Shown: positions 1 through 64,000 of the stretch, piece after piece
Layout: every line of letters begins with the position of its first letter
Numbering within the stretch: the stretch's first letter is position 1
Source: Pseudomonadota bacterium
GTDB taxonomy: Bacteria > Pseudomonadota > Alphaproteobacteria > Acetobacterales > Acetobacteraceae
Reading direction: 5' to 3'
Length of the DNA: 64,000 nt
Assembly: GCA_021809435.1 (NCBI GenBank)
Contig: JAKBAD010000006.1
Span: 62,001-126,000 of the forward strand
The notes under the pieces: model-generated
The model's database searches: none
Told to the model about the DNA's origin: nothing
The model's input: the letters and a program-made list of their open reading frames with translations, nothing else
Program-made: the position numbers and the translations under genes

Positions 1-195
1 GGTGAGCGGGTTCAAATCCTCGCGCGCGGGAATATAGCGCAGCGTGAAAGCCTCGCCCACCATGCTGTGATGGGGCGGGCAGAGCGGCGTCACGCCTTGA
101 ATGGCCTGGTTGCGCAGGCCGCGCTTGAAGAGCGCGGTGGCGATGGTGGCCGTGCTTACTTTGGCGAGTGCCGCGCGTGTTTCTGGTTTGAGCAT
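1..195 (-). CDS. RraA-family protein (N-terminal part, runs off window start)
   Basis: Reverse-strand translation from ATG at 195: MLKPETRAALAKVSTATIATALFKRGLRNQAIQGVTPLCPPHHSMVGEAFTLRYIPAREDLNPLT, typical RraA/HMG-aldolase-like N-terminus; not in the ORF track because it is truncated. Confidence 0.75.
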   Translation of the reverse strand, partial: MLKPETRAALAKVSTATIATALFKRGLRNQAIQGVTPLCPPHHSMVGEAFTLRYIPAREDLNPLT

Positions 196-264
196 GGTTT
201 CCTCACGAAAAAAGCCGGGCGCGTGGGCACCCGGCAAGTTGGTCGGCAAGCTGGGAGCCGTGGG

Positions 265-1551
265 TCAGAAGGTTACCTTGGTCTCGAAGCCAAAGACCCA
301 GGCATTGGGAATGTGTGTGTAGGAGAAGGTGCCCGGATTCATGACATATTGCACGTTGGGGTGAATGAGCAGCCAGGGGGTGGCCTGGAGCCCATAGCCC
401 GCTTCAAGCACGCCCTCGCCGTTGGAGAGATTGGCCAGGCCGGTGGCTTCCTCGCGGTCGAGTTTGCGCTGATTCACCACCGCGCGCACATAACCAATAT
501 TGATATAGTCATTCGGCCTGGTGGCGAACGGCCCCTGGGCGATGAGCGCCGCCAGCCACGTGCCCTGGAATACGGCGGTGGTGGGGTCGGAATAAGAGAC
601 CTGCGCCAGCGCGATCAGTCCGCGCTCGGCGGTGCCGTCGAAGCTCCAGATCATCTGGTCGGCCAGCGCGTAAAACCCATAACGCCCCTGGTCGAGTTCG
701 CGGCTGTTGGTCACGTCGGTGGCGTTTGACGTATCCCAGTAGCCGCCGACCTTATAATGGCCCGGCAGGCCGCCGAGCGAGGCGGTATAGCCCAGCTCGA
801 CCGGAATAATCACCCCGGTGCCGCCAGAGGTGCTCACCTTCAGCCCGTTGCCGGGGTTGGTGTAGGTGGCATTGGCCTGGAACAGCCCGGTCTCGAAATA
901 CAGGTCCTTGGTCGGCATCAGCTTGATGCGCCCGCCCCAGCGGGCTTGCGGGTTGTCGGCCCAGCCATTGGTGCTGGCGGGCAGGTTTTGCGGATGGGCG
1001 CAGAAGCCCACATTCTGGAAATCGCACCCAAGCCCGGTGCCGGCGAAATCATTGCCCATCGGGTAGAAGCCGCCCTTGGCGTCGAGGAAATCGCCGGGAA
1101 ATTTCTGCTCATAGGAAAGTTCGGTCACGCGCTGGGTCTCGCCGGCGCCGTAAACTTCTTGCACGCCGAGCTTGTTGCCGATGAAATCGGAGCTGGCCGA
1201 ACGCCCGGCCCGCTGGTTGAAGCCGATTGTGATGGTGCCGCCCGGCAGGCCGAACAGCTTGTCAGTGTCGATCATGGCGTTTTCATAAAATTGCGAGGCG
1301 ATGCCGTTGCCCGTGCGCTTGCCGCCCGACATCACATCGGCGAATTCGCCGACATAGCCGCCCTTGAAGGTAATGCCGGCATCGGCCAGGCGTGTGCGGC
1401 CGCCATTCCAGTTGCCGGTCATGGTCGGCTGGTTCAGCCAGTCCCGCAGGCTTTGCGCGTGGGCGCCGGCCCCCAGCCCCAGCGCGGCGCAGCCGGCGAG
1501 CAGTAAGGCGCGGCACACTGGCCGCTGGTTCACGTTCGTCTGGGCTTTCAT
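265..1551 (-). CDS. Carbohydrate-selective porin, OprB family
   Basis: Signal peptide after MKAQTNVNQ, then LRDWLNQPTMTGNWNGGRTRLADAGI..., C-terminal Phe (VTF); start placed at internal ATG 1551. Confidence 0.85.
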   Translation of the reverse strand: MKAQTNVNQRPVCRALLLAGCAALGLGAGAHAQSLRDWLNQPTMTGNWNGGRTRLADAGITFKGGYVGEFADVMSGGKRTGNGIASQFYENAMIDTDKLFGLPGGTITIGFNQRAGRSASSDFIGNKLGVQEVYGAGETQRVTELSYEQKFPGDFLDAKGGFYPMGNDFAGTGLGCDFQNVGFCAHPQNLPASTNGWADNPQARWGGRIKLMPTKDLYFETGLFQANATYTNPGNGLKVSTSGGTGVIIPVELGYTASLGGLPGHYKVGGYWDTSNATDVTNSRELDQGRYGFYALADQMIWSFDGTAERGLIALAQVSYSDPTTAVFQGTWLAALIAQGPFATRPNDYINIGYVRAVVNQRKLDREEATGLANLSNGEGVLEAGYGLQATPWLLIHPNVQYVMNPGTFSYTHIPNAWVFGFETKVTF

Positions 1552-1597
1552 GAATTTTCTCCCGGTTTCTGGGCTGGCTCTGCGGCTGCCCTGAGAT

Positions 1598-1616
1598 TTG
1601 GTACAAATATGACCAA
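1598..1616. promoter_or_regulatory. Operator-like inverted repeat TTGGT-N9-ACCAA upstream of oprB-like gene
   Basis: TTGGTACAAATATGACCAA; TATGACCAAT is repeated at 1608-1617 and 1634-1643. Confidence 0.35.
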
Positions 1617-1811
1617 TAATTGTCAATTTAAATTATGACCAATTTTACAAAAACAAGAGCATGCTGTTTGGTAATCGAGGTAAAATTTCGATATTTTGGC
1701 GCTGAATTAGATATTTTTTAATCTGATTTGCTGCGAATCTGTACTCTGATTGTGATTTAAGGGGAGGGGTTGTAGAAAAGTGGTAATTTGAATTGACAGA
1801 TTTTGGTTATT

Positions 1812-1826
1812 TTTGTCATATACAAA
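1812..1826. promoter_or_regulatory. Operator-like inverted repeat TTTGT-N5-ACAAA upstream of ABC importer operon
   Basis: TTTGTCATATACAAA; a GntR/FCD regulator gene lies at the end of the operon. Confidence 0.35.
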
Positions 1827-1902
1827 TCCGCCTTCGCCTGTCCTATGGGGCGGGGGTAAAACCACAACAGCCCGCAGACCGGGTAGAATGGGAAACGATC
1901 GA

Positions 1903-3096
1903 ATGACCAATAACACAGTATCACGCCGCGGCGTGCTGGGGGGTATGGCCGCGGTGGCGATGGCCGATTTGGCGGCCCGCGCGGCCCGCGCGGCGGCGCC
2001 GGCTTTGCCGTCTGCCCCGGTGTCCTTGAGCATCGTCGATGTCGCGGGCACGCTTGAACTGACCCGGCCGGCGTTTGATGCCTATCTCAAGGCCAAGCCG
2101 CATCTGGTTTCGTCCATCAATTACAGCAAGGCCCCGGCGCCCGAACTGCCGGGCAAGCTCAAGGCCGAGCAGGCCGCTAAGCGCCTGGATATCGACATGG
2201 TGCTCACCGGCATCGACGCGCTGTCCGCCGGGCTCAAACAGGGCATCTGGGAGCCGCTCTTCCCCAACTATGCCGACGTGCTGCCCGCGCCCGCCAGCAT
2301 CTATCAGCCCCACGCGCTCGAGATGCAGCAATTCGCCCAGAATCAGGCGCTCGAGGTGGTATTCTGCCCGGCGGGCCCCCTGCTCGAATATAATCCCGCC
2401 CTGGTGCCTACGCCGCCCACCACCACCGCCGCCCTGCTGGCCTGGGCGCAGGCCAATCCCAAGCAGTTCATTTATGCCCGTCCGGCCAATTCCGGCCCGG
2501 CGCGCATCTTCCTCATGGGCCTGCCCTATCTGCTGGGCGATAAAAACCCCCGTGACCCCAAAAATGGCTGGGACAAGACCTGGGCCTATCTGGCCGCGCT
2601 CGGCAAGACCATTGAATATTACCCCTCGGGCACCGGCGCGGTGATGCAGGAGCTGGGCTCGGGACTGCGCGCCATGACCCCCACCCAAACCGGCTGGGAC
2701 ATCAACCCCCGCGCGCTCGGGGTGGTGCCGGCCTCGGTGCAGGTCACCAAGTTCGACAATCAGATCATCGTCTGCGACGCGCAATACATGGCCATCCCCA
2801 AGGGCGTCGAGCCCGGCAAGCTGGCCGTGCTGCTCGATCTGATGAACTTCATGCTCCAGCCCGCCCAGCAGGCGGTCACCTACGACAAGGGCTATTTCTA
2901 CCCCGGCCCAGCGGTGAAAAACGTGCCGCTCTCCATGGCGCCGGCGTCGAGCCAGCAGGTCATCGCCACCTATGGCCGCCCCTGGTACGATGACATGATC
3001 GCCACGGCGCCCACTTACATGCCTCTGGCGGCCGATGATCTGGTCTATGCCCTGGCCCGCTGGGACCAGCAGATCGGCGTCATCACCGCCTCGTAA
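1903..3096 (+). CDS. ABC transporter substrate-binding protein (PotD/Fe-type), Tat-like signal
   Basis: MTNNTVSRRGVLGGMAAVAMADLAARAARA signal with twin Arg; followed by ATPase and two permeases. Confidence 0.8.
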   Translation: MTNNTVSRRGVLGGMAAVAMADLAARAARAAAPALPSAPVSLSIVDVAGTLELTRPAFDAYLKAKPHLVSSINYSKAPAPELPGKLKAEQAAKRLDIDMVLTGIDALSAGLKQGIWEPLFPNYADVLPAPASIYQPHALEMQQFAQNQALEVVFCPAGPLLEYNPALVPTPPTTTAALLAWAQANPKQFIYARPANSGPARIFLMGLPYLLGDKNPRDPKNGWDKTWAYLAALGKTIEYYPSGTGAVMQELGSGLRAMTPTQTGWDINPRALGVVPASVQVTKFDNQIIVCDAQYMAIPKGVEPGKLAVLLDLMNFMLQPAQQAVTYDKGYFYPGPAVKNVPLSMAPASSQQVIATYGRPWYDDMIATAPTYMPLAADDLVYALARWDQQIGVITAS

Positions 3097-3123
3097 AGAA
3101 ACGACCAAGGGAGTTCACAACCA

Positions 3124-4187
<1,064 letters not shown>

Positions 4188-4191
<4 letters not shown>

Positions 4192-5114
4192 GCGCGGCCA
4201 TGGACACCATTCCCCTCATCGCCCCGGCCACGCCGGACCGCGACAGCCTGAAGCGCCGCTTAGAGCGCGCCGGGTTCGATGCCATCACCCTCCTGCTGCT
4301 GCCCGCCGTGCTGTTCGTGGTGGTGTTGTTCGTCTATCCGGCGCTCTATGGCTTCTGGCTCTCGCTGCACCCCATGAATGGCGGCGGCTGGCTCGCCAAT
4401 TACATCGCGTTTTTCTCAGACCCGTATGTATATGGCACCATCATCACCACCCTCGAGCTGGCGGTGCCGGTCACGCTGGTCAATCTCGCGCTCAGCGTGC
4501 CCATCGCGCTGCGCGTGCGCCACATGCGCCACCAGCGCCTGCTCACCACGCTGCTGGTCATTCCGGTCACGCTGGGCACGGTGCTCACCGCGCAGGGCAT
4601 GCTCAATTATTTCGGGCCGCTCGGCTGGTTCAACCGCGTGCTCATGTCGCTGCATCTCATCCATATGCCGGTGCGGCTCGTGCATAATTTCACCGGCGTG
4701 TTCCTCTCGCAAATCATTGGCGGCTTTCCGTTCTGCTTCATGCTGGTGCTCTCTTACGTCACCGGCATCGACCCCTCGCTCGAAAACGCCGCCGCCATGC
4801 TGGGCGCGCGCGCGGCCCAGCGGTTCCGCCACATCATTCTGCCGTTGCTGGCGGCGGGGCTGGCCATCACCTTCTGTCTGGCCTTCGTGCAGGCCTTCTC
4901 GGTGTTTCCCTCGGCGGTGCTGGTGGGCGCGCCGTCTGGCCCCACGCGCGTCATCGCCATCGCGGCGTTTCATGCGGCTTACGAGGAATATGACTACTCC
5001 ATGGGCTCGGCCATCGCCATCATCATGGGGTTTGTCCAGATCATCGTGGTCGCGCTCGTCATGTGGATCAGCTCTCTCTTCTATCGCGGCCCGGCCGGCG
5101 GCGGGAAAGGCTAA
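4188..5114 (+). CDS. ABC transporter permease (PotB-like)
   Basis: Multi-TM protein with permease EAA-like region ENAAAMLGARAAQRFRHIILPLL; ATGA overlap with ATPase. Confidence 0.9.
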
Positions 5115-5118
5115 TAAT

Positions 5119-5961
5119 ATGTTTGCGACCTCTGATATCGGCGGCAAGCTCTGGCGCATTGGCGTGTGGGCGGTCGTGGGGTTCTTTTTGCTCAACCTGG
5201 CGGGCATCATCGCCAGCGTGGTGGTTGACAGTCTCGGCACCTCCTGGTTCGGCACTTGGCTGCCCGATGGCTTCACCACCCATTGGTACAGCGATGCCTG
5301 GTCCGGCTTCCAGCTCGGCGGCGTGCTGCAAGTCACGCTCGAAGTGGCGGGCGCGGTTATTCTGGGCTCGGCCATTCTGGGCGTGCCCGCGGCCTATGCG
5401 CTGGCGCGGCGGGAGTTCCCTGGCAAAAAGCTGGTCATGCTGCTGTTTGTGCTGCCGCTCATCATTCCGCCCTTCACCTACGGCATACCGCTGGCCTCGG
5501 TGCTCTACCAGTTCGGCCTGGGCGGCACGCTCACGGGTGTTATTCTGGCCAACCTGATGCCCAGCGTGCCCTTCGTCATCTTCATCCTGGTGCCCTTCAT
5601 CGAGCAGATCGACCCGCGCGTCGAAGCGGCCGCGCGGGTGTTTGGGGCCGGCACGTGGGATCTCTTCCGCCGGGTCATGGTGCCGCTGCTCATGCCCGGC
5701 ATTCTGGCGGCGCTGGTGCTGGTGCTGGTACGCACCATCGGGCTGTTCGAGCTCACCTTCCTCACCGCCGGGCCCGATAACCAAACGCTGGTGGTGGCGC
5801 TTTATTATTCGGTGTTCGCGGCCGGCATCCGCGCCACCCAGTCCATCGACTCCATGGCCGTGATTTACATGGTCACCAGCCTCATCTGTCTCATCGTCGC
5901 GCTGCGCTTCGTCGATCCCACCCAAATCGTCGGCCGCGCCAAAAAAGCGGAGGCGCATTGA
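5119..5961 (+). CDS. ABC transporter permease (PotC-like)
   Basis: MFATSDIGGKLWRIGVWAVVGFFLLNLAG...; EAAARVFGAGTWDLFRRVMVPLLMPG; start at ATG 5119, not the upstream extension in the track. Confidence 0.9.
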   Translation: MFATSDIGGKLWRIGVWAVVGFFLLNLAGIIASVVVDSLGTSWFGTWLPDGFTTHWYSDAWSGFQLGGVLQVTLEVAGAVILGSAILGVPAAYALARREFPGKKLVMLLFVLPLIIPPFTYGIPLASVLYQFGLGGTLTGVILANLMPSVPFVIFILVPFIEQIDPRVEAAARVFGAGTWDLFRRVMVPLLMPGILAALVLVLVRTIGLFELTFLTAGPDNQTLVVALYYSVFAAGIRATQSIDSMAVIYMVTSLICLIVALRFVDPTQIVGRAKKAEAH

Positions 5962-6731
5962 TGCCCAGCCCTCGCATCACCCTCACCGGCGCGGGCGGCG
6001 CGCTCGGGCTGGTGCTGCGCCCGCGCCTGCTGGCGCGTGGCGCGGCGCTCACCTCGGCGGGGCATCGCTGCCCCGCGCCCCTCTCGCCCGATGAGCGCGT
6101 GCTGGGCGGCGATTTGCGCGACGATGCGGTGGTCGATGCCGCGCTCGCGGGCGCCGAGGTGGTCATCCATATGGCGGGCAGCTCGGTCGAAAAACCGCTC
6201 GCCACCATCATCGAGAACAACCTCGTGGCGCTGCAGCGCGTTTATGAGGGCGCGCGCCGCCATGGCGTGAAGCGCGTGGTGTTCGCCTCCTCCAACCACA
6301 CCATCGGCATGTACCGGGCGGGCGAGCGGCTCAAACTCTCCGACCCCGTGCGCCCGGATGGCAATTACGGCCTCTCCAAGGTCTGGGGCGAGGCCATGGG
6401 GCGGCTTTACCACGATAAATTCGGCATCGAGACGGTGTGCCTGCGCATCGGCTCGGCCATCGAGCGCCCGACCGAGCCGCGCCACCTCGCCACCTGGCTG
6501 GGCTATGAAGACCTCGAGGAGCTGGTCTGGCGCGCGGCCACCGTGCCGGGCATCGGGTTTCTCACCATCTGGGGCGTCTCGGCCAATACCCGCGCCTGGT
6601 GGGATAATGGCGAGGCCGCCGCCCTTGGCTACCAGCCCCGCCAGAATGCCGAGGATTATGCCGCCTCGCTGCCGGCTTCGCCCGTCTGGTCCCACCAGGG
6701 CGGCGCTTTTGCTCCGGCCGATGTGACATGA
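5961..6731 (+). CDS. udh: NAD-dependent uronate-dehydrogenase-like SDR
   Basis: SVEKP, VFASSNHTIG, RPDGNYGLSKVWGE and WWDN motifs as in uronate dehydrogenases. Confidence 0.75.
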   Translation: MPSPRITLTGAGGALGLVLRPRLLARGAALTSAGHRCPAPLSPDERVLGGDLRDDAVVDAALAGAEVVIHMAGSSVEKPLATIIENNLVALQRVYEGARRHGVKRVVFASSNHTIGMYRAGERLKLSDPVRPDGNYGLSKVWGEAMGRLYHDKFGIETVCLRIGSAIERPTEPRHLATWLGYEDLEELVWRAATVPGIGFLTIWGVSANTRAWWDNGEAAALGYQPRQNAEDYAASLPASPVWSHQGGAFAPADVT

Positions 6732-7585
6732 ACTTCACCCCCATCCCCGGCACCGAAGCCGCCCTCGCCGAATCCCCGGTCTGGGATGACCGCCAGGGCG
6801 CGCTGCTATGGGCCGATATTCCGGTGGGCACCATTCATGAGCTCACCCTCGCCACGGGGGCGCGGCGTACATGGGTGCTGTCTGGCCCCATTGGCAGTTT
6901 CGGTCTGTGCGAGGATGGCCGCCTGATCGTCGCCCGGCGCGAGGAGGTGGGGGTTCTCGACCGCGACAGCGCCGCCTATGCCCCGCTCGCCCGCCTGCTG
7001 CCAGCGGGCGCCCCGCAGCGGCTGAACGATGGCAAGGTCGGCTCCGATGGCGCCTTTTGGGTCGGCGCCATGGATGACACGCCGCAAAAACGCCCCATCG
7101 CCGCGCTTTACCGGGTGGATGGGGCAGGGCGCGTCGAGGTTAAGCGCGCCGGGCTGATCACCTCCAACGGCCTGGCCTTCGCCCCCGATGGCCGGGCGCT
7201 CTACCATTCCGATTCGCGCGGCTGCTGGATCGAGCGCTACGATCTTGACCCCGCCACCGGCGCGCTCTCGGGCCAAACCCGCATCGCCTCCCCCGGCGAG
7301 CAAGACGGCCGCCCCGATGGCGCCACCATCGACGCCGAGGGCTGCTATTGGAGTGCCGGGGTCTCGGCCGGCTGCCTCAACCGCTATGCCCCCAACGGCA
7401 CGCTCCTGGCGCGTTACCCGCTGCCCGCGCCCGCGCCCACCATGCCCTGCTTCGGCGGGGCTGACCTGCGCACCTTGTTCGTCACCTCGCTCAGCCCCGC
7501 CACGGGCGGCACGGGGCTGGTGATGGCGGCCCCCGCGCCGGTGGCGGGCGTGGCGCCCTGGCGCTTCGCCGCCCGGATGAAATAG
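6728..7585 (+). CDS. SMP-30/gluconolactonase/LRE family lactonase
   Basis: ESPVWDDRQGALLWADIPVGTIH, NDGKVGSDGAFWVGAMD, SNGLAFAPDGRALYHSDS, RPDGATIDAEGCYW. Confidence 0.92.
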   Translation: MNFTPIPGTEAALAESPVWDDRQGALLWADIPVGTIHELTLATGARRTWVLSGPIGSFGLCEDGRLIVARREEVGVLDRDSAAYAPLARLLPAGAPQRLNDGKVGSDGAFWVGAMDDTPQKRPIAALYRVDGAGRVEVKRAGLITSNGLAFAPDGRALYHSDSRGCWIERYDLDPATGALSGQTRIASPGEQDGRPDGATIDAEGCYWSAGVSAGCLNRYAPNGTLLARYPLPAPAPTMPCFGGADLRTLFVTSLSPATGGTGLVMAAPAPVAGVAPWRFAARMK

Positions 7586-7596
7586 TGTAAACCGCC

Positions 7597-8391
7597 ATGA
7601 CCAGCTGGAAGGAGCGGCGCGTGACCGGGTCTGTGATACGCAAACCAATGCAGGAGGTGCTGTTGGAGAAAAGCCAGTCCGGCCCCGCCGGGTTTGTGCT
7701 CAACAAGCGCCAGAGCATGGGCGATCAGCTCTATGGCCAGATCCTCGAGCAGATCACTTCGGGCCGCCTGCCCGAGGGCACGCGGCTGCCCGCCGAGATC
7801 GAGCTGTGCAAGATGTTCGGCGTCTCGCGCCCCGTGGTGCGCCAGGCGCTGCAACGGCTGCGGGCCGATGGGCTGGTGCATGCCCGCCAGGGCTCGGGCA
7901 CGTACGTCATGGCCCGCCCGGCCGAGCGCCTGTCGAGCTTCGCCGAGCCCCAGCGCATCGCTGAATTTCTGCGCTGCGTCGAGGTGCGGCTGGTGCTCGA
8001 GGGCAGCGCCGCCCGCTTCGCCGCCGAGCGCCGCTCACCGGCGGAGATGCAGGCTATCGAGATTGCCCATGATCTGTTTGCCCAGGAGGTCGCGCGCGGG
8101 CAGCTCAGCCCGCAGGGTGATCTCGCGTTTCACATGGCGGTCGCGGCGGCTAGCAATAATGATTTTTACCCCCTGCTGCTCGAGCATCTGCACGAGGCGC
8201 TGGAAGGGTTCATGAATATCTCGCTCTCCCTCACCCGCACCAGCCCGCGCGAGCGCGCCAGCGCCGTGCTGCAGGAACATGCGCTGATTGTCGAGGCGAT
8301 CCGCGTGCAAGACCCCGATGCCGCCGAGGTCGCCATGAGATTCCACATCACCCAGGCGCGCCGGCGCATGATCGATCGTAACCGCGACTGA
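7597..8391 (+). CDS. GntR family (FadR/FCD) transcriptional regulator
   Basis: wHTH QILEQITSGRLPEGTRLPAEIELCKMFGVSRPVVRQALQRLRADGLVHARQGSGTYV plus FCD-like C-terminus; start uncertain (7597-7648). Confidence 0.88.
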   Translation: MTSWKERRVTGSVIRKPMQEVLLEKSQSGPAGFVLNKRQSMGDQLYGQILEQITSGRLPEGTRLPAEIELCKMFGVSRPVVRQALQRLRADGLVHARQGSGTYVMARPAERLSSFAEPQRIAEFLRCVEVRLVLEGSAARFAAERRSPAEMQAIEIAHDLFAQEVARGQLSPQGDLAFHMAVAAASNNDFYPLLLEHLHEALEGFMNISLSLTRTSPRERASAVLQEHALIVEAIRVQDPDAAEVAMRFHITQARRRMIDRNRD

Positions 8392-8398
8392 TCTTCGC

Positions 8399-8413
8399 GC
8401 GCTGCGAATTTGC
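8399..8413. promoter_or_regulatory. Putative UAS copy 1 for sigma54 activator: GCGCTGCGAATTTGC
   Basis: 14/15 identical to 19111-19125; about 80 bp upstream of the -24 GG of the sigma54 promoter. Confidence 0.5.
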
Positions 8414-8486
8414 GAGGTGTGCGCAAAAACGCAACGAGCGCGCCGAGGACTTTTTGTCATGCTATTGATTTTTAATGGCTTTATTG

Positions 8487-8501
8487 TGGCATGAGGCTTG
8501 C
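8487..8501 (+). promoter_or_regulatory. Sigma54 (RpoN) -24/-12 promoter TGGCATGAGGCTTGC
   Basis: Matches TGGCACGN4TTGC with one mismatch and correct GG-N10-GC spacing; upstream of ferredoxin gene. Confidence 0.75.
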
Positions 8502-8558
8502 GTTGACCTCTCCAGCCGTGACGTTTTGCACGCGCGGCACAGAGCTGGGGAGGTAAAA

Positions 8559-8870
8559 ATGGTGGATTTGGTAATTATTGATCGTGCCGGTAGCGCGCAC
8601 GAATTTTCAGCGCCCGGCGGGGGCTCGCTAATGGAAGCGGTGCGAGCCCAGGGTATTTATGACATCAAGGCCCTGTGCGGTGGCAGCTGCTCCTGTGCCA
8701 CCTGCCATGTTTATGTTGAGGCCAGCGGTCCACTGAAGCCGATGAGCGAGGACGAGAACGACCTGCTCGACGGCGTTTCAGAGCGGCGGGAAGGCTCGCG
8801 CCTCGCGTGCCAGATCGTCCTGGCCGAGGGCATGGCGCCGCTGCGCGTTACCATCGCCCCCGAGGAGTGA
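8559..8870 (+). CDS. Plant/adrenodoxin-type 2Fe-2S ferredoxin (likely P450 redox partner)
   Basis: CGGSCSCATCHVYV cluster motif and distal Cys RLACQ; start ATG 8559 with GGGGAGG RBS. Confidence 0.9.
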   Translation: MVDLVIIDRAGSAHEFSAPGGGSLMEAVRAQGIYDIKALCGGSCSCATCHVYVEASGPLKPMSEDENDLLDGVSERREGSRLACQIVLAEGMAPLRVTIAPEE

Positions 8871-8873
8871 GAC

Positions 8874-10103
8874 ATGCCAGAGGCCGGGCTTCTTATCGTT
8901 GGCGGCGGTCAGGCGGGCGCCACCGCGGCCATCACCTTGCGCCAGCTCGGCTTCACGGGCGGCATCACCATCCTCGAGGCCACCGGCGCGCCGCCCTATG
9001 AGCGCCCGCCACTCTCGAAAGATTATATGCAGGGTCAGCGCGGGTTTGAGAGTTTCCTTATTCGCCCGGCCGCGTTTTGGGCGCAGCAACAGATCACCTT
9101 GCTCACCAATGCCCGCGTCGCTGGGTTGGATGCGGCGGCGCGCACCGTTATTTTGCAAGATGGCCGCGTGCTGTCATTCACCACCCTGCTCTGGACGGCG
9201 GGCGGCACACCACGCCGCCTGACCTGCCCCGGCGCGGCGCTCGATGGGGTGTTTACCCTGCATGACCGCGAGGATGCTGATGCGCTCATCGCCCGCCTTG
9301 CCTTTCCGCGCCGCGTGGCGGTGGTGGGCGGTGGGTATATTGGGCTTGAAATGGCCGCGGTGCTCAGCAAGCAAGGCCACCATGTCACCGTGCTGGAAGC
9401 CCAGGAGCGCGTGCTGGCCCGTGTGGCGGGCGAGGCGCTCTCGCGGTTTATGGAGGCCGAGCACCGCGCCCATGGTGTGGATGTGCGCCTTGGCGCGCAG
9501 CTGGCCGAGATTACCGGCGCCGCTGGTAAGGTCACCGGCGTGTGCCTGGCCAATGGCGAGAGGTTGGTGGCCGATCTGGTCGTCACCGGCATTGGCATTG
9601 TGCCACAGGTGGCGCCGTTGCTGGCGGCGGGTGCCATGGGGGGCAACGGGGTGGATGTGGACGAGTTTGGCGCCACCAGCCTACCGGGTATTTATGCCGC
9701 TGGCGACTGCGCGCGCCACCGCAACCGCTATGCGGGCAATGCCTGGATCCGGCTCGAATCGGTGCAAAACGCCACCGACCAGGCCATTGCGGCCGCCCAC
9801 GCCATTGCGGGTCAGCCCAAGCCCTACACCGCGTTACCCTGGTTCTGGTCAAACCAGTATGATCTGCGCCTGCAAAGCGCCGGCCTCTCTTTGGGGCACG
9901 ACATGGCGCTGGTGCGCGGCGATATGGCCAGCCGCAGCTTCTCAATCCTGTACCTGCGCGAAAACCGCCTGTTGGCGCTCGATTGCGTGAATAACGCCCG
10001 TGATTATGTGGGCGGCAAGGCGCTTATCGCCGTGGGCACGCCGCTCGACCTCGCGCGCGCCGCCGACCCCGCCGTCGCGCTCAAGTCGCTCGCCGCCGCA
10101 TAG
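8874..10103 (+). CDS. FAD-dependent ferredoxin reductase
   Basis: LLIVGGGQAGATAA, YERPPLSK, VAVVGGGYIGLEMAAVL, GIYAAGDCA. Confidence 0.92.
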   Translation: MPEAGLLIVGGGQAGATAAITLRQLGFTGGITILEATGAPPYERPPLSKDYMQGQRGFESFLIRPAAFWAQQQITLLTNARVAGLDAAARTVILQDGRVLSFTTLLWTAGGTPRRLTCPGAALDGVFTLHDREDADALIARLAFPRRVAVVGGGYIGLEMAAVLSKQGHHVTVLEAQERVLARVAGEALSRFMEAEHRAHGVDVRLGAQLAEITGAAGKVTGVCLANGERLVADLVVTGIGIVPQVAPLLAAGAMGGNGVDVDEFGATSLPGIYAAGDCARHRNRYAGNAWIRLESVQNATDQAIAAAHAIAGQPKPYTALPWFWSNQYDLRLQSAGLSLGHDMALVRGDMASRSFSILYLRENRLLALDCVNNARDYVGGKALIAVGTPLDLARAADPAVALKSLAAA

Positions 10104-10132
10104 CGCGGGTGTTGTGGGAAAGAGACGCCGGC

Positions 10133-10171
10133 GGCTTGACGGTTTGGCATTTGAGGAAAAGCCGTCAAGCC
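10133..10171. terminator. Bidirectional hairpin terminator between convergent genes
   Basis: GGCTTGACGG-N19-CCGTCAAGCC followed by TTATTTT. Confidence 0.7.
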
Positions 10172-10237
10172 TTATTTTGGCGCGTAATTTCAACCGCCTG
10201 ATCTGAAAATTCCGGGTCCGATCAGACGGTTGTTGCT

Positions 10238-11620
10238 CTACCCGTCGAGCCGCCGGAGCTTGCGGATCAGCGTCGCGCCATCGATGCCCAGATGTTTCGC
10301 GGCCTCGCGCTTCGAGCCATATGTCTCCATGGCTTGGCGGATGATCCGGTCCTCGAACGTGGCGGTCATGTCCTTGAGCGTGCCGGTCATGGGGGGGGCG
10401 GCGGGCTCGGACGATGCCGTCAGCGCCATATTGGCCAAATGCTCAAGCCCGGCTACCTCGTCGGCCACAATGTCGAGATAATCGATCATTCCCGCCAGCT
10501 CGCGCACATTACCGGGCAATTTAGCCGCCAGCAGGGCGGCGCGGCAGGCGGGGGTCAGGCGCAGCCTGGGTTCGCGCCCAGCATTCACCCGCGCCAGTAA
10601 TTCATCCAGCAGGGCCTCGCGGTCGGGGCGCTCGCGCAGCGGCGGAATGGTGACGGGGAAAGTGGCGATTCGGTAGAACAGATCGCCCCTGAACGCTCCC
10701 ACCGCGATCATCTGTCGTAAATCGCGGTTGGTGGCGGTGATCACGGTGGTTTCGATGCGCTTGGCGCTGGCCGAACCTACCGGCTGGATGGTACTGTCTT
10801 CCAGAAATTTCAGCAGCTTGGCCTGAGACGAGGGCGGGATTTCCCCCACCTCGTCGAGAAACAGCGTGCCGCCCCGCGCGGTTTCTATAAATCCCCGCTT
10901 GCCCGCCTGCAGGGCGCCGGTAAAGGCGCCGCGCTCGTAGCCAAACATCTCTGATTCAAACAACGTCTCGGGGATGCTGCCGCAATTCACATGCACAAAC
11001 GGCGCCTCGCGCCCGGCGGCCTGGTCGTGGATATGGCGGGCTATGGCGGTTTTGCCAACGCCGCTCTCACCCAGCAGCAAAATGCGCACCCGCCGCCGGT
11101 AGGCGCGCGCCGCCCGCTCCACCGGCTCTTTCAGGCTGGGGGGGAGCAGCAGGCCGGGCTCGTCGGCCGCCCGCGCCGCGCCCCGGCCCGGGCGCGCGCC
11201 GAGCGCCTGGGGTTCGCCCGCCCGCACAATGTAGAACACATGGCCGCGATACAGCTCGTTGGAGGCCAAAATGCGGCGCTGCACGGGCAGGCACCGCCCA
11301 TCGGCATGGGCCACCAGCCGCGCCGCGCCATCATTGCGCCGCGCATCTTCGGGGGCTTCCTCCAGCGTCCAGCCCGCGCGGCGTAGCACCAGGCTGAGCG
11401 GCAGGCGGAGCGCGGCGGCTGTTCCCAGCAGCCGCTCCATGGCGGTGTTGAGAAACGCGATATTTTCGTCGGCATCAACCGCCAGCATCGGGTCGGGTAG
11501 CAGCGCGGCCACGGCCTGAAATGCCGGGGTCTCCAGCAGCGCGGCCAGGCTCGCCTCGGGCACTGTCTCTTGGCCGCGTATGCTGACGCGGAACGGGCTG
11601 ATTTCGCGCGGTGCCGTCAT
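10238..11620 (-). CDS. Sigma54-dependent transcriptional activator with N-terminal PAS domain
   Basis: PAS-like N-terminus LLPDPMLAVDADENIAFLNTAMERLLG, Walker A GESGVGKT, GAFTGA motif, C-terminal Fis-type HTH SKREAAKHLGIDGATLIRKLRRL. Confidence 0.9.
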   Translation of the reverse strand: MTAPREISPFRVSIRGQETVPEASLAALLETPAFQAVAALLPDPMLAVDADENIAFLNTAMERLLGTAAALRLPLSLVLRRAGWTLEEAPEDARRNDGAARLVAHADGRCLPVQRRILASNELYRGHVFYIVRAGEPQALGARPGRGAARAADEPGLLLPPSLKEPVERAARAYRRRVRILLLGESGVGKTAIARHIHDQAAGREAPFVHVNCGSIPETLFESEMFGYERGAFTGALQAGKRGFIETARGGTLFLDEVGEIPPSSQAKLLKFLEDSTIQPVGSASAKRIETTVITATNRDLRQMIAVGAFRGDLFYRIATFPVTIPPLRERPDREALLDELLARVNAGREPRLRLTPACRAALLAAKLPGNVRELAGMIDYLDIVADEVAGLEHLANMALTASSEPAAPPMTGTLKDMTATFEDRIIRQAMETYGSKREAAKHLGIDGATLIRKLRRLDG

Positions 11621-12432
11621 GACGCGGCCCCGCCCAGCCGGCAATTGCCCCAGATGCGGTAGAGCAGCCCGTCGCGGATCTCGGCGCGGACATCGTTTTC
11701 CAGCACCACCCAGGTGCCGTCATGGCGCCGGTCCGAGGACAGGGCGGCATCGATGCGATAGTCGGATTCGATGATCTGGCGCACGAAGGCCTCGTTCTCG
11801 GGCGTGCGCGGCCAGTAGAGCCGCACATCGAACGAGCGGAACGCGCCCGGATCGGGCAGGCCGTAAAGCCATTGCATGGCCGGGTTGGCGATGCGCCAGA
11901 TCGAGCGGTTCTCGAAAATCTGGTCAACCACCCCCTCGCGCTCGCGGTTGGTATCGACGGGCTCGAGAAACTCGATGCACCAATGCGCCTCGCTGGCGTC
12001 GCTGATGATGCGGCTGAGCAGGTCGTTATCGGCGCGCAGCGCGTCATAGGTCTGGCCGACATGGCCCATGGCGAGCTTGAGCAGCCGGAAATGCGGCTGC
12101 CCTTGGTACTGGGTTTTGCGGCAGCGGGCGATGGTGCGGATTTCACGTCCCGCCTGCCCGACCAGGGTGAGTTCGAGCGTGGTCACAAATCCTTCGGGCA
12201 GCGGGCGCGCGTGCAAATCGCGCAAGCGGGCCGCGGCGTCTGGGGTGTAGCAGGCCTCAACCGGCACACCGCCCGTGACGGCCAGCCCCAGCGCCTCGGC
12301 CTGGGTGTCGTTCATCCAGCAGATCTCGCCGTTCTGGTCGATCAGGTCGATCAACAGATCGGCGCCGAATTCATCCCAGCCCGGTTCACGGGCGGGCGCG
12401 CTTAGCTGGTTGTCGTCGTGCGGTGTTGCCAC
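11617..12432 (-). CDS. PAS-domain sensor-like protein (GTG start), coupled to sigma54 activator
   Basis: VATPHDDNQLSAPAREPGWDEFGADLLIDLIDQNGEICWMND..., PAS-like repeats, no kinase domain; 4-nt overlap with next gene. Confidence 0.65.
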   Translation of the reverse strand: MATPHDDNQLSAPAREPGWDEFGADLLIDLIDQNGEICWMNDTQAEALGLAVTGGVPVEACYTPDAAARLRDLHARPLPEGFVTTLELTLVGQAGREIRTIARCRKTQYQGQPHFRLLKLAMGHVGQTYDALRADNDLLSRIISDASEAHWCIEFLEPVDTNREREGVVDQIFENRSIWRIANPAMQWLYGLPDPGAFRSFDVRLYWPRTPENEAFVRQIIESDYRIDAALSSDRRHDGTWVVLENDVRAEIRDGLLYRIWGNCRLGGAAS

Positions 12433-12497
12433 GCTACCCCCTTGGGCCGGAGTATAGGGTGCCCGGCGCCGTGCCGCTACTGGCGCCGGGCACAGCC

Positions 12498-13229
12498 TCA
12501 AGCCGGGGAACGAAGGCCGAGGCTGTAACGAAGAAAATTCTCGACCATTTGCTGGCAGTTGGGGATGAAACTGTAGCGGCGCGACTGCGCGGGATCGAGT
12601 TCGGCCCAGCAGGTGGCCATGCGGTCGCAGGTGGTTTCGGGGTGAAACTGCACCGACACCCAACCGCCGCCGTAATCGAGCGCCGCGCAGGGCAGGGCAG
12701 GGCGCGTGGCCAGCACGGTGGCACCCGGCGGGGCGGTGGCGACATGGTCGAAATTGCCGAAGAAAAACGGCGCCTCGTCGTCGAACCCCGCAAACAGCCA
12801 GTGCGCCCGTCCGGCTTGCGTGCGGGTTACCGGCAGGCTGCCCACCACCGGCCCCTCCGGGCGCTTGAGCACCTGGCCGCCCAGCACGGTGGCCATTTGC
12901 TGGTGGCCGCCGCAAATGCCGAGCAGAGGTTTGCCGGTCAGCCGCCAGCCGATCAGCCAGGACTGGATTTCACGTTGCCAGGGGTGGTTGTCATGCACCG
13001 AGGCGAAGCTGCCGCCCAGCACCGCCACGTCGTAATCGAGCGAGATTTCCTCGCCCTCATGGGCGGCGACGCCGACATACTCGAATTCATCGCGCAGCCC
13101 GGCGGCCTCGAGCAGGGCGGCGAAGCCGATGGTCTCGTCATCGCCCCCCAGCACGCGCGCCCATTTCGATTTATCGTAAGACCCCGGGTGCGCGAACTGC
13201 GCGATATAGGCAAGGCGCGGCTTTTGCAT
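12498..13229 (-). CDS. Class I glutamine amidotransferase-like protein (putative gamma-glutamyl hydrolase)
   Basis: Nucleophile elbow LLGICGGHQQM and VSVQFHPET. Confidence 0.85.
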   Translation of the reverse strand: MQKPRLAYIAQFAHPGSYDKSKWARVLGGDDETIGFAALLEAAGLRDEFEYVGVAAHEGEEISLDYDVAVLGGSFASVHDNHPWQREIQSWLIGWRLTGKPLLGICGGHQQMATVLGGQVLKRPEGPVVGSLPVTRTQAGRAHWLFAGFDDEAPFFFGNFDHVATAPPGATVLATRPALPCAALDYGGGWVSVQFHPETTCDRMATCWAELDPAQSRRYSFIPNCQQMVENFLRYSLGLRSPA

Positions 13230-14434
13230 CAGGCGGCTCCCGCGCGGCGCTGGAAGCTGATGGGTAGCGAGAGCGGGCCGGTATTGCCGCTATCGGGCAG
13301 CCAGACGGCCTGGCCGTCATTGGCCAGCGCGGTCACGCGCGCGGGCCACACGCGCAGCACCACCGCCATGTCGGAGCGGGCCACCGCATGGCCCAGGCAG
13401 TGATGCCCGCCCTGGCCAAAGCCGAAATGCAGCGGCCGGCGGGCGGTGATGTCAAAGCCCGGTGCCTCGATCACGCGCGGATCGGAGCCTGCGGATTCGG
13501 AGAACAGATGCACGGTCGTGCCCTTCTCGATCTCCAGCCCCTGAAACGCGAAATCCTCCACCGCCTCGCGCGTCACCCAGGTCACGGTCGGGCGCACGCG
13601 CATCACCTCCTCCACCGCCTGGCCGGCCAGCTCGGGCTGGGCGGCCAGCTTCTCCCACTGGTCGGGGTGGTCGATGAAGGTTTGGATGCCCAGCCCGAGC
13701 TGGTTGCGGGTGGTGTCGATGCCGCCAAAAATCGCCAGCACGATGATATCGAGCAGTTCGGCATCCGAGAGCGCGCCGTCATTGTCCGACGCCTGCACGA
13801 GCTGGGTGAGGAAATCATCGCCCGGCCTCACGCGCCGTTCGCGGATGATCGCCCGCGCATAGTCGAACAACGCCGTGGTCGCGTCATCGACGATTTTCTG
13901 GTCGCGCTTATAATTCACGCCCAGCGCCATGCCCATTTGCGTTGCCCAATCGGCGATCATGCGCCAATCCTGCTCGCGTGTGCCCAGCAGCATGCAGATC
14001 ACGCGCGTGGCATAGGGCTCTGAGAATTCGCCCATGAATTCGCACCGGCCACGGGCGATGAAGCTATCGAGCAGCTCATTGGCCAGGGCGTCGAATTTCG
14101 GGGTCAGGCCCTTGAGCAGCTTGGGGGTGAAGGCGGCGCTGATCAGCTTGCGCAGGCGCACATGGTCGGCGCCCTCCTTGTTGAGGAGGATATTGTCCCA
14201 CCAGAGCTTGAAGGCGCCGTCATGCACATCGTTATGGGCGGGCCAGGCGTAGCTGCCCTGGCGCAGCCGCGGGTCCTTGATCAGGGCATTGACCTCGGCA
14301 TAGCGCAAAATCGCCAGGCCATAGGAGGTGCGGGCATACCAGTTGCGCGCCCGCGCCCCGCGCACCGCCTCTGAGCGGATGGAGAAGCTGGGATCGGCGA
14401 CATTCAGAAAATCGGCCTCAAGGGTGGCACTCAT
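13229..14434 (-). CDS. Cytochrome P450
   Basis: I-helix FGGIDTTRNQ, EEVMRVRPTV (ExxR), heme loop FGQGGHHCLG. Confidence 0.95.
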   Translation of the reverse strand: MSATLEADFLNVADPSFSIRSEAVRGARARNWYARTSYGLAILRYAEVNALIKDPRLRQGSYAWPAHNDVHDGAFKLWWDNILLNKEGADHVRLRKLISAAFTPKLLKGLTPKFDALANELLDSFIARGRCEFMGEFSEPYATRVICMLLGTREQDWRMIADWATQMGMALGVNYKRDQKIVDDATTALFDYARAIIRERRVRPGDDFLTQLVQASDNDGALSDAELLDIIVLAIFGGIDTTRNQLGLGIQTFIDHPDQWEKLAAQPELAGQAVEEVMRVRPTVTWVTREAVEDFAFQGLEIEKGTTVHLFSESAGSDPRVIEAPGFDITARRPLHFGFGQGGHHCLGHAVARSDMAVVLRVWPARVTALANDGQAVWLPDSGNTGPLSLPISFQRRAGAA

Positions 14435-14499
14435 CTCAAACCTCGTTGGTTGCATGCGGATGAAAAAGCCGGGGCGGGTTGCCCGCCCCGGCGGCGGGC

Positions 14500-15987
14500 T
14501 CAGGGCAGGGCTTCGAGATAGCGGTTGAAATCCCACTCGGTGACGGTGGAGATGAAGCGCTCCCACTCATCGCGTTTGAGTTCGAAAAACACCCGCGCCA
14601 TGTCGCCGGGCAGGGCGCTCATGATCACCGGGTCGGCTTCGAGCGCGCCGAGCGCGGCGCCGAGATCGGTGGGCAGGCGCTTGACCTGCTTGCCCGCTTC
14701 CATGGCCTCGTAAATATTGCGCTGCTCGGGCTGGCCCGGGTCGCGCTGGTTGGTCAGGCCGTCATCGAAGGCCTGTAGCAGCGCGCCGCCCATGAGATAG
14801 GGGTTCACCAGGCTGTCGACCGCGCGATACTCCACCCGCCCCGGCGCGGAAACGCGGATACCCACGGTGCGGTTCTGCATGCCCCAATCGGCATAAACCG
14901 GCGCCCAATAGCCGAGATCTGACATGCGGCGATAGGAATTGACCGTGGATGAGCCAAGCGCGGTCAGAGCGGGCAGATGCTCGATCATGCCGCCGATGCA
15001 ATGCAGGCCGGTCTGGGTCGGCATCCATTCGCCGGTGGGGCGCAGGAACTCGTTGCTGCCGCCCTTGGCATAAGAGAACATCTCCTCCATGCCCGGCAGC
15101 TCGCCCTCATGCTCCAGCCGGTTCAGCCGGTCCTCGCCGCCCGACCAGAGCGAGACATTATGGTGGCAGCCATTGGCCGAGACCCCCATGAACGGCTTGG
15201 TCATGAACGTGGCGATGAGGTTGAATTCGCGCGCCACCTGGGCGCAGATCTGGCGGTATGTCACCAGCCGGTCGGCATTGCGCAGCACATCGTCGAACAT
15301 GATGTTGAGCTCAAGCTGGCCGGGCGCGTCCTCATGGTCGCCCTGGATCATATCGAGCCCCATGGCGCGGGCATAATCATGCACGCGCATGATCACCGGC
15401 GAGAGCTGCTCGAACTGGTCGATGTGATAGGCATAAGGCTTGGTGACCCCGCCATTGGCCTTGCCGTCCTCGCCGCGCTTGAGCCACATCATCTCGGGCT
15501 CGCAGCCCACCCGCAGCTCCAGCCCGTGCTTGGCCTTGAAGGCCTGGTGCAGGCGTCGCAAATTGCCGCGGCAATCCGAGGTCAGAAACGCCCCGGCATC
15601 GTGCTCCTCCTCGCGGTGGCGGAAGAGGGTGCAAAACACCCGCCCCACGCGCTTGTTCCAGGGCAGCTGCACAAAGGTCTCGGGGTTGGGCAGGGCCACC
15701 AGCTCGGCGGCGTTGGAGGGATAGCCGATATAATTGCCGCGCCGGTCGGCACACACGTCGGCCACCGCGCCATACCAAAGCTGCACGCCCTTGTTGGCGA
15801 TCGCCGCCCAATGCGCGGCGGGCACGGCCTTGCCCATCACGCGCCCGGTGGCCGAGACGAACTGGTAATAAACATGATCGATCCCCAGCGCCTTGATCTT
15901 GGCGGCCACCTGGGCCACGCGCTCAACGCGCAGCGGGTCGGCGATGAAGGCTTCGAGGTCGGATTTATAGGCGGTCATGGCATCCAT
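14500..15987 (-). CDS. Glutamine-synthetase-like ligase (gamma-glutamyl-amine synthetase type)
   Basis: YYQFVSATGRVMGKAVP, GDHEDAPGQLELN, GVSANGCHHNVSLW, NSYRRMSD. Confidence 0.88.
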   Translation of the reverse strand: MDAMTAYKSDLEAFIADPLRVERVAQVAAKIKALGIDHVYYQFVSATGRVMGKAVPAAHWAAIANKGVQLWYGAVADVCADRRGNYIGYPSNAAELVALPNPETFVQLPWNKRVGRVFCTLFRHREEEHDAGAFLTSDCRGNLRRLHQAFKAKHGLELRVGCEPEMMWLKRGEDGKANGGVTKPYAYHIDQFEQLSPVIMRVHDYARAMGLDMIQGDHEDAPGQLELNIMFDDVLRNADRLVTYRQICAQVAREFNLIATFMTKPFMGVSANGCHHNVSLWSGGEDRLNRLEHEGELPGMEEMFSYAKGGSNEFLRPTGEWMPTQTGLHCIGGMIEHLPALTALGSSTVNSYRRMSDLGYWAPVYADWGMQNRTVGIRVSAPGRVEYRAVDSLVNPYLMGGALLQAFDDGLTNQRDPGQPEQRNIYEAMEAGKQVKRLPTDLGAALGALEADPVIMSALPGDMARVFFELKRDEWERFISTVTEWDFNRYLEALP

Positions 15988-16005
15988 GGCGGAACTCCTT
16001 GTTGG

Positions 16006-17334
16006 TTATGCAGCTTCGAAATAACGGGCTTTCTCGGCCACGCTCACGGCGCGGCGCAGGGCCTCGGCTTCGTGCAGGCGCGACTGCACGAAGCGCGTGA
16101 TGAAGGCTTGGCCGAACAAATCGGCGGCCGTTTGGCTGGCCGCCAGCGCGGTGGTGGCGGCCAACAAATCGCGCGGCAGGGGGGTAAGACCGGGCAGCGC
16201 CGATTCCTGGCCAGACGCCCGCACAGGCGCTGGCGGCGCGATGCGGTGCTCGATTCCCCACAGCCCCGCGCCCAGCAAAAACCCCAGCCCCAGCCAGGGA
16301 TTCACATCGGCGGCGGGAATGCGGAATTCGAGCCTTGGGTTGGCCAGCGGCGGGGTCACCGCGCGAATGGCGGTGGTGTAGCCGCCCAGGCTCCAGGTCG
16401 CGGTGCGCGGTGCCCAGTTGCCCGGCGTCATGCGCCGGTAGGCATTGACCGTATGTGCGGGCAGGGCCAGCGCCTCGGGCAGCAGTTTGAGTACCCCGCC
16501 GATGAAATGCTGTCCGGTCTCGGTCAGCTCGCCCGGCCCGGCGGCGAAAATATCGCGCCCCGCGCCATCGCGCATCGAGAGCTGGATATGTCCCGAGAGC
16601 CCCGGCGCGGCGGCGTCTGATTGCGCCATGAAACAGGCGCTCATGCCGTTTTGGCGAAAGAACGCCTTGGTCACGGCCTTGAAGAACAGCGCGTCATCGG
16701 CCGCGCGCAGCGGTTCGGTGTGACGCAGTGTGGCCTCCAGGCAGCCTTTGCCCAGCTCCATGCCCAGCCCGGCGGTGGTAATGCCCGCCGCCGCCAGCGT
16801 CTGCTCGAGCGCCGCGATCACCCCGGCATTGGCCGCGCCCGAGAGCGTGTCCCAGCAGCGATTATCGACCGCGAACGGGGTCAGTCCCTCGTAATTTTTA
16901 GCGCGCAGGCTGGCGGCGTCCTCCTCGAACACCAGCCACTCGAATTCAAAGGCGGCCTGCGCCGAAAACCCCAGGCGCCGGGCCTTCTCAAGCTGGCGGA
17001 TCAGCACGTTGCGGGTGCTGGTCTCGGCCGAGGGGCCGGTGAAATCGGTCACCACCCAGGCGGCGTTGGGCTCGAACGGGTAGGGGCGGTAGGAGGTTTC
17101 ATCAACCGCCACGGTCTCGCTCTCGAAGGGGGCGTCGCCGAACACTGAATCGGCGGCGTCCCATTTATGCAGCACGTTGCAGAAGCTGCCGCCCGTGCGC
17201 ACGTTGGCCTCGAAGCTTTCGGCCGAAACGCGCCGCTCGCGCAATCCGCCGTCGATGTCGGGCAGGACGACATGAAAACAAGCCGCCCCGCGCGGATCCG
17301 GGGTGTTACCCCCGGCCGTCGTGTCTATGGTCAT
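16006..17334 (-). CDS. Second, divergent glutamine-synthetase-like ligase
   Basis: MELGKGCLEATLRHTEPLRAADDALFFK, SGHIQLSM, NAYRRMTPGNWAPRTATW. Confidence 0.82.
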   Translation of the reverse strand: MTIDTTAGGNTPDPRGAACFHVVLPDIDGGLRERRVSAESFEANVRTGGSFCNVLHKWDAADSVFGDAPFESETVAVDETSYRPYPFEPNAAWVVTDFTGPSAETSTRNVLIRQLEKARRLGFSAQAAFEFEWLVFEEDAASLRAKNYEGLTPFAVDNRCWDTLSGAANAGVIAALEQTLAAAGITTAGLGMELGKGCLEATLRHTEPLRAADDALFFKAVTKAFFRQNGMSACFMAQSDAAAPGLSGHIQLSMRDGAGRDIFAAGPGELTETGQHFIGGVLKLLPEALALPAHTVNAYRRMTPGNWAPRTATWSLGGYTTAIRAVTPPLANPRLEFRIPAADVNPWLGLGFLLGAGLWGIEHRIAPPAPVRASGQESALPGLTPLPRDLLAATTALAASQTAADLFGQAFITRFVQSRLHEAEALRRAVSVAEKARYFEAA

Positions 17335-17368
17335 GATACTCGCTATCTGTTGGAGAAAAGGGCGGCGG

Positions 17369-18868
17369 TCAGGCCAGCGGCTTGTGCAGCTTGGGCGCGT
17401 CGCCATAAGGCGCGGTGCCGTGCTCATAGGGCCGGCCCAGCAGCATATAGAGCAGCCCGGCCCCGCCGATGATCGCCACGGTGAGCGGCATCGACCAGTT
17501 GAGATACCAGGCCTCGGACGGTGTGCGCGGCCAGGCCATGTTGACGATGGCCGAGACACCATAGCCCAGCGCCACCAGATTGACCGGCCAGGCCCACGCC
17601 CCCAGCCGGAAATGCCCGCGCGGCTGCCAGCCCTTGGCACGGGCCCAGAGTGCGGCGATCACCACCATCTGGAAGGCGAGATAGATGCCGATGACCGCGA
17701 AATTGAGCACGGTCGCCAGGGCGTTTTGCAGAAAATACCCGACGACGACGATGGCCGCGGGCACCAGCCCGGAGACCAGCAGCGAACCCTCGGGCACATG
17801 GGCGTTCTCGGCCATGCGGGTGAGGAATTTGCTGCCCAGGATCATCTTGTCACGCGCATAGGCGAACAACAGGCGGCTGACGGCGGCCTGCAGGCTGAGC
17901 ACGCAGGAGATGAACGAAACCATGACCACCATGATCACCGCCTTCGAGCCCAGTGGCCCGAACGCGGTCGAGAGCACCTCGCCGATCGGATCGGCGACCC
18001 TGCCCGAGATCACATCGCCCATGTTGGGGATGGAGAGCATGAGCGCCAGACACACGAAAATGGAGGCGCCGACACCGACATAGATGGTCATGCGCATGGC
18101 CTTGGGAATTTCAACGCCCGGATTGGGGGTTTCCTCGGCCACGTCGCCGCAGGCCTCGAAGCCGTAGCAGCAGAACAGCCCCACCAGCGCGGCCGCCAAA
18201 AAGGCCGGCACATAAGAGCCCGCGCCCTGGATGTCGAAGCTGTTGAACACCACGGAGAGTGGCTGCGCGCGGTGCAAGGTGAGCAGGTCGCCGCCCACCA
18301 CGATGGCGCCCACCAGCTCGCAGATAAACCCGAACATGGCCACATGCGCCAGCAATTTGGTGCCACGCATGTTAATGGCGGTTGAGAGTCCGAGCAGCAC
18401 CAGCGCGGCGACGGTGGTGAAGACCGGCGTATCACTCACGCCAAACAAAGTGGCCAGAAACGGCCCCGCGCCCAGCACCACCGCCGAGATGGTGGTGAAC
18501 AATGCCCAGCCATAAATCCATCCGGCCATCCACGCCCAGCGCCGCCCCACCAGCCGGCGCGCCCACGGGTAGAGCCCGCCCGAGATGGGAAATTGCGAGA
18601 CCACCTCGCCAAACACCAGCGCGACCAGCAGCTGGCCGAGCCCGGCGAGCACGTAAGACCAGATCATCGGCGGCCCGCCCGTCTGCAGGCCAAAGGCGAA
18701 CACTGAATACACGCCGACAACGGGCGAGAGATAGGTAAAGCCGAGCGCGAAATTTTGCCACACCGACATGGTGCGGTCGAAATTCGACGTGTACCCCAGC
18801 GCGGCGAGCTGCGCATCGTCCGACGCGATATGAATCGCATCGATATGATGGTGCTTATGCTGTTCCAT
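17369..18868 (-). CDS. APC-superfamily amino acid/amine permease
   Basis: About 12 TM segments; QFPISGGLYPWARRLVGRRWAWMAGWIYGW, GFEACGDVAEETPNPGVEIPKAM. Confidence 0.92.
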   Translation of the reverse strand: MEQHKHHHIDAIHIASDDAQLAALGYTSNFDRTMSVWQNFALGFTYLSPVVGVYSVFAFGLQTGGPPMIWSYVLAGLGQLLVALVFGEVVSQFPISGGLYPWARRLVGRRWAWMAGWIYGWALFTTISAVVLGAGPFLATLFGVSDTPVFTTVAALVLLGLSTAINMRGTKLLAHVAMFGFICELVGAIVVGGDLLTLHRAQPLSVVFNSFDIQGAGSYVPAFLAAALVGLFCCYGFEACGDVAEETPNPGVEIPKAMRMTIYVGVGASIFVCLALMLSIPNMGDVISGRVADPIGEVLSTAFGPLGSKAVIMVVMVSFISCVLSLQAAVSRLLFAYARDKMILGSKFLTRMAENAHVPEGSLLVSGLVPAAIVVVGYFLQNALATVLNFAVIGIYLAFQMVVIAALWARAKGWQPRGHFRLGAWAWPVNLVALGYGVSAIVNMAWPRTPSEAWYLNWSMPLTVAIIGGAGLLYMLLGRPYEHGTAPYGDAPKLHKPLA

Positions 18869-19026
18869 ACAACACTCCCTTGTTCGTTAAACGTCATCAA
18901 TCACTCACGGCTCACGCCGTGGACTGTACGTTCCCCGCCTGGCCGGCATTTTATGTGGCGCCGGTCCTGGTGGGGCTTCCCTCATCCCCGCCACGGCCAA
19001 AACCGTCGCGGGCGATGGGGGAAAGA

Positions 19027-19041
19027 GCAAGCGGCGTGCCA
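19027..19041 (-). promoter_or_regulatory. Sigma54 -24/-12 promoter TGGCACGCCGCTTGC
   Basis: Exact match to TGGCACGN4TTGC on the minus strand, about 160 bp upstream of permease start. Confidence 0.85.
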
Positions 19042-19110
19042 AATTGAGTGTATTGATAATGCTGCGATTTTTTTTGAATTCCGAGAAAAACTGCAAAACT
19101 GCTTAATTTA

Positions 19111-19125
19111 GCGCTGCGAAATTGC
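19111..19125. promoter_or_regulatory. Putative UAS copy 2: GCGCTGCGAAATTGC
   Basis: 14/15 identical to 8399-8413; about 80 bp from the -24 GG. Confidence 0.5.
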
Positions 19126-19330
19126 AGCCATCGCCGCCTTGGCCGCCACTATGCCAGAGCTGACCGGTGCCGGGCCGGGAAAATCTGGCTCGCCCGCGCC
19201 GGCGGGTGCCTGCCCGGCCGGCTGCCCCCGGCACTTTGACAGTCTCCCAATTTTGTCCCAGGGGTTAGGGGAGAGAATGGTGACCGGCGCGCCTGTGTGG
19301 GGCAGCCCGGCGAACAGCTAGTGAGACCAA

Positions 19331-19936
19331 ATGGCCCGCCCGCGCGCGCTCGATTACGAAATCAAACGCAAGGCGATTCTGCACCGCGCCGCGGAGCTGA
19401 TCGCCCAGCACGGCTATGCCGGGACCTCCATCACCATGATCGCCCAGGCTTGCGGGGTCTCCAAGGCGCTGCTCTATCATTATTATCCCGACAAGGCCGC
19501 GATCCTCTATGATCTCTTGCTCGACCATTTGACCCAGCTCGTGGCGGCGGTGGAGGCCGCGGCCCGCGCGCCCCAAGATCGGGTTTATGCCATCGCCTCT
19601 TCTCTGCTCGAAACCTACCGCGATGCCGACGCCGAGCATCAGGTGCAGATCATGGCGCTGAAATTGCTGCCGCTTGAGCAGCAAGAGGTGCTGCGCGGTC
19701 TTGAGCGCCAACTGGTCGCCCTGCTCTCCGAGGCTATCGCTGAGGCCGTTCCGGTCATCGGCCACGGCCCCCTGCTCAAACCCGTGACCATGTCGGCTTT
19801 TGGCATGCTCAACTGGCATTATCTCTGGTTCCGCGAGGGGCGGGGGCTCACCCGCGCGCAATATGCCCGCCTGGTGACCGACCTCATCCTCTCAGGCGCG
19901 GTGTCCGCGGCGGCGCATGTCTCCGCCGCCTCTTGA
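19331..19936 (+). CDS. TetR family regulator (PaaR-like)
   Basis: HTH ILHRAAELIAQHGYAGTSITMIAQACGVSKALLYHYYPDKAAIL; operonic with paaX. Confidence 0.85.
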   Translation: MARPRALDYEIKRKAILHRAAELIAQHGYAGTSITMIAQACGVSKALLYHYYPDKAAILYDLLLDHLTQLVAAVEAAARAPQDRVYAIASSLLETYRDADAEHQVQIMALKLLPLEQQEVLRGLERQLVALLSEAIAEAVPVIGHGPLLKPVTMSAFGMLNWHYLWFREGRGLTRAQYARLVTDLILSGAVSAAAHVSAAS

Positions 19937-20783
19937 AGCCATTCTCGGCCATGTGCGCGCCGAGCCCTCGCGCACATGGTCCATCATTATCAGCTTTTTC
20001 GGCGATGCTATTGTGCCGCGCGGCGGGGCGGTGTGGCTGGGGACGCTATTGGGATTCTTCAAGGGGCTGGACGTGGCCGAAACCGTGGTGCGCAGCGCTA
20101 TGTCCCGGCTCGCCGCCGAGGATTGGCTGACCCGCACCCGCCAGGGGCGTAACAGCTACTATCATCTGGCCGAGCGCGGGCGCGAGACGTTCGCCCAGGC
20201 CGCTCAGCGCATCTACCATCATCGCCCCCCCGCCTGGACCGGCGCGTTCGACGCCTTTCTGGTCGAACCCGCCGCCCGTGAAGCCGTGCGCGAGGCGCTC
20301 GACCAAGCCGGCTTTGGCGTGCCGCTGCCTGGCGTGTTCGTGGCGCCCCAGGGCGGCATTATCCCTCAGGCCGGGGCCAATTTGCCGCGCCTGTCACTCA
20401 GCGGCACGCCAGACGCTCTGCGCGAGCTGGCCGCCCGGGCCTGGAAGCTCGATGAGCTGGGTGTCGCCTATGCGCGCTTTTGCGCCGTGTTCGGCCCGCT
20501 CGAGGCCGCGCTCGCGCAGGGGGCCCAGCTTTCCTCGCTCGAATCCATCATGGCCCGCGTGCTGCTGATCCATGAATATCGCCGCATTGTGCTGCGTGAC
20601 CCCGTGCTGCCCCCGGCCATCCTGCCCGCCCCTTGGTCGGGCGATGAAGCCCGCCGCCTCTGCGCGGCCCTCTATCGCCATCTGCTCAGCCCCTCCGAGC
20701 GTTGGCTCGACCAGCACGCCATCGGCGCAAACGGCACCCCGCTCCCCGCTAACCCCGAAATAACCAGCCGTTTCAAAGATTAA
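19917..20783 (+). CDS. paaX: PaaX family phenylacetate-responsive repressor
   Basis: [66 protein letters not shown]; PaaX-type C-terminus. Confidence 0.9.
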
Positions 20784-20824
20784 GGACGAAGACGGCCGCT
20801 CCACCCCCAGCGAATTTGAATGTG

Positions 20825-20858
20825 TTGCAAAATTTAATTGCACTTCGATATTTTGCAA
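20825..20858. promoter_or_regulatory. Operator-like inverted repeat TTGCAAAAT-N16-ATTTTGCAA upstream of paaA
   Basis: Perfect 9-bp arms; 30 bp before paaA start. Confidence 0.55.
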
Positions 20859-20887
20859 TATATTCTCCGCCGCAGGGGAGAACCACC

Positions 20888-21868
<981 letters not shown>

Positions 21869-21911
21869 TTTCATCGGGCGCCCACCGCGCCCAAGCACAA
21901 GGACCTCAACC

Positions 21912-22199
21912 ATGGCCGAACCCGCCACCCCGCTCTGGGAAGTTTTCATCCGCAGCCGCAACGGCTTGGCCCACCGCCATGCCGGCTCGCTGCACGCCCC
22001 CGATGCCACGCTCGCCCTGCAAGCCGCGCGCGACCTGTTCACCCGCCGCGGCGAGGGACTGTCTCTCTGGGTGGTGCCTTCCAGCGCCATTACCGCCTCC
22101 GATCCCGCCGATCAGGGCATGATGTTCGAGCCGACCGGCTCGAAAATCTACCGCCACCCCACCTTTTACGAAATTCCCGACGAAGTCGGACATATGTGA
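21912..22199 (+). CDS. paaB: Phenylacetyl-CoA epoxidase subunit PaaB
   Basis: WEVFIRSRNGLAHRHAGSLHAPDATLALQAARDLFTRRGEG. Confidence 0.95.
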   Translation: MAEPATPLWEVFIRSRNGLAHRHAGSLHAPDATLALQAARDLFTRRGEGLSLWVVPSSAITASDPADQGMMFEPTGSKIYRHPTFYEIPDEVGHM

Positions 22200-22206
22200 G
22201 GCAGTC

Positions 22207-22971
22207 ATGGCCACCACCTCCATCACCGTGCAGGCCACGCCCCTGTTGGCTTACCTGCTCAAACGCGCCGATGACGCGCTGATCCTCGGCCATCGCCTCT
22301 CCGAGTGGTGCGGCGCCGCCCCGCTCATGGAAGAGGAAATGGCGCTCGCCAATATGGGGCTCGATCTCATCGGCCAGGCCCGCGCCCTCTACGGTTACGC
22401 CGCCGAACGCGAAGGCGCGGGGCGCACCGAGGATGATTACGCCTATCGCCGCGATGAGCGTGCCTTTGGCAATTTGCTTTTGCTTGAGCAGCCCAACGGC
22501 GACTTCGCCCAAACCATGGTACGCCAGCTGCTTTATTCCGCCTTCATCGATCCCTATTGGCGCGCGCTCATGACCTCGCCCGATGCCACGCTGGCCGCCA
22601 TTGCCGCGAAATCGGAGAAGGAGAGCGCTTATCATCTCCGCCATGCGTCCGAATGGGTGATCCGTCTGGGGGATGGCACCGCCGAGAGCCACCGCCGGGC
22701 CCAGGCCGCGCTCGAGCGGCTTTGGCCCTATACGGGCGAGTTGTTCGCCCCCGAGGATGAAGCGCTCGTCGGCCTGGTCGCCAATCCTCCCACCCTGCGC
22801 GCGGCCTGGCGTGAAACTCTGAGCCGCGTGCTGGCCCAGGCCACGCTGACCATGCCCACTGATGGCTGGATGCAGAGCGGCGGCCGCGCGGGCGCGCATT
22901 CGGAGCATCTGGGCCATCTTCTGGCCGAGCTGCAATATCTGCCACGTACCTATCCGGGAGCCGTGTGGTGA
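22207..22971 (+). CDS. paaC: Phenylacetyl-CoA epoxidase subunit PaaC
   Basis: ADDALILGHRLSEWCGAAPLMEEEMALANMGLDLIGQAR, EKESAYHLRHASEWVIRLGDGT. Confidence 0.95.
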   Translation: MATTSITVQATPLLAYLLKRADDALILGHRLSEWCGAAPLMEEEMALANMGLDLIGQARALYGYAAEREGAGRTEDDYAYRRDERAFGNLLLLEQPNGDFAQTMVRQLLYSAFIDPYWRALMTSPDATLAAIAAKSEKESAYHLRHASEWVIRLGDGTAESHRRAQAALERLWPYTGELFAPEDEALVGLVANPPTLRAAWRETLSRVLAQATLTMPTDGWMQSGGRAGAHSEHLGHLLAELQYLPRTYPGAVW

Positions 22972-23456
22972 GCGAGACAGCGCGCCGGGCGGAAATCTGG
23001 CGCGTGGCGGGTGCCGTGTGCGATCCTGAAATTCCCGTGCTCACCATCGCCGATATGGGCGTGCTGCGCGATGTGCGGGTTGTGGGGGAGGTGATCGAAA
23101 TCGACATCACCCCCACTTATTCCGGCTGCCCGGCCATGAATATGATCGCGCTCGAACTTGAAACCACTCTGGAAGCCGCGGGGTTTGGCCGGCCCCGGAT
23201 CAATCTCGTGCTGTCGCCGGCCTGGACGACCGATTTTCTCACCGATGACGCGCGTGAGAAGCTGCGCGCTTATGGTATTGCCCCGCCCGCCAAGGCGGCT
23301 GGCCGCCGGGGGTTATTTGGCGTTGAGCACGTGCCCTGCCCACGCTGCGGCTCATATTTGACCGAGGAAATCGCCCCGTTTGGCTCCACCTCCTGCAAAT
23401 CGCTTTGGCGCTGCCAAAGCTGCCGTGAACCTTTCGATTATTTTAAATGCCATTAA
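22965..23456 (+). CDS. paaD: PaaD (epoxidase maturation/MIP18-type)
   Basis: VCDPEIPVLTIADMGVLRDV, YSGCPAMNMI, C-terminal Zn-type Cys motif CPRCGS...CKSLWRCQSCREPFDYFKCH. Confidence 0.93.
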   Translation: MVSETARRAEIWRVAGAVCDPEIPVLTIADMGVLRDVRVVGEVIEIDITPTYSGCPAMNMIALELETTLEAAGFGRPRINLVLSPAWTTDFLTDDAREKLRAYGIAPPAKAAGRRGLFGVEHVPCPRCGSYLTEEIAPFGSTSCKSLWRCQSCREPFDYFKCH

Positions 23457-23467
23457 AGGGCCTTGCC

Positions 23468-24571
23468 ATGTCGATCACCACAGACAAGCCGCGTGCCACC
23501 GCCCCGCGCTTCCATGCGCTGCGCGTGCGCGAGATCACCCGTGAAACGCCCGACGCCGTTTCGGTTAGCTTCGAGGTGCCGCCTGAGCTTGCCGCCGACT
23601 ATGCCTTCGCGGCGGGCCAATATCTCACATTGCGTATGACGCTCGATGGCGAGGAACTGCGCCGCTCCTACTCCATCTGCACCGCGCCCGGAGACGGCGA
23701 TCTGCGCATCGCGGTCAAGCAACTGCCAGGCGGGCGTGTCTCGGGTTGGGTGAATGCCGCTCTCAAACCAGGCGATTGGCTCGATGTCATGACCCCCACC
23801 GGCCGCTTCGGCCTCGCCCACGCGCCGGGCAATGGCCGGCAGCATGTCGCTTTTGCCGCGGGTTCAGGCATTACGCCCGTGCTTTCCATCGCCCGCGATG
23901 TGCTGATGCGCGAGCCAGGCTCGCATTTCACCCTGTTTTACGGCAATCGCGTTACCGAGAGTATTTTATTTCGCACCGCGCTGGAGGAGTTGAAAGACCG
24001 CTATCTCGCGCGCTTTGCGGTTTTTCATGTACTCTCGCGCGAACAGCAGGACCTGTCAGCCCTCAATGGCCATCTGAACGCTGAAAAAATCCGCGACCTG
24101 CTCGCCACAGTTGGGGGCGCCGCTAAAATCGACCATGCCTTTGTTTGCGGCCCCGAGGCGATGATCGACGAGGTTGGCACTGCCCTGCGCGATGCCGGCC
24201 TGGCCGAGGAGCGCCTCCATACCGAGCGCTTCGTCTCCGCCCTTGGCGGGCGCCCGCGCGCCGCGCCGGTGGTTGATGAAGCCGCCCCGCCCGCTCACAT
24301 CGCCACTCTGATCGTGGATGGCAAAACCCGCGATGTACCCGTGGCGGCCGGCGAAGCCGTGCTCGATGCCGCGCTGCGCGCTGGGCTCGACCTGCCCTTC
24401 GCCTGCAAGGGCGGCATGTGCTCCACGTGCCGCGCCAAGGTTGTTGAGGGCGCGGTTGAAATGGCGCTGAATTACGCGCTGGAGCCTTGGGAAACCGAGG
24501 CTGGCTTCGTGCTCACCTGCCAGGCCCAATGCACGACCCCGCGTGTCACCATAGATTACGACCATATCTGA
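23468..24571 (+). CDS. paaE: Phenylacetyl-CoA epoxidase reductase PaaE
   Basis: FNR-type FAD/NAD domain RRSYSIC plus C-terminal ferredoxin CKGGMCSTCRAKVVEG. Confidence 0.95.
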   Translation: MSITTDKPRATAPRFHALRVREITRETPDAVSVSFEVPPELAADYAFAAGQYLTLRMTLDGEELRRSYSICTAPGDGDLRIAVKQLPGGRVSGWVNAALKPGDWLDVMTPTGRFGLAHAPGNGRQHVAFAAGSGITPVLSIARDVLMREPGSHFTLFYGNRVTESILFRTALEELKDRYLARFAVFHVLSREQQDLSALNGHLNAEKIRDLLATVGGAAKIDHAFVCGPEAMIDEVGTALRDAGLAEERLHTERFVSALGGRPRAAPVVDEAAPPAHIATLIVDGKTRDVPVAAGEAVLDAALRAGLDLPFACKGGMCSTCRAKVVEGAVEMALNYALEPWETEAGFVLTCQAQCTTPRVTIDYDHI

Positions 24572-24595
24572 CGGCCGGCCGCGGAACGCCAACTC

Positions 24596-24627
24596 AAAAG
24601 CCCCCCGGAGAAATCCGGGGGGCTTTT
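24596..24627. terminator. Strong bidirectional rho-independent terminator between convergent paaE and paaK
   Basis: AAAAGCCCCCCGGA-GAAA-TCCGGGGGGCTTTT. Confidence 0.93.
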
Positions 24628-24697
24628 CTTGTGTTGCTTGAAATCTTGATAAAAACGCCGTTTTTTCAAACCATAGTGCCGCCGGATGTTTTGGCGA

Positions 24698-26032
24698 CTA
24701 CGCCTTCGGCCGCCGGTCGACAATCCGTTTGGCTTTACCGGTCAGCGAGCGTTCCACCTCGCCAGGCCCGTGCAGCATCACGCGCGTGGTCACGCCGATG
24801 CTGTCCTTGATCCGTTTTAAAATCTTCCGCTCTCCACCGGCGAGATCCATGGTGTCATAGGCCGCGCCCATCACCTCGGCGTGCACGGTCAGCTCATCCA
24901 TGCGCCCCTCGCGGGTCAGCTCCAGCTGGTAATGACCCGAGCAGAAATCTTGCGCGAGCAGGATTTCCTCGATCTGAGAGGGAAATAAATTTACCCCGCG
25001 CAGAATGATCATATCATCTGACCGGCCGGTGATTTTCTCCATCCGCCGCATGCCATGCCGCGCGGTCCCGGCCATCAGCCTGGTCAAATCACGTGTGCGA
25101 TAGCGGATGATCGGAAACGCCTCCTTGGTGAGTGAGGTAAAAACCAGCTCGCCCTTTTCGCCGTCGGGCAGTACTTCGCCGGTGACCGGATCGATGATCT
25201 CGGGATAAAAATGATCCTCCCAGATATGAAGCCCATCCTTGGTCTCCACGCATTCCTGCGCCACGCCCGGCCCGATCACTTCTGAGAGCCCGTAAATATC
25301 CGTGGCGTCGAGTGAGAAAGCCCGCTCAATTTCGCCGCGCATGGCGTTCGTCCATGGTTCGGCGCCAAAAATACCGAATTTGAGCGAGCTTTCGCGTGCC
25401 TCCAACCCGGCTTTGGCAAACCCGTCTTGCAGCGCCAGCATATAGCTTGGCGTCACCATAATGGCATCGGGTTTGAAATCATTGATCAGCTGCACTTGCC
25501 GTTCAGTCATGCCGCCTGACATCGGCACCACCGTGCAGCCTAGCCGCTCGGCGCCATAATGCGCGCCCAGCCCGCCAGTAAACAGCCCGTAGCCATAGGC
25601 CACATGTACCATCATGCCTGGCCGAACCCCCGCCGCACGGATCGAGCGGGCCATGACATCCGCCCACATATCAATATCAGCCTGCGTATAGCCCACCACA
25701 ATCGGTTTGCCGGTGGTGCCCGATGAGCCGTGCACCCGGGCCAGCTTTTCCCGCGGCACGGCGAACATGTTGAACGGATAATTGTCGCGTAAATCCGTCT
25801 TTACCGTGAACGGGAATTTGGCGAGATCACTCAGCTCGCGCAGATCCGACGGATGCACCCCCGCCTCGTCAAACTGGCGCTTATAAAACGGCACGTTTTC
25901 GTAAGCATGGCGCAGCGACCAGGCCAGCCGCTCGCGCTGCAGCGCCATGATCTGATCGCGCGAGGCCCGCTCCGCGTCATCAAGCTCGCCGCCGCCTCGC
26001 CTTGCGCCCATCGCGGGCATGGTCATGTTCAT
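24698..26032 (-). CDS. paaK: Phenylacetate-CoA ligase
   Basis: VHGSSGTTGKPIVVGYTQADIDMWADVMARS, YGLSEVIGPGVAQEC, GRSDDMIILRGVNLFPSQIEEILL. Confidence 0.97.
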   Translation of the reverse strand: MNMTMPAMGARRGGGELDDAERASRDQIMALQRERLAWSLRHAYENVPFYKRQFDEAGVHPSDLRELSDLAKFPFTVKTDLRDNYPFNMFAVPREKLARVHGSSGTTGKPIVVGYTQADIDMWADVMARSIRAAGVRPGMMVHVAYGYGLFTGGLGAHYGAERLGCTVVPMSGGMTERQVQLINDFKPDAIMVTPSYMLALQDGFAKAGLEARESSLKFGIFGAEPWTNAMRGEIERAFSLDATDIYGLSEVIGPGVAQECVETKDGLHIWEDHFYPEIIDPVTGEVLPDGEKGELVFTSLTKEAFPIIRYRTRDLTRLMAGTARHGMRRMEKITGRSDDMIILRGVNLFPSQIEEILLAQDFCSGHYQLELTREGRMDELTVHAEVMGAAYDTMDLAGGERKILKRIKDSIGVTTRVMLHGPGEVERSLTGKAKRIVDRRPKA

Positions 26033-26059
26033 TTTTGTCTCTCCCCCGATTTTACTTGT

Positions 26060-26479
26060 TTATGTAACGGTGCCGCCAATCAGGCGCGAATGGCCGCGAA
26101 ACAGCGCGATCACCTCGCCCTCCTGCGCCACCTCGATATCATAAATTCCCGAGCGCCCAGCGCGTGAAACCTCGCGCGCCGTGGCCACCAGCCGCTTGCC
26201 CGCCTTGCCCGGGCGTAGATAGGTAATCGAGCAATGTGCCGCCACGGCGCGCTCATTATGGCTGTTGCAGGCGAAGGCGAACGCGCTGTCGGCGAGCGCG
26301 AAGATAAACCCGCCATGGGCGGTGCCGTGGCCGTTGGTCATGGCGGGCGTCACGGTCATGGCCAGTTGCGCCGTGCCCGGCCCCACTGCCAAAATCTCCA
26401 TGCCCAGCCCCTGGCTGGCGGCATCATTGGCCCACATCGCCTCGGCGGTGGCGCGGGCTATGTCGTTAGGGGCGCTCAT
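26060..26479 (-). CDS. paaI: Hydroxyphenylacetyl-CoA thioesterase
   Basis: NGHGTAHGGFIFALADSAFAFACNSH hotdog motif. Confidence 0.93.
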   Translation of the reverse strand: MSAPNDIARATAEAMWANDAASQGLGMEILAVGPGTAQLAMTVTPAMTNGHGTAHGGFIFALADSAFAFACNSHNERAVAAHCSITYLRPGKAGKRLVATAREVSRAGRSGIYDIEVAQEGEVIALFRGHSRLIGGTVT

Positions 26480-27261
26480 GCCGGGCGGCCCGTAAAGCGC
26501 GGTGCGCGTTTTGCCACAAAGGCGGTCACGCCTTCGCGGTAATCAGGCGTGCGCCCGGCGGCGCGTTGCAGGTCGCGCTCCACATTCAACTGCTCATCGA
26601 GCGAATTGCCAGCCGAGGCGTTAAATGCCGCCTTGGTCAGCGCCAGCCCCTGGGTCGGCTGTGTGGCCAGATGCGCGGCCAGCGCGCGGGCCTCGCTCAT
26701 CAGCGCCGCGTCATCCACGGCTTTCCAAATCATCCCCCAGCGTTCCGCCTGTTCAGCCGCCACCGGCTCGCCAAGCAGCGCCAGCCCGCGGGCGCGCGCC
26801 TCTCCTACCAGCCGGGGCAGGAAAAAACTGCCGCCCGCATCCGGCACCAGTCCGATTTTGGCGAAAGACTGGATGAATTTCGCCGAGCGCGCCGCCAGCA
26901 CAATATCGCACGCCAGCGCGATATTCGCCCCCGCCCCCGCCGCCACGCCGTTCACCGCGCATATCACCGGTTTTTGCAGCCGCCGCAGCCGCCGCACCAG
27001 CGGGTTGTAAAACCGCTCCAGCGTCTCGCCAAGGTCGGGCGGTCCTTCAGCGCCAGCGCGATCGCCTAAATCCTGGCCAGCGCAAAATCCGCGCCCGGCG
27101 CCGCTCAGCAGCACGGCGCGCCAGCTTTCCTCCGCGGCCTCTGCCAGCGCCAAAGCCAGCGCGGCGTGCAGCGCCTCGTTAAAGGCGTTCAGCCGCTCCG
27201 GGCGGTTGAGCGTCAGCTCCATCCACCCTTCATGGCGGGTTACCAACAGCACGTCACTCAT
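26476..27261 (-). CDS. paaG: 2-(1,2-epoxy-1,2-dihydrophenyl)acetyl-CoA isomerase / enoyl-CoA hydratase family
   Basis: GAGRGFCAGQDL, FAKIGLVPDAGGSFFLPRLVG; 4-nt overlap with paaI. Confidence 0.93.
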   Translation of the reverse strand: MSDVLLVTRHEGWMELTLNRPERLNAFNEALHAALALALAEAAEESWRAVLLSGAGRGFCAGQDLGDRAGAEGPPDLGETLERFYNPLVRRLRRLQKPVICAVNGVAAGAGANIALACDIVLAARSAKFIQSFAKIGLVPDAGGSFFLPRLVGEARARGLALLGEPVAAEQAERWGMIWKAVDDAALMSEARALAAHLATQPTQGLALTKAAFNASAGNSLDEQLNVERDLQRAAGRTPDYREGVTAFVAKRAPRFTGRPA

Positions 27262-27303
27262 TCTGGCGTCCTCCGGGTCTGGGGCTGCACAACCCCTCTT
27301 GAA

Positions 27304-27323
27304 TTGACCGATCGTTCGGTTAA
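27304..27323. promoter_or_regulatory. TetR-type operator TTGACCGATCGTTCGGTTAA in divergent paaG/paaJ promoter region
   Basis: ACCGA-TCGT-TCGGT inverted repeat between divergent transcripts. Confidence 0.65.
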
Positions 27324-27391
27324 TATTTAGTCCAACGGGGGATGATGTCAACAATGACCTACGCCCTCCGCGTGAGAAGGGGAAAAACGTC

Positions 27392-28615
27392 ATGACCGAT
27401 CAGCGCCTGCGTGCGGCCTATATTTGCGACTTCACCCGCACGCCCTTTGGCCGTTACGGTGGGGCTCTCAAATCCGTGCGCGCCGATGATCTGGCCGCTC
27501 ATCCGCTGGGCGAACTGCGCGCGCGCCACCCCGATATCGATTGGGCGGCGCTCGATGATGTGGTGCTGGGCTGCGCCAATCAGGCGGGGGAGGATAACCG
27601 CAACATCGCGCGCATGGCGGCGTTGCTCGCGGGCTATCCGGTCAGCGTGCCGGGCACCACGGTCAACCGCTTGTGTGGATCGGGGCTGGATGCTGTGGGC
27701 ATTGCCGCCCGCGCCATCGCCACCGGTGATGCCGAGCTGGTGCTGGCGGGTGGCGCCGAGAGCATGACCCGCGCGCCCTTCGTCATGCCCAAGGCGGGTG
27801 AGGCTTTCTCGCGCCAGACCGAGATTTTCGACACCACCATCGGCTGGCGGTTCATCAACCCCGCGCTGCACGCCCAATTTGGCACCGATTCGATGCCCGA
27901 AACCGCCGAGAACGTCGCCGAGGCGTTTGGCATTTCGCGCGCCGACCAAGACAAGTTCGCTCAGCGCAGTCAGCAGCGTGCCGCCCAGGCCCAGGCGGCG
28001 GGCTATTTCGCCGGTGAGATCACCCCCATCCCCGTGCCCGGGAAAAAAGGCGCCGTCACCCTTATGGCCCACGACGAACACCCCCGCCCTGAAACCACGC
28101 TCGACCAGCTGGCCACTCTCAAAACGCCGTTCCGCGCGCAAGGTGGCACGGTTACCGCCGGCAATGCGTCGGGTGTCAATGATGGTGCCGCCGCGCTGCT
28201 GCTTGCCTCCGAGACGGCGGTGGCCAAATACCGCCTCACGCCCCGCGCCCGGGTGGTCTCGGTGGTGCAGGCCGGCGTCGAGCCGCGGCTCATGGGCATG
28301 GGGCCGCTCCCCGCTACCCAAAAACTGCTTGGCCGCATTGGGCTGTCCCTGGCCGATATCGATCTGATCGAGCTGAACGAGGCCTTCGCCGCCCAGGCGC
28401 TGGCCGTGCTCCGCCAGCTCGGCTTGCCCGATGACGCGGCCCACGTGAACCCGCATGGCGGCGCCATCGCGCTAGGTCATCCGCTCGGCGCGTCCGGCGC
28501 CCGCCTGGTCATGACCGCCGTGCGCGGGCTGGAGGCTGGCGGGGGCAAGCGCGCCATCGCCACCATGTGCATCGGTGTCGGGCAGGGCATCGCCGCCCTC
28601 ATTGAGCGGGTGTGA
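27392..28615 (+). CDS. paaJ: 3-oxoadipyl-CoA/3-oxo-5,6-dehydrosuberyl-CoA thiolase
   Basis: [40 protein letters not shown]. Confidence 0.95.
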
Positions 28616-28617
28616 GC

Positions 28618-30615
28618 ATGAGCGTCACCATCACGCGCGAGCGCGGGGTTGGCGTCATCACGCTGGCCAACCCGCCGGTCAATGCCCTCAACACCCCGTT
28701 GCGCGCGGCCCTGCTGGCGGCGGTGCGTGAGCTGGAAGCCGATGCCGGCGTGCGCGCGCTGGTTATTTGGGGCGGGGCAGGGTGCTTTGTCGCCGGTGCC
28801 GATATCGGTGAGATGAGCCGTCCGCCCGAGGCGCCGTTTCTTCCCGAACTCACCGCCGCGCTCGAGGGTTGCGCCAAGCCCGTGGTGGCGGCGCTGGGCG
28901 GCGCGACGCTGGGGGGCGGCTGCGAACTCGCCCTGGCGTGCGACCTGCGCTTAGCCTCCCCCGGCGCGCTCATCGGCCTCACCGAGACCCGCCTCGGCCT
29001 GATCCCAGGCGCTGGCGGCACGCAGCGCCTGACGCGCCTGGTGGGCGAGGCCAAGGCGATCGAGATGATCTGTGCTGGTCAGGTGCTTACCGCCGCCGAG
29101 GCCCAGGCGATCGGGCTGATCGATGATCTCATCGCCACCGACCTCCTCGCCGCCGCCATCGCACGCGCGCCCAATACGCCCAAGCGCCGTGTCTCCGCCC
29201 TCACGCCGCCACCCTCGGTGTCTGGCCCCGCCATTGTCGCGGCGCTCAAGCGCGCGCGGGGCGTGCCCGCCATCGCCGAGGCCATTCGCGTCATCGGCGC
29301 CGCCCACGGGCCCTTCGCGCACGGTCTGGCCCTGGAGCGCGAGGCCTTTCTGCGCCTGCGCGCCAGCCCCGAGGCCGCTGCGCTGCGCCATCTCTTCTTC
29401 GCCGAGCGCGAGGCCGCCAAGGTGCCTGGGCTAGCGGGTATCAAATCCCGGGCGGTGACGCGGGCGGCGGTCATTGGCGCGGGTACCATGGGCGCGGGCA
29501 TTGCCGCGGCTCTGCTTGCCGCGGGCCTGCCGGTCACGCTCATCGAGCGCGACGAAGCCGCCGCCCAGGCGGGCGCCGCGCGCGTCTCCGCCTTGCTGCG
29601 CGCACCCGGTGCCGCCCTCGCCGCCACCGCCGACTGGTCCGGCCTCGCGCAAGCCGACCTCATTATCGAGGCGGCTTTCGAGGATCTGGCCGTGAAGCGA
29701 GATATTTTTCATCGGCTCGATACGGTAGCCAAACCCGGCGCGGTGCTGGCCACCAACACCTCTTATCTCGACCTCGCCGCCATTGCTGGCGCCACCTCAC
29801 GCCCGGCCGATGTGCTGGGTCTGCATTTTTTCGCCCCCGCCCATATCATGAAGCTGCTCGAGCTGGTGCGCCTGCCCATCACCGCCCCCGATGTGCTGGC
29901 CACCGGCTTGGCGCTGGCCAAGCGGCTTGGCAAGCAGCCGGTGGTGGCGGGTAATGCCGAAGGCTTCATCGGTAACCGCGTTTATGCGGCCTATCGCCGC
30001 CATGCCGAATATCTTCTGGCCGATGGCGCCCTGCCCGCGCAGGTGGATGAAGCGCTCGAATCTTATGGTTTCGCCATGGGTGTTTTCGCCGTCTCAGACA
30101 TTTCCGGCCTCGACATCGCCCACGCCCTGCGCCGTCAGCGCGATGCCACACGCGACCCCGCCGAGCGCTATGTCACCATCCCCGATCAACTGGTCGCGCT
30201 TGGCCGCCTGGGGCGCAAAACCAGCGCTGGCTGGTATCGCTACACCCCCGATGGCCAGCGCCACCCGGACCCCGAGGTGGCCGATCTCATCGCCAAATCC
30301 CGCTCTGGCCCGGCCCAAGGCTTCACAGCCCAGGCCATCTGGCGCCGCTTGCTTGCCATCATGGCCAACGAGGGCGCCAGGCTGCTGGCCGAGGGCATTG
30401 CTCTGCGCGCCAGCGACCTCGATGTCGCGTTCGTCAATGGCTATGGCTTTCCCCGCGCCAAGGGTGGCCCCATGTGGGCAGCCGACGCGCTCGGTTTGCC
30501 AGCCCTGCTGGCGGAATTGCAGGCCGCCCACGAGCCGCCCGCGCCGCTGCTCATCACCCTTGCCAACAACAAAAAGCGCCTGAGTGCCTGGCGCCAGGAC
30601 GGAGACACCCCATGA
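28618..30615 (+). CDS. Fused enoyl-CoA hydratase / 3-hydroxyacyl-CoA dehydrogenase (FadB/FadJ-like; PaaF+PaaH equivalent)
   Basis: N-terminal crotonase fold (GGAGCFVAGADIGEM, LGLIPGAGGTQRL) then AVIGAGTMGAGIAAALLAAGLPVTLIERD and 3HCDH C-terminal domains. Confidence 0.9.
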   Translation: MSVTITRERGVGVITLANPPVNALNTPLRAALLAAVRELEADAGVRALVIWGGAGCFVAGADIGEMSRPPEAPFLPELTAALEGCAKPVVAALGGATLGGGCELALACDLRLASPGALIGLTETRLGLIPGAGGTQRLTRLVGEAKAIEMICAGQVLTAAEAQAIGLIDDLIATDLLAAAIARAPNTPKRRVSALTPPPSVSGPAIVAALKRARGVPAIAEAIRVIGAAHGPFAHGLALEREAFLRLRASPEAAALRHLFFAEREAAKVPGLAGIKSRAVTRAAVIGAGTMGAGIAAALLAAGLPVTLIERDEAAAQAGAARVSALLRAPGAALAATADWSGLAQADLIIEAAFEDLAVKRDIFHRLDTVAKPGAVLATNTSYLDLAAIAGATSRPADVLGLHFFAPAHIMKLLELVRLPITAPDVLATGLALAKRLGKQPVVAGNAEGFIGNRVYAAYRRHAEYLLADGALPAQVDEALESYGFAMGVFAVSDISGLDIAHALRRQRDATRDPAERYVTIPDQLVALGRLGRKTSAGWYRYTPDGQRHPDPEVADLIAKSRSGPAQGFTAQAIWRRLLAIMANEGARLLAEGIALRASDLDVAFVNGYGFPRAKGGPMWAADALGLPALLAELQAAHEPPAPLLITLANNKKRLSAWRQDGDTP

Positions 30616-32633
30616 CCGCCATCCTCAACTCCTATGCCCTCGATGCCTGGTTTACCCCCAGCCAAGGCTTGACTACCATCCCCAGCGCCATAGATGGCCG
30701 CCCGGTGGCTCAAACCTCCACCCAGGGGCTCGATTTCGCCGCCATGGTCGCCCATGCCCGCGCCATTGGCGGCGCCAATCTGCGCGCGCTCACCTTCCAT
30801 CAGCGCGCCGAGCGGCTCAAAGCCCTGGCCGTCCATCTCTCCGCCCATAAGGACGAGCTTTATGCCCTGTCCTTTGATACCGGCGCCACCAAGCGCGACC
30901 ATTTCATCGATATCGACGGCGGCATCGGCACGCTCTACGCCTATGCCTCGCGCGGGCGCAAAGAGTTGCCCGCCGAGCGTTTCGTGGTCGAGGGGGCGAC
31001 GGAGCCGCTCTCCAAAACGGGCAACTTCATTGGGCTGCATGTGCTCACCCCCCTCCAAGGTGTGGCGGTGCACATCAACGCCTTCAATTTCCCCTGCTGG
31101 GGCATGCTGGAAAAACTCGCGCCTGCCATTCTGGCCGGCGTGCCGGTCATCACCAAGCCCGCCACCGCCACCTCTTATGTCGCCGAGCGCGTGGTGCGTC
31201 TCATCATTCAATCGGGTATTCTGCCGCCAGGGGCGCTGCAATTCATCTGTGGCGGGGTGGGGGATTTGCTCAGCCACCTCACCGGCCAGGATGTGCTCTC
31301 CTTCACCGGCTCGGCCGCGACCTCGCGGGCGCTGCGCGACCATCCCACCGTGTCGCGCAATGCGGTCCGTTTCATCGCCGAGCGGGACTCCCTCAACGCC
31401 GCCGTGCTGGCTCCCGATGCCGTGCCCGGCACCCCGGAATTCGATTTGTTCATCAAAGAGGTCACCCGCGAGATGACCGTGAAAGCTGGCCAGAAATGTA
31501 CCGCCATCCGCCGCATCATCGTACCCCGCGCGCTCGAGGCTGACATCACCGCCGCCCTGTCGGCGCAGCTCGCCAAATTCATCCCCGCCGATCCGCGCGC
31601 CGAAGATACCCGCATGGGCCCGCTGGCGAGCGTCGCCCAGCGCCAATCCGTCCAGGAGGCGCTCGCCGCGCTCACACGCGAGGCGGAGATTGTGTTCGGC
31701 GACCCCGCCAAAGCCCATGGCGCCTACATGCCACCCGTGCTGTTGCGCTGCGCCCACCCGCTCACCGCCACCGCCCCGCATGAGGTCGAGGCTTTTGGCC
31801 CCGTCGCCACCCTCATGGTCTATGACACGCTGGCGGATGCCCTCGCCCTGGTCGCCAAGGGCGAGGGGAGTCTCGTTGCCTCGGTCTACACCTACGATCC
31901 CGCTTACGCCGACACGCTGCTTTTCGGCATTGCCGCCTATCACGGCCGCGTGCTGCTGCTTGACCGTGATTGCGCCAAAGACTCCACCGGCCATGGCTCG
32001 CCGCTGCCCGGTCTCATTCATGGCGGGCCGGGCAGGGCGGGGGGGGGCGAGGAAATGGGTGGCCTGCGCGGTGTGTTCCACTACATGCAGCGTGCCGCCC
32101 TGCAGGGGTCGCCCGCGCGGCTCGCAAGCCTCACGCGCACCTGGCTGCCCGGCGCCCCCGCGCCCGTCACGCCAGAGCACCCGTTCCGCCGTGATTACGA
32201 CCATCTGCATGTGGGGGAGACGGTGCTCACCAAGCCGCGCACCATCACGCTCGACGACATTGAGCATTTTGCCCATTTCACCGGCGATGAGTTCTACGCC
32301 CACATGGATGAACAGGCGGCCGCCGCCAATCCGTTCTTTCCTGGGCGCGTGGCGCATGGCTATTTGCTGCTCTCCTTCGCTGCGGGGTTGTTCGTCGATC
32401 CCGCGCCCGGCCCGCTGCTGGCCAATTACGGGCTCGATCATCTGCGTTTCCTCAAGCCCGTTTCGCCGGGTGATTCCATCCGCGTGCGGCTCACGGTCAA
32501 GCGCAAATCCCCCGCCCGCCAGCCCGAATATGGAGAGGTACGCTGGGATGTCGAGCTGTTCAATCAGCATGAGGAAACTGTCGCCCGCTACGAACTGCTG
32601 ACCATGAGCGCCCGTGCGCGCCATGCTGGATAA
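30612..32633 (+). CDS. paaZ: Bifunctional oxepin-CoA hydrolase / aldehyde dehydrogenase
   Basis: ALDH domain (GQKCTAIRRIIVPR) plus MaoC-like C-terminus (FARFTGDEFYAHMDE-like: FAHFTGDEFYAHMDEQAAAANPFFPGRVAHGYLLLS); start ATG 30612. Confidence 0.96.
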   Translation: MTAILNSYALDAWFTPSQGLTTIPSAIDGRPVAQTSTQGLDFAAMVAHARAIGGANLRALTFHQRAERLKALAVHLSAHKDELYALSFDTGATKRDHFIDIDGGIGTLYAYASRGRKELPAERFVVEGATEPLSKTGNFIGLHVLTPLQGVAVHINAFNFPCWGMLEKLAPAILAGVPVITKPATATSYVAERVVRLIIQSGILPPGALQFICGGVGDLLSHLTGQDVLSFTGSAATSRALRDHPTVSRNAVRFIAERDSLNAAVLAPDAVPGTPEFDLFIKEVTREMTVKAGQKCTAIRRIIVPRALEADITAALSAQLAKFIPADPRAEDTRMGPLASVAQRQSVQEALAALTREAEIVFGDPAKAHGAYMPPVLLRCAHPLTATAPHEVEAFGPVATLMVYDTLADALALVAKGEGSLVASVYTYDPAYADTLLFGIAAYHGRVLLLDRDCAKDSTGHGSPLPGLIHGGPGRAGGGEEMGGLRGVFHYMQRAALQGSPARLASLTRTWLPGAPAPVTPEHPFRRDYDHLHVGETVLTKPRTITLDDIEHFAHFTGDEFYAHMDEQAAAANPFFPGRVAHGYLLLSFAAGLFVDPAPGPLLANYGLDHLRFLKPVSPGDSIRVRLTVKRKSPARQPEYGEVRWDVELFNQHEETVARYELLTMSARARHAG

Positions 32634-32796
32634 TTCGCGGCGAAACCGGTGAGCGCGGGCAAGTATCTGGCGCGTGCTCATCATAACTAACGGTTATACT
32701 GTCCTTGACCGCCCGTGCATTGCCGCGCATGCCGCCCCGCCCCTACTCTGGCCACACATGCCCAACAAAAATCCGCATGAATCCAGAGGAGTGTTC

Positions 32797-34011
32797 ATGA
32801 CCACCAGCGATCTCAACATCGCCATCATTGGCGCCGGCATTGGCGGCCTTACCTTGGCGCTCGCCCTGCGCCGCCATGGCATAGGCGTCACGCTCTATGA
32901 GCAAACCGCCGAGCTGCGCGAGGTCGGCGCCGCCGTGGCGCTCTCGGCCAACGCCACCCGCTTCTACGACCGTATTGGCCTGCGCCCCGCGTTCGATGCC
33001 GTCTGCGCCAATATTTCCACCCTCATCTACCGTGATGGCCGCACGGGCGCTGAAATCGGCCGTCAAAGCGGCACACCCAGCTATGAGCATCAGTTCGGTG
33101 CCTGCTACTGGGGCATCCACCGCGCGCATTTGCAAGCCATCCTTTCCCAGGCCGTGGGCATGGCTCATATCCGCCTCAGCAAGCGCCTGTCGGGCCTGCA
33201 GGATCAGGGGCGCGAGGTGGTGCTCACCTTCGAAGACGGCGACAGTGCCAAGGCCGATCTGGTGATCGGCGCGGATGGGGCGCGCTCGCTCGTCCGCCGC
33301 TATTTGCTGGGCTATGATGACGCGCTCTATTCCGGCTGTTCCGGCTTTCGCGGCATCGTCGCGCCCGAGGCGCTCAAATTATTGCCCGACCGCGAGGCCA
33401 TCCAGTTCTGGATGGGGCCGTCGGGCCATTTGCTGCATTACCCCATTGGCAATGGCGACCAGAATTTCCTGCTCGTCGAGCGCCAGCCCTCGCCCTGGCC
33501 GGTGCGCGAGTGGGTCATGCCCGCCACGCCGGGCGAGCAGCTCCGCCATTTCGCCAACTGGCATCCAGCGGTCGTTGAAATGATCAGCGCCGTACCAACC
33601 AGCCAGCGCTGGGGCCTGTTCCACCGCCCGCCCTTGGGCCGTTGGACGCGCGGGCGCATCACCCTGCTGGGCGATGCCGCCCATGCCCTGGTGCCTCATC
33701 ATGGGCAGGGGGCCAACCAATCCATCGAAGACGCGGTGGTGCTGGCTGAGAGTCTGGCCAGCCATGGCACGGGGCAATGGGCTGCCGCGCTTGAACATTA
33801 TGAACACCAGCGCCGGGGGCGTACCCGCAAGGTGCAATATGCCTCCATCTCCACCGCCGATATGCTCCACCTGCCAGACGGCCCCGCCGCCACCGCCCGC
33901 AACGTCCGCTTCGCCAGCCACGAGCACATGCTCCACCATCTCGGTTGGATCCATGAGTTCGACCCCGCCACAGATACCCCCACCGAACGCCAGGGCGGCA
34001 CCTGGCTCTAA
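32797..34011 (+). CDS. FAD-dependent aromatic monooxygenase (salicylate/3-hydroxybenzoate 6-hydroxylase-like)
   Basis: IAIIGAGIGGLTLALALRRHGIGVTLYEQ, ITLLGDAAHALVPHHGQGANQSIEDAV. Confidence 0.88.
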   Translation: MTTSDLNIAIIGAGIGGLTLALALRRHGIGVTLYEQTAELREVGAAVALSANATRFYDRIGLRPAFDAVCANISTLIYRDGRTGAEIGRQSGTPSYEHQFGACYWGIHRAHLQAILSQAVGMAHIRLSKRLSGLQDQGREVVLTFEDGDSAKADLVIGADGARSLVRRYLLGYDDALYSGCSGFRGIVAPEALKLLPDREAIQFWMGPSGHLLHYPIGNGDQNFLLVERQPSPWPVREWVMPATPGEQLRHFANWHPAVVEMISAVPTSQRWGLFHRPPLGRWTRGRITLLGDAAHALVPHHGQGANQSIEDAVVLAESLASHGTGQWAAALEHYEHQRRGRTRKVQYASISTADMLHLPDGPAATARNVRFASHEHMLHHLGWIHEFDPATDTPTERQGGTWL

Positions 34012-34119
34012 CCTTAGCTGATGCGGGCCGTCCCCTTACCCCGTACGGCTTTGCCAACAACAAAGCGGAGACTTGCCGCCACAAGTCTTCGCCTGCCATT
34101 CAGCATATTTGGGTGGAGG

Positions 34120-34506
34120 TTACTGCACGGCGCCGTTCACGGTCAGGGTGGAGGCGCCATCCATCGCGCCTGAGTTGGCCGCCGGCGCAGGCTTCATCTC
34201 GTCCCACAAAATCACGCTGCCGGCGGGCGTAAGTCCGCCACCTATGTCGGGCCCGTGCAGTGCCCCGCCCTTGATTTGTGACATGTCGCCATCGGGCAAC
34301 GGCACCAGCGTCAGCGCCGCCACCTCGTCAACAGACGCCGGCCGCGGCCAAGCGGGCCGCGCCAGGGACAGGCACAACACCAGCCCGATCAGCCCCGGGA
34401 GCGCTAAAATATGGGCCATATCGCGCACCGGCGCCTCGATCGCCGATAGCCGCCGCCGCCAGGCGGGTTTTGGTCTATGCGGCGTTAAAAAATGCGGTCC
34501 CATCAT
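34120..34506 (-). CDS. Small exported/anchored protein with double-glycine motif DMSQIKGG (P4)
   Basis: Hydrophobic segment HILALPGLIGLVLCLSLARPAW then LVPLPDGDMSQIKGGALHG; C-terminus STLTVNGAVQ; 1-nt abutment with upstream ORF; start uncertain. Confidence 0.6.
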   Translation of the reverse strand: MMGPHFLTPHRPKPAWRRRLSAIEAPVRDMAHILALPGLIGLVLCLSLARPAWPRPASVDEVAALTLVPLPDGDMSQIKGGALHGPDIGGGLTPAGSVILWDEMKPAPAANSGAMDGASTLTVNGAVQ

Positions 34507-35057
34507 CAGAAAATACCATTTCCGTAGGTTATGCCGGTTTGCAGAACCGATAATGACCGTGCCTGGGTTAACATCTGGCTCATTCCCGTCACGCCAACGG
34601 TCATGGTCGTGGCAAGGCCGATCAGCGCGTTGTTCGCCTGGTTGGTCACCAGATTCTGGACCCCGGCGCCCAGCACGGTGCTGATAACGGTTTGCCCGCC
34701 ATTGCTGATGCTCGAGAAGGTCACGCTGCTTCCCGCCGGAGGGGTATAGGTGGTGGTGCCGCCGGCATCGCTTACCGTTACCGGCAGGGCGGCGCCGGTG
34801 AGAAAGGTGGTTGGCACCAGAATGCTCTGCACCACAATGCCGTTCACGGTGTCGATCTGCTGAAACCCAAACGAGATCGACAAGGCTGGGGAGATGTCAA
34901 AGCCACCTCTGATGGTCCCAAGATCGCCGGTGGCGATGACGGCGTTGGCCAACCCCAGAGCGGCCACGCTCGGTGGCGGTTCGGCTCTGGCGGGTGCCGC
35001 CATGAGAGGGGCGAGCAACAGGGGCGCCAGCCCCATTCGGTACAAAAAATCGGTCAT
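34506..35057 (-). CDS. Small secreted protein with double-glycine motif DLGTIRGG (P3)
   Basis: Signal peptide MGLAPLLLAPLMAAPARA, then GDLGTIRGGFDISPALSISFGFQQIDTVNG; G/T/V/N-rich C-terminus. Confidence 0.7.
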   Translation of the reverse strand: MTDFLYRMGLAPLLLAPLMAAPARAEPPPSVAALGLANAVIATGDLGTIRGGFDISPALSISFGFQQIDTVNGIVVQSILVPTTFLTGAALPVTVSDAGGTTTYTPPAGSSVTFSSISNGGQTVISTVLGAGVQNLVTNQANNALIGLATTMTVGVTGMSQMLTQARSLSVLQTGITYGNGIF

Positions 35058-35079
35058 GTCACCAAACTCCGGTTGGTGG

Positions 35080-35778
35080 TCAAAACAGATTGGGGTTGGC
35101 CACGTTCACCTGCTCCAGGCTGGCCAGAGTGAGTGTGAACCGGCCCAGATCGAGCGGTGAGTCAGGTTGGCCCGCCCAATCCTGCCCGTTATTGAACCCC
35201 GCCCTGGCCGTGGGCAGATCGGAGAGGATGATGAAAAATATCCCCGTCCATTGACGGTTGAAGGCTTCGGCCTCGACACTGCGCAGACCGAGCGCCGGGT
35301 CGGCCAGCAGCACCTCGCCGTCGCGGATGCCCCGCAAAACCACGAAATGCTTGAACCCCCGCTCATTGATCAGCACGATCGCCGGCACCCTGACTTCGGC
35401 CACTTTTGTCAGCGGGGCACGAAACCCGCCCGAGGGGATGCCGTGGCGCGTGAGATAATTTTTCATATCCAGCAGCGAAAAGCCCGCTTGCTGAATGGCG
35501 CTCTGGTCGCCGTTCAGGAACATATCGGTGAATACCGAACTCTCCGTTTCTGGAATATGATAGGTAAACAGAAGCAAGGTGGCGAGCGCGGCCGATCCGC
35601 ACGAGAAATCATATTTCTGCTGGATGGTGGTGGCGAATTTTCGTGCCTCGAAGCTTTGCACTTTAATCGTTGCCGCGCCACCATCGGTGGAGAGTGGGGT
35701 AAACGCAACCTGACCAGCCGTGGCGGCCATGGGCATGCTTGTCGCCAGCCCCGTAATGAATAGCCGCCTGGTTGTCAT
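35080..35778 (-). CDS. Stand-alone exported C39 family peptidase (FapD-like)
   Basis: Signal peptide; QQKYDFSCGSAALATLL (Cys), FKHFVVLRG (His), LLADPALG (Asp); no ABC transporter domain. Confidence 0.88.
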   Translation of the reverse strand: MTTRRLFITGLATSMPMAATAGQVAFTPLSTDGGAATIKVQSFEARKFATTIQQKYDFSCGSAALATLLLFTYHIPETESSVFTDMFLNGDQSAIQQAGFSLLDMKNYLTRHGIPSGGFRAPLTKVAEVRVPAIVLINERGFKHFVVLRGIRDGEVLLADPALGLRSVEAEAFNRQWTGIFFIILSDLPTARAGFNNGQDWAGQPDSPLDLGRFTLTLASLEQVNVANPNLF

Positions 35779-35797
35779 TTGCCGGTCTCCTGGTATT

Positions 35798-36145
35798 TCA
35801 TTGAACGGCGATATTGATCGTCATGCTGCTTTGCAGTAGCGCGTTATTGCCGGTATTTTGCAGCACCGTGGTCAGGCCGGTATTATTATTCACCGACTGA
35901 TTGTTGGAAATTCCGCCGGTCACCGAGTTGTTGGCGCTGTTGCCGGTATCGATGCCGATATTCACAGAGGAAGCCACGAACGTTCCACCGCGCATGGCCG
36001 AGAGTTGGGCGGCGTTGACCGCCGAGCCGCCAAGGCTGGCCAGCGGATCGTTGCTTGTGTCTCCAGCCCCCGCGGCGCGCACGGGCCCCGCCACCAGAAC
36101 CGCCGCCAAGCTCACGGCGGCAATACTATAAAATTTTATAGTCAT
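35798..36145 (-). CDS. Small secreted Asn/Ser/Thr-rich protein with double-glycine motif QLSAMRGG (P2)
   Basis: Signal peptide FYSIAAVSLAAVLVAGPVRAAGA; NNNTGLTTVLQNTGNNALLQSSMTINIAVQ C-terminus. Confidence 0.7.
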   Translation of the reverse strand: MTIKFYSIAAVSLAAVLVAGPVRAAGAGDTSNDPLASLGGSAVNAAQLSAMRGGTFVASSVNIGIDTGNSANNSVTGGISNNQSVNNNTGLTTVLQNTGNNALLQSSMTINIAVQ

Positions 36146-36240
36146 TGGCATCTCCCGCATCGAATCAGGGGTGTCTTGCCAAGCGGTCACCGCATGGCGC
36201 GGGTGGCGCCATGCGGTTTCCGGTTTGGCGGTGCCGCTGC

Positions 36241-36804
36241 TCAGAAGCTGCCAAATCCCGTGCCGCCGCTGACATAAGAGCCAAGCGCCACAGAGTTTTG
36301 CTGCAACGAGGCGAGGCCGGTGCTCTGCTCAACGGTGCTGATGCCGGTGCTGCTGTTATTGGCATAGCTCATATTGGCGTTGCCGCTATTGATCGAACCA
36401 CCACCAGCGCCGCCCGGCCCCCAGGGATGGCTGTCGCCACCGCTGCTGCCCACCGAGAAGGTCATCTTGCCAACCGCGCCGCTATTGCCGGAATTGGCGA
36501 GCGTAATGGTCTGGTGGGTGTCGGTCTTGGTGAAGGCGAGCGACGTGTTGCCAACGTCGGTCAGGGTCTTCGTGATGTCGGTCGTGGTCGATGAGCTCAA
36601 TGTGTTGCCATTGGCATTGAGCGAGGTGCCGCCCGTGGTGGCGGCGCTGCTTTCGCCGTTACTCAAGGCGTTTTGTACCGGCGAGGCCACGGAAGAGGTC
36701 GATGGCCCGCCGCCGTTGCCCTGCCCGCCAGGCCCGCCATCCGCGAGCGCCGCGCCGCCGAGGAACAGGAACGCCGCACAGCTGGAAAGAAAGATATTAC
36801 GCAT
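36241..36804 (-). CDS. Secreted Gly/Ser/Thr/Asn-rich candidate amyloid-like protein (P1)
   Basis: Signal peptide MRNIFLSSCAAFLFLGGAALA; low-complexity GSTN-rich; NNSSTGISTVEQSTGLASLQQNS similar to P2 C-terminus. Confidence 0.68.
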   Translation of the reverse strand: MRNIFLSSCAAFLFLGGAALADGGPGGQGNGGGPSTSSVASPVQNALSNGESSAATTGGTSLNANGNTLSSSTTTDITKTLTDVGNTSLAFTKTDTHQTITLANSGNSGAVGKMTFSVGSSGGDSHPWGPGGAGGGSINSGNANMSYANNSSTGISTVEQSTGLASLQQNSVALGSYVSGGTGFGSF

Positions 36805-36901
36805 GATGATACCTCCGATAAATATGTTGACCTGTCTTAGTCTTGGAATTCTTGGATCCCGAATGACGGCTGATGGGCCAGCCAGTCACGCTGGGGTCAG
36901 A

Positions 36902-36916
36902 GCAAACGCCGTGCCA
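36902..36916 (-). promoter_or_regulatory. Sigma54 -24/-12 promoter TGGCACGGCGTTTGC
   Basis: Exact consensus on minus strand, about 100 bp upstream of P1 start. Confidence 0.85.
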
Positions 36917-36969
36917 AAACCAGGAAAAATCAAATTTACTAAATTATATCATGCATTTTTCAAGTGCTA

Positions 36970-36984
36970 TTCACGTAGCGTGAA
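36970..36984. promoter_or_regulatory. Inverted repeat TTCACG-TAG-CGTGAA
   Basis: 6-bp perfect arms in the divergent promoter region. Confidence 0.4.
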
Positions 36985-37028
36985 AAGCTTGATGGTGAGG
37001 TATATTTCGTAACGCGCGTCACCATATG

Positions 37029-37045
37029 CTGTAACAGTGTTACAG
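37029..37045. promoter_or_regulatory. Inverted repeat CTGTAACA-G-TGTTACAG (operator/UAS candidate)
   Basis: 8-bp perfect arms with 1-nt centre. Confidence 0.5.
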
Positions 37046-37070
37046 GTTTACAACATAAATCGGTTCTGTA

Positions 37071-37086
37071 AGGGAATTTATTTGCA
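37071..37086 (+). promoter_or_regulatory. Weak sigma54-like element AGGGAATTTATTTGCA
   Basis: GG-N10-GC spacing and TTTGCA -12, but poor -24 flank. Confidence 0.3.
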
Positions 37087-37130
37087 AATATCAGCAAAAT
37101 ATGGATGATGCGAAAAAAAAGGAGCGCGTC

Positions 37131-38552
37131 ATGTCGAAAATGCCCTTTATTTCTTCATGTAATAAAAATCATAAAATTAATATGAAGCGTGAATTGCGGT
37201 GTTTTAATGATTCCGCGAATGCCGATTATCTTTCATCGGCCAACTTATTTGGTAACAAACAAATTATCCCACGTGTGGCATGGCTGGCCTTGGCTGTGGT
37301 GGGGCTCGGCGCCGCGCCTGCTTATGCCGATTCCGATTCCGCAAGCCTCGACCGTCTCAAGGCCTCGGTCGCCGCGCAGCAAGCCAAGCTCCAGCAGGAG
37401 GAGTTGCAACTCGAGCAGCAATCGCTGGAACTCGACCAGCAGCAATCCCTGCTCGATCATGAAATGGCCACTCTGCGTGGCGCGGGCGACACAGATGAAA
37501 AGCGCGCCGTACAATCCAAGCCTGTCCCCGAGGTGCAGTCCGTAGGCGCCGAGCAGCAGCAGCAGCAGCAGCAGGAGCAGGAGCGCCAAACCACCGTGAT
37601 TTTGCAATCCTCCACGGCCTTGTCGGGCACCAGCGGCGTGCTCACACCCAAAGGGCAGCTCGTTGTAGATCCGGCAGTTGAGTATGATTACTGGACCCAG
37701 AATCAGCTCAACCTCAATGGCTTCACCATCATTCCCGGCATCACGCTGGGTAATATCTACATATCGCGCGTTGATCAGCATTATCTCATGCCCAGCCTCA
37801 CCGCCCGCTATGGCCTCACCGACCGGCTGGAGCTCAACATCAAACTGCCCTTCGTGGCCGGCTTTGGCTCGACCACCGCCCAGCAGGCCGGGCCCTCGGC
37901 ACAGCCACTCACCACCAGCCCCACGGCCGCCTATATCGGCGATGTGCAGCTTGGCGCGGCTTACCAGTTCAATAGCGGCGCCAATGGCTGGCCTGTGCTG
38001 GTGGGTAATCTCACGTTCAAAACCGCTACCGGCCGCAGCCCTTACGATGTCCCCATCTATACCGCCCAGAACCAGAGCAACGCCCTGCTCGATGGCTTGC
38101 CCAAGCAGCTGCCCACCGGCACCGGGTTCTACGCGCTTGAACCCAGCCTTTCTGTATTCTACCCCACAGCCCCTGGGGTCATTTTTGGCAATATTCAATA
38201 TATTTATAATTTCAGCCGCTCCTTCACGATCGCCAATCCTGGCGGTGGGCCTGGCAGCAAGGATCGGCTGGCGCCTGGCATGGCGATCGCGGCAACTTTT
38301 GGCCTGGGCTTTGCCCTTAACGACAAAACCTCCATGACGCTGAGCTACCAGGAGGAACATGTCTTCGGTGCCTCCGTCAACGGCCAGTCGCTGGCGGGTT
38401 CGGCCTATGATTTTGGCACCCTCAATTTCGGCCTTGGCTACCAGCTATCTCCGCGCACCAACCTCAATTTGGGGGTTGGTATCGGTGTTGGCCCCTACGC
38501 TCCGGCCGCTAAAATCCTCATCGAAATTCCCATCCGGTTCGACGCGCTCTGA
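37131..38552 (+). CDS. Outer-membrane beta-barrel protein with N-terminal coiled coil (FapF-like / MetA-pathway transporter type)
   Basis: Long N-terminal extension before signal peptide RVAWLALAVVGLGAAPAYA; coiled coil RLKASVAAQQAKLQQEELQLEQQSLELDQQQSLLDHEMATL; polyQ linker; repeated amphipathic beta strands. Confidence 0.75.
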   Translation: MSKMPFISSCNKNHKINMKRELRCFNDSANADYLSSANLFGNKQIIPRVAWLALAVVGLGAAPAYADSDSASLDRLKASVAAQQAKLQQEELQLEQQSLELDQQQSLLDHEMATLRGAGDTDEKRAVQSKPVPEVQSVGAEQQQQQQQEQERQTTVILQSSTALSGTSGVLTPKGQLVVDPAVEYDYWTQNQLNLNGFTIIPGITLGNIYISRVDQHYLMPSLTARYGLTDRLELNIKLPFVAGFGSTTAQQAGPSAQPLTTSPTAAYIGDVQLGAAYQFNSGANGWPVLVGNLTFKTATGRSPYDVPIYTAQNQSNALLDGLPKQLPTGTGFYALEPSLSVFYPTAPGVIFGNIQYIYNFSRSFTIANPGGGPGSKDRLAPGMAIAATFGLGFALNDKTSMTLSYQEEHVFGASVNGQSLAGSAYDFGTLNFGLGYQLSPRTNLNLGVGIGVGPYAPAAKILIEIPIRFDAL

Positions 38553-38630
38553 GGCCGCGGCCAAAAATCCTTGGCGCCGGGCGGTGGGCGCGTTAGGCTG
38601 GGCAAAAACCAGCCGGGGAAACGATCTGCC

Positions 38631-40337
38631 ATGCCATCCGCGCCAGAGCGGGCCATGACCCTTATCGCCGAGGCCACCGACGACCGCGTGCTCGCCGGCC
38701 ATCTGCATTTTTCGCCTGATACCGGTCATATTCAACTCTTTGATCAGCGCATGCTGCTCATGCACGGTTTCTCCGTCGCCGCCTTGCGCCACGAGCTTGT
38801 CGAGCGTCTGGGCCAGGACAAGGCCCGCGAAATCTTCACCCGGCTGGGCTACCAGCAAGGCACGGCCGATGCCCAGCGCTTGCGCGCCCATGAGGGTGAC
38901 GATCTTTCGCGCATCCTCGCCCTTGGTCCACGCCTGCGCGAAATCGAAGGCTTCGTGCGCAACCAGGCCATCGACCGCATCCAGTTCAATTCCCGTACCG
39001 GCGAATTCTGGGGGGATTATTACTGGCAAGCCTCGTGGGAGGCCGAAGCCCACCTCGCGCAATTCGGCCTGAGCGGCGAGCCCGCCTGCTGGATGATGGT
39101 GGGCTACGCCAGCGGCTTCACCACCGCGCTCATGGGCCGGCCCATCTTGTGGCGCGAGACCGAATGCGTTGCCATGGGCCATACACGCTGCCGCGTGGTC
39201 GGCCGCCCGCTCGAGGAGTGGGACGATGCCGCCGATGATCTGCGTTTTCTCCAGATCGAGGATTTCGTCGCCGCGCCGCGCCCCGTGCGCGTGCGCGCCT
39301 CCATTCCGCCCGCGCCCCCACCCCCGCCCGGCATGCTCCCGGACCTCGCCGGGGCGTCGGCGCCCTTCAATGCCGTGGTGCATAAAATCAAGCGTGTCGC
39401 CGCCACCGGCGCCACGGTGCTGTTTCTGGGCGAGAGCGGCGTCGGCAAGGAGCGTTTTACGAAAACTTTGCATGCCATCAGCCCGCGTGCCGCTGGTCCG
39501 CTGGTGTCGCTCAACTGTGCGGCCATTCCCGCCGAGCTGGTCGAGGCTGAGTTGTTCGGTGTCGAAAAAGGTGCCTTCACCGGTGCCACCGTGGCGCGCG
39601 CCGGCAAGTTCGAGCGCGCCGAGGGCGGCACGATCTTTCTCGATGAAATCACCAGCCTGCCGCTCTCCGCTCAAGGTAAGCTGTTGCGCGTGCTGCAAGA
39701 GCGCGAGATCGAGCGTGTGGGGGGCACTGAAACCCGCCGCGTGGATGTGCGCGTGGTCGCCGCCGCCAACCGTGATTTGCGCGCCGAGGTGGCCGCCGGG
39801 CGCTTTCGCGAGGATTTGTTTTTTCGCCTTAATGTTTTTCCCGTGGAAATTCCCCCGCTGCGCCAGCGTCGCGAGGATATTCCCCTGTTGGTTAATGTTT
39901 TCGTCAAGCGCTTCACCGAGCGCATGGGCAAACCCATCGCTGGCCTTACCCAGCGCGCCTCCGAGGCATTATGGACCTACGATTGGCCCGGTAATGTCCG
40001 CGAGTTGGAAAACATCATAGAGCGGGCCGTGATCCTGGCCGATGAAGGCGGCGTCCTGGATGTTTTTCATCTGTTCTCGGGTGGCGAGGCCCTGGCGCCG
40101 CGCGCGCTGCACCTCTCGGCCAGCGGCCATCTCGACACAGCCCCGCCTCAGCGCCCCGATGATAGCATCGCCCAGTTGCTTGAGAAATCGGGCAGCCTCG
40201 AAAATCTCGAGACCCAATTGCTCGATTACGCCCTCAAGCAAAGCAATGGTAATATCTCCGCCGCCGCCCGTCTGCTCAAGCTCCGCCGTGGGCAGCTTGA
40301 ATACCGTCTGAAAAAAGCCCGCGGCGGGGCGGGATAA
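38631..40337 (+). CDS. XylR/DmpR-type sigma54 activator (XylR_N + V4R + AAA+ + Fis HTH)
   Basis: V4R-like region [80 protein letters not shown]. Confidence 0.9.
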
Positions 40338-40344
40338 AGAAAGA

Positions 40345-40374
40345 CGTGGGGAATTTTTGAAAAAATTCCCCACG
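40345..40374. terminator. Perfect 14-bp inverted repeat, bidirectional terminator between convergent genes
   Basis: CGTGGGGAATTTTT-GA-AAAAATTCCCCACG. Confidence 0.8.
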
Positions 40375-40391
40375 CCCCTAAAAACTTTTAA

Positions 40392-41441
40392 TCAATTGGC
40401 TTGCGCGTCGATCATCTCGCGTAGCCGCCGGCGCACTTTCACGGGGGCAATGTCGTTGCTCATCAGAACGGGTGACATCGAGAAAAATTCCCGCCCCGCC
40501 ATTTCGCTCTCAACCGCCTCGAGCAACGGCAGGTCTTCATTGGCGAACGCCCCATGCATTGCCTCGATCTTCATCTGATTGAAGGCTCCATCCTCAACCA
40601 AATGATTGCGCCGGGTGGCAAACCAATAATGCGTCGTCGTTTCGGTCTCGGGGGTTACGGTGTGTAAGTCATACTGCCCCACCGTCGCGTCGAGTTCGAG
40701 CGGACCATTGCCCTGTGTCGCGCCAATGGTCAGTTGAATATTAGCCGGTGCCGCCCAGTTTACTTGTACAAACATCCGCGCTTCATCATCGGGTTTAGGC
40801 AGAAACTGGTTGAAGATCAGCATACCCGGCGTCTGTTTCCACTCCCAGCGCGCCGATATCACCCCGGCCTCGTCGCGCACCTCTGGAATCAGCGGCGTCA
40901 GCTGTCCGCGCGTCGAGATGATCTCTGAATGCAGATGATCGACATGGCTCAAATCCATGACATTGTCTATGATCAGCTCATAATTGGCCTTGGTGTGCAT
41001 ATAGGTGAAGGCCAGCGCGTTTTCATGCCCGACATCGAGCGGTGAATAATCAGGCAGCTTCGTTGGATCGGCCGGTTGGTCTCCAAACCAGATCCATACA
41101 AATCCGTAACGCTCCAGCAGCGTATAGGCGGTGACGTTGGCGGCTTTCGGAATGGCTTTGTTGCCATGCGGATTATGCGTGCACGCCCCCTGATGGTTGA
41201 ATTTCAGCCCATGATAGGGGCACACCACCTCATCGCCCTCGCGCTTGCCCAAATGCAGCGGCACAAACCGGTGCGGGCAGCGGTCCTGAATCGCCACAGC
41301 TTCGCCATCCCGCGTGCGATAGAGCAGCACCGAACGGTTGAGCAGCTTGCGCGCCAGCATGTCGGTCGCGTTCAGCTCGCGTGAAAGCGCCGCCGCGTAC
41401 CAGGCATTTTCAAGAAACACGCCGGGGGATTTTTGCAACAT
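40392..41441 (-). CDS. Rieske aromatic oxygenase, vanillate O-demethylase oxygenase (VanA)-like
   Basis: Rieske CPHRFVPLHLGKREGDEVVCPYHG; NVMDLSHVDHLH iron ligands. Confidence 0.88.
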   Translation of the reverse strand: MLQKSPGVFLENAWYAAALSRELNATDMLARKLLNRSVLLYRTRDGEAVAIQDRCPHRFVPLHLGKREGDEVVCPYHGLKFNHQGACTHNPHGNKAIPKAANVTAYTLLERYGFVWIWFGDQPADPTKLPDYSPLDVGHENALAFTYMHTKANYELIIDNVMDLSHVDHLHSEIISTRGQLTPLIPEVRDEAGVISARWEWKQTPGMLIFNQFLPKPDDEARMFVQVNWAAPANIQLTIGATQGNGPLELDATVGQYDLHTVTPETETTTHYWFATRRNHLVEDGAFNQMKIEAMHGAFANEDLPLLEAVESEMAGREFFSMSPVLMSNDIAPVKVRRRLREMIDAQAN

Positions 41442-41516
41442 TCTTGAACTCCTCAGTTTGTTTTGCATGGCGCTGGTCAATGTCGCGCCGGCCGCGCCTT
41501 AAGCCGGCGCGAGGTC

Positions 41517-42449
41517 TCACAAATCCAGCACCAGCTCCGCGCTTCGCGCGCGTGAGACACATGGCAGAAAACAATTTCCTCGCGCCTGTTCGGTGCGGGT
41601 TAAAAAATTGTCGCGGTGCTCGGGCTCGCCAGCCAGCACCGTGGTGCGGCACGTGCCGCAAATGCCCTGTTCGCACGAAACCGGCAGTTCAACGCCCGCC
41701 GCCAGCAGCGCCGCCAGCGCGCTTTGGTTAGCTGCCACCTCCACCAGCGTGCCACGCCGCGCCAGCCGCAGCGTGAACCCGCCGCCAGTCATGGCCTGGG
41801 GCGCAAAAGATTCCGCGTGCAGCCGCGCCTCATCCCAGCCCACCGCCCGCGCGCTCTCGAACACATGGGCAATAAATCCGGCCGGTCCGCACACATAAGC
41901 CTCCGTGCCCGGCGCGGCGGTGGCCAGCACGGCCTTGGCATCCAAGCGTTGCGCGGGTGCCTCATCATCCACATGCAGCGCCACCCGCTCGCCCCAGGGC
42001 AGCGTATCGGCAAAGGCCGCAGCGGCGCGGTTGCGCGCGCAATAATGCAGCATAAAGGCGCGCCCCTCGCGGTGCAGCGTGTGAGCCATGGCCAGCAGCG
42101 GCGTTATACCAATGCCGCCGGCAAACAGCAGTGCCCCGCCAGTGGGGCGCAGCGCGAACAAATTGCGCGGCGCTCCAATGCGTAGCGCCATGCCTGCGCT
42201 AATATCATCATGCACACAAACCGAGCCGCCCCGGCTGCCAGGGTCACGCAAAACCGCGATCACGTAGCGCTCACGCTCTTGCGGGTCGTTGAGCAGCGAA
42301 TATTGGCGCACCATGCCGTTGGGCAGTGCCACATCAATATGCGCCCCGGCTTCAAAAGGCGGCAGCAGTGCGCCGTCTTCGGCCGTCAGCTCCAGCGCGA
42401 CAATCCGCTCCGCCACCATCTCGCGTTTGGTCACCAGCATTTTTAGCAC
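41517..42449 (-). CDS. Oxygenase reductase (VanB-like), FNR + C-terminal 2Fe-2S
   Basis: RQYSLLNDP, CVHDDI, GGIGITPLLAMAHTL, SCEQGICGTCRTTVLAG. Confidence 0.9.
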   Translation of the reverse strand: MLKMLVTKREMVAERIVALELTAEDGALLPPFEAGAHIDVALPNGMVRQYSLLNDPQERERYVIAVLRDPGSRGGSVCVHDDISAGMALRIGAPRNLFALRPTGGALLFAGGIGITPLLAMAHTLHREGRAFMLHYCARNRAAAAFADTLPWGERVALHVDDEAPAQRLDAKAVLATAAPGTEAYVCGPAGFIAHVFESARAVGWDEARLHAESFAPQAMTGGGFTLRLARRGTLVEVAANQSALAALLAAGVELPVSCEQGICGTCRTTVLAGEPEHRDNFLTRTEQARGNCFLPCVSRARSAELVLDL

Positions 42450-42483
42450 GGGTCTCTCCCCAATTTTTGTTGGGAAGCGATGA

Positions 42484-42498
42484 GCAAGGCCCGTGCCA
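42484..42498 (-). promoter_or_regulatory. Sigma54 -24/-12 promoter TGGCACGGGCCTTGC
   Basis: Exact consensus on minus strand, 35-50 bp upstream of VanB-like start. Confidence 0.85.
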
Positions 42499-42539
42499 GT
42501 TTTTTTTGGCGAATTTCCGCCCCTGCTCGCGGCGGATTT

Positions 42540-42598
42540 TTCGTCAAATGCCGAACATGGCTTGCGCGGTGGGAGGTAAATTCGTCAAATGCCGAACA
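42540..42598. repeat. 18-bp perfect direct repeat TTCGTCAAATGCCGAACA (42540-42557 and 42581-42598)
   Basis: 41-bp start-to-start spacing; each copy contains imperfect dyad TTCGnCAnnTGnCGAA. Confidence 0.9.
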
Positions 42599-42623
42599 AG
42601 ATAACAGGGTAGGGGAGGCCAGT

Positions 42624-43565
42624 GTGGATCTGCGGGAGTTCGATCTCAACCTGCTGCTGGTGTTCGACCAGATCCTCAAAACCCGCAAACTCTCCCGCGC
42701 GGCAGAGGTTCTGGGCGTTACCCAGCCCGCCATCAGCCGCTCGCTCGCCCGTCTGCGCGCCTTGTTGGGCGATGAGCTGTTCCACCGCACCCCCACGGGC
42801 ATGGAGCCCACGGCCTACGCGGCCCACCTCGCCGGCCCGCTGGCCATGGCGTTGACCACGCTTGGACAGGCCCTCAGCCAGGATTTCGTCTTTACCCCCA
42901 CCACCAGCCAGCGCAATTTCACCCTTCGCCTCACCGATATCGGCGAGCTCACCATTTTGCCGCGCCTGTTGCGCCATCTCGCTCTAGCCGCGCCGGGCGT
43001 TGGCCTCACCATTGTGCGGGGCAATGGCGAGGCCCTGCGCTCAACCTTTGAGCGCGGCGAAATCGATCTCGCCATCGGTCTCATCGATGATCTGGGCGCG
43101 GGCTTCTTCCGTCGCACCATTTTTCGCCAGGGCTATGTCTGCGTATTCCGCCCCGCTCATCCCCTGGCTGGCCGCCCGCTCACGCGCTCGGCCTTTGAGC
43201 AGGCCGAGCATGTGGTGGTGACCGCCGCGGGCACCGGCCATGCGCGCATCGACGAGTTGATCGAAGCCGAGGGCATCCGCCGCAAGATCAAGCTTCGTGT
43301 GCCTCATTACGCCAGCCTCGAGCGGCTATTGCCCGGCACAGACCTCATCGCCACCGTGCCCGAGGCGTTGGTGCAATCGCGCCTGCATCCTTCGGCGCTG
43401 GCTTACGCCCGCCCGCCTTTTCCCTTGCCGGATTTACCCATCGACCTGTTCTGGCACGCCCGGAATCATCAGGACCCGGGCAATATCTGGCTCCGCAACG
43501 CCATCGCCGTTGATTGCGCGCTCCCCGCCATCTCCCCTGAGCGCGTGCCCTTCAGCCGGCCTTGA
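42624..43565 (+). CDS. LysR family transcriptional regulator
   Basis: FDLNLLLVFDQILKTRKLSRAAEVLGVTQPAISRSLARLRALLGDELFHRTPTGMEPT; GTG start. Confidence 0.92.
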   Translation: MDLREFDLNLLLVFDQILKTRKLSRAAEVLGVTQPAISRSLARLRALLGDELFHRTPTGMEPTAYAAHLAGPLAMALTTLGQALSQDFVFTPTTSQRNFTLRLTDIGELTILPRLLRHLALAAPGVGLTIVRGNGEALRSTFERGEIDLAIGLIDDLGAGFFRRTIFRQGYVCVFRPAHPLAGRPLTRSAFEQAEHVVVTAAGTGHARIDELIEAEGIRRKIKLRVPHYASLERLLPGTDLIATVPEALVQSRLHPSALAYARPPFPLPDLPIDLFWHARNHQDPGNIWLRNAIAVDCALPAISPERVPFSRP

Positions 43566-43968
43566 ACAGCCAGTCCGCAAGCCGCGCGCCCAGAGCCGAG
43601 GTCAGCACAAACACCGCCGCTCCCAGCGCGCCCGCGCCCGCCATCACAATACCGGGACCTGGGCAAATGCCGCTCAATCCCCAGCCCACGCCAAACACTG
43701 CGGCCCCGCCCAGCAGTCTGGCATCGATGCTCGTGCGCGTCGGTAAGTTTATTTTATCGTGCAGCAGGGCATGCTGGCGGCGCTTGGCGTAAGCAAAAGC
43801 GGGCAGGGCCACGCCCACCGCGCCGCCCATTACCAGTGCCAGCGCCGGGTTCCACACGCCACTGACATCCAAAAACGCCTTTACCCGGTTAGGGTCGGTC
43901 ATGCCCGAAACCACCAGCCCGGCGCCAAACAGCAGCCCGAACCCAAAAGCAGTCAGGAGCGCGCGCAT
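43552..43968 (-). CDS. YeeE/YedE family (DUF6691-type) membrane protein, second half
   Basis: GLLFGAGLVVSGMTDPNRVKAFLDVSGVWNPALALVMGGAVGV, GLSGICPGPGIV. Confidence 0.88.
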   Translation of the reverse strand: MRALLTAFGFGLLFGAGLVVSGMTDPNRVKAFLDVSGVWNPALALVMGGAVGVALPAFAYAKRRQHALLHDKINLPTRTSIDARLLGGAAVFGVGWGLSGICPGPGIVMAGAGALGAAVFVLTSALGARLADWLFKAG

Positions 43969-44393
43969 TACAGCCCATGCCTTTCGATAAACACTGTCAC
44001 TCCGGCGGCCAGCATGAAAGTCAGCACCGCCACCAGAGAGCGCGGGCTCAGCCGCGCCAGGCCGCACACGCCATGGCCGCTGGTGCACCCGCCAGAAAGG
44101 CGTGTGCCCAACCCCGCCAGCAGCCCGGCACCCGCGAGCAGCGGCAGGCTCTCACCGTCCAGCCCCACCGGCACATGTCCGCCCACCAGCGCCGCGCTGG
44201 CGCCAGCGGCCAGCATCCCGGCCAGAAACGCCCATTGCCAGCCTTGGGTGCCACGCGCCGTGGCGGCGCTGAGGATCCCGCTGATTCCGGCGATCCGGCC
44301 ATTGACCAGCAGCAGCCCGCCCGCGGCGGCCCCGATAAGCGCGCCGCCCAGCAGCGACAGCTCAAGCTGTTTGGGAACAAAAATAATCGTCAT
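43968..44393 (-). CDS. YeeE/YedE family membrane protein, first half
   Basis: RIAGISGIL, GTRLSGGCTSGHGVCGLARLSPRSLVAVLTFM; TAATG overlap. Confidence 0.88.
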   Translation of the reverse strand: MTIIFVPKQLELSLLGGALIGAAAGGLLLVNGRIAGISGILSAATARGTQGWQWAFLAGMLAAGASAALVGGHVPVGLDGESLPLLAGAGLLAGLGTRLSGGCTSGHGVCGLARLSPRSLVAVLTFMLAAGVTVFIERHGL

Positions 44394-44492
44394 GGCCGCG
44401 CTATAACCAAAATCCCCGCCGCCGCCCATCCCGCCTTCGCTTGTCTGCCCCGCTTGGCCGTGAGGGCAGGGGGCTTGATCTTTGGCCAATAT

Positions 44493-44516
44493 TTCCATAA
44501 CAATGGAATTATGGAA
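44493..44516. promoter_or_regulatory. ArsR-type operator candidate TTCCAT-aaca-ATGGAA (plus third ATGGAA)
   Basis: Perfect 6-bp inverted repeat abutting arsR start codon. Confidence 0.45.
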
Positions 44517-44867
44517 AAAAAGGATATTCTGGTTGCTCTGGCTGCCCTTGCTCAGGAAACCCGGCTCGATATTTTCCGCCTGCTCGTACAGGCCGGGCCT
44601 TCTGGTCTGCCCGCCGGCCAGTTGGGCGAGCGGCTGGGCCTGCCTTCGGCCACGCTGTCCTTCCACCTCAAAGAGCTACGCCTTGCCGGGCTGGTCAGTT
44701 TCCAGCGCGAGAGCCGCTCGCTCATTTATTCCGCCGAATTTGCCAATATGAACGCCCTGCTGGCCTACCTCACCGAGAATTGCTGCCAGGGCGCCCTCGC
44801 CGCCTGTGGCCCGGGATTTTGCGATGGCAACCAGCTTGTGCCCCTCCCCGCCCGGAGCCCCGCATGA
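44511..44867 (+). CDS. arsR: ArsR family metalloregulator
   Basis: ALAQETRLDIFRLLVQAGPSGLPAGQLGERLGLPSATLSFHLKELRLAGLVSFQRESRSLIY; ENCCQG. Confidence 0.92.
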   Translation: MEKKDILVALAALAQETRLDIFRLLVQAGPSGLPAGQLGERLGLPSATLSFHLKELRLAGLVSFQRESRSLIYSAEFANMNALLAYLTENCCQGALAACGPGFCDGNQLVPLPARSPA

Positions 44868-45385
44868 CCCAGCGTCCCTTCAATGTGCTGTTCCTGTGCA
44901 CCGGCAATTCAGCGCGCAGCATCATCGCCGAATCCCTGCTCACCTATTGGGGGCAGGGCAAGTTTCGGGCTTTCAGCGGGGGTAGCCATCCCAAGGGTGT
45001 GGTGCAGCCCATGGCTCTGTCATTGCTCACCTCGCTTGGCCTGCCCACGGCGGGGCTGCGCAGTAAAAGTTGGGATGAATTCGCCACCCCCACCGCGCCC
45101 GAGATGGATTTCATCTTCACCGTTTGCGACCAGGCGGCTGGTGAAGTGTGCCCCGTCTGGCCCGGCCGGCCGATCACCGCGCAGTGGGGCCAACCAGACC
45201 CCGCCGCCGTGCCAGGCACCGAGATTGAGCGCGCCCAAGCCTATCGCGATGCCCTGCGTATGCTCGAAAACCGTATCAGGATTTTCGCCGTCCTGCCCTT
45301 CGCCTCTCTAGATCGCATGGCCCTCGAGCGCCGCACCGCCGCCATCGGCCGTCTGCTGCCCGGCGCACCCCAACTCCCCAGCTAA
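44864..45385 (+). CDS. arsC: Arsenate reductase, LMW-PTP fold (type 1)
   Basis: VLFLCTGNSARSIIAESLL P-loop; FSGGSHPKG; DFIFTVCDQAAGEVCPVWPG. Confidence 0.9.
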   Translation: MTQRPFNVLFLCTGNSARSIIAESLLTYWGQGKFRAFSGGSHPKGVVQPMALSLLTSLGLPTAGLRSKSWDEFATPTAPEMDFIFTVCDQAAGEVCPVWPGRPITAQWGQPDPAAVPGTEIERAQAYRDALRMLENRIRIFAVLPFASLDRMALERRTAAIGRLLPGAPQLPS

Positions 45386-45409
45386 TCCCAGCTCTTCCCA
45401 CCAACGGAT

Positions 45410-45829
45410 ATGCCCATGCTCCCGCAAAAAACGGTTCTCATCCTCTGCACCGGCAATTCCTGCCGCTCGCAAATGGCCGAAGTGCTGCTCCGCCACGATC
45501 TGGGCGGCGCTGTCCGCGTGATCTCGGCCGGCACGCGCCCGCAATCAAAAGTCGCGGAAGGTGCCATCTTGGCTCTTGAGCAGGCCTGCCTGCCCACTGC
45601 CGGCCTCCACCCCAAGGATGTCGATGCCGTGTTGCACGAGCCGATCGATCTGGTTGTGACCGTCTGTGACAATGCCCGTGAAACCTGCCCGATCTTTCCG
45701 CGCCCGGTGCCGCGCCTGCATATCGCCTTTCACGACCCCCATGGCGAACCGCTGGAGAGCTTTCTGCGCGTGCGTGACGACATCCGCGCCCGCCTGGTTC
45801 CCGCCGTCCGCGACGCCCTCAAGCTTTAA
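45410..45829 (+). CDS. arsC: Arsenate reductase, thioredoxin-coupled type (type 2)
   Basis: VLILCTGNSCRSQMAEVLLRH, ISAGTRPQ, DLVVTVCDNARETCPIFP. Confidence 0.9.
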   Translation: MPMLPQKTVLILCTGNSCRSQMAEVLLRHDLGGAVRVISAGTRPQSKVAEGAILALEQACLPTAGLHPKDVDAVLHEPIDLVVTVCDNARETCPIFPRPVPRLHIAFHDPHGEPLESFLRVRDDIRARLVPAVRDALKL

Positions 45830-45838
45830 GGCCCGCCA

Positions 45839-46927
45839 ATGTCCGTGCAATGTGAAGTCGCCGCCAAATCCGCCGCTGGCGCGCCCATGAGCCTGTTTGA
45901 GCGGTTCCTCTCTTTGTGGGTGCTGCTCTGTATCATCGTGGGCATTCTGGCGGGGCAGGTGGCGCCCGGCCTGTTCCAGGCAATCGGGCGCCTGCAAATC
46001 GCCCAGGTCAATTTGCCCGTTGGCCTGCTCATCTGGGTCATGATCATTCCCATGTTGCTCAAGGTCGATTTCGGCGCCCTGCATGAAGTCCGTCAGCATG
46101 TGCGCGGCATTGGCGTTACGCTGTTCGTCAACTGGGTGGTCAAGCCGTTTTCCATGGCGCTGCTGGCGGCACTGTTTATTGGCCACTGGTTCCGCCCGTT
46201 CCTCCCTGCTGATCAGATCGATAGTTACATCGCCGGCCTGATCCTGCTCGCCGCCGCGCCCTGCACGGCCATGGTGTTCGTCTGGAGCCGGCTCTCGAAC
46301 GGCGATCCCCTGTTCACCCTCTCGCAGGTCGCGCTGAACGATACCATCATGGTTTTCGCCTTTGCGCCGCTCGTCGGGCTGCTACTCGGCATCTCCTCGA
46401 TCACCGTGCCCTGGGCCACCCTGCTCACCTCGGTCGTGCTCTACATTGTCATCCCGGTCGTCATCGCCCAGACATGGCGCCGCATTCTGCTGGCGCGTGG
46501 CCAAGCTGCGTTCGATGCTGTCCTGGCCGCCATCGCCCCCTGGTCCATCTTAGCTTTGTTGTTCACGCTGGTGCTGCTGTTCGCCTTTCAGGGCGCCGCC
46601 ATCATCCGCCAGCCGCTGGTTATCGTGCTGCTGGCGCTGCCCATTCTGGTGCAGGTGTTCTTCAATGCCAGCCTTGCTTACGGGCTCAACCGCCTGTTGG
46701 GCGAGACGCATAACATCGCCTGTCCCTCCGCGCTTATCGGCGCTTCCAATTTCTTCGAATTAGCTGTGGCTGCGGCCATCAGCCTGTTTGGCTTCAACTC
46801 TGGCGCCGCGCTGGCCACCGTTGTTGGTGTGCTTATCGAAGTGCCGGTGATGTTGTTGGTGGTCCGACTGGTAACCATCTCCCGACCTTGGTATGAGGCA
46901 GGCCAGAAGCCAAAACCCGCGCTCTGA
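45839..46927 (+). CDS. acr3: ACR3 family arsenite efflux transporter
   Basis: LLIWVMIIPMLLKVDF, AAPCTAMVFVWSRLSNGDP, FNASLAYGLNRLLGE. Confidence 0.95.
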   Translation: MSVQCEVAAKSAAGAPMSLFERFLSLWVLLCIIVGILAGQVAPGLFQAIGRLQIAQVNLPVGLLIWVMIIPMLLKVDFGALHEVRQHVRGIGVTLFVNWVVKPFSMALLAALFIGHWFRPFLPADQIDSYIAGLILLAAAPCTAMVFVWSRLSNGDPLFTLSQVALNDTIMVFAFAPLVGLLLGISSITVPWATLLTSVVLYIVIPVVIAQTWRRILLARGQAAFDAVLAAIAPWSILALLFTLVLLFAFQGAAIIRQPLVIVLLALPILVQVFFNASLAYGLNRLLGETHNIACPSALIGASNFFELAVAAAISLFGFNSGAALATVVGVLIEVPVMLLVVRLVTISRPWYEAGQKPKPAL

Positions 46928-47380
46928 TTTTCTCCGTGACGTTCACGATTTCTTGTGCGTGCATCGATGCGCGTGTGCTTGTGTATCTCGGTCGTGTCCA
47001 TCTGATGGTGTAGGAGGCTGGCAATCGTCCGGGCTTCGCTGGCGGTGCGGATTGACGCGATAGTATCTATATAACCGTTTGAAATTTATAGATAAAAAAT
47101 CTGAATGTTCTGGCGGCGGGCGAATTCTGCTTGGTCAGCGTGCCCCCACCTTTGGCGAGCGCCTGGCGAACAAAGTCCGCGCGCTCTTCAAGTCCTGAGT
47201 AACCCCGGCATGTTGGCCAGCCAGTCCCGGGCCGCGAGGTGGTTCAGGTCTTCTGCGCGACAGGCCTGTCATCACTCACCCACCTCATCAGCCGGTCGGG
47301 GGCAAACGCCCACATGACCAGTGCACCAGTGCGAAAGCACCCTCCGCCGGCCTGGGGTAGCTCCCAACCGCCGTCAAGCG

Positions 47381-47845
47381 TCATTGGCGGCGGGGCGGGG
47401 TGGGTGCGGGCAACAGCTCATTCAAATGCCCCCACAACTCATCATCGGGCGTCTTCACCAAATCCTTGGCCACCACTCCCGTCAGCTTGGTCAGGGCCTC
47501 GGGGGTCAGCGCGTTTTTCACCATCGTTAGCGTGTGCGTTGGGGCGGCGATGATCAGCGCATCGCACGTCTCCGCCAGCCCGTTCACCTCGTCAGTCACC
47601 ATTTTGGCAAAGCGCTCAGCCTCCAGCGTTTGCGGGTCGTGGCGCGGCTGTAATCCGTGATGCACGGTGGCATCGCTGTGAAACGCCGCTCCTGGTCGGT
47701 CGCTTCGCAAATCCGACGACTGCTTGTGCGCCGCCGCCGATTCAATCCGCCGCACGGTTCGCAAAACATGATGCTCATCCGCGCGCACAATCCGCGCATG
47801 CTCGGCATCGGCAACCACTACAAGGTGTTTTTTTCGGGTGGGCAT
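47381..47845 (-). CDS. Host-attachment family protein
   Basis: VVADAEHARIV, FAKMVTDEVNGLAETCDALIIAAPTHTLTMVKNALT, VAKDLVKTPDDEL. Confidence 0.8.
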   Translation of the reverse strand: MPTRKKHLVVVADAEHARIVRADEHHVLRTVRRIESAAAHKQSSDLRSDRPGAAFHSDATVHHGLQPRHDPQTLEAERFAKMVTDEVNGLAETCDALIIAAPTHTLTMVKNALTPEALTKLTGVVAKDLVKTPDDELWGHLNELLPAPTPPRRQ

Positions 47846-48209
47846 GGTCTATCCCTCCAATTAATCTTGCTATTTTACGCCACGGCCTCTCGCCAGGGTT
47901 TGACGTGAATCAAAACTGATCCTGCATCCTGAATCCTGTATCAAAATCAATGCCAGCGGCGCCTGCTCCTGCTATAAGCTCGCCGGATTCCGACGGGAGA
48001 CCGGTAAGAGAGAGCGGCTGTGCCTAAAAACGCGCGATGGGCCGCGCACCTTCCTTGCAGCCGTCGCGCCTCGTGCCGTCCTCTTCCTCCAGGCCGTGTG
48101 CCATCGCCAATTCGTGCGTGCGCTCTGATATTTTTTGCGCCGGGGAAAAAGTCATTGGTGCTTTCATCATCTTTCATTCGCACCGGCGCCGCCGTGCGCT
48201 GCGCCGGTC

Positions 48210-48798
48210 TATCCCCGAGCGTTTCTCGGACATCGAGGCGGCGCCGCTGCTATGCGCCGGTCTCATTGGCTACCGCACGCTGCGCGCTGGCGGCGATGCA
48301 CGCCAGATCGGCATTTACGGCTTCGGCGCCGCCGCCCACATCGCCGCCCAGGTGGCGCGCTTCGAGGGGCGCAAGGTCTATGGCTTTACCCGCCCGGGTG
48401 ATCGCGTCGCCCAGGATTTTGCCCGAGCCATCACCGGCGGCTGGACTGGCGGGTCGGATGAACTGCCACCCGAACCACTCGACGCCGCGCTGATTTTCGC
48501 CCCGATCGGCGCCCTGGTGCCCGCCGCGCTCCGCGCCCTGGCGCCTGGTGGGATTGTGGTGTGCGGCGGCATCCACATGAGCGACATCCCGGCCTTCCCT
48601 TATGAAATCCTCTGGGGTGAGCGTTCCATCTGCTCGGTTGCCAACCTTACCCGGCGCGATGCCGAGGAGTTTCTGCCCCTGGCCGCGCGCATCCCCATCC
48701 GTACCATCACCAAGCCCTACCGGCTCGAAGATGCCAACGCCGCCCTCGCAGATCTCCGCCAAGGCCGCCTCACGGGCGCCGCCGTGCTGATGCCCTGA
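48210..48798 (+). pseudogene. Truncated zinc-type alcohol dehydrogenase (C-terminal NAD-binding domain only)
   Basis: IPERFSDIEAAPLLCAGLIGYRTLRAGG...IGIYGFGAAAHIAAQVARFEGRKVYGFTRPGD...; catalytic GroES/Zn domain absent upstream. Confidence 0.75.
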
Positions 48799-48917
48799 AA
48801 AAAAGCTGTGATATTACTAAAATTTTTGATTGTCCTTTTGCTGGTCAAGGGGCGATAAAATCCCGGGGCGTTTTCAACAAAGCGCAGCCTCCAAAAATAT
48901 GTAATGATTTTATATCA

Positions 48918-49229
48918 TCACCCTTCCGCCGCCAGCGTTACCGCCAACCCGTCAAGCGCCGCGCTCAGCACCAGCTGGCAGGCCAGGCGAGAATTTGGCC
49001 GCGGCTCCCGCAGCCCGCCAATCACCACGCTCTCCAACTCCCCAAATGGCGCCCGCGCCGCAGGGTTTTCCGGGTCATCGACATAAACATGGCAGGTCGC
49101 GCAGGTCAGGCAGCCCCCACATAACGCCCGCAACTCCATGATCTTGCCGTCAAACAGGGCATCCATCAGCATCTGCCCGGGTATAAACCTTACCCGGTGC
49201 TGCTGCCCGTCACGCGTGGTGACAAGAAT
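48918..49229 (-). CDS. 2Fe-2S ferredoxin, possible ATT start
   Basis: ALCGGCLTCATCHVYV and RLACQ; no ATG/GTG/TTG in frame at the expected N-terminus, ATT at 49229 gives 103 aa, same length as the ferredoxin at 8559. Confidence 0.72.
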   Translation of the reverse strand: MLVTTRDGQQHRVRFIPGQMLMDALFDGKIMELRALCGGCLTCATCHVYVDDPENPAARAPFGELESVVIGGLREPRPNSRLACQLVLSAALDGLAVTLAAEG

Positions 49230-49243
49230 GGCCGGTCCGCCGC

Positions 49244-50401
49244 TCAGCGTCTTGCCTCCAGCACGGCGCGCTCCACGCCGAGCGCCAGCAGGCGCCCGTC
49301 ATCCTCGGTTGGCTCCCGCCATGTGCGGGTAGAGAGAGACAGCACGTGACCTTTGCGCAAAAATATCCCCGCCGCGTGCCCCACCAGCGTGCAGCGTCCC
49401 TCATCGCCCGGTGTCAGCGCCAAACTCAGCATCTGCCCATCCAAATACAGCGAAATATCCTCCACCCCCACATTGGGAGCCATGTGCAGCAGGCTCAATG
49501 TCACCAGCATATCACCCCCGCCGGCGGCATTGAAATACAGGCTCGCGCCGTCCGGCCCGCCCATCCATCTGAACTGCCCCCGCTCATCCGCCTCCGCGCC
49601 ATACCAGCCGCTGCCGGTCACTGTTCCGCCCATTTCCAGAACGCAGGGCAAGGCTGGTTGCACGGGCACTGTACCAAAATACCGGTCGCTCAGCAGGTCC
49701 TCCATCATCATCGCTCGCGCCTGCTCAAACCGTGCGCTCACCACGCGGTATAACTCCAGATCAATCAGATTCCGCTCCCGTATCGCCTCGATCACCGCGG
49801 GTGCGATTTCATCGAGCTTCCAGTTCCGGTGGGTGCGGTTCTCAACCAGCCCGGCGCGCATGCGCGGCAGGCGCAAATGCCAGCAGACCGCGTCCAGGCT
49901 GTCTTGCAGCCGTTCATAAAGCCCAATCGAGAAAAACCGCTCCAGCATGGCCATGCGCCCAGCCACGAATGCGGCCGCCTCCGCTGGCTCTCGCGTTCCC
50001 GGTCCCTCCAGCCCCAAAACATGGCGCGCTTGTTCATTGCAGGTCGTCGCCATGATTTGTGGAGCGTCAGAGGTCACAAATGCCTCCAGCGTCATCGGCG
50101 GGCAGTTTGCCACCACACCCGATCCGCTCCGTTGCAACTGGTCGAAGAAGAAATAGGCCGAAAGTACTCGCGTCACCGGGTTACGCATCAGCGTGAAACG
50201 CTGGCGTCCAATGCCCAGCTTTTCGTCCCAGTCGAAGGGTAAATGTCCGAACACGAACGCGTAAGGTGCTAGGTCCGGCACAGCCTCGATTCCACCCTGT
50301 GTGCGGATCTCATAAGTCCTCTCCACGCCCAGCAGCGCCTCAAATTGCCGGGCCACCGCATTTCCCGCGCATTTGGGGATGTGATTCATCAGCACGTTCA
50401 T
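49244..50401 (-). CDS. Sulfotransferase family protein with extra C-terminal domain
   Basis: NHIPKCAGNAVARQF (5'-PSB-like), RFTLMRNPVTRVLSAYFFF (3'-PB-like). Confidence 0.8.
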   Translation of the reverse strand: MNVLMNHIPKCAGNAVARQFEALLGVERTYEIRTQGGIEAVPDLAPYAFVFGHLPFDWDEKLGIGRQRFTLMRNPVTRVLSAYFFFDQLQRSGSGVVANCPPMTLEAFVTSDAPQIMATTCNEQARHVLGLEGPGTREPAEAAAFVAGRMAMLERFFSIGLYERLQDSLDAVCWHLRLPRMRAGLVENRTHRNWKLDEIAPAVIEAIRERNLIDLELYRVVSARFEQARAMMMEDLLSDRYFGTVPVQPALPCVLEMGGTVTGSGWYGAEADERGQFRWMGGPDGASLYFNAAGGGDMLVTLSLLHMAPNVGVEDISLYLDGQMLSLALTPGDEGRCTLVGHAAGIFLRKGHVLSLSTRTWREPTEDDGRLLALGVERAVLEARR

Positions 50402-51567
50402 GGCGTGAGCGCCGCTCTCTCGCGCGCCTCAAGCCGTGCCGCCACGGCGTTTAGCAGCGTGCCAGCAAATGCCGCCCAGCCATACCGCGCGGCTTGGTGC
50501 TTGAGTGCCGCGCCCAGCCTGGCCATGGTATTCTTGGGCATGGTCTCCATATGCCGAAAAGCCCGGCCGAAATCGCTCAGTGAGAACGGGTCGAAATACA
50601 TCTCGTCAGGCAGCCCGAACTCCACCAGGCTTGAGCTGCGCGCCGTAATCACCGGGCAGCCCGCCGCCATCGCCTCGATCACCGGTAGCCCGAACCCTTC
50701 GAACAGCGAGGGGAAAATGGCAAAGCGCGCATGGCGCAGCAGCGCCCATTTATCCGCCTCGCTGACAAAATCGGTAAAATGAATGCTCTCCCGCCAGGGC
50801 GAATTGATGGTCAGCTCGCCAAACACGTCGTCAAAGCTTTGCCCCCAGCCCTTACGCCCCACAAACACCAAGGCAATCCTGTCGGCGAGGTCGCCGTGGT
50901 TGAGCATATACTCCGCCACCAGCCGCAAATTTTTGCGCGGCTCAACCGTGCCCAGCACCACGGCATAGTTCATGCGCTGGGCGGGCTCTTCGCCGGGGGG
51001 CGGGCGCACACCCAGCGGCGCTACCACACAGCGCTCCGCGTCCAAGCCCAGATACAGCTTGGCATCAGCGGCCGTTGCTTCTGAAACACAGCACACCACC
51101 TCCGAGCTTTCGCCATCGCGCGCCAGAGCCTGGGTGTGCACATGCGCCGCCCAGCCCTGGTGCAGCTCGGGCATCAGCATGGCCGAGAGGTCATGAAACA
51201 CCACCGCCTCGACATCAAAAAACCTGTGTGCGGTTTTGATGTTGGGAAACAGGCCAACGGTTGCCGCCGCCACGCCCGAAAAATCGCCAATACTGCCCAG
51301 CTGCGCAAAGCCGTTCTCCAGCAGCACCTCCAAATAGGCTCCGTTGGCTTCCTCAATCGCGGTCATCAGCGCGGCTGGGTCGATCACCACGCCGCGCGCG
51401 AAAAAATAACTATGCTCGGGCAGTGCGCGGTAAATCTCGCGGGCCAGATTGGCGGTGACATTGGCAATCCCCGTCCAGGCCAGCTCCATCAGCGCCGATA
51501 CATCCACAAACACCGCTGCCCCGCACCCGCGTATCCGCGCCGCCGCGCTGGTAAGCCCCTCATTCAT
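50398..51567 (-). CDS. Glycosyltransferase, group 1 (GT-B)
   Basis: VVLGTVEPRKNLRLVAEYML, FPSLFEGFGLPVIEAMAAGCPVITARSSSLVE. Confidence 0.92.
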   Translation of the reverse strand: MNEGLTSAAARIRGCGAAVFVDVSALMELAWTGIANVTANLAREIYRALPEHSYFFARGVVIDPAALMTAIEEANGAYLEVLLENGFAQLGSIGDFSGVAAATVGLFPNIKTAHRFFDVEAVVFHDLSAMLMPELHQGWAAHVHTQALARDGESSEVVCCVSEATAADAKLYLGLDAERCVVAPLGVRPPPGEEPAQRMNYAVVLGTVEPRKNLRLVAEYMLNHGDLADRIALVFVGRKGWGQSFDDVFGELTINSPWRESIHFTDFVSEADKWALLRHARFAIFPSLFEGFGLPVIEAMAAGCPVITARSSSLVEFGLPDEMYFDPFSLSDFGRAFRHMETMPKNTMARLGAALKHQAARYGWAAFAGTLLNAVAARLEARERAALTP

Positions 51568-52859
51568 GCCAGCAGCGCCTTTCTGCGCGCCAGCAGCGTT
51601 TCGCGTAGCACATCAAATCCATAATGATCGCGGATGAACTGCCAAGCCGCCCGCGCTCGGCGCTCATGCTCATCGGGCGCCATCGCGGCCGCCGCCGCCA
51701 GCGCCGCGCTCACCTCCCGGTGGTCCACCATGTTCCAGCTCAGCCCGCCCAGCCCATAAGCCTCGGCCGTCTGCAACGGAATTGGCGCCCGCGTTGCCGC
51801 CATCACCACCGCATGGCCGGGCAGGATGTAGTCCGCCATCGCCGTTATGGCGGGGCTGATTGGCACCAGCCCCGCGGCCATCGCCTCCTGCATTGGCAGT
51901 CCCTGGCCCTCGGCGGCGCTGGTGCAGACGTAAAAATCCGCCGCCCGGTAAAGGTTGCTCAGGGCGTCTGGCGTCAAATGCTCGGGCACCACCAGAATAT
52001 TGGCGCAATCCATGAATGAAAATGGTACGCCGATCCGCTCGAACGCCCGCGGCATCTGCTCGCGCAGCGCCAGGCGCAGGGCATCTTGCGTATCCGCCAG
52101 CACCAGCTTGATAATCAGCAAATCAGCGCGCCGCTGCCGGCGTAGAAAACTCTGAAACCCGAGCAGCAGCGCGCCAATATTCTTGCGCGGATCGCTGGGG
52201 TTGAATACCGAAACAAACACCCGCCCGCCGGCCGCCCGCGTCTCATGGGCGCGCAGCAGGGTGGCCTGTTCCAGGCGGGGCGCGCCGGTGCTCTCCACCA
52301 ATGCCGCCACCGCTTGGCGGGTCAGTTCAAACCCGGCCATCCGTGCCACGCGGCCCGCCGCCAACCGCCGGCGCGGCGGCGCGCGCCCGGTCTCGATTGG
52401 CGCTGGCAAAACCTCCACATGGCCAAGCCCGTGCCCCTCGAACACCTGTTTGGTATAGGTGCAGCCCACCCAAACCTCGTCGGCCAGCCGCAGCATGCGC
52501 ACATAGTCGTTCATTGGGTTGGCCCGGCGTGGATGATCCTGCGCCAGTTCACCCAAGGTTGGCAGGCGGTCGAATTCCCATGCCACATGCGCGACATTGG
52601 CCGCCCCCTTGAGCAGCCTGATCTCCTCATAAGGCTTGAACGCCACATGCAGCGGCCGTGCTGCCCCGCGTGCGCCCAGATCGGCATAGCTGGCATAAAT
52701 CTCAGGCATCATCAGCTCTTCCGCCGCCAGTTCGCTGGCCTCGAACAGTTTCTGGAATTTCTGACAAACCGAGCCATAGGAATAATGCGCGAACCCCAGC
52801 GGCAGATAAACATGCCCTTCGGCAAGAGCTTTGCGCGTGCGGTGACTGTAATAAATCAC
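51564..52859 (-). CDS. Glycosyltransferase, group 1 (GT-B)
   Basis: FVSVFNPSDPRKNIGALLLGF, ADFYVCTSAAEGQGLPMQEAMAAGLVPISP. Confidence 0.9.
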   Translation of the reverse strand: MIYYSHRTRKALAEGHVYLPLGFAHYSYGSVCQKFQKLFEASELAAEELMMPEIYASYADLGARGAARPLHVAFKPYEEIRLLKGAANVAHVAWEFDRLPTLGELAQDHPRRANPMNDYVRMLRLADEVWVGCTYTKQVFEGHGLGHVEVLPAPIETGRAPPRRRLAAGRVARMAGFELTRQAVAALVESTGAPRLEQATLLRAHETRAAGGRVFVSVFNPSDPRKNIGALLLGFQSFLRRQRRADLLIIKLVLADTQDALRLALREQMPRAFERIGVPFSFMDCANILVVPEHLTPDALSNLYRAADFYVCTSAAEGQGLPMQEAMAAGLVPISPAITAMADYILPGHAVVMAATRAPIPLQTAEAYGLGGLSWNMVDHREVSAALAAAAAMAPDEHERRARAAWQFIRDHYGFDVLRETLLARRKALLA

Positions 52860-52889
52860 ACAAATCCCTCCCTGGTCATGGGGCGCGGC

Positions 52890-53741
52890 TCAGCCAAACC
52901 GCCGCAACCGCGTCCAGGCGCGTATGGCGGTCAGCGCGGGCAGTTGCAGTCCCGCCCCCCCGCGCAGGCTTGCCACCGCTTCGTCCGAGAACACCACCTC
53001 GCGCACCACCTCGTCCAACTGGTCCGGATCTCTGCTCAACCGTGTCAGCCGTGTCTGCATGCCATCCTCGTCCGCCCGCCGGCGCAGCACGTGTACATAA
53101 AGCAGGCCAATTGCCGTTGCCGCGTCATATTGCCGCGCGACCAGTTCCAGGGCCTCACTTAGCTCCTGGGCAAAAGTCTCAAGCTCGGCTGGCGTTGCCG
53201 CCCGCCTGGTGCCAATCACCGCCGCCACCAGGTTGGCCGCTTTCACCTCTTCGCCTGGCTCGGCCCGCCGTGGCGGGCGCGAGGGCAGGGTGATCTCCAG
53301 CTGCCCCAAAATCGCCTCACCGGCTTCGCCCAGCACGCGCACGGCCAGCTTGTGGCGCCCGCCATCAAAAAACCGCCCCGGGATTGCCAGATGAAACCCG
53401 TAATGCCCATCGCCGTAATTCACCGCCACCAAGTCACCGCGAAAGCGCAGCGCGGTATCGGTGGCAATCACCGTGTCGCCGGCCATCAATCCCACGGTCA
53501 GCCGCCGCTCGGGCCGTGCGGGCACTCTTACCCAGCCCACCACATTCCAACGGGGGTCCAGCCCATCGACATACCCCTCCCAAACCGGTTTGGCCGGCTC
53601 ATCACGGGCGAGTCGCACAGGCGGGTTCTCGGGCCGTGCCACGGCCTGACCGCTCCGTGGCTTAAATGCCGCGAGCACCTTGCTTTCGCTCCATTCCGCC
53701 CGACCGCCGTCTATTTTTCTGAGGTTGGACAATTTCGCCAT
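52890..53741 (-). CDS. DUF4214-like domain protein
   Basis: GLLYVHVLRRRADEDGMQTRLTRLSRDPDQLDEVVREVVFSDEAV resembles DUF4214 C-terminus. Confidence 0.6.
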   Translation of the reverse strand: MAKLSNLRKIDGGRAEWSESKVLAAFKPRSGQAVARPENPPVRLARDEPAKPVWEGYVDGLDPRWNVVGWVRVPARPERRLTVGLMAGDTVIATDTALRFRGDLVAVNYGDGHYGFHLAIPGRFFDGGRHKLAVRVLGEAGEAILGQLEITLPSRPPRRAEPGEEVKAANLVAAVIGTRRAATPAELETFAQELSEALELVARQYDAATAIGLLYVHVLRRRADEDGMQTRLTRLSRDPDQLDEVVREVVFSDEAVASLRGGAGLQLPALTAIRAWTRLRRFG

Positions 53742-53932
53742 GGTATGTACTCAAAGCTTATGGTTGGTCCGGTAATCCACCCCCACATCCCAGCGAAATT
53801 CCCGCAAGGGTTGTTGCTCTGCGGTGGTTTTATTAATTACCGGTAAATAATTCCTTGCATTGATACCCTGAACCAGACAAGTTTCAACCATAAAATACAA
53901 CCCAAGATCGTTATTTCTGGCGTTTCATCCTC

Positions 53933-55210
53933 ATGTTCAGCCGTGACGTCCCAGCGCTTTGCCTCATCGGCACATCAAATGCCGTTTATCGCCATGGCTA
54001 CGCCCAGGCCTTGCGTGACAACCCGGCCTTTGCCCGCGTTGCCGATCTTTCCCTGGGGTCAAGCTCAAGCGCGTTATTTGCCTACCGGTTAGCTGAAATC
54101 GAAGTCTCCGGCTTTGATCTCTGCCTCCTCGATTTCGCCTGCAACGATACCTCTCTTCACGATGACGGCGCTCTCGATCTCATGGAGATCCAGTCGCAGC
54201 TTGAATTCGCCATTGCCGAGATCGCGGGCCAGGGTTGCCTGCCGGTATTGCTCATATTGCCTATCCGCAAAGCCCTGCCCGATGGCGGGGTGGTCGCCCA
54301 ACTCTACCGTCAGGTGGCCGAACGGTGTTGCATTCCATTTCTCGACGGTTATGCCCTCTTGGGCACCCTCGCCGCCCAAGGGCTTCACCCATGGGATTTG
54401 TTCCAAGACGATATGCACCTCCATCCTGACGCCGCCCGTCCCATCGGCGCGGTCCTGGCCAGTGCCATGCGAGATATTTGGCACCGCTGCCGGCTCTTGG
54501 GCCAAACCGAGCTACCCGGCGCCCGCTATCGCTGCATCCACGCGCCCGTTCTGGCTGGCGGCGGCCTGCCCCTCAAGCCTGTTGCCACCTCGCTGCTCAC
54601 CGCCCAGAGCCTATGGCTCGCGGGCAGTGTCCACGCCGATCTGTCCCTGGCCGAAGATGAGGCAGTTACCGCCATCGCCCTGAATTTTGCCGGGTCTGAC
54701 GGCGTGCTGGTCCTGTACGGCGAAACCACCACCCGCGTAACGCTCACCATCGAACATTCACAAGGGCCGCGCGCGGTCTGCGGGGTCTTGCCTGTGCGCC
54801 CGGCGGTAAAAGCCAGGGCAGGGGCCTTGCGCCTCAGTCTTGAGCCGACCGCCGGGATAAATTCCCTCAGCCAGCGCTCGGGCTCTCCGCCTGAGGCCGC
54901 TCTGCTGGGCCTCATCATCCGCCGCCCTGCCCGCCTGACCATGCCGTTGTTCTATCCAAAAGCGCCAGACTTGCTGAGTATTGCCGCCAGCGCCTTCACA
55001 GACCTTGCCTTCCCCCTGCAAGCTCTGCTCCCCCGCCATCTGGTTCGCGCCGCCTATCTCGCCCTGCTTCGGCGCGCTCCCGACCCCCACGGCGCCGAAA
55101 CCGCGCAAGCCCTCCTTATCCAGCAAGGCCTTACCGTTGGCCTGCAGAAACTTCTGGAGCGTATCGTGACGTCTCCTGAATACCACCAACGCCCTGGCTC
55201 AACGGGGTAA
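53933..55210 (+). CDS. SGNH-hydrolase-like protein with C-terminal DUF4214-like segment
   Basis: LIGTSNAVYRHGYAQAL, DDMHLHPDAARPIG (DxxH-type), C-terminal AAYLALLRRAPDPHGAETAQALLIQQGLTVGLQKLLERIVTSPEY. Confidence 0.65.
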   Translation: MFSRDVPALCLIGTSNAVYRHGYAQALRDNPAFARVADLSLGSSSSALFAYRLAEIEVSGFDLCLLDFACNDTSLHDDGALDLMEIQSQLEFAIAEIAGQGCLPVLLILPIRKALPDGGVVAQLYRQVAERCCIPFLDGYALLGTLAAQGLHPWDLFQDDMHLHPDAARPIGAVLASAMRDIWHRCRLLGQTELPGARYRCIHAPVLAGGGLPLKPVATSLLTAQSLWLAGSVHADLSLAEDEAVTAIALNFAGSDGVLVLYGETTTRVTLTIEHSQGPRAVCGVLPVRPAVKARAGALRLSLEPTAGINSLSQRSGSPPEAALLGLIIRRPARLTMPLFYPKAPDLLSIAASAFTDLAFPLQALLPRHLVRAAYLALLRRAPDPHGAETAQALLIQQGLTVGLQKLLERIVTSPEYHQRPGSTG

Positions 55211-55738
55211 ACGCCGGGTTGCCCCCGTTGCTCTGGAGATGCTCAGCACGGATCCGTGCTTTTCCCATTTGCGGACCAGCCTGTCGCGTTTCAAACGTGA
55301 CAGGCGTTGGGTCCAGAAAATACCGTCCAACTGATCGATTTCATGTTGAAGGCAAACGGCCAGCACCCCCTCTGCCTCCTCGACCATGGGGGTGCCGTCA
55401 AGGGTTTGATACGCCACGCGCACCCGGGCCGGCCGCTCAACCAGTTCAACCGCCCCTGGCATGGAAACACTGCCCTCCTCGTGTGTCTGTGTCTCATGGG
55501 AGCGCCAGATGATCTCCGGGTTAACATAAAAACGCGCATCGCCCGGTGTCAGCTCGAGTACCGTGATGCGCCACAACGCGCCGATATGAGGGGCTGTGAT
55601 CCCGATGCCGGGCGCTGCGCGCATCGTATCGAGAAGATCGCTGGCCAGGGTTTCCAGCGCCTCATTGAACGTCAGGATTGGTGCCGCCCGCTGGCGCAGG
55701 CGGGGATCGGGAAATTTCACAATGGGGCGGATGGACAT
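55199..55738 (-). CDS. Peptide-deformylase-like protein with substituted active-site motifs
   Basis: GIGITAPHIG (motif 1, Q to H), EEGSVSMPG (EGCLS Cys to Ser), CLQHEIDQLDG (HExxH second His to Gln). Confidence 0.85.
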   Translation of the reverse strand: MSIRPIVKFPDPRLRQRAAPILTFNEALETLASDLLDTMRAAPGIGITAPHIGALWRITVLELTPGDARFYVNPEIIWRSHETQTHEEGSVSMPGAVELVERPARVRVAYQTLDGTPMVEEAEGVLAVCLQHEIDQLDGIFWTQRLSRLKRDRLVRKWEKHGSVLSISRATGATRRLPR

Positions 55739-55810
55739 GGCGCCAAACCGATCCTGAATCGGGCCTTCTCAGAAGCGGCTGTGCACAGCGCACGGCCCAA
55801 AGCCGCCACC

Positions 55811-58800
55811 TCACCGCTTTGCACGGGACTGTTCGATCAATCCGAGCAGCACGGGCAGTGCGCCCAGCACCATGGGAAACTGTACGATCAGCCCGGAGAT
55901 GATGGCGATGGCGAGTGGTTGTTGCATTCCCGCCCCTTGGCCCAGCTTGAGCGCCAGCGGCATGAGCGTGAGAATGGCGGCCAGTGTGGTCATGGCAATG
56001 GGGCGCAGCCGGGTGGTCGCGGCCTGCACCAACGCCTCGCGCAGCGGCATGTCGGAGAGCAGGCGCTGAAATTCCGAGACGTAGAAAATCGCCATTTCCG
56101 TGGCAATGCCGATAATCATCACCAATCCCATCAGGGCGGTGATGTTGAGCGGAATGCCGGTGACGTAAAGCCCCGCGAATACCGCGCCGGTGGAGAGCAG
56201 CGACAGCCCCATCACCACCACCGCCCAGCTGAACCGTTCATAAAGGAATAACAGCAGTAAAAATTCGGCGGCCAGCGCGGCCAGAAACACCCGCAATAGC
56301 CCGGCGAATGCCGCCTGCTGCTGGGCGTAAACCCCGCCCAGCGTATAGGTAACACCCGGCCCCAGCACCCCGGGCTTGGCCAGCGCCGCCTTCACATCCG
56401 CGATCCCGGCGTTCAGGCCGCGTCCATCCAGCCGTGCGGTTACGTCCACCACCTGGGCCAGATTATCGCGCGTGATCTCGGGTTGGCCCTGCTCGACCTT
56501 AAAATTCGCCAGTGCGCCCAGCGGCACCAGCGCGCCGGTGGGCGTGCTGATCGGCAAGCGCGCCAGGGAGTCAGTGGTATTGGCCAAGGTAGGGTCCATC
56601 CGCACCCTTATGCCTCGCGCAATCAGAGTGCCCTGCGTTTGCCCCGCCAAGCTGCCGGCCAGCGCGGTGTTGAGCTGCGCCGTGATGGCCGCCGGGTCCA
56701 GCCCATGCAATGCCGCGCGCACGGGGTCGATGGTGATGTCGATGGCATCGCCGGCCGGTGTCACGCCATTGACCACCGAATTCACTCCCTTGATCGGGGT
56801 AATGGCATCGGCCACGCGCTGCGCGGTGGCGGCGAGGGTGGCGAAGCTGGTGCCCGCCAGCCGCACATCAATGGGCTGAGGCACGCCGGTCATGTCGCCC
56901 AGCTCATCGCCAATCAGCTGGTGCAAATCGGTATTCACACCGGGCACCTTGGCGGCAATCCGGTCGCCGATGCGGTTCATCACCTCATCCACCCCGGGCC
57001 GCTGATTCTGGGGGACCAGATGCACCACGATATCGCCGGTGTTGGGCTCGGCCAGATCACCGCCAAACCCCGCGCCGATGCGCGTGGAAAAACTCTCGAC
57101 CGCTGGGTCGGCGCGTAAAATCGCCTCCACCTGGCCAATCTCGCGCGCGGTTTCACCGAGCGAGGTACCGGGATTGGTCTGGTAATCGAGCACGAACCCG
57201 CCTTCATCGATGTCGGGCATGAAGCCGGTGGGCACATAAGCCAGGCTCAACCCCCCGACGGCGGCCACCACAAGGCCAATACCGCCCAGCCATAGCGGCT
57301 TGGCGAACAGCCGCTCCAGCACGCGCCGGTGGCCGCGGCTCAGCCGGTCCTCGCCGCCTTCGTGTAACTGCCTGAAATCCACCAGCCGTTCGGCCAGCAG
57401 CGGCACCACAAAGGCGGTCAGCGCCCACGAGGCCAGCAGCGTGGCCGCCATGGTGAGTGAGAGCGCCTTGAAGAACGTGCCGGTGACGCCGGAGAGAAAC
57501 CCCAGCGGCGCGAACACTAGCAGTGTCGCCGCCGATGAGCCGGTGAGCGGCCGCCAAAACCGCGCGCCCGCGCCCATCACCCAGCCATGGCCGAGTTTAC
57601 CCGCCGAATATTTAGCCAGATGCTCGATCATCACGATGACGTCATCGATCACCAGCCCGACCGAGGCCGCCAGCCCGCCCAGCGTCATGATGTTGAAGCT
57701 GAGCCCGAGCACCGAGAGCACCAGCACCGCCGCCGAGAGCGCGGCGGGCACAATCAGCAGGGCCAGAAACGTCACCCGCCAGTTGCGCAAAAAGGCGAAC
57801 AATACCAGCCCGGCCAGCGCCACCCCGATCACGATCGCATCGCGCACCGAGGCCGCCGAAGCGGTGACCAGCGTGCTTTGGTCATACCAGGTGCTGAGCG
57901 CAATACCCGGCGGCAGCTGGGGGGCAAAGGCTTTGAGCGCGCCGCGCGCCGCCTTGGCCACCGCCACCATATTGCCGCCCGGCTGCAAAAACAGCAGTAC
58001 CGTCACCGCTTGCTTGCCATTGGCCGAAACCCGGTAAAGCTGCGGCATGGCACCCAGCTTCACGCTGGCCACATCGCCCACGCGCACCACGCCCTTGGGC
58101 CCGCCGCGCACCACCACCCGCGCCACATCGGCGGCGCTTTGCAGGGGGTTGTCGGCCATCAGCAAATAGAGCAGATCATGGTCGCTTACCTGCCCAACCG
58201 CCTGCAGCACATTGGCGTTGGTGATGGCGGTGTTCAGGTCGCCCAGCGTCAAATGGTAAGCGGCCAACCGCGCCGGATCGGCTTGCACCTCGATTTCGCC
58301 GGTATCGCCCCCCTGCACCTGCACTTGGCTCACCCCCGCCAGCCCTGAGAGCAGCGGTACCAGCCGGAGCTTGGCAATGTCTTGCAAAGTCGCTGGCGGA
58401 ACTTTGTCAGAGGTCAGGGCAAAGGCCATGAACGGAAACACCGTCGGGTCCATGTGCAGCACCTGATAGGTGGCGCCCGCGGGCAGGCTGGGCAACAACT
58501 GGGCGATTGCTCCCTGCACGGCCTGGGTGGCTCCGGTCATGGCCGTGCCCCAGTTGAAATCCACCAAGATCTCCGCCGAACCGCGTGAGGTGATGGAGTT
58601 CACATCCACCACCCCCGGCACCGCGCGCACCGCCTGCTCAATTGGCTGTGTGACCTGTGTCACCATCTGCTGGGCAGGCTGATTGCCGGTATCCACCATC
58701 ACCCGCACGCGCGGAAAATCCGTTTGCGGATACAGCCCGATGGGCAGGGAAAACGCCGCCCACAGCCCCGCCAGCGCCACCAGAAACGCCAGGGTGAGCG

Positions 58801-58837
58801 CCGAGCGCCGGTGGCGTTCAAGCCAGGCCTGCAGCAT
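55811..58837 (-). CDS. RND efflux transporter permease (HAE1/AcrB-like)
   Basis: LPIGLYPQTDFPRVRVMVDTGNQPAQQMVTQVTQPIEQAVRAVPGV; 1008 aa, about 12 TM. Confidence 0.95.
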   Translation of the reverse strand: MLQAWLERHRRSALTLAFLVALAGLWAAFSLPIGLYPQTDFPRVRVMVDTGNQPAQQMVTQVTQPIEQAVRAVPGVVDVNSITSRGSAEILVDFNWGTAMTGATQAVQGAIAQLLPSLPAGATYQVLHMDPTVFPFMAFALTSDKVPPATLQDIAKLRLVPLLSGLAGVSQVQVQGGDTGEIEVQADPARLAAYHLTLGDLNTAITNANVLQAVGQVSDHDLLYLLMADNPLQSAADVARVVVRGGPKGVVRVGDVASVKLGAMPQLYRVSANGKQAVTVLLFLQPGGNMVAVAKAARGALKAFAPQLPPGIALSTWYDQSTLVTASAASVRDAIVIGVALAGLVLFAFLRNWRVTFLALLIVPAALSAAVLVLSVLGLSFNIMTLGGLAASVGLVIDDVIVMIEHLAKYSAGKLGHGWVMGAGARFWRPLTGSSAATLLVFAPLGFLSGVTGTFFKALSLTMAATLLASWALTAFVVPLLAERLVDFRQLHEGGEDRLSRGHRRVLERLFAKPLWLGGIGLVVAAVGGLSLAYVPTGFMPDIDEGGFVLDYQTNPGTSLGETAREIGQVEAILRADPAVESFSTRIGAGFGGDLAEPNTGDIVVHLVPQNQRPGVDEVMNRIGDRIAAKVPGVNTDLHQLIGDELGDMTGVPQPIDVRLAGTSFATLAATAQRVADAITPIKGVNSVVNGVTPAGDAIDITIDPVRAALHGLDPAAITAQLNTALAGSLAGQTQGTLIARGIRVRMDPTLANTTDSLARLPISTPTGALVPLGALANFKVEQGQPEITRDNLAQVVDVTARLDGRGLNAGIADVKAALAKPGVLGPGVTYTLGGVYAQQQAAFAGLLRVFLAALAAEFLLLLFLYERFSWAVVVMGLSLLSTGAVFAGLYVTGIPLNITALMGLVMIIGIATEMAIFYVSEFQRLLSDMPLREALVQAATTRLRPIAMTTLAAILTLMPLALKLGQGAGMQQPLAIAIISGLIVQFPMVLGALPVLLGLIEQSRAKR

Positions 58838-59874
58838 TATTGCCCGGCCCGCACGGCCATGCCGTCGCTCAATTGGTACGCCCCGGTGGTGATCAGCGGG
58901 CCCGTCACCGCAAAGCCCGGCTTGAGCACCAGCTCATTGCCGCTGGCGCCCAGCACGGTCACATTCACGCGGTGCGCGAGGCCGTCCGTTCCTTGTTCAA
59001 AAACATAATCTCCCGCCTCATCATTTTGCACCGCATCGCGCGGAACCGGATAGCCGGTGAGCGTTCCGGCCTCGATGTCGGCGCGCACCCCTTCGCCAAT
59101 CGGCGCGGGGGTGGGCAGCGCCACCATCACATCCACCAGCCCGGTCTGCGCATCCAGCGCCGCGGCGCGCGCGTTCACGGTGGCGGCCAGGGTGCGGTTG
59201 TCATCCAGCAGCGTCACGCTCACTGGTGCGCCGGGGCCTATGCCGCCCGCCTCATCCAGCGGCACGCCAAGCAGCGCCTGGGGGGTGGCCGTGGCGGCCA
59301 GGGTGAATAGCGCCGTACCGGCGGGTATATCCGCGCCGGGCGTGGCGCTGAGGGTGGTAATCACCCCGGCCACGGGGGATTTGAGCGCATAGCCGGTACC
59401 GGCGCCCGTTTCGGCGAGGGCGGCCAACTGGGCGCGCGCATCGCCCAGCGTTTGGCTGGCGGCGGCAAGGTCGGCGTTGGTCGCCAAATGTTGGGCCAGC
59501 AGTGCCTGGGTGTGGGCAAGTCCGGCCTTGGCGGCGGCCACGGCATTCTGGGCCTTGCGCAGTTCGGCGGCGGCTTGCGGGTCGGGCAGGATCTCGGCCA
59601 GAATCTGTCCGCGGGTCACCGCCCCGCCGGCGGTCACGTCAACCTGCCCCACAATGCCTGTGGCGGGCAGCAAAATCTGGCGTGCCGCCGCGCCCGCCAC
59701 CACGCTGCCCTCGGCCTCCACATCGCGCGGCAGGGTTGCCAGTGTCAGCTTCATGGTGGCCACCGCCACGCTGGGCGCGGGGTCTGGGGCGGGGCGCGTT
59801 GCGGGGCGCAGCGCCAACCAGCCCGCCAGCGCCAGTCCGCTGGCGGCGGCGGTTGTCCAAACAAGTTTTTTCAT
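58837..59874 (-). CDS. RND periplasmic adaptor (HlyD/MFP)
   Basis: AAARQILLPATGIVGQVDVTAGGAVTRGQILAEI, YALKSPVAGVITTLSATPGADIPAGTALFTL. Confidence 0.92.
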   Translation of the reverse strand: MKKLVWTTAAASGLALAGWLALRPATRPAPDPAPSVAVATMKLTLATLPRDVEAEGSVVAGAAARQILLPATGIVGQVDVTAGGAVTRGQILAEILPDPQAAAELRKAQNAVAAAKAGLAHTQALLAQHLATNADLAAASQTLGDARAQLAALAETGAGTGYALKSPVAGVITTLSATPGADIPAGTALFTLAATATPQALLGVPLDEAGGIGPGAPVSVTLLDDNRTLAATVNARAAALDAQTGLVDVMVALPTPAPIGEGVRADIEAGTLTGYPVPRDAVQNDEAGDYVFEQGTDGLAHRVNVTVLGASGNELVLKPGFAVTGPLITTGAYQLSDGMAVRAGQ

Positions 59875-61175
59875 GTGCGCGGCTCCGTCACCGGGGGCAG
59901 GCCAATGCCCGCCAGCGTGGCCAGCGAGAGCGTGGCCGTGTCGATCTGTTCATGCAGTAAAATCGCTGTCCGGCGGCGCTCACCCGCCGTGGTGATGAAA
60001 TCGGTCTCGGCGCGCGCATCCAGTGCCCCGGCGGCAAAGGCGGCGCGCGCTTCGGCGGCGGCCGTTTCGGCGGCGGTGGCCGCCGCATCGGCCTGCGCGG
60101 CTTCCGGCTCCAGCCGGGACAGGGCCGCGTTCAGGCTCATCACCCCGGCCGTCGCGTCATCTAGGCTGGCCTGATATTGCGCGCGCAGCACGGCCCGCGT
60201 GGCCATGGCGGCCTCGATGGCCGGGCGGTTATGCGAAAACAGCGGCAGGGTGAGCGAGAGTTGCGGCCCGGCGCTCACCACGTTCGAGGTATCGCGCCCG
60301 CCCGCCGCGCCCAGGCTGACTGGCAGAAACTGCGCCAGAATAGCGGCACGCAGCTTGGCGTCGGCCTGCTCGTAGCCGTAGCGCAGGGCCAGCAGGTCGG
60401 GCCGGCGGGTGGGCAGGCTGGCCAGTGCCGCCTGTGCCACGGCCGGGGCAATGGCGGGCGGCGCGCCGGGGGCGATGTGCAATGCCGTGCCCGGCGCCAG
60501 GTCGAGCAGGCTGTCGAGTTGGTCCAAATCCTGCGCGCGCGTGGCGATGGCGCTGTTTCTTGCTCCCTCGACCGCCGCCAAAGCCGCGTCGGCCGCCGCC
60601 TGGTCGGCCAGCGTCAAATTTCCGGCCGTTACTTCCGCCGCCACGGTTGCGCTCTCGGCACGCAGCGCCGCGTCATCGGCGTCCAACGATGCCAGTATCG
60701 CCTCATCGGCGCGCAGGCTCACGCAGAGCTGTTCAGCCTGCGCCGCCACCTGCCATTCCTGCCATAAAATCCCGGCATCCACTTGGTTTACCCCGGCCTT
60801 GGCGGCGGCGCGGTCGGCCCGGTAGGTCACCAGCGCCGAGAGATCTTGCGTCAACCCCGCCGAAATCGCCGGCATGGCGCCGGGGCCGCTGAGCAGGGCC
60901 GCGAACCCGCCGCTGATTACCGGATCAGGTGGCCGCCCCGCGGCCAGCAGCTCCGCCGCCGCCACCCCGCGCGCCGCCCGCGCCGCCACCAGTGCCGGGT
61001 CATGGCGCACGGCCAAGGCCCCTATATCGGCCAGAGCCAGGGCGTGGCCGCCACCCGGGGCGGGCATAAACTCAGCCCCCGTACTCAAAGGCAATGGGTG
61101 ATAAACCGAACATCCAACCAGCGCCGCGAGGCATGAAAACCGCCCATAACGCACAAAAGCCTGAACTGTCTTCAT
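59871..61175 (-). CDS. TolC family outer-membrane efflux protein
   Basis: Lipoprotein-like signal LVGCSVYHPLPLS; TolC-like helical repeats LPTRRPDLLALRYGYEQADAKLRAAILAQFLPVSLG. Confidence 0.9.
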   Translation of the reverse strand: MKTVQAFVRYGRFSCLAALVGCSVYHPLPLSTGAEFMPAPGGGHALALADIGALAVRHDPALVAARAARGVAAAELLAAGRPPDPVISGGFAALLSGPGAMPAISAGLTQDLSALVTYRADRAAAKAGVNQVDAGILWQEWQVAAQAEQLCVSLRADEAILASLDADDAALRAESATVAAEVTAGNLTLADQAAADAALAAVEGARNSAIATRAQDLDQLDSLLDLAPGTALHIAPGAPPAIAPAVAQAALASLPTRRPDLLALRYGYEQADAKLRAAILAQFLPVSLGAAGGRDTSNVVSAGPQLSLTLPLFSHNRPAIEAAMATRAVLRAQYQASLDDATAGVMSLNAALSRLEPEAAQADAAATAAETAAAEARAAFAAGALDARAETDFITTAGERRRTAILLHEQIDTATLSLATLAGIGLPPVTEPRT

Positions 61176-61192
61176 TACTCGCTAGCCTGCCT

Positions 61193-61543
61193 TCAAGAAT
61201 GCAGTGTCTTGAGATAGGCGATAATGTCTTGTGCGTCGGATTGCGTCAATTTCCCGCGCCAAGCCGGCATGGGGGCATCGAGAGGCTCGTCGGTTTCATC
61301 GCGCGCATCGAGAATGGCGCGCAACAGCAGCTTGTCATTGTTGTGGTAAGTTGTCTCAAGGCCGGGGGCGCGTAAATCAGCAGATACGGCGCTACCAAAG
61401 TGAACACCGCCGGCGCCGCTGGCCAGATGGCACGCGCTGCAATGCGCCAGGAAAAGCTCTTTGCCGTGCTGAATATTCTTCGCCATGGCCGCTGACGAGA
61501 GCGACGCGCCTAAAATCAGCCCCATAATCACGCCACGTATCAC
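61193..61543 (-). CDS. c-type cytochrome
   Basis: Signal peptide; CSACH heme motif; MPAWRGKLTQSDAQDIIAYLKTL. Confidence 0.92.
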   Translation of the reverse strand: MIRGVIMGLILGASLSSAAMAKNIQHGKELFLAHCSACHLASGAGGVHFGSAVSADLRAPGLETTYHNNDKLLLRAILDARDETDEPLDAPMPAWRGKLTQSDAQDIIAYLKTLHS

Positions 61544-61639
61544 CGTTCAACTCCTTTCCCGCTTGTACCCAAGCTTACGAAAAACCAAGATGTCACTCCA
61601 GAGTACATCGCCAAGTATTTCATGAAGTTACTGCAAACT

Positions 61640-63040
61640 TCATACCATGGATGAGCCCACCCGCGCCACGGACGGCAAATCGGCCCTGACAAGCAGGCCG
61701 GGATGATTATCGAGCAGGGTAACTGTGCCGTCATGCATGGTGATGATGGCGCGAATGAGCGGCAGGCCCAGACCATGGCCGGCGCTGTGGCGGCTGCGAT
61801 CGAGGCGCGCAAATCTTTGAAACACACGCTCCCGCTCAGCCTCGGGAATTCCTGGCCCGGCATCCGCCATTTCGATTCGTGCCAGCCCCTCTGGCGTGCG
61901 CGTCAGCGACAGCCGCATCGCGGTTCCCGATGGGCAATGACGAATGGCGTTTTCAATCAGATTGACCAGCATCTGCACCAGCAAGGCGCGATCTCCCCGG
62001 ACCCACAAGGGGGTGGGCGCTTCGACCGAGAGGATCTGCCCCTCATCCGCCGCGACATCCAGGAACTCCTCTCCCACAGTGCGCACCAGCTCGCCCAGCT
62101 CGAGTACCGTGAAGCCGCCTTGCATGGCGCCGGCCTCCACCTCGGCCAGCCGTAAAAGTGCCGCGAACATGGAAATAACAATATCCGTCTGGGCCAGCGC
62201 GGCTTCCAGCGCCGTCTCCAAGTCTAAATCATGATGTATCTTGGCCCGGCGGGCGATACGCTGCAATCGCTCCTGCAGCCGCGCAAGCGGCGCGCGCAGA
62301 TCATGTGCGATGTCGTTGGTCACCTGCCGCGCGTTTTCCACAAGGCGTTCGAGCATATCGAGCACGTTGTTGAGGTCCTTGGTGAGCACATCGAGTTCGT
62401 CGTCTATACCATAGGATTCAATCCGGCGTGACAGATCGCCGGTCATGATGTCCGCGCTGGCGTCTGAAATCGCCCGCACACGCTTGAGGCTATAGCTGGC
62501 GATTGTCAGGCTGGCCAGCAAGCCCAACCCGATCATGGCGCCAAAAACGATGGCGAAAATAACCGCGATATGACGATTGAGCGCGGCAAAAACCGAGGCA
62601 TCCTCGCCGATGAACAGCATATCACCATTGGTGAGCGGCGCGCCAATACCATCGATGCGTGAAACACCAGCGGGCATCGATAAATCCTGCAGGCGGGTGA
62701 TGCTGTGCCATGTTTGGGGATGATCTGGCATGGGCATGGAGGAGACGATAATTTTGCCGTCTCTGCCGGCCAGCGCATAAAACGTATGATCCGCGCCCTG
62801 CGTGATGGTTAGCCGGATTTCCTGAGCGACGGAAAGCTGGTCGGATATGGCATCGGAAAGTATGTCTTCACGGTCACCCGCGACGATAGGCGCCAACTCC
62901 CGGTAGGCGGCCTGACCGGTGGCGACATAAATCAGCGCGAACACGATGACCGCCCCGATGGTGGAAAATAACGTACCTAGCACGGCAAGCCTGAAGCTGG
63001 CCATGCGCACCAGCCTGCCGCGCTCGGGTGATCCGCTCAC
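61640..63040 (-). CDS. Sensor histidine kinase (HAMP + HisKA + HATPase)
   Basis: NDIAHDLRAPLARLQ, NLIENAIRHCPSG, DAGPGIPEAERERVFQRF, GHGLGLPLIRAI. Confidence 0.95.
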   Translation of the reverse strand: MSGSPERGRLVRMASFRLAVLGTLFSTIGAVIVFALIYVATGQAAYRELAPIVAGDREDILSDAISDQLSVAQEIRLTITQGADHTFYALAGRDGKIIVSSMPMPDHPQTWHSITRLQDLSMPAGVSRIDGIGAPLTNGDMLFIGEDASVFAALNRHIAVIFAIVFGAMIGLGLLASLTIASYSLKRVRAISDASADIMTGDLSRRIESYGIDDELDVLTKDLNNVLDMLERLVENARQVTNDIAHDLRAPLARLQERLQRIARRAKIHHDLDLETALEAALAQTDIVISMFAALLRLAEVEAGAMQGGFTVLELGELVRTVGEEFLDVAADEGQILSVEAPTPLWVRGDRALLVQMLVNLIENAIRHCPSGTAMRLSLTRTPEGLARIEMADAGPGIPEAERERVFQRFARLDRSRHSAGHGLGLPLIRAIITMHDGTVTLLDNHPGLLVRADLPSVARVGSSMV

Positions 63041-63720
63041 GCTGGCGTGTCCGCCGAGATCCGATAGCCGGAGCCACGAATGGTTTGGATCAGCTCCCTT
63101 GAAAAGCCCCGGTCTATCTTGAGGCGAATACGGGAAATATGAGACTCGACCAATTTTGTTTGTGGGTCAAAGTGATAGTCCCATACCGCCTCCAATAACA
63201 TTGTGCGCGTCACCACCACCCCGGCGTTGAGCATCAGATACTCCAGCAATCTGAACTCGCGGGGCTTGAGGGGGATACGTTGTCCGCCTCTGGTGGCGCT
63301 CTGGGTCAGGCGGTTGAGTGTCAGATCGCCAACCTTGAGCAGGCTTTGATCGGATTTGAAGGTCTTACGGCGCCGCACGGCCTCAATGCGCGCAAGTAAT
63401 TCCGGCACGGCGAAGGGTTTGACGATGTAATCATCAGCTCCCGCGCGCAAACCGCGCACCCGTTCATCCACCCGGCCCAATGCCGTAATCATGATCACCG
63501 ATGTCGTGATCTGCATCGAACGCAATGCCTGGACGACGCCCAGCCCATCAAGATGTGGTAACATACGGTCGATCAGGAATAGGTCAAAATCACCGGTCGC
63601 CGCCTGCATCAGCCCGTCGCGACCATTTTCCGCCAGCGCCACCTCGTACCCCTCGGCCTCCAGTTCCCCGGCCAGAAAGCCTCTCATTTCATCATCATCC
63701 TCGATGACCAGAATACGCAT
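63037..63720 (-). CDS. OmpR/PhoB-type response regulator
   Basis: ILVIEDDDEMRGFL, DLFLIDRMLPHLDGLGV, wHTH LKPREFRLLEYLMLNAGVVVTRTMLLEAVW. Confidence 0.95.
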   Translation of the reverse strand: MRILVIEDDDEMRGFLAGELEAEGYEVALAENGRDGLMQAATGDFDLFLIDRMLPHLDGLGVVQALRSMQITTSVIMITALGRVDERVRGLRAGADDYIVKPFAVPELLARIEAVRRRKTFKSDQSLLKVGDLTLNRLTQSATRGGQRIPLKPREFRLLEYLMLNAGVVVTRTMLLEAVWDYHFDPQTKLVESHISRIRLKIDRGFSRELIQTIRGSGYRISADTPA

Positions 63721-64000
63721 CAATGACTCACATTTTCAAGCGCGCGCGCCCTGGTGGGAGGGCCGAAAGCGCCGATGATGATGACGGCGATTGCCATTGT
63801 CACGCCAATGAACACCGCAATCGCGGGTACGCCGCCGTTATTGAGAAAATATCCAACCGCCAACCCGGCAAAGGCCGCTGACAGGCGGCTCCAGGAATAA
63901 ACGAACCCAACGCCGCGCGCGCGCACATGGGTCGGAAACAGCTCCGCCTGGTAGGCATGAAACGCGCTCGACATGATATTGGCCGCCACGGTGAACAAGA
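63720..64000 (-). CDS. MFS transporter, C-terminal part (runs off window end)
   Basis: YQAELFPTHVRARGVGFVYSWSRLSAAFAGLAVGYFL typical MFS TM11 region. Confidence 0.85.
   Translation of the reverse strand, partial: LFTVAANIMSSAFHAYQAELFPTHVRARGVGFVYSWSRLSAAFAGLAVGYFLNNGGVPAIAVFIGVTMAIAVIIIGAFGPPTRARALENVSH

Follow-up and report, generated by a model that had tools for sequence, protein, structure and literature searches.

The Acidocella locus at positions 34120-38552 of the window, which is the whole 64,000-nucleotide stretch analysed, probably encodes a Fap-type system for fibre secretion that belongs to a large sister branch of canonical Fap and in which a FapD-type peptidase would cut leaders before export. 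We also consider it likely, if a little less so, that this undescribed branch uses, as Fap itself does, a periplasmic bacteriocin-type protease on double-glycine leaders placed behind Sec signals, which would fix the substrates and cut sites of the FapD family. The preliminary description had read the genes as a distant, divergently laid-out relative of the Fap secretion system, and this reading now finds support in sequence, profile, fold and gene neighbourhood.

The gene calls agree with the arrangement first described, a minus-strand block of small exported proteins and a stand-alone exported C39 peptidase with a divergent barrel gene. The features are the following:

36241-36804, minus strand: P1, a 187-aa exported protein rich in N, S and G
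35798-36190, minus strand: P2, a 130-aa exported protein with signal peptide, GG leader and one Fap-like repeat
35080-35778, minus strand: FapD-like exported C39 cysteine peptidase, with PF03412 and NCBIfam FapD matches
34506-35057, minus strand: P4, a FapE-like exported protein with signal peptide, GG leader and one Fap-like repeat
34120-34506, minus strand: P5, a small protein with GG leader and ILWDE motif
37101-38552, plus strand: FapF-like outer-membrane pore, divergent from the minus-strand block, start codon uncertain
36901-36916, minus strand: predicted sigma-54 promoter TGGCACG-N4-TTGC upstream of P1, 11/11 consensus positions
37030-37044, no strand assigned: inverted repeat TGTAACAGTGTTACA, candidate activator site

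The P4 and P5 genes overlap at TGATG. Signal peptides are evident by eye in P1, P2, P4, the C39 protein and the barrel; P5 gains one only with the internal Met of MAHILALPG as its start, and the true start of P2 is probably the internal Met before TIKFYS. In 13 of 14 intergenic regions from Acidocella the sigma-54 promoter scores 10/11 or better; 42 of 1400 shuffles reach a score of 9. It is possible that TGTAACAGTGTTACA serves as an activator site; similar repeats are present only in some relatives. A probable ring-hydroxylating oxygenase gene and an XylR-type regulator gene lie near the locus.

FapF, FapD and P4 are all-or-none across 38 Acidocella genomes, except where a contig end truncates the locus. 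Since gene set and order are identical in the other Acidocella genomes possessing the locus, the assembly is not due to chance. Among 139 FapD loci (the compared loci having been selected by FapD or FapF similarity, with crude ORF calling), 128 contain FapF and 129 a FapE-like gene. Loci combining FapD, a FapE-like protein and FapF are spread through Proteobacteria and extend beyond them; most belong to a clade apart from canonical Fap. The neighbours are thus co-conserved in other genomes, a point on which the Fap-like reading had been made to depend.

The C39 protein matches PF03412 (E = 2.8e-18) and NCBIfam FapD (E = 7.8e-44), the latter with 149.6 bits, below the equivalog cut-off of 330. 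Its catalytic residues Q54, C60, H144 and D160 are unchanged across 123 FapD relatives, in line with the complete Cys/His/Asp motifs noted earlier. By sequence it is therefore homologous to FapD, with its active site preserved, and in the tree it falls in a sister clade outside the canonical Fap clade (branch support 100/100). The genome holds no second C39 domain. In Pseudomonas, FapD is periplasmic and its Cys is required for FapC secretion (PMC5557850). Published work describes the FapD substrate as undetermined and the Fap proteins as having no canonical C39 sites (PMC5557850, PMC6173800); a 2025 review still goes no further than naming FapE and FapF as proteins that FapD is "thought to" process (PMC12822426).

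The barrel protein is a FapF homologue by sequence, fold and layout. It aligns with FapF structure 5o67 in a PDB sequence search (E = 1.4e-28) and with NCBIfam FapF (E = 4.6e-45; 154 bits, below the equivalog cut-off of 700). The predicted structure comprises a signal region, a 48-residue coiled-coil helix (80-127), a linker, a plug-like helix (150-170) and a beta-barrel (186-481); the N-terminal coiled coil had been recognised in the preliminary description. Using AlphaFold and Foldseek, the top 18 matches were all FapF, which aligns better than any generic porin. Could the barrel instead be an aromatic-compound uptake channel of the COG4313/Phenol_MetA_deg type, tied to surrounding aromatic catabolism genes and unrelated to the C39 block? 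It does match PF13557 (E = 1.1e-5), and the oxygenase and regulator genes are close by. However, FapF is far better than the COG4313 channel in Foldseek (1e-22 versus 2.5e-12), the protein possesses both coiled coil and plug helix, and its association with the C39 block persists in other genomes although the flanking genes there differ, which makes an uptake channel scarcely credible.

It had been stated that none of the small proteins is obviously a FapA, FapB, FapC or FapE homologue. This was wrong, because P4 matches FapE (hhalign 91.6%, E = 8e-7, 125 columns) and P2 is FapB/FapE-like. Although P4 itself has no match among NCBIfam models, profile comparison identifies it as a divergent FapE homologue. 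Its RGG belongs to four residues invariant in 32 relatives; its predicted fold is of modest confidence (pTM 0.52), and neither fold nor sequence search found a PDB counterpart. Over the whole genome, the P4-family profile detects P4, P2 weakly and nothing else. The broad P2 family aligns in hhalign with FapB (85.6%), FapE (91.9%) and the P4 family (98%), while a profile built from Acidocella P2 alone gave no clear hhalign link to FapB or FapC. On these alignments P2 is a P4 paralogue with a FapB-like repeat, present in one copy (GLTTVLQNTGNNALLQ). The earlier idea of different substrates holds only in part: P4 and P2 are related to Fap proteins, and P1 and P5 show no direct FapB/FapC or FapA link.

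P1 is the probable main secreted subunit and carries near its C-terminus one Fap-like repeat, GISTVEQSTGLASLQQNSVALG, recognised by eye only. Identification of P1 as FapC is unsupported by profile comparison: in hhalign the Acidocella P1 profile showed no clear FapB/FapC link among Fap proteins. An iterative HMM search groups P1 with P2, a grouping that repeats alone can produce. There is no FapA at the Acidocella locus, and Fap loci without it are a known common variant (PMC6173800). P5 was rejected as FapA (hhalign 0.4%), and two loci, L121 and L124, hold FapA plus a separate P5-like gene. A few canonical operons have a P5 relative upstream of fapA.

Leaders of bacteriocin C39 enzymes have a consensus with hydrophobic residues at -12, -7 and -4, an acidic residue at -8, G at -2 and G or A at -1; R or K as the P1 residue of the leader is disfavoured by the classical enzymes. 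Directly behind their signal peptides, P4, P2 and P5 each have a double-glycine leader of this C39 spacing (-12, -8, -7, -4, G-2, G-1), and a weaker motif occurs in the pore:

34902-34940, minus strand: C39-type leader of P4, VIATGDLGTIRGG, fits the consensus by motif and PSSM
35984-36022, minus strand: C39-type leader of P2, AVNAAQLSAMRGG, fits the consensus except for Q at -8; PSSM 20.7, p = 0.001
34264-34302, minus strand: C39-type leader of P5, PLPDGDMSQIKGG, fits the consensus; PSSM 12.1, p = 0.002 (9.1, p = 0.006 with Acidocella left out of training)
37446-37484, plus strand: weaker leader-like motif of the pore, SLLDHEMATLRGA, at the coiled-coil end; PSSM p = 0.011-0.014

The leader was found in 127 of 129 FapE-like neighbours, Pseudomonas FapE among them; each of the 127 has L or M at -7 and G at -2. 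A PSSM made from non-Acidocella FapE leaders detects it in P2, P4 and P5 and only weakly in the pore; it finds none in P1 or the C39 protease. As a control, 10 of 17 canonical FapD proteins pass p<0.05, one of these at score 8, and p<0.01 was therefore used as threshold. Score 8 is also reached by three window ORFs beyond the locus, two of them antisense to real genes and the third at 52890-53741. At p<0.01 the leader occurs in the sister clade in 77/100 P2-like proteins, 29/97 pores, 1/106 proteases and 0/43 P1-like proteins. Those 29 pores have the motif at the same place as the Acidocella pore, although most pores lack it. An earlier enrichment of a strict motif in crude ORFs (26/425 near FapD versus 1/228 far) is superseded by the PSSM test. 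The preliminary description had spoken of small GG proteins; the GG motif is indeed present, but had been missed as a C39 leader common to canonical FapE. Beyond a GG/GA suggestion (PMC5557850), no link between FapD-type enzymes and double-glycine leaders was found in a literature search that covered only a minority of subscription journals and no preprints.

FapE is the Fap protein that loses its N-terminus while FapB and FapC remain whole (PMC5557850), and the intact FapB fits the missing leader in canonical FapB (0/12). The conserved leader site, as read from these sequences, probably marks what the periplasmic protease of the system cuts. The leader might alternatively be an uncut docking or targeting signal for protease or pore, the C39 enzyme being a chaperone or cutting something else. 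Some C39-like domains do only bind substrate (PMC6173800), and the canonical Pseudomonas FapE leader ends in RGR or RGK, without a standard C39 P1 residue. We nevertheless regard this as unlikely: the full catalytic set is kept in 123/123 FapD relatives, the motif reproduces the leader at exact spacing, GG included, and Pseudomonas needs the catalytic Cys while the FapE N-terminus vanishes (PMC5557850). A strong co-variation of the protease with the P1 residue of the leader was rejected; it amounts in effect to one evolutionary event, a single clade split, plus one exception (locus L198), and is therefore not counted as independent evidence.

C39 enzymes and GG leaders are also classic bacteriocin parts, and the locus might secrete bacteriocin-like peptides, with the enzyme trimming the leader from toxins or signals that then leave through the barrel. 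This is very unlikely, as there is no ABC transporter at the locus, the substrates bear Sec signals, the locus protein is the genome's sole C39 domain, P2 and P4 group with FapE/FapB and share N/Q repeats, and the pore is FapF-like.

For the Fap-type locus favoured here, we propose that sigma-54 drives expression and that P1, P2, P4 and P5 pass the inner membrane via the Sec route. The periplasmic FapD-type peptidase would recognise the leader adjacent to the signal peptide in P2, P4 and P5 and cut after GG, and may also cleave the pore at the coiled-coil end. After processing, FapE-like P4 and FapB/FapE-like P2 would exit as minor subunits via the trimeric FapF-like pore to start or anchor a surface fibre, presumably amyloid, made of uncut P1. 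We found no published cleavage, secretion or fibre data for members of the sister branch. The leader, shared by almost all FapE-like neighbours, FapE of Pseudomonas among them, pinpoints the probable FapD site to the residue and reduces the FapD substrate question to a simple mutagenesis test. "Fap" as now named is one clade among FapD/FapE/FapF loci that form a far broader set, and many family-less genes beside a "C39 family peptidase" thereby acquire a function that can be tested.

Among known systems, COG4313 outer-membrane channels (4rl8) have a related barrel fold, with lower similarity to the Acidocella pore than FapF; no C39 partner is reported for them (PMC6173800). The C39 domains of bacteriocin and microcin ABC exporters (e.g. 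6mpz, 4ry2) share protease family and leader spacing, whereas the Acidocella protease is stand-alone and periplasmic, with the leader behind a Sec signal peptide. In the Acinetobacter Fil system, FilB is related to the C39 peptidase (E = 2.5e-33) and FilC to the barrel (E = 4.8e-24), but the Acidocella proteins score better with FapD and FapF models, and the leader-like stretch of the FilA-like neighbour is weak. With Pseudomonas Fap (FapABCDEF; FapF structures 5o65, 5o67 and 5o68) the locus has in common a FapD-type exported C39 peptidase, a FapF-type coiled-coil/plug/barrel pore, a FapE homologue with the leader behind its signal peptide, and N/Q-rich exported subunits. It differs in that FapA and a recognisable FapC are absent, P2, unlike canonical FapB, has a leader, the leader's P1 residue is G rather than R or K, pore and protease fall below the NCBIfam Fap cut-offs, and the pore gene is divergent whereas in Pseudomonas it is the last of the operon.

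The machinery of the locus is of the Fap type. The barrel protein, taken in the preliminary description as a distant counterpart of the FapF pore, matched FapF in a sequence search of the PDB (E 1.4e-28) and among the NCBIfam profiles (E 4.6e-45), and its AlphaFold model consists of a long helix (residues 80-127), a disordered linker and a second helix (150-170), followed by the barrel. With this model as Foldseek query the best 18 matches were all FapF, whereas the COG4313 channel lay far lower. The C39 protein matched FapD (NCBIfam E 7.8e-44), as had been proposed, though under the cut-off; since the barrel also remains below its cut-off, neither is a member of the Pseudomonas equivalog. As a check on these models, all six genes of the Fap-type locus L110 matched the correct Fap model, five of them above the cut-off, the sixth being FapC with 164 of 195 bits.

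P1, P2, the C39 peptidase, P4 and P5 form one operon on the minus strand, with the barrel gene divergent from P1, and no second C39 domain was detected in the 2.65 Mb Acidocella genome. The N-terminus of the C39 protein (window 35710-35778, minus strand) reads MTTRRLFITG, a Tat-signal-like start not obviously common to its relatives in the genus. Probable aromatic-compound catabolism genes flank the locus (window 30474-34011 and 38571-42449), among them one for an XylR/V4R-type sigma-54 regulator directly behind the pore gene. Elements that bear on regulation are:

36901-36916, minus strand, sigma-54 promoter with full consensus, 97 bases upstream of P1 (sequence match)
37030-37044, inverted repeat TGTAACAGTGTTACA further upstream than the promoter, possible activator site (from sequence)
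G000:C5:31027-31968 (L230), L047 2186-3286 and L052 3069-4145, sigma-54 activator gene beside the locus in other Acidocella genomes

The promoter is preserved in 13 of 14 Acidocella regions. The activator gene lies beyond P5 in eight other Acidocella loci; its best match in the window genome, 57% identical, is on another contig.

The initial view that none of the small proteins is obviously a FapA, B, C or E homologue holds for P1 and P5, for which profile comparison gave no such link to Fap proteins, and has to be given up for P4 and P2. An Acidocella-only P4 profile aligned with a FapE profile from the canonical clade alone over 125 columns (probability 91.6%; 95.5% with a broader P4 set). 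P2 and P4 belong to homologous families (98%), and that of P2 also resembles FapE (91.9%) and FapB (85.6%). Searches with 32 P4 relatives returned no Pfam match and a single weak NCBIfam match, to an unrelated model. On an annotated Polymorphobacter plasmid, the FapE-like and barrel neighbours of a 'C39 family peptidase' are labelled 'hypothetical protein'. In other Alphaproteobacteria, very long proteins rich in QNNG repeats (2635 and 838 aa; L065 10004-17911 and L061 5299-7815) are encoded beside FapD/FapF loci, where they could serve as the principal fibre subunits.

Directly behind the signal peptide, 127 of 129 FapE-like proteins, collected with an iterated profile that spans this region, carry a leader with L or M at -7 and G at -2 (both 127/127), R at -3 (125/127), mostly hydrophobic residues at -12 and -4, and often E at -8. 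The final residue is G in 109, R in 12 and K in 6. The double-glycine leader read by C39 proteases in bacteriocin precursors has the same spacing. Only four residues are invariant among 32 diverse P4 relatives, mostly 15-27% identical to P4, and RGG makes up three of these. Similar motifs were seen elsewhere: in an unrelated small neighbour of adjacent FapD/FapF pairs in a more distant group (L072 9580-10095, L074 71-448, L075 2544-2885, L076; LSDTQMDSVVGG, MTDAEMDGVVGG), as a weakly scoring MDDAALSAATGQDG directly behind the signal peptide of a likely Acinetobacter FilA (L229 4658-5527), and as a degenerate stretch ELSDSDFAGVTSG in canonical FapA of L110-L120 (GDADFARVSGG in L116, 7666-8142), despite which FapA is reported to be unprocessed.

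FapE-type leaders from organisms other than Acidocella were used to train a scoring matrix, which recognized window P2 (20.7, p 0.001), P4 (10.6, p 0.002), P5 (9.1, p 0.006) and, with a score of 6.4 (p 0.014), the N-terminus of the pore; the p-values come from shuffles that preserve composition only. Neither P1 nor the protease scored. The pore motif (residues 116-128) falls exactly at the end of the coiled-coil helix. Among loci of the sister clade, the FapD branch that includes the protease of the locus, the leader was found at p<0.01 in 77/100 P2-like proteins and 29/97 pore N-terminal regions, against 1/106 proteases and 0/43 P1-like proteins. The canonical clade gave 17/17 for FapE, 0/12 for FapB and 1/17 for the pore.

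The residue before the predicted cut follows one clade split in the FapD tree. The 17 canonical members among 123 FapD proteins group with full support, and all their FapE-like partners have R or K at this position; partners of the other 106 have G, with L198 as the exception. Three genomes hold both locus types: G159 (L077, L063), G397 (L121, L132) and G348 (L120, L130).

Co-conservation of the neighbours, on which the Fap-like reading had been made to depend, is borne out. Of 38 Acidocella genomes, 15 have the pore, 12 the protease and 11 P4, and in all four genomes with the pore and no P4 the locus lies at a contig end. Beyond this genus, among 139 loci with a FapD relative, picked like all compared loci by FapD or FapF similarity, 128 have a FapF relative and 129 a nearby FapE-like gene. 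With ORFs called without gene models, the FapE-like gene follows FapD in the same orientation in 121 of 123 loci. A scan over genomes of 84,980 species gave at least 582 relatives; among the 80 retained are Lysobacter, Cupriavidus, Massilia, Sphingomonas, Geotalea and Nitrospira. Pairs of fapD and fapF in five further phyla were already described in a 2018 review; new here are the FapE-like partner and its leader.

We infer that the locus proteins would be exported by Sec, that the FapD-type protease would then take off the leader in the periplasm, and that minor and main subunits would leave through the FapF-type pore to be assembled into a surface fibre. In Pseudomonas, FapD resides in the periplasm, and FapC secretion requires its active-site Cys (PMC5557850). 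The linker of FapF is possibly processed (PMC5557850), which the leader pattern does not explain for Pseudomonas. The pattern is consistent with the published processing of FapE and FapB, FapE being the Fap protein that loses its N-terminus while FapB and FapC remain whole (PMC5557850).
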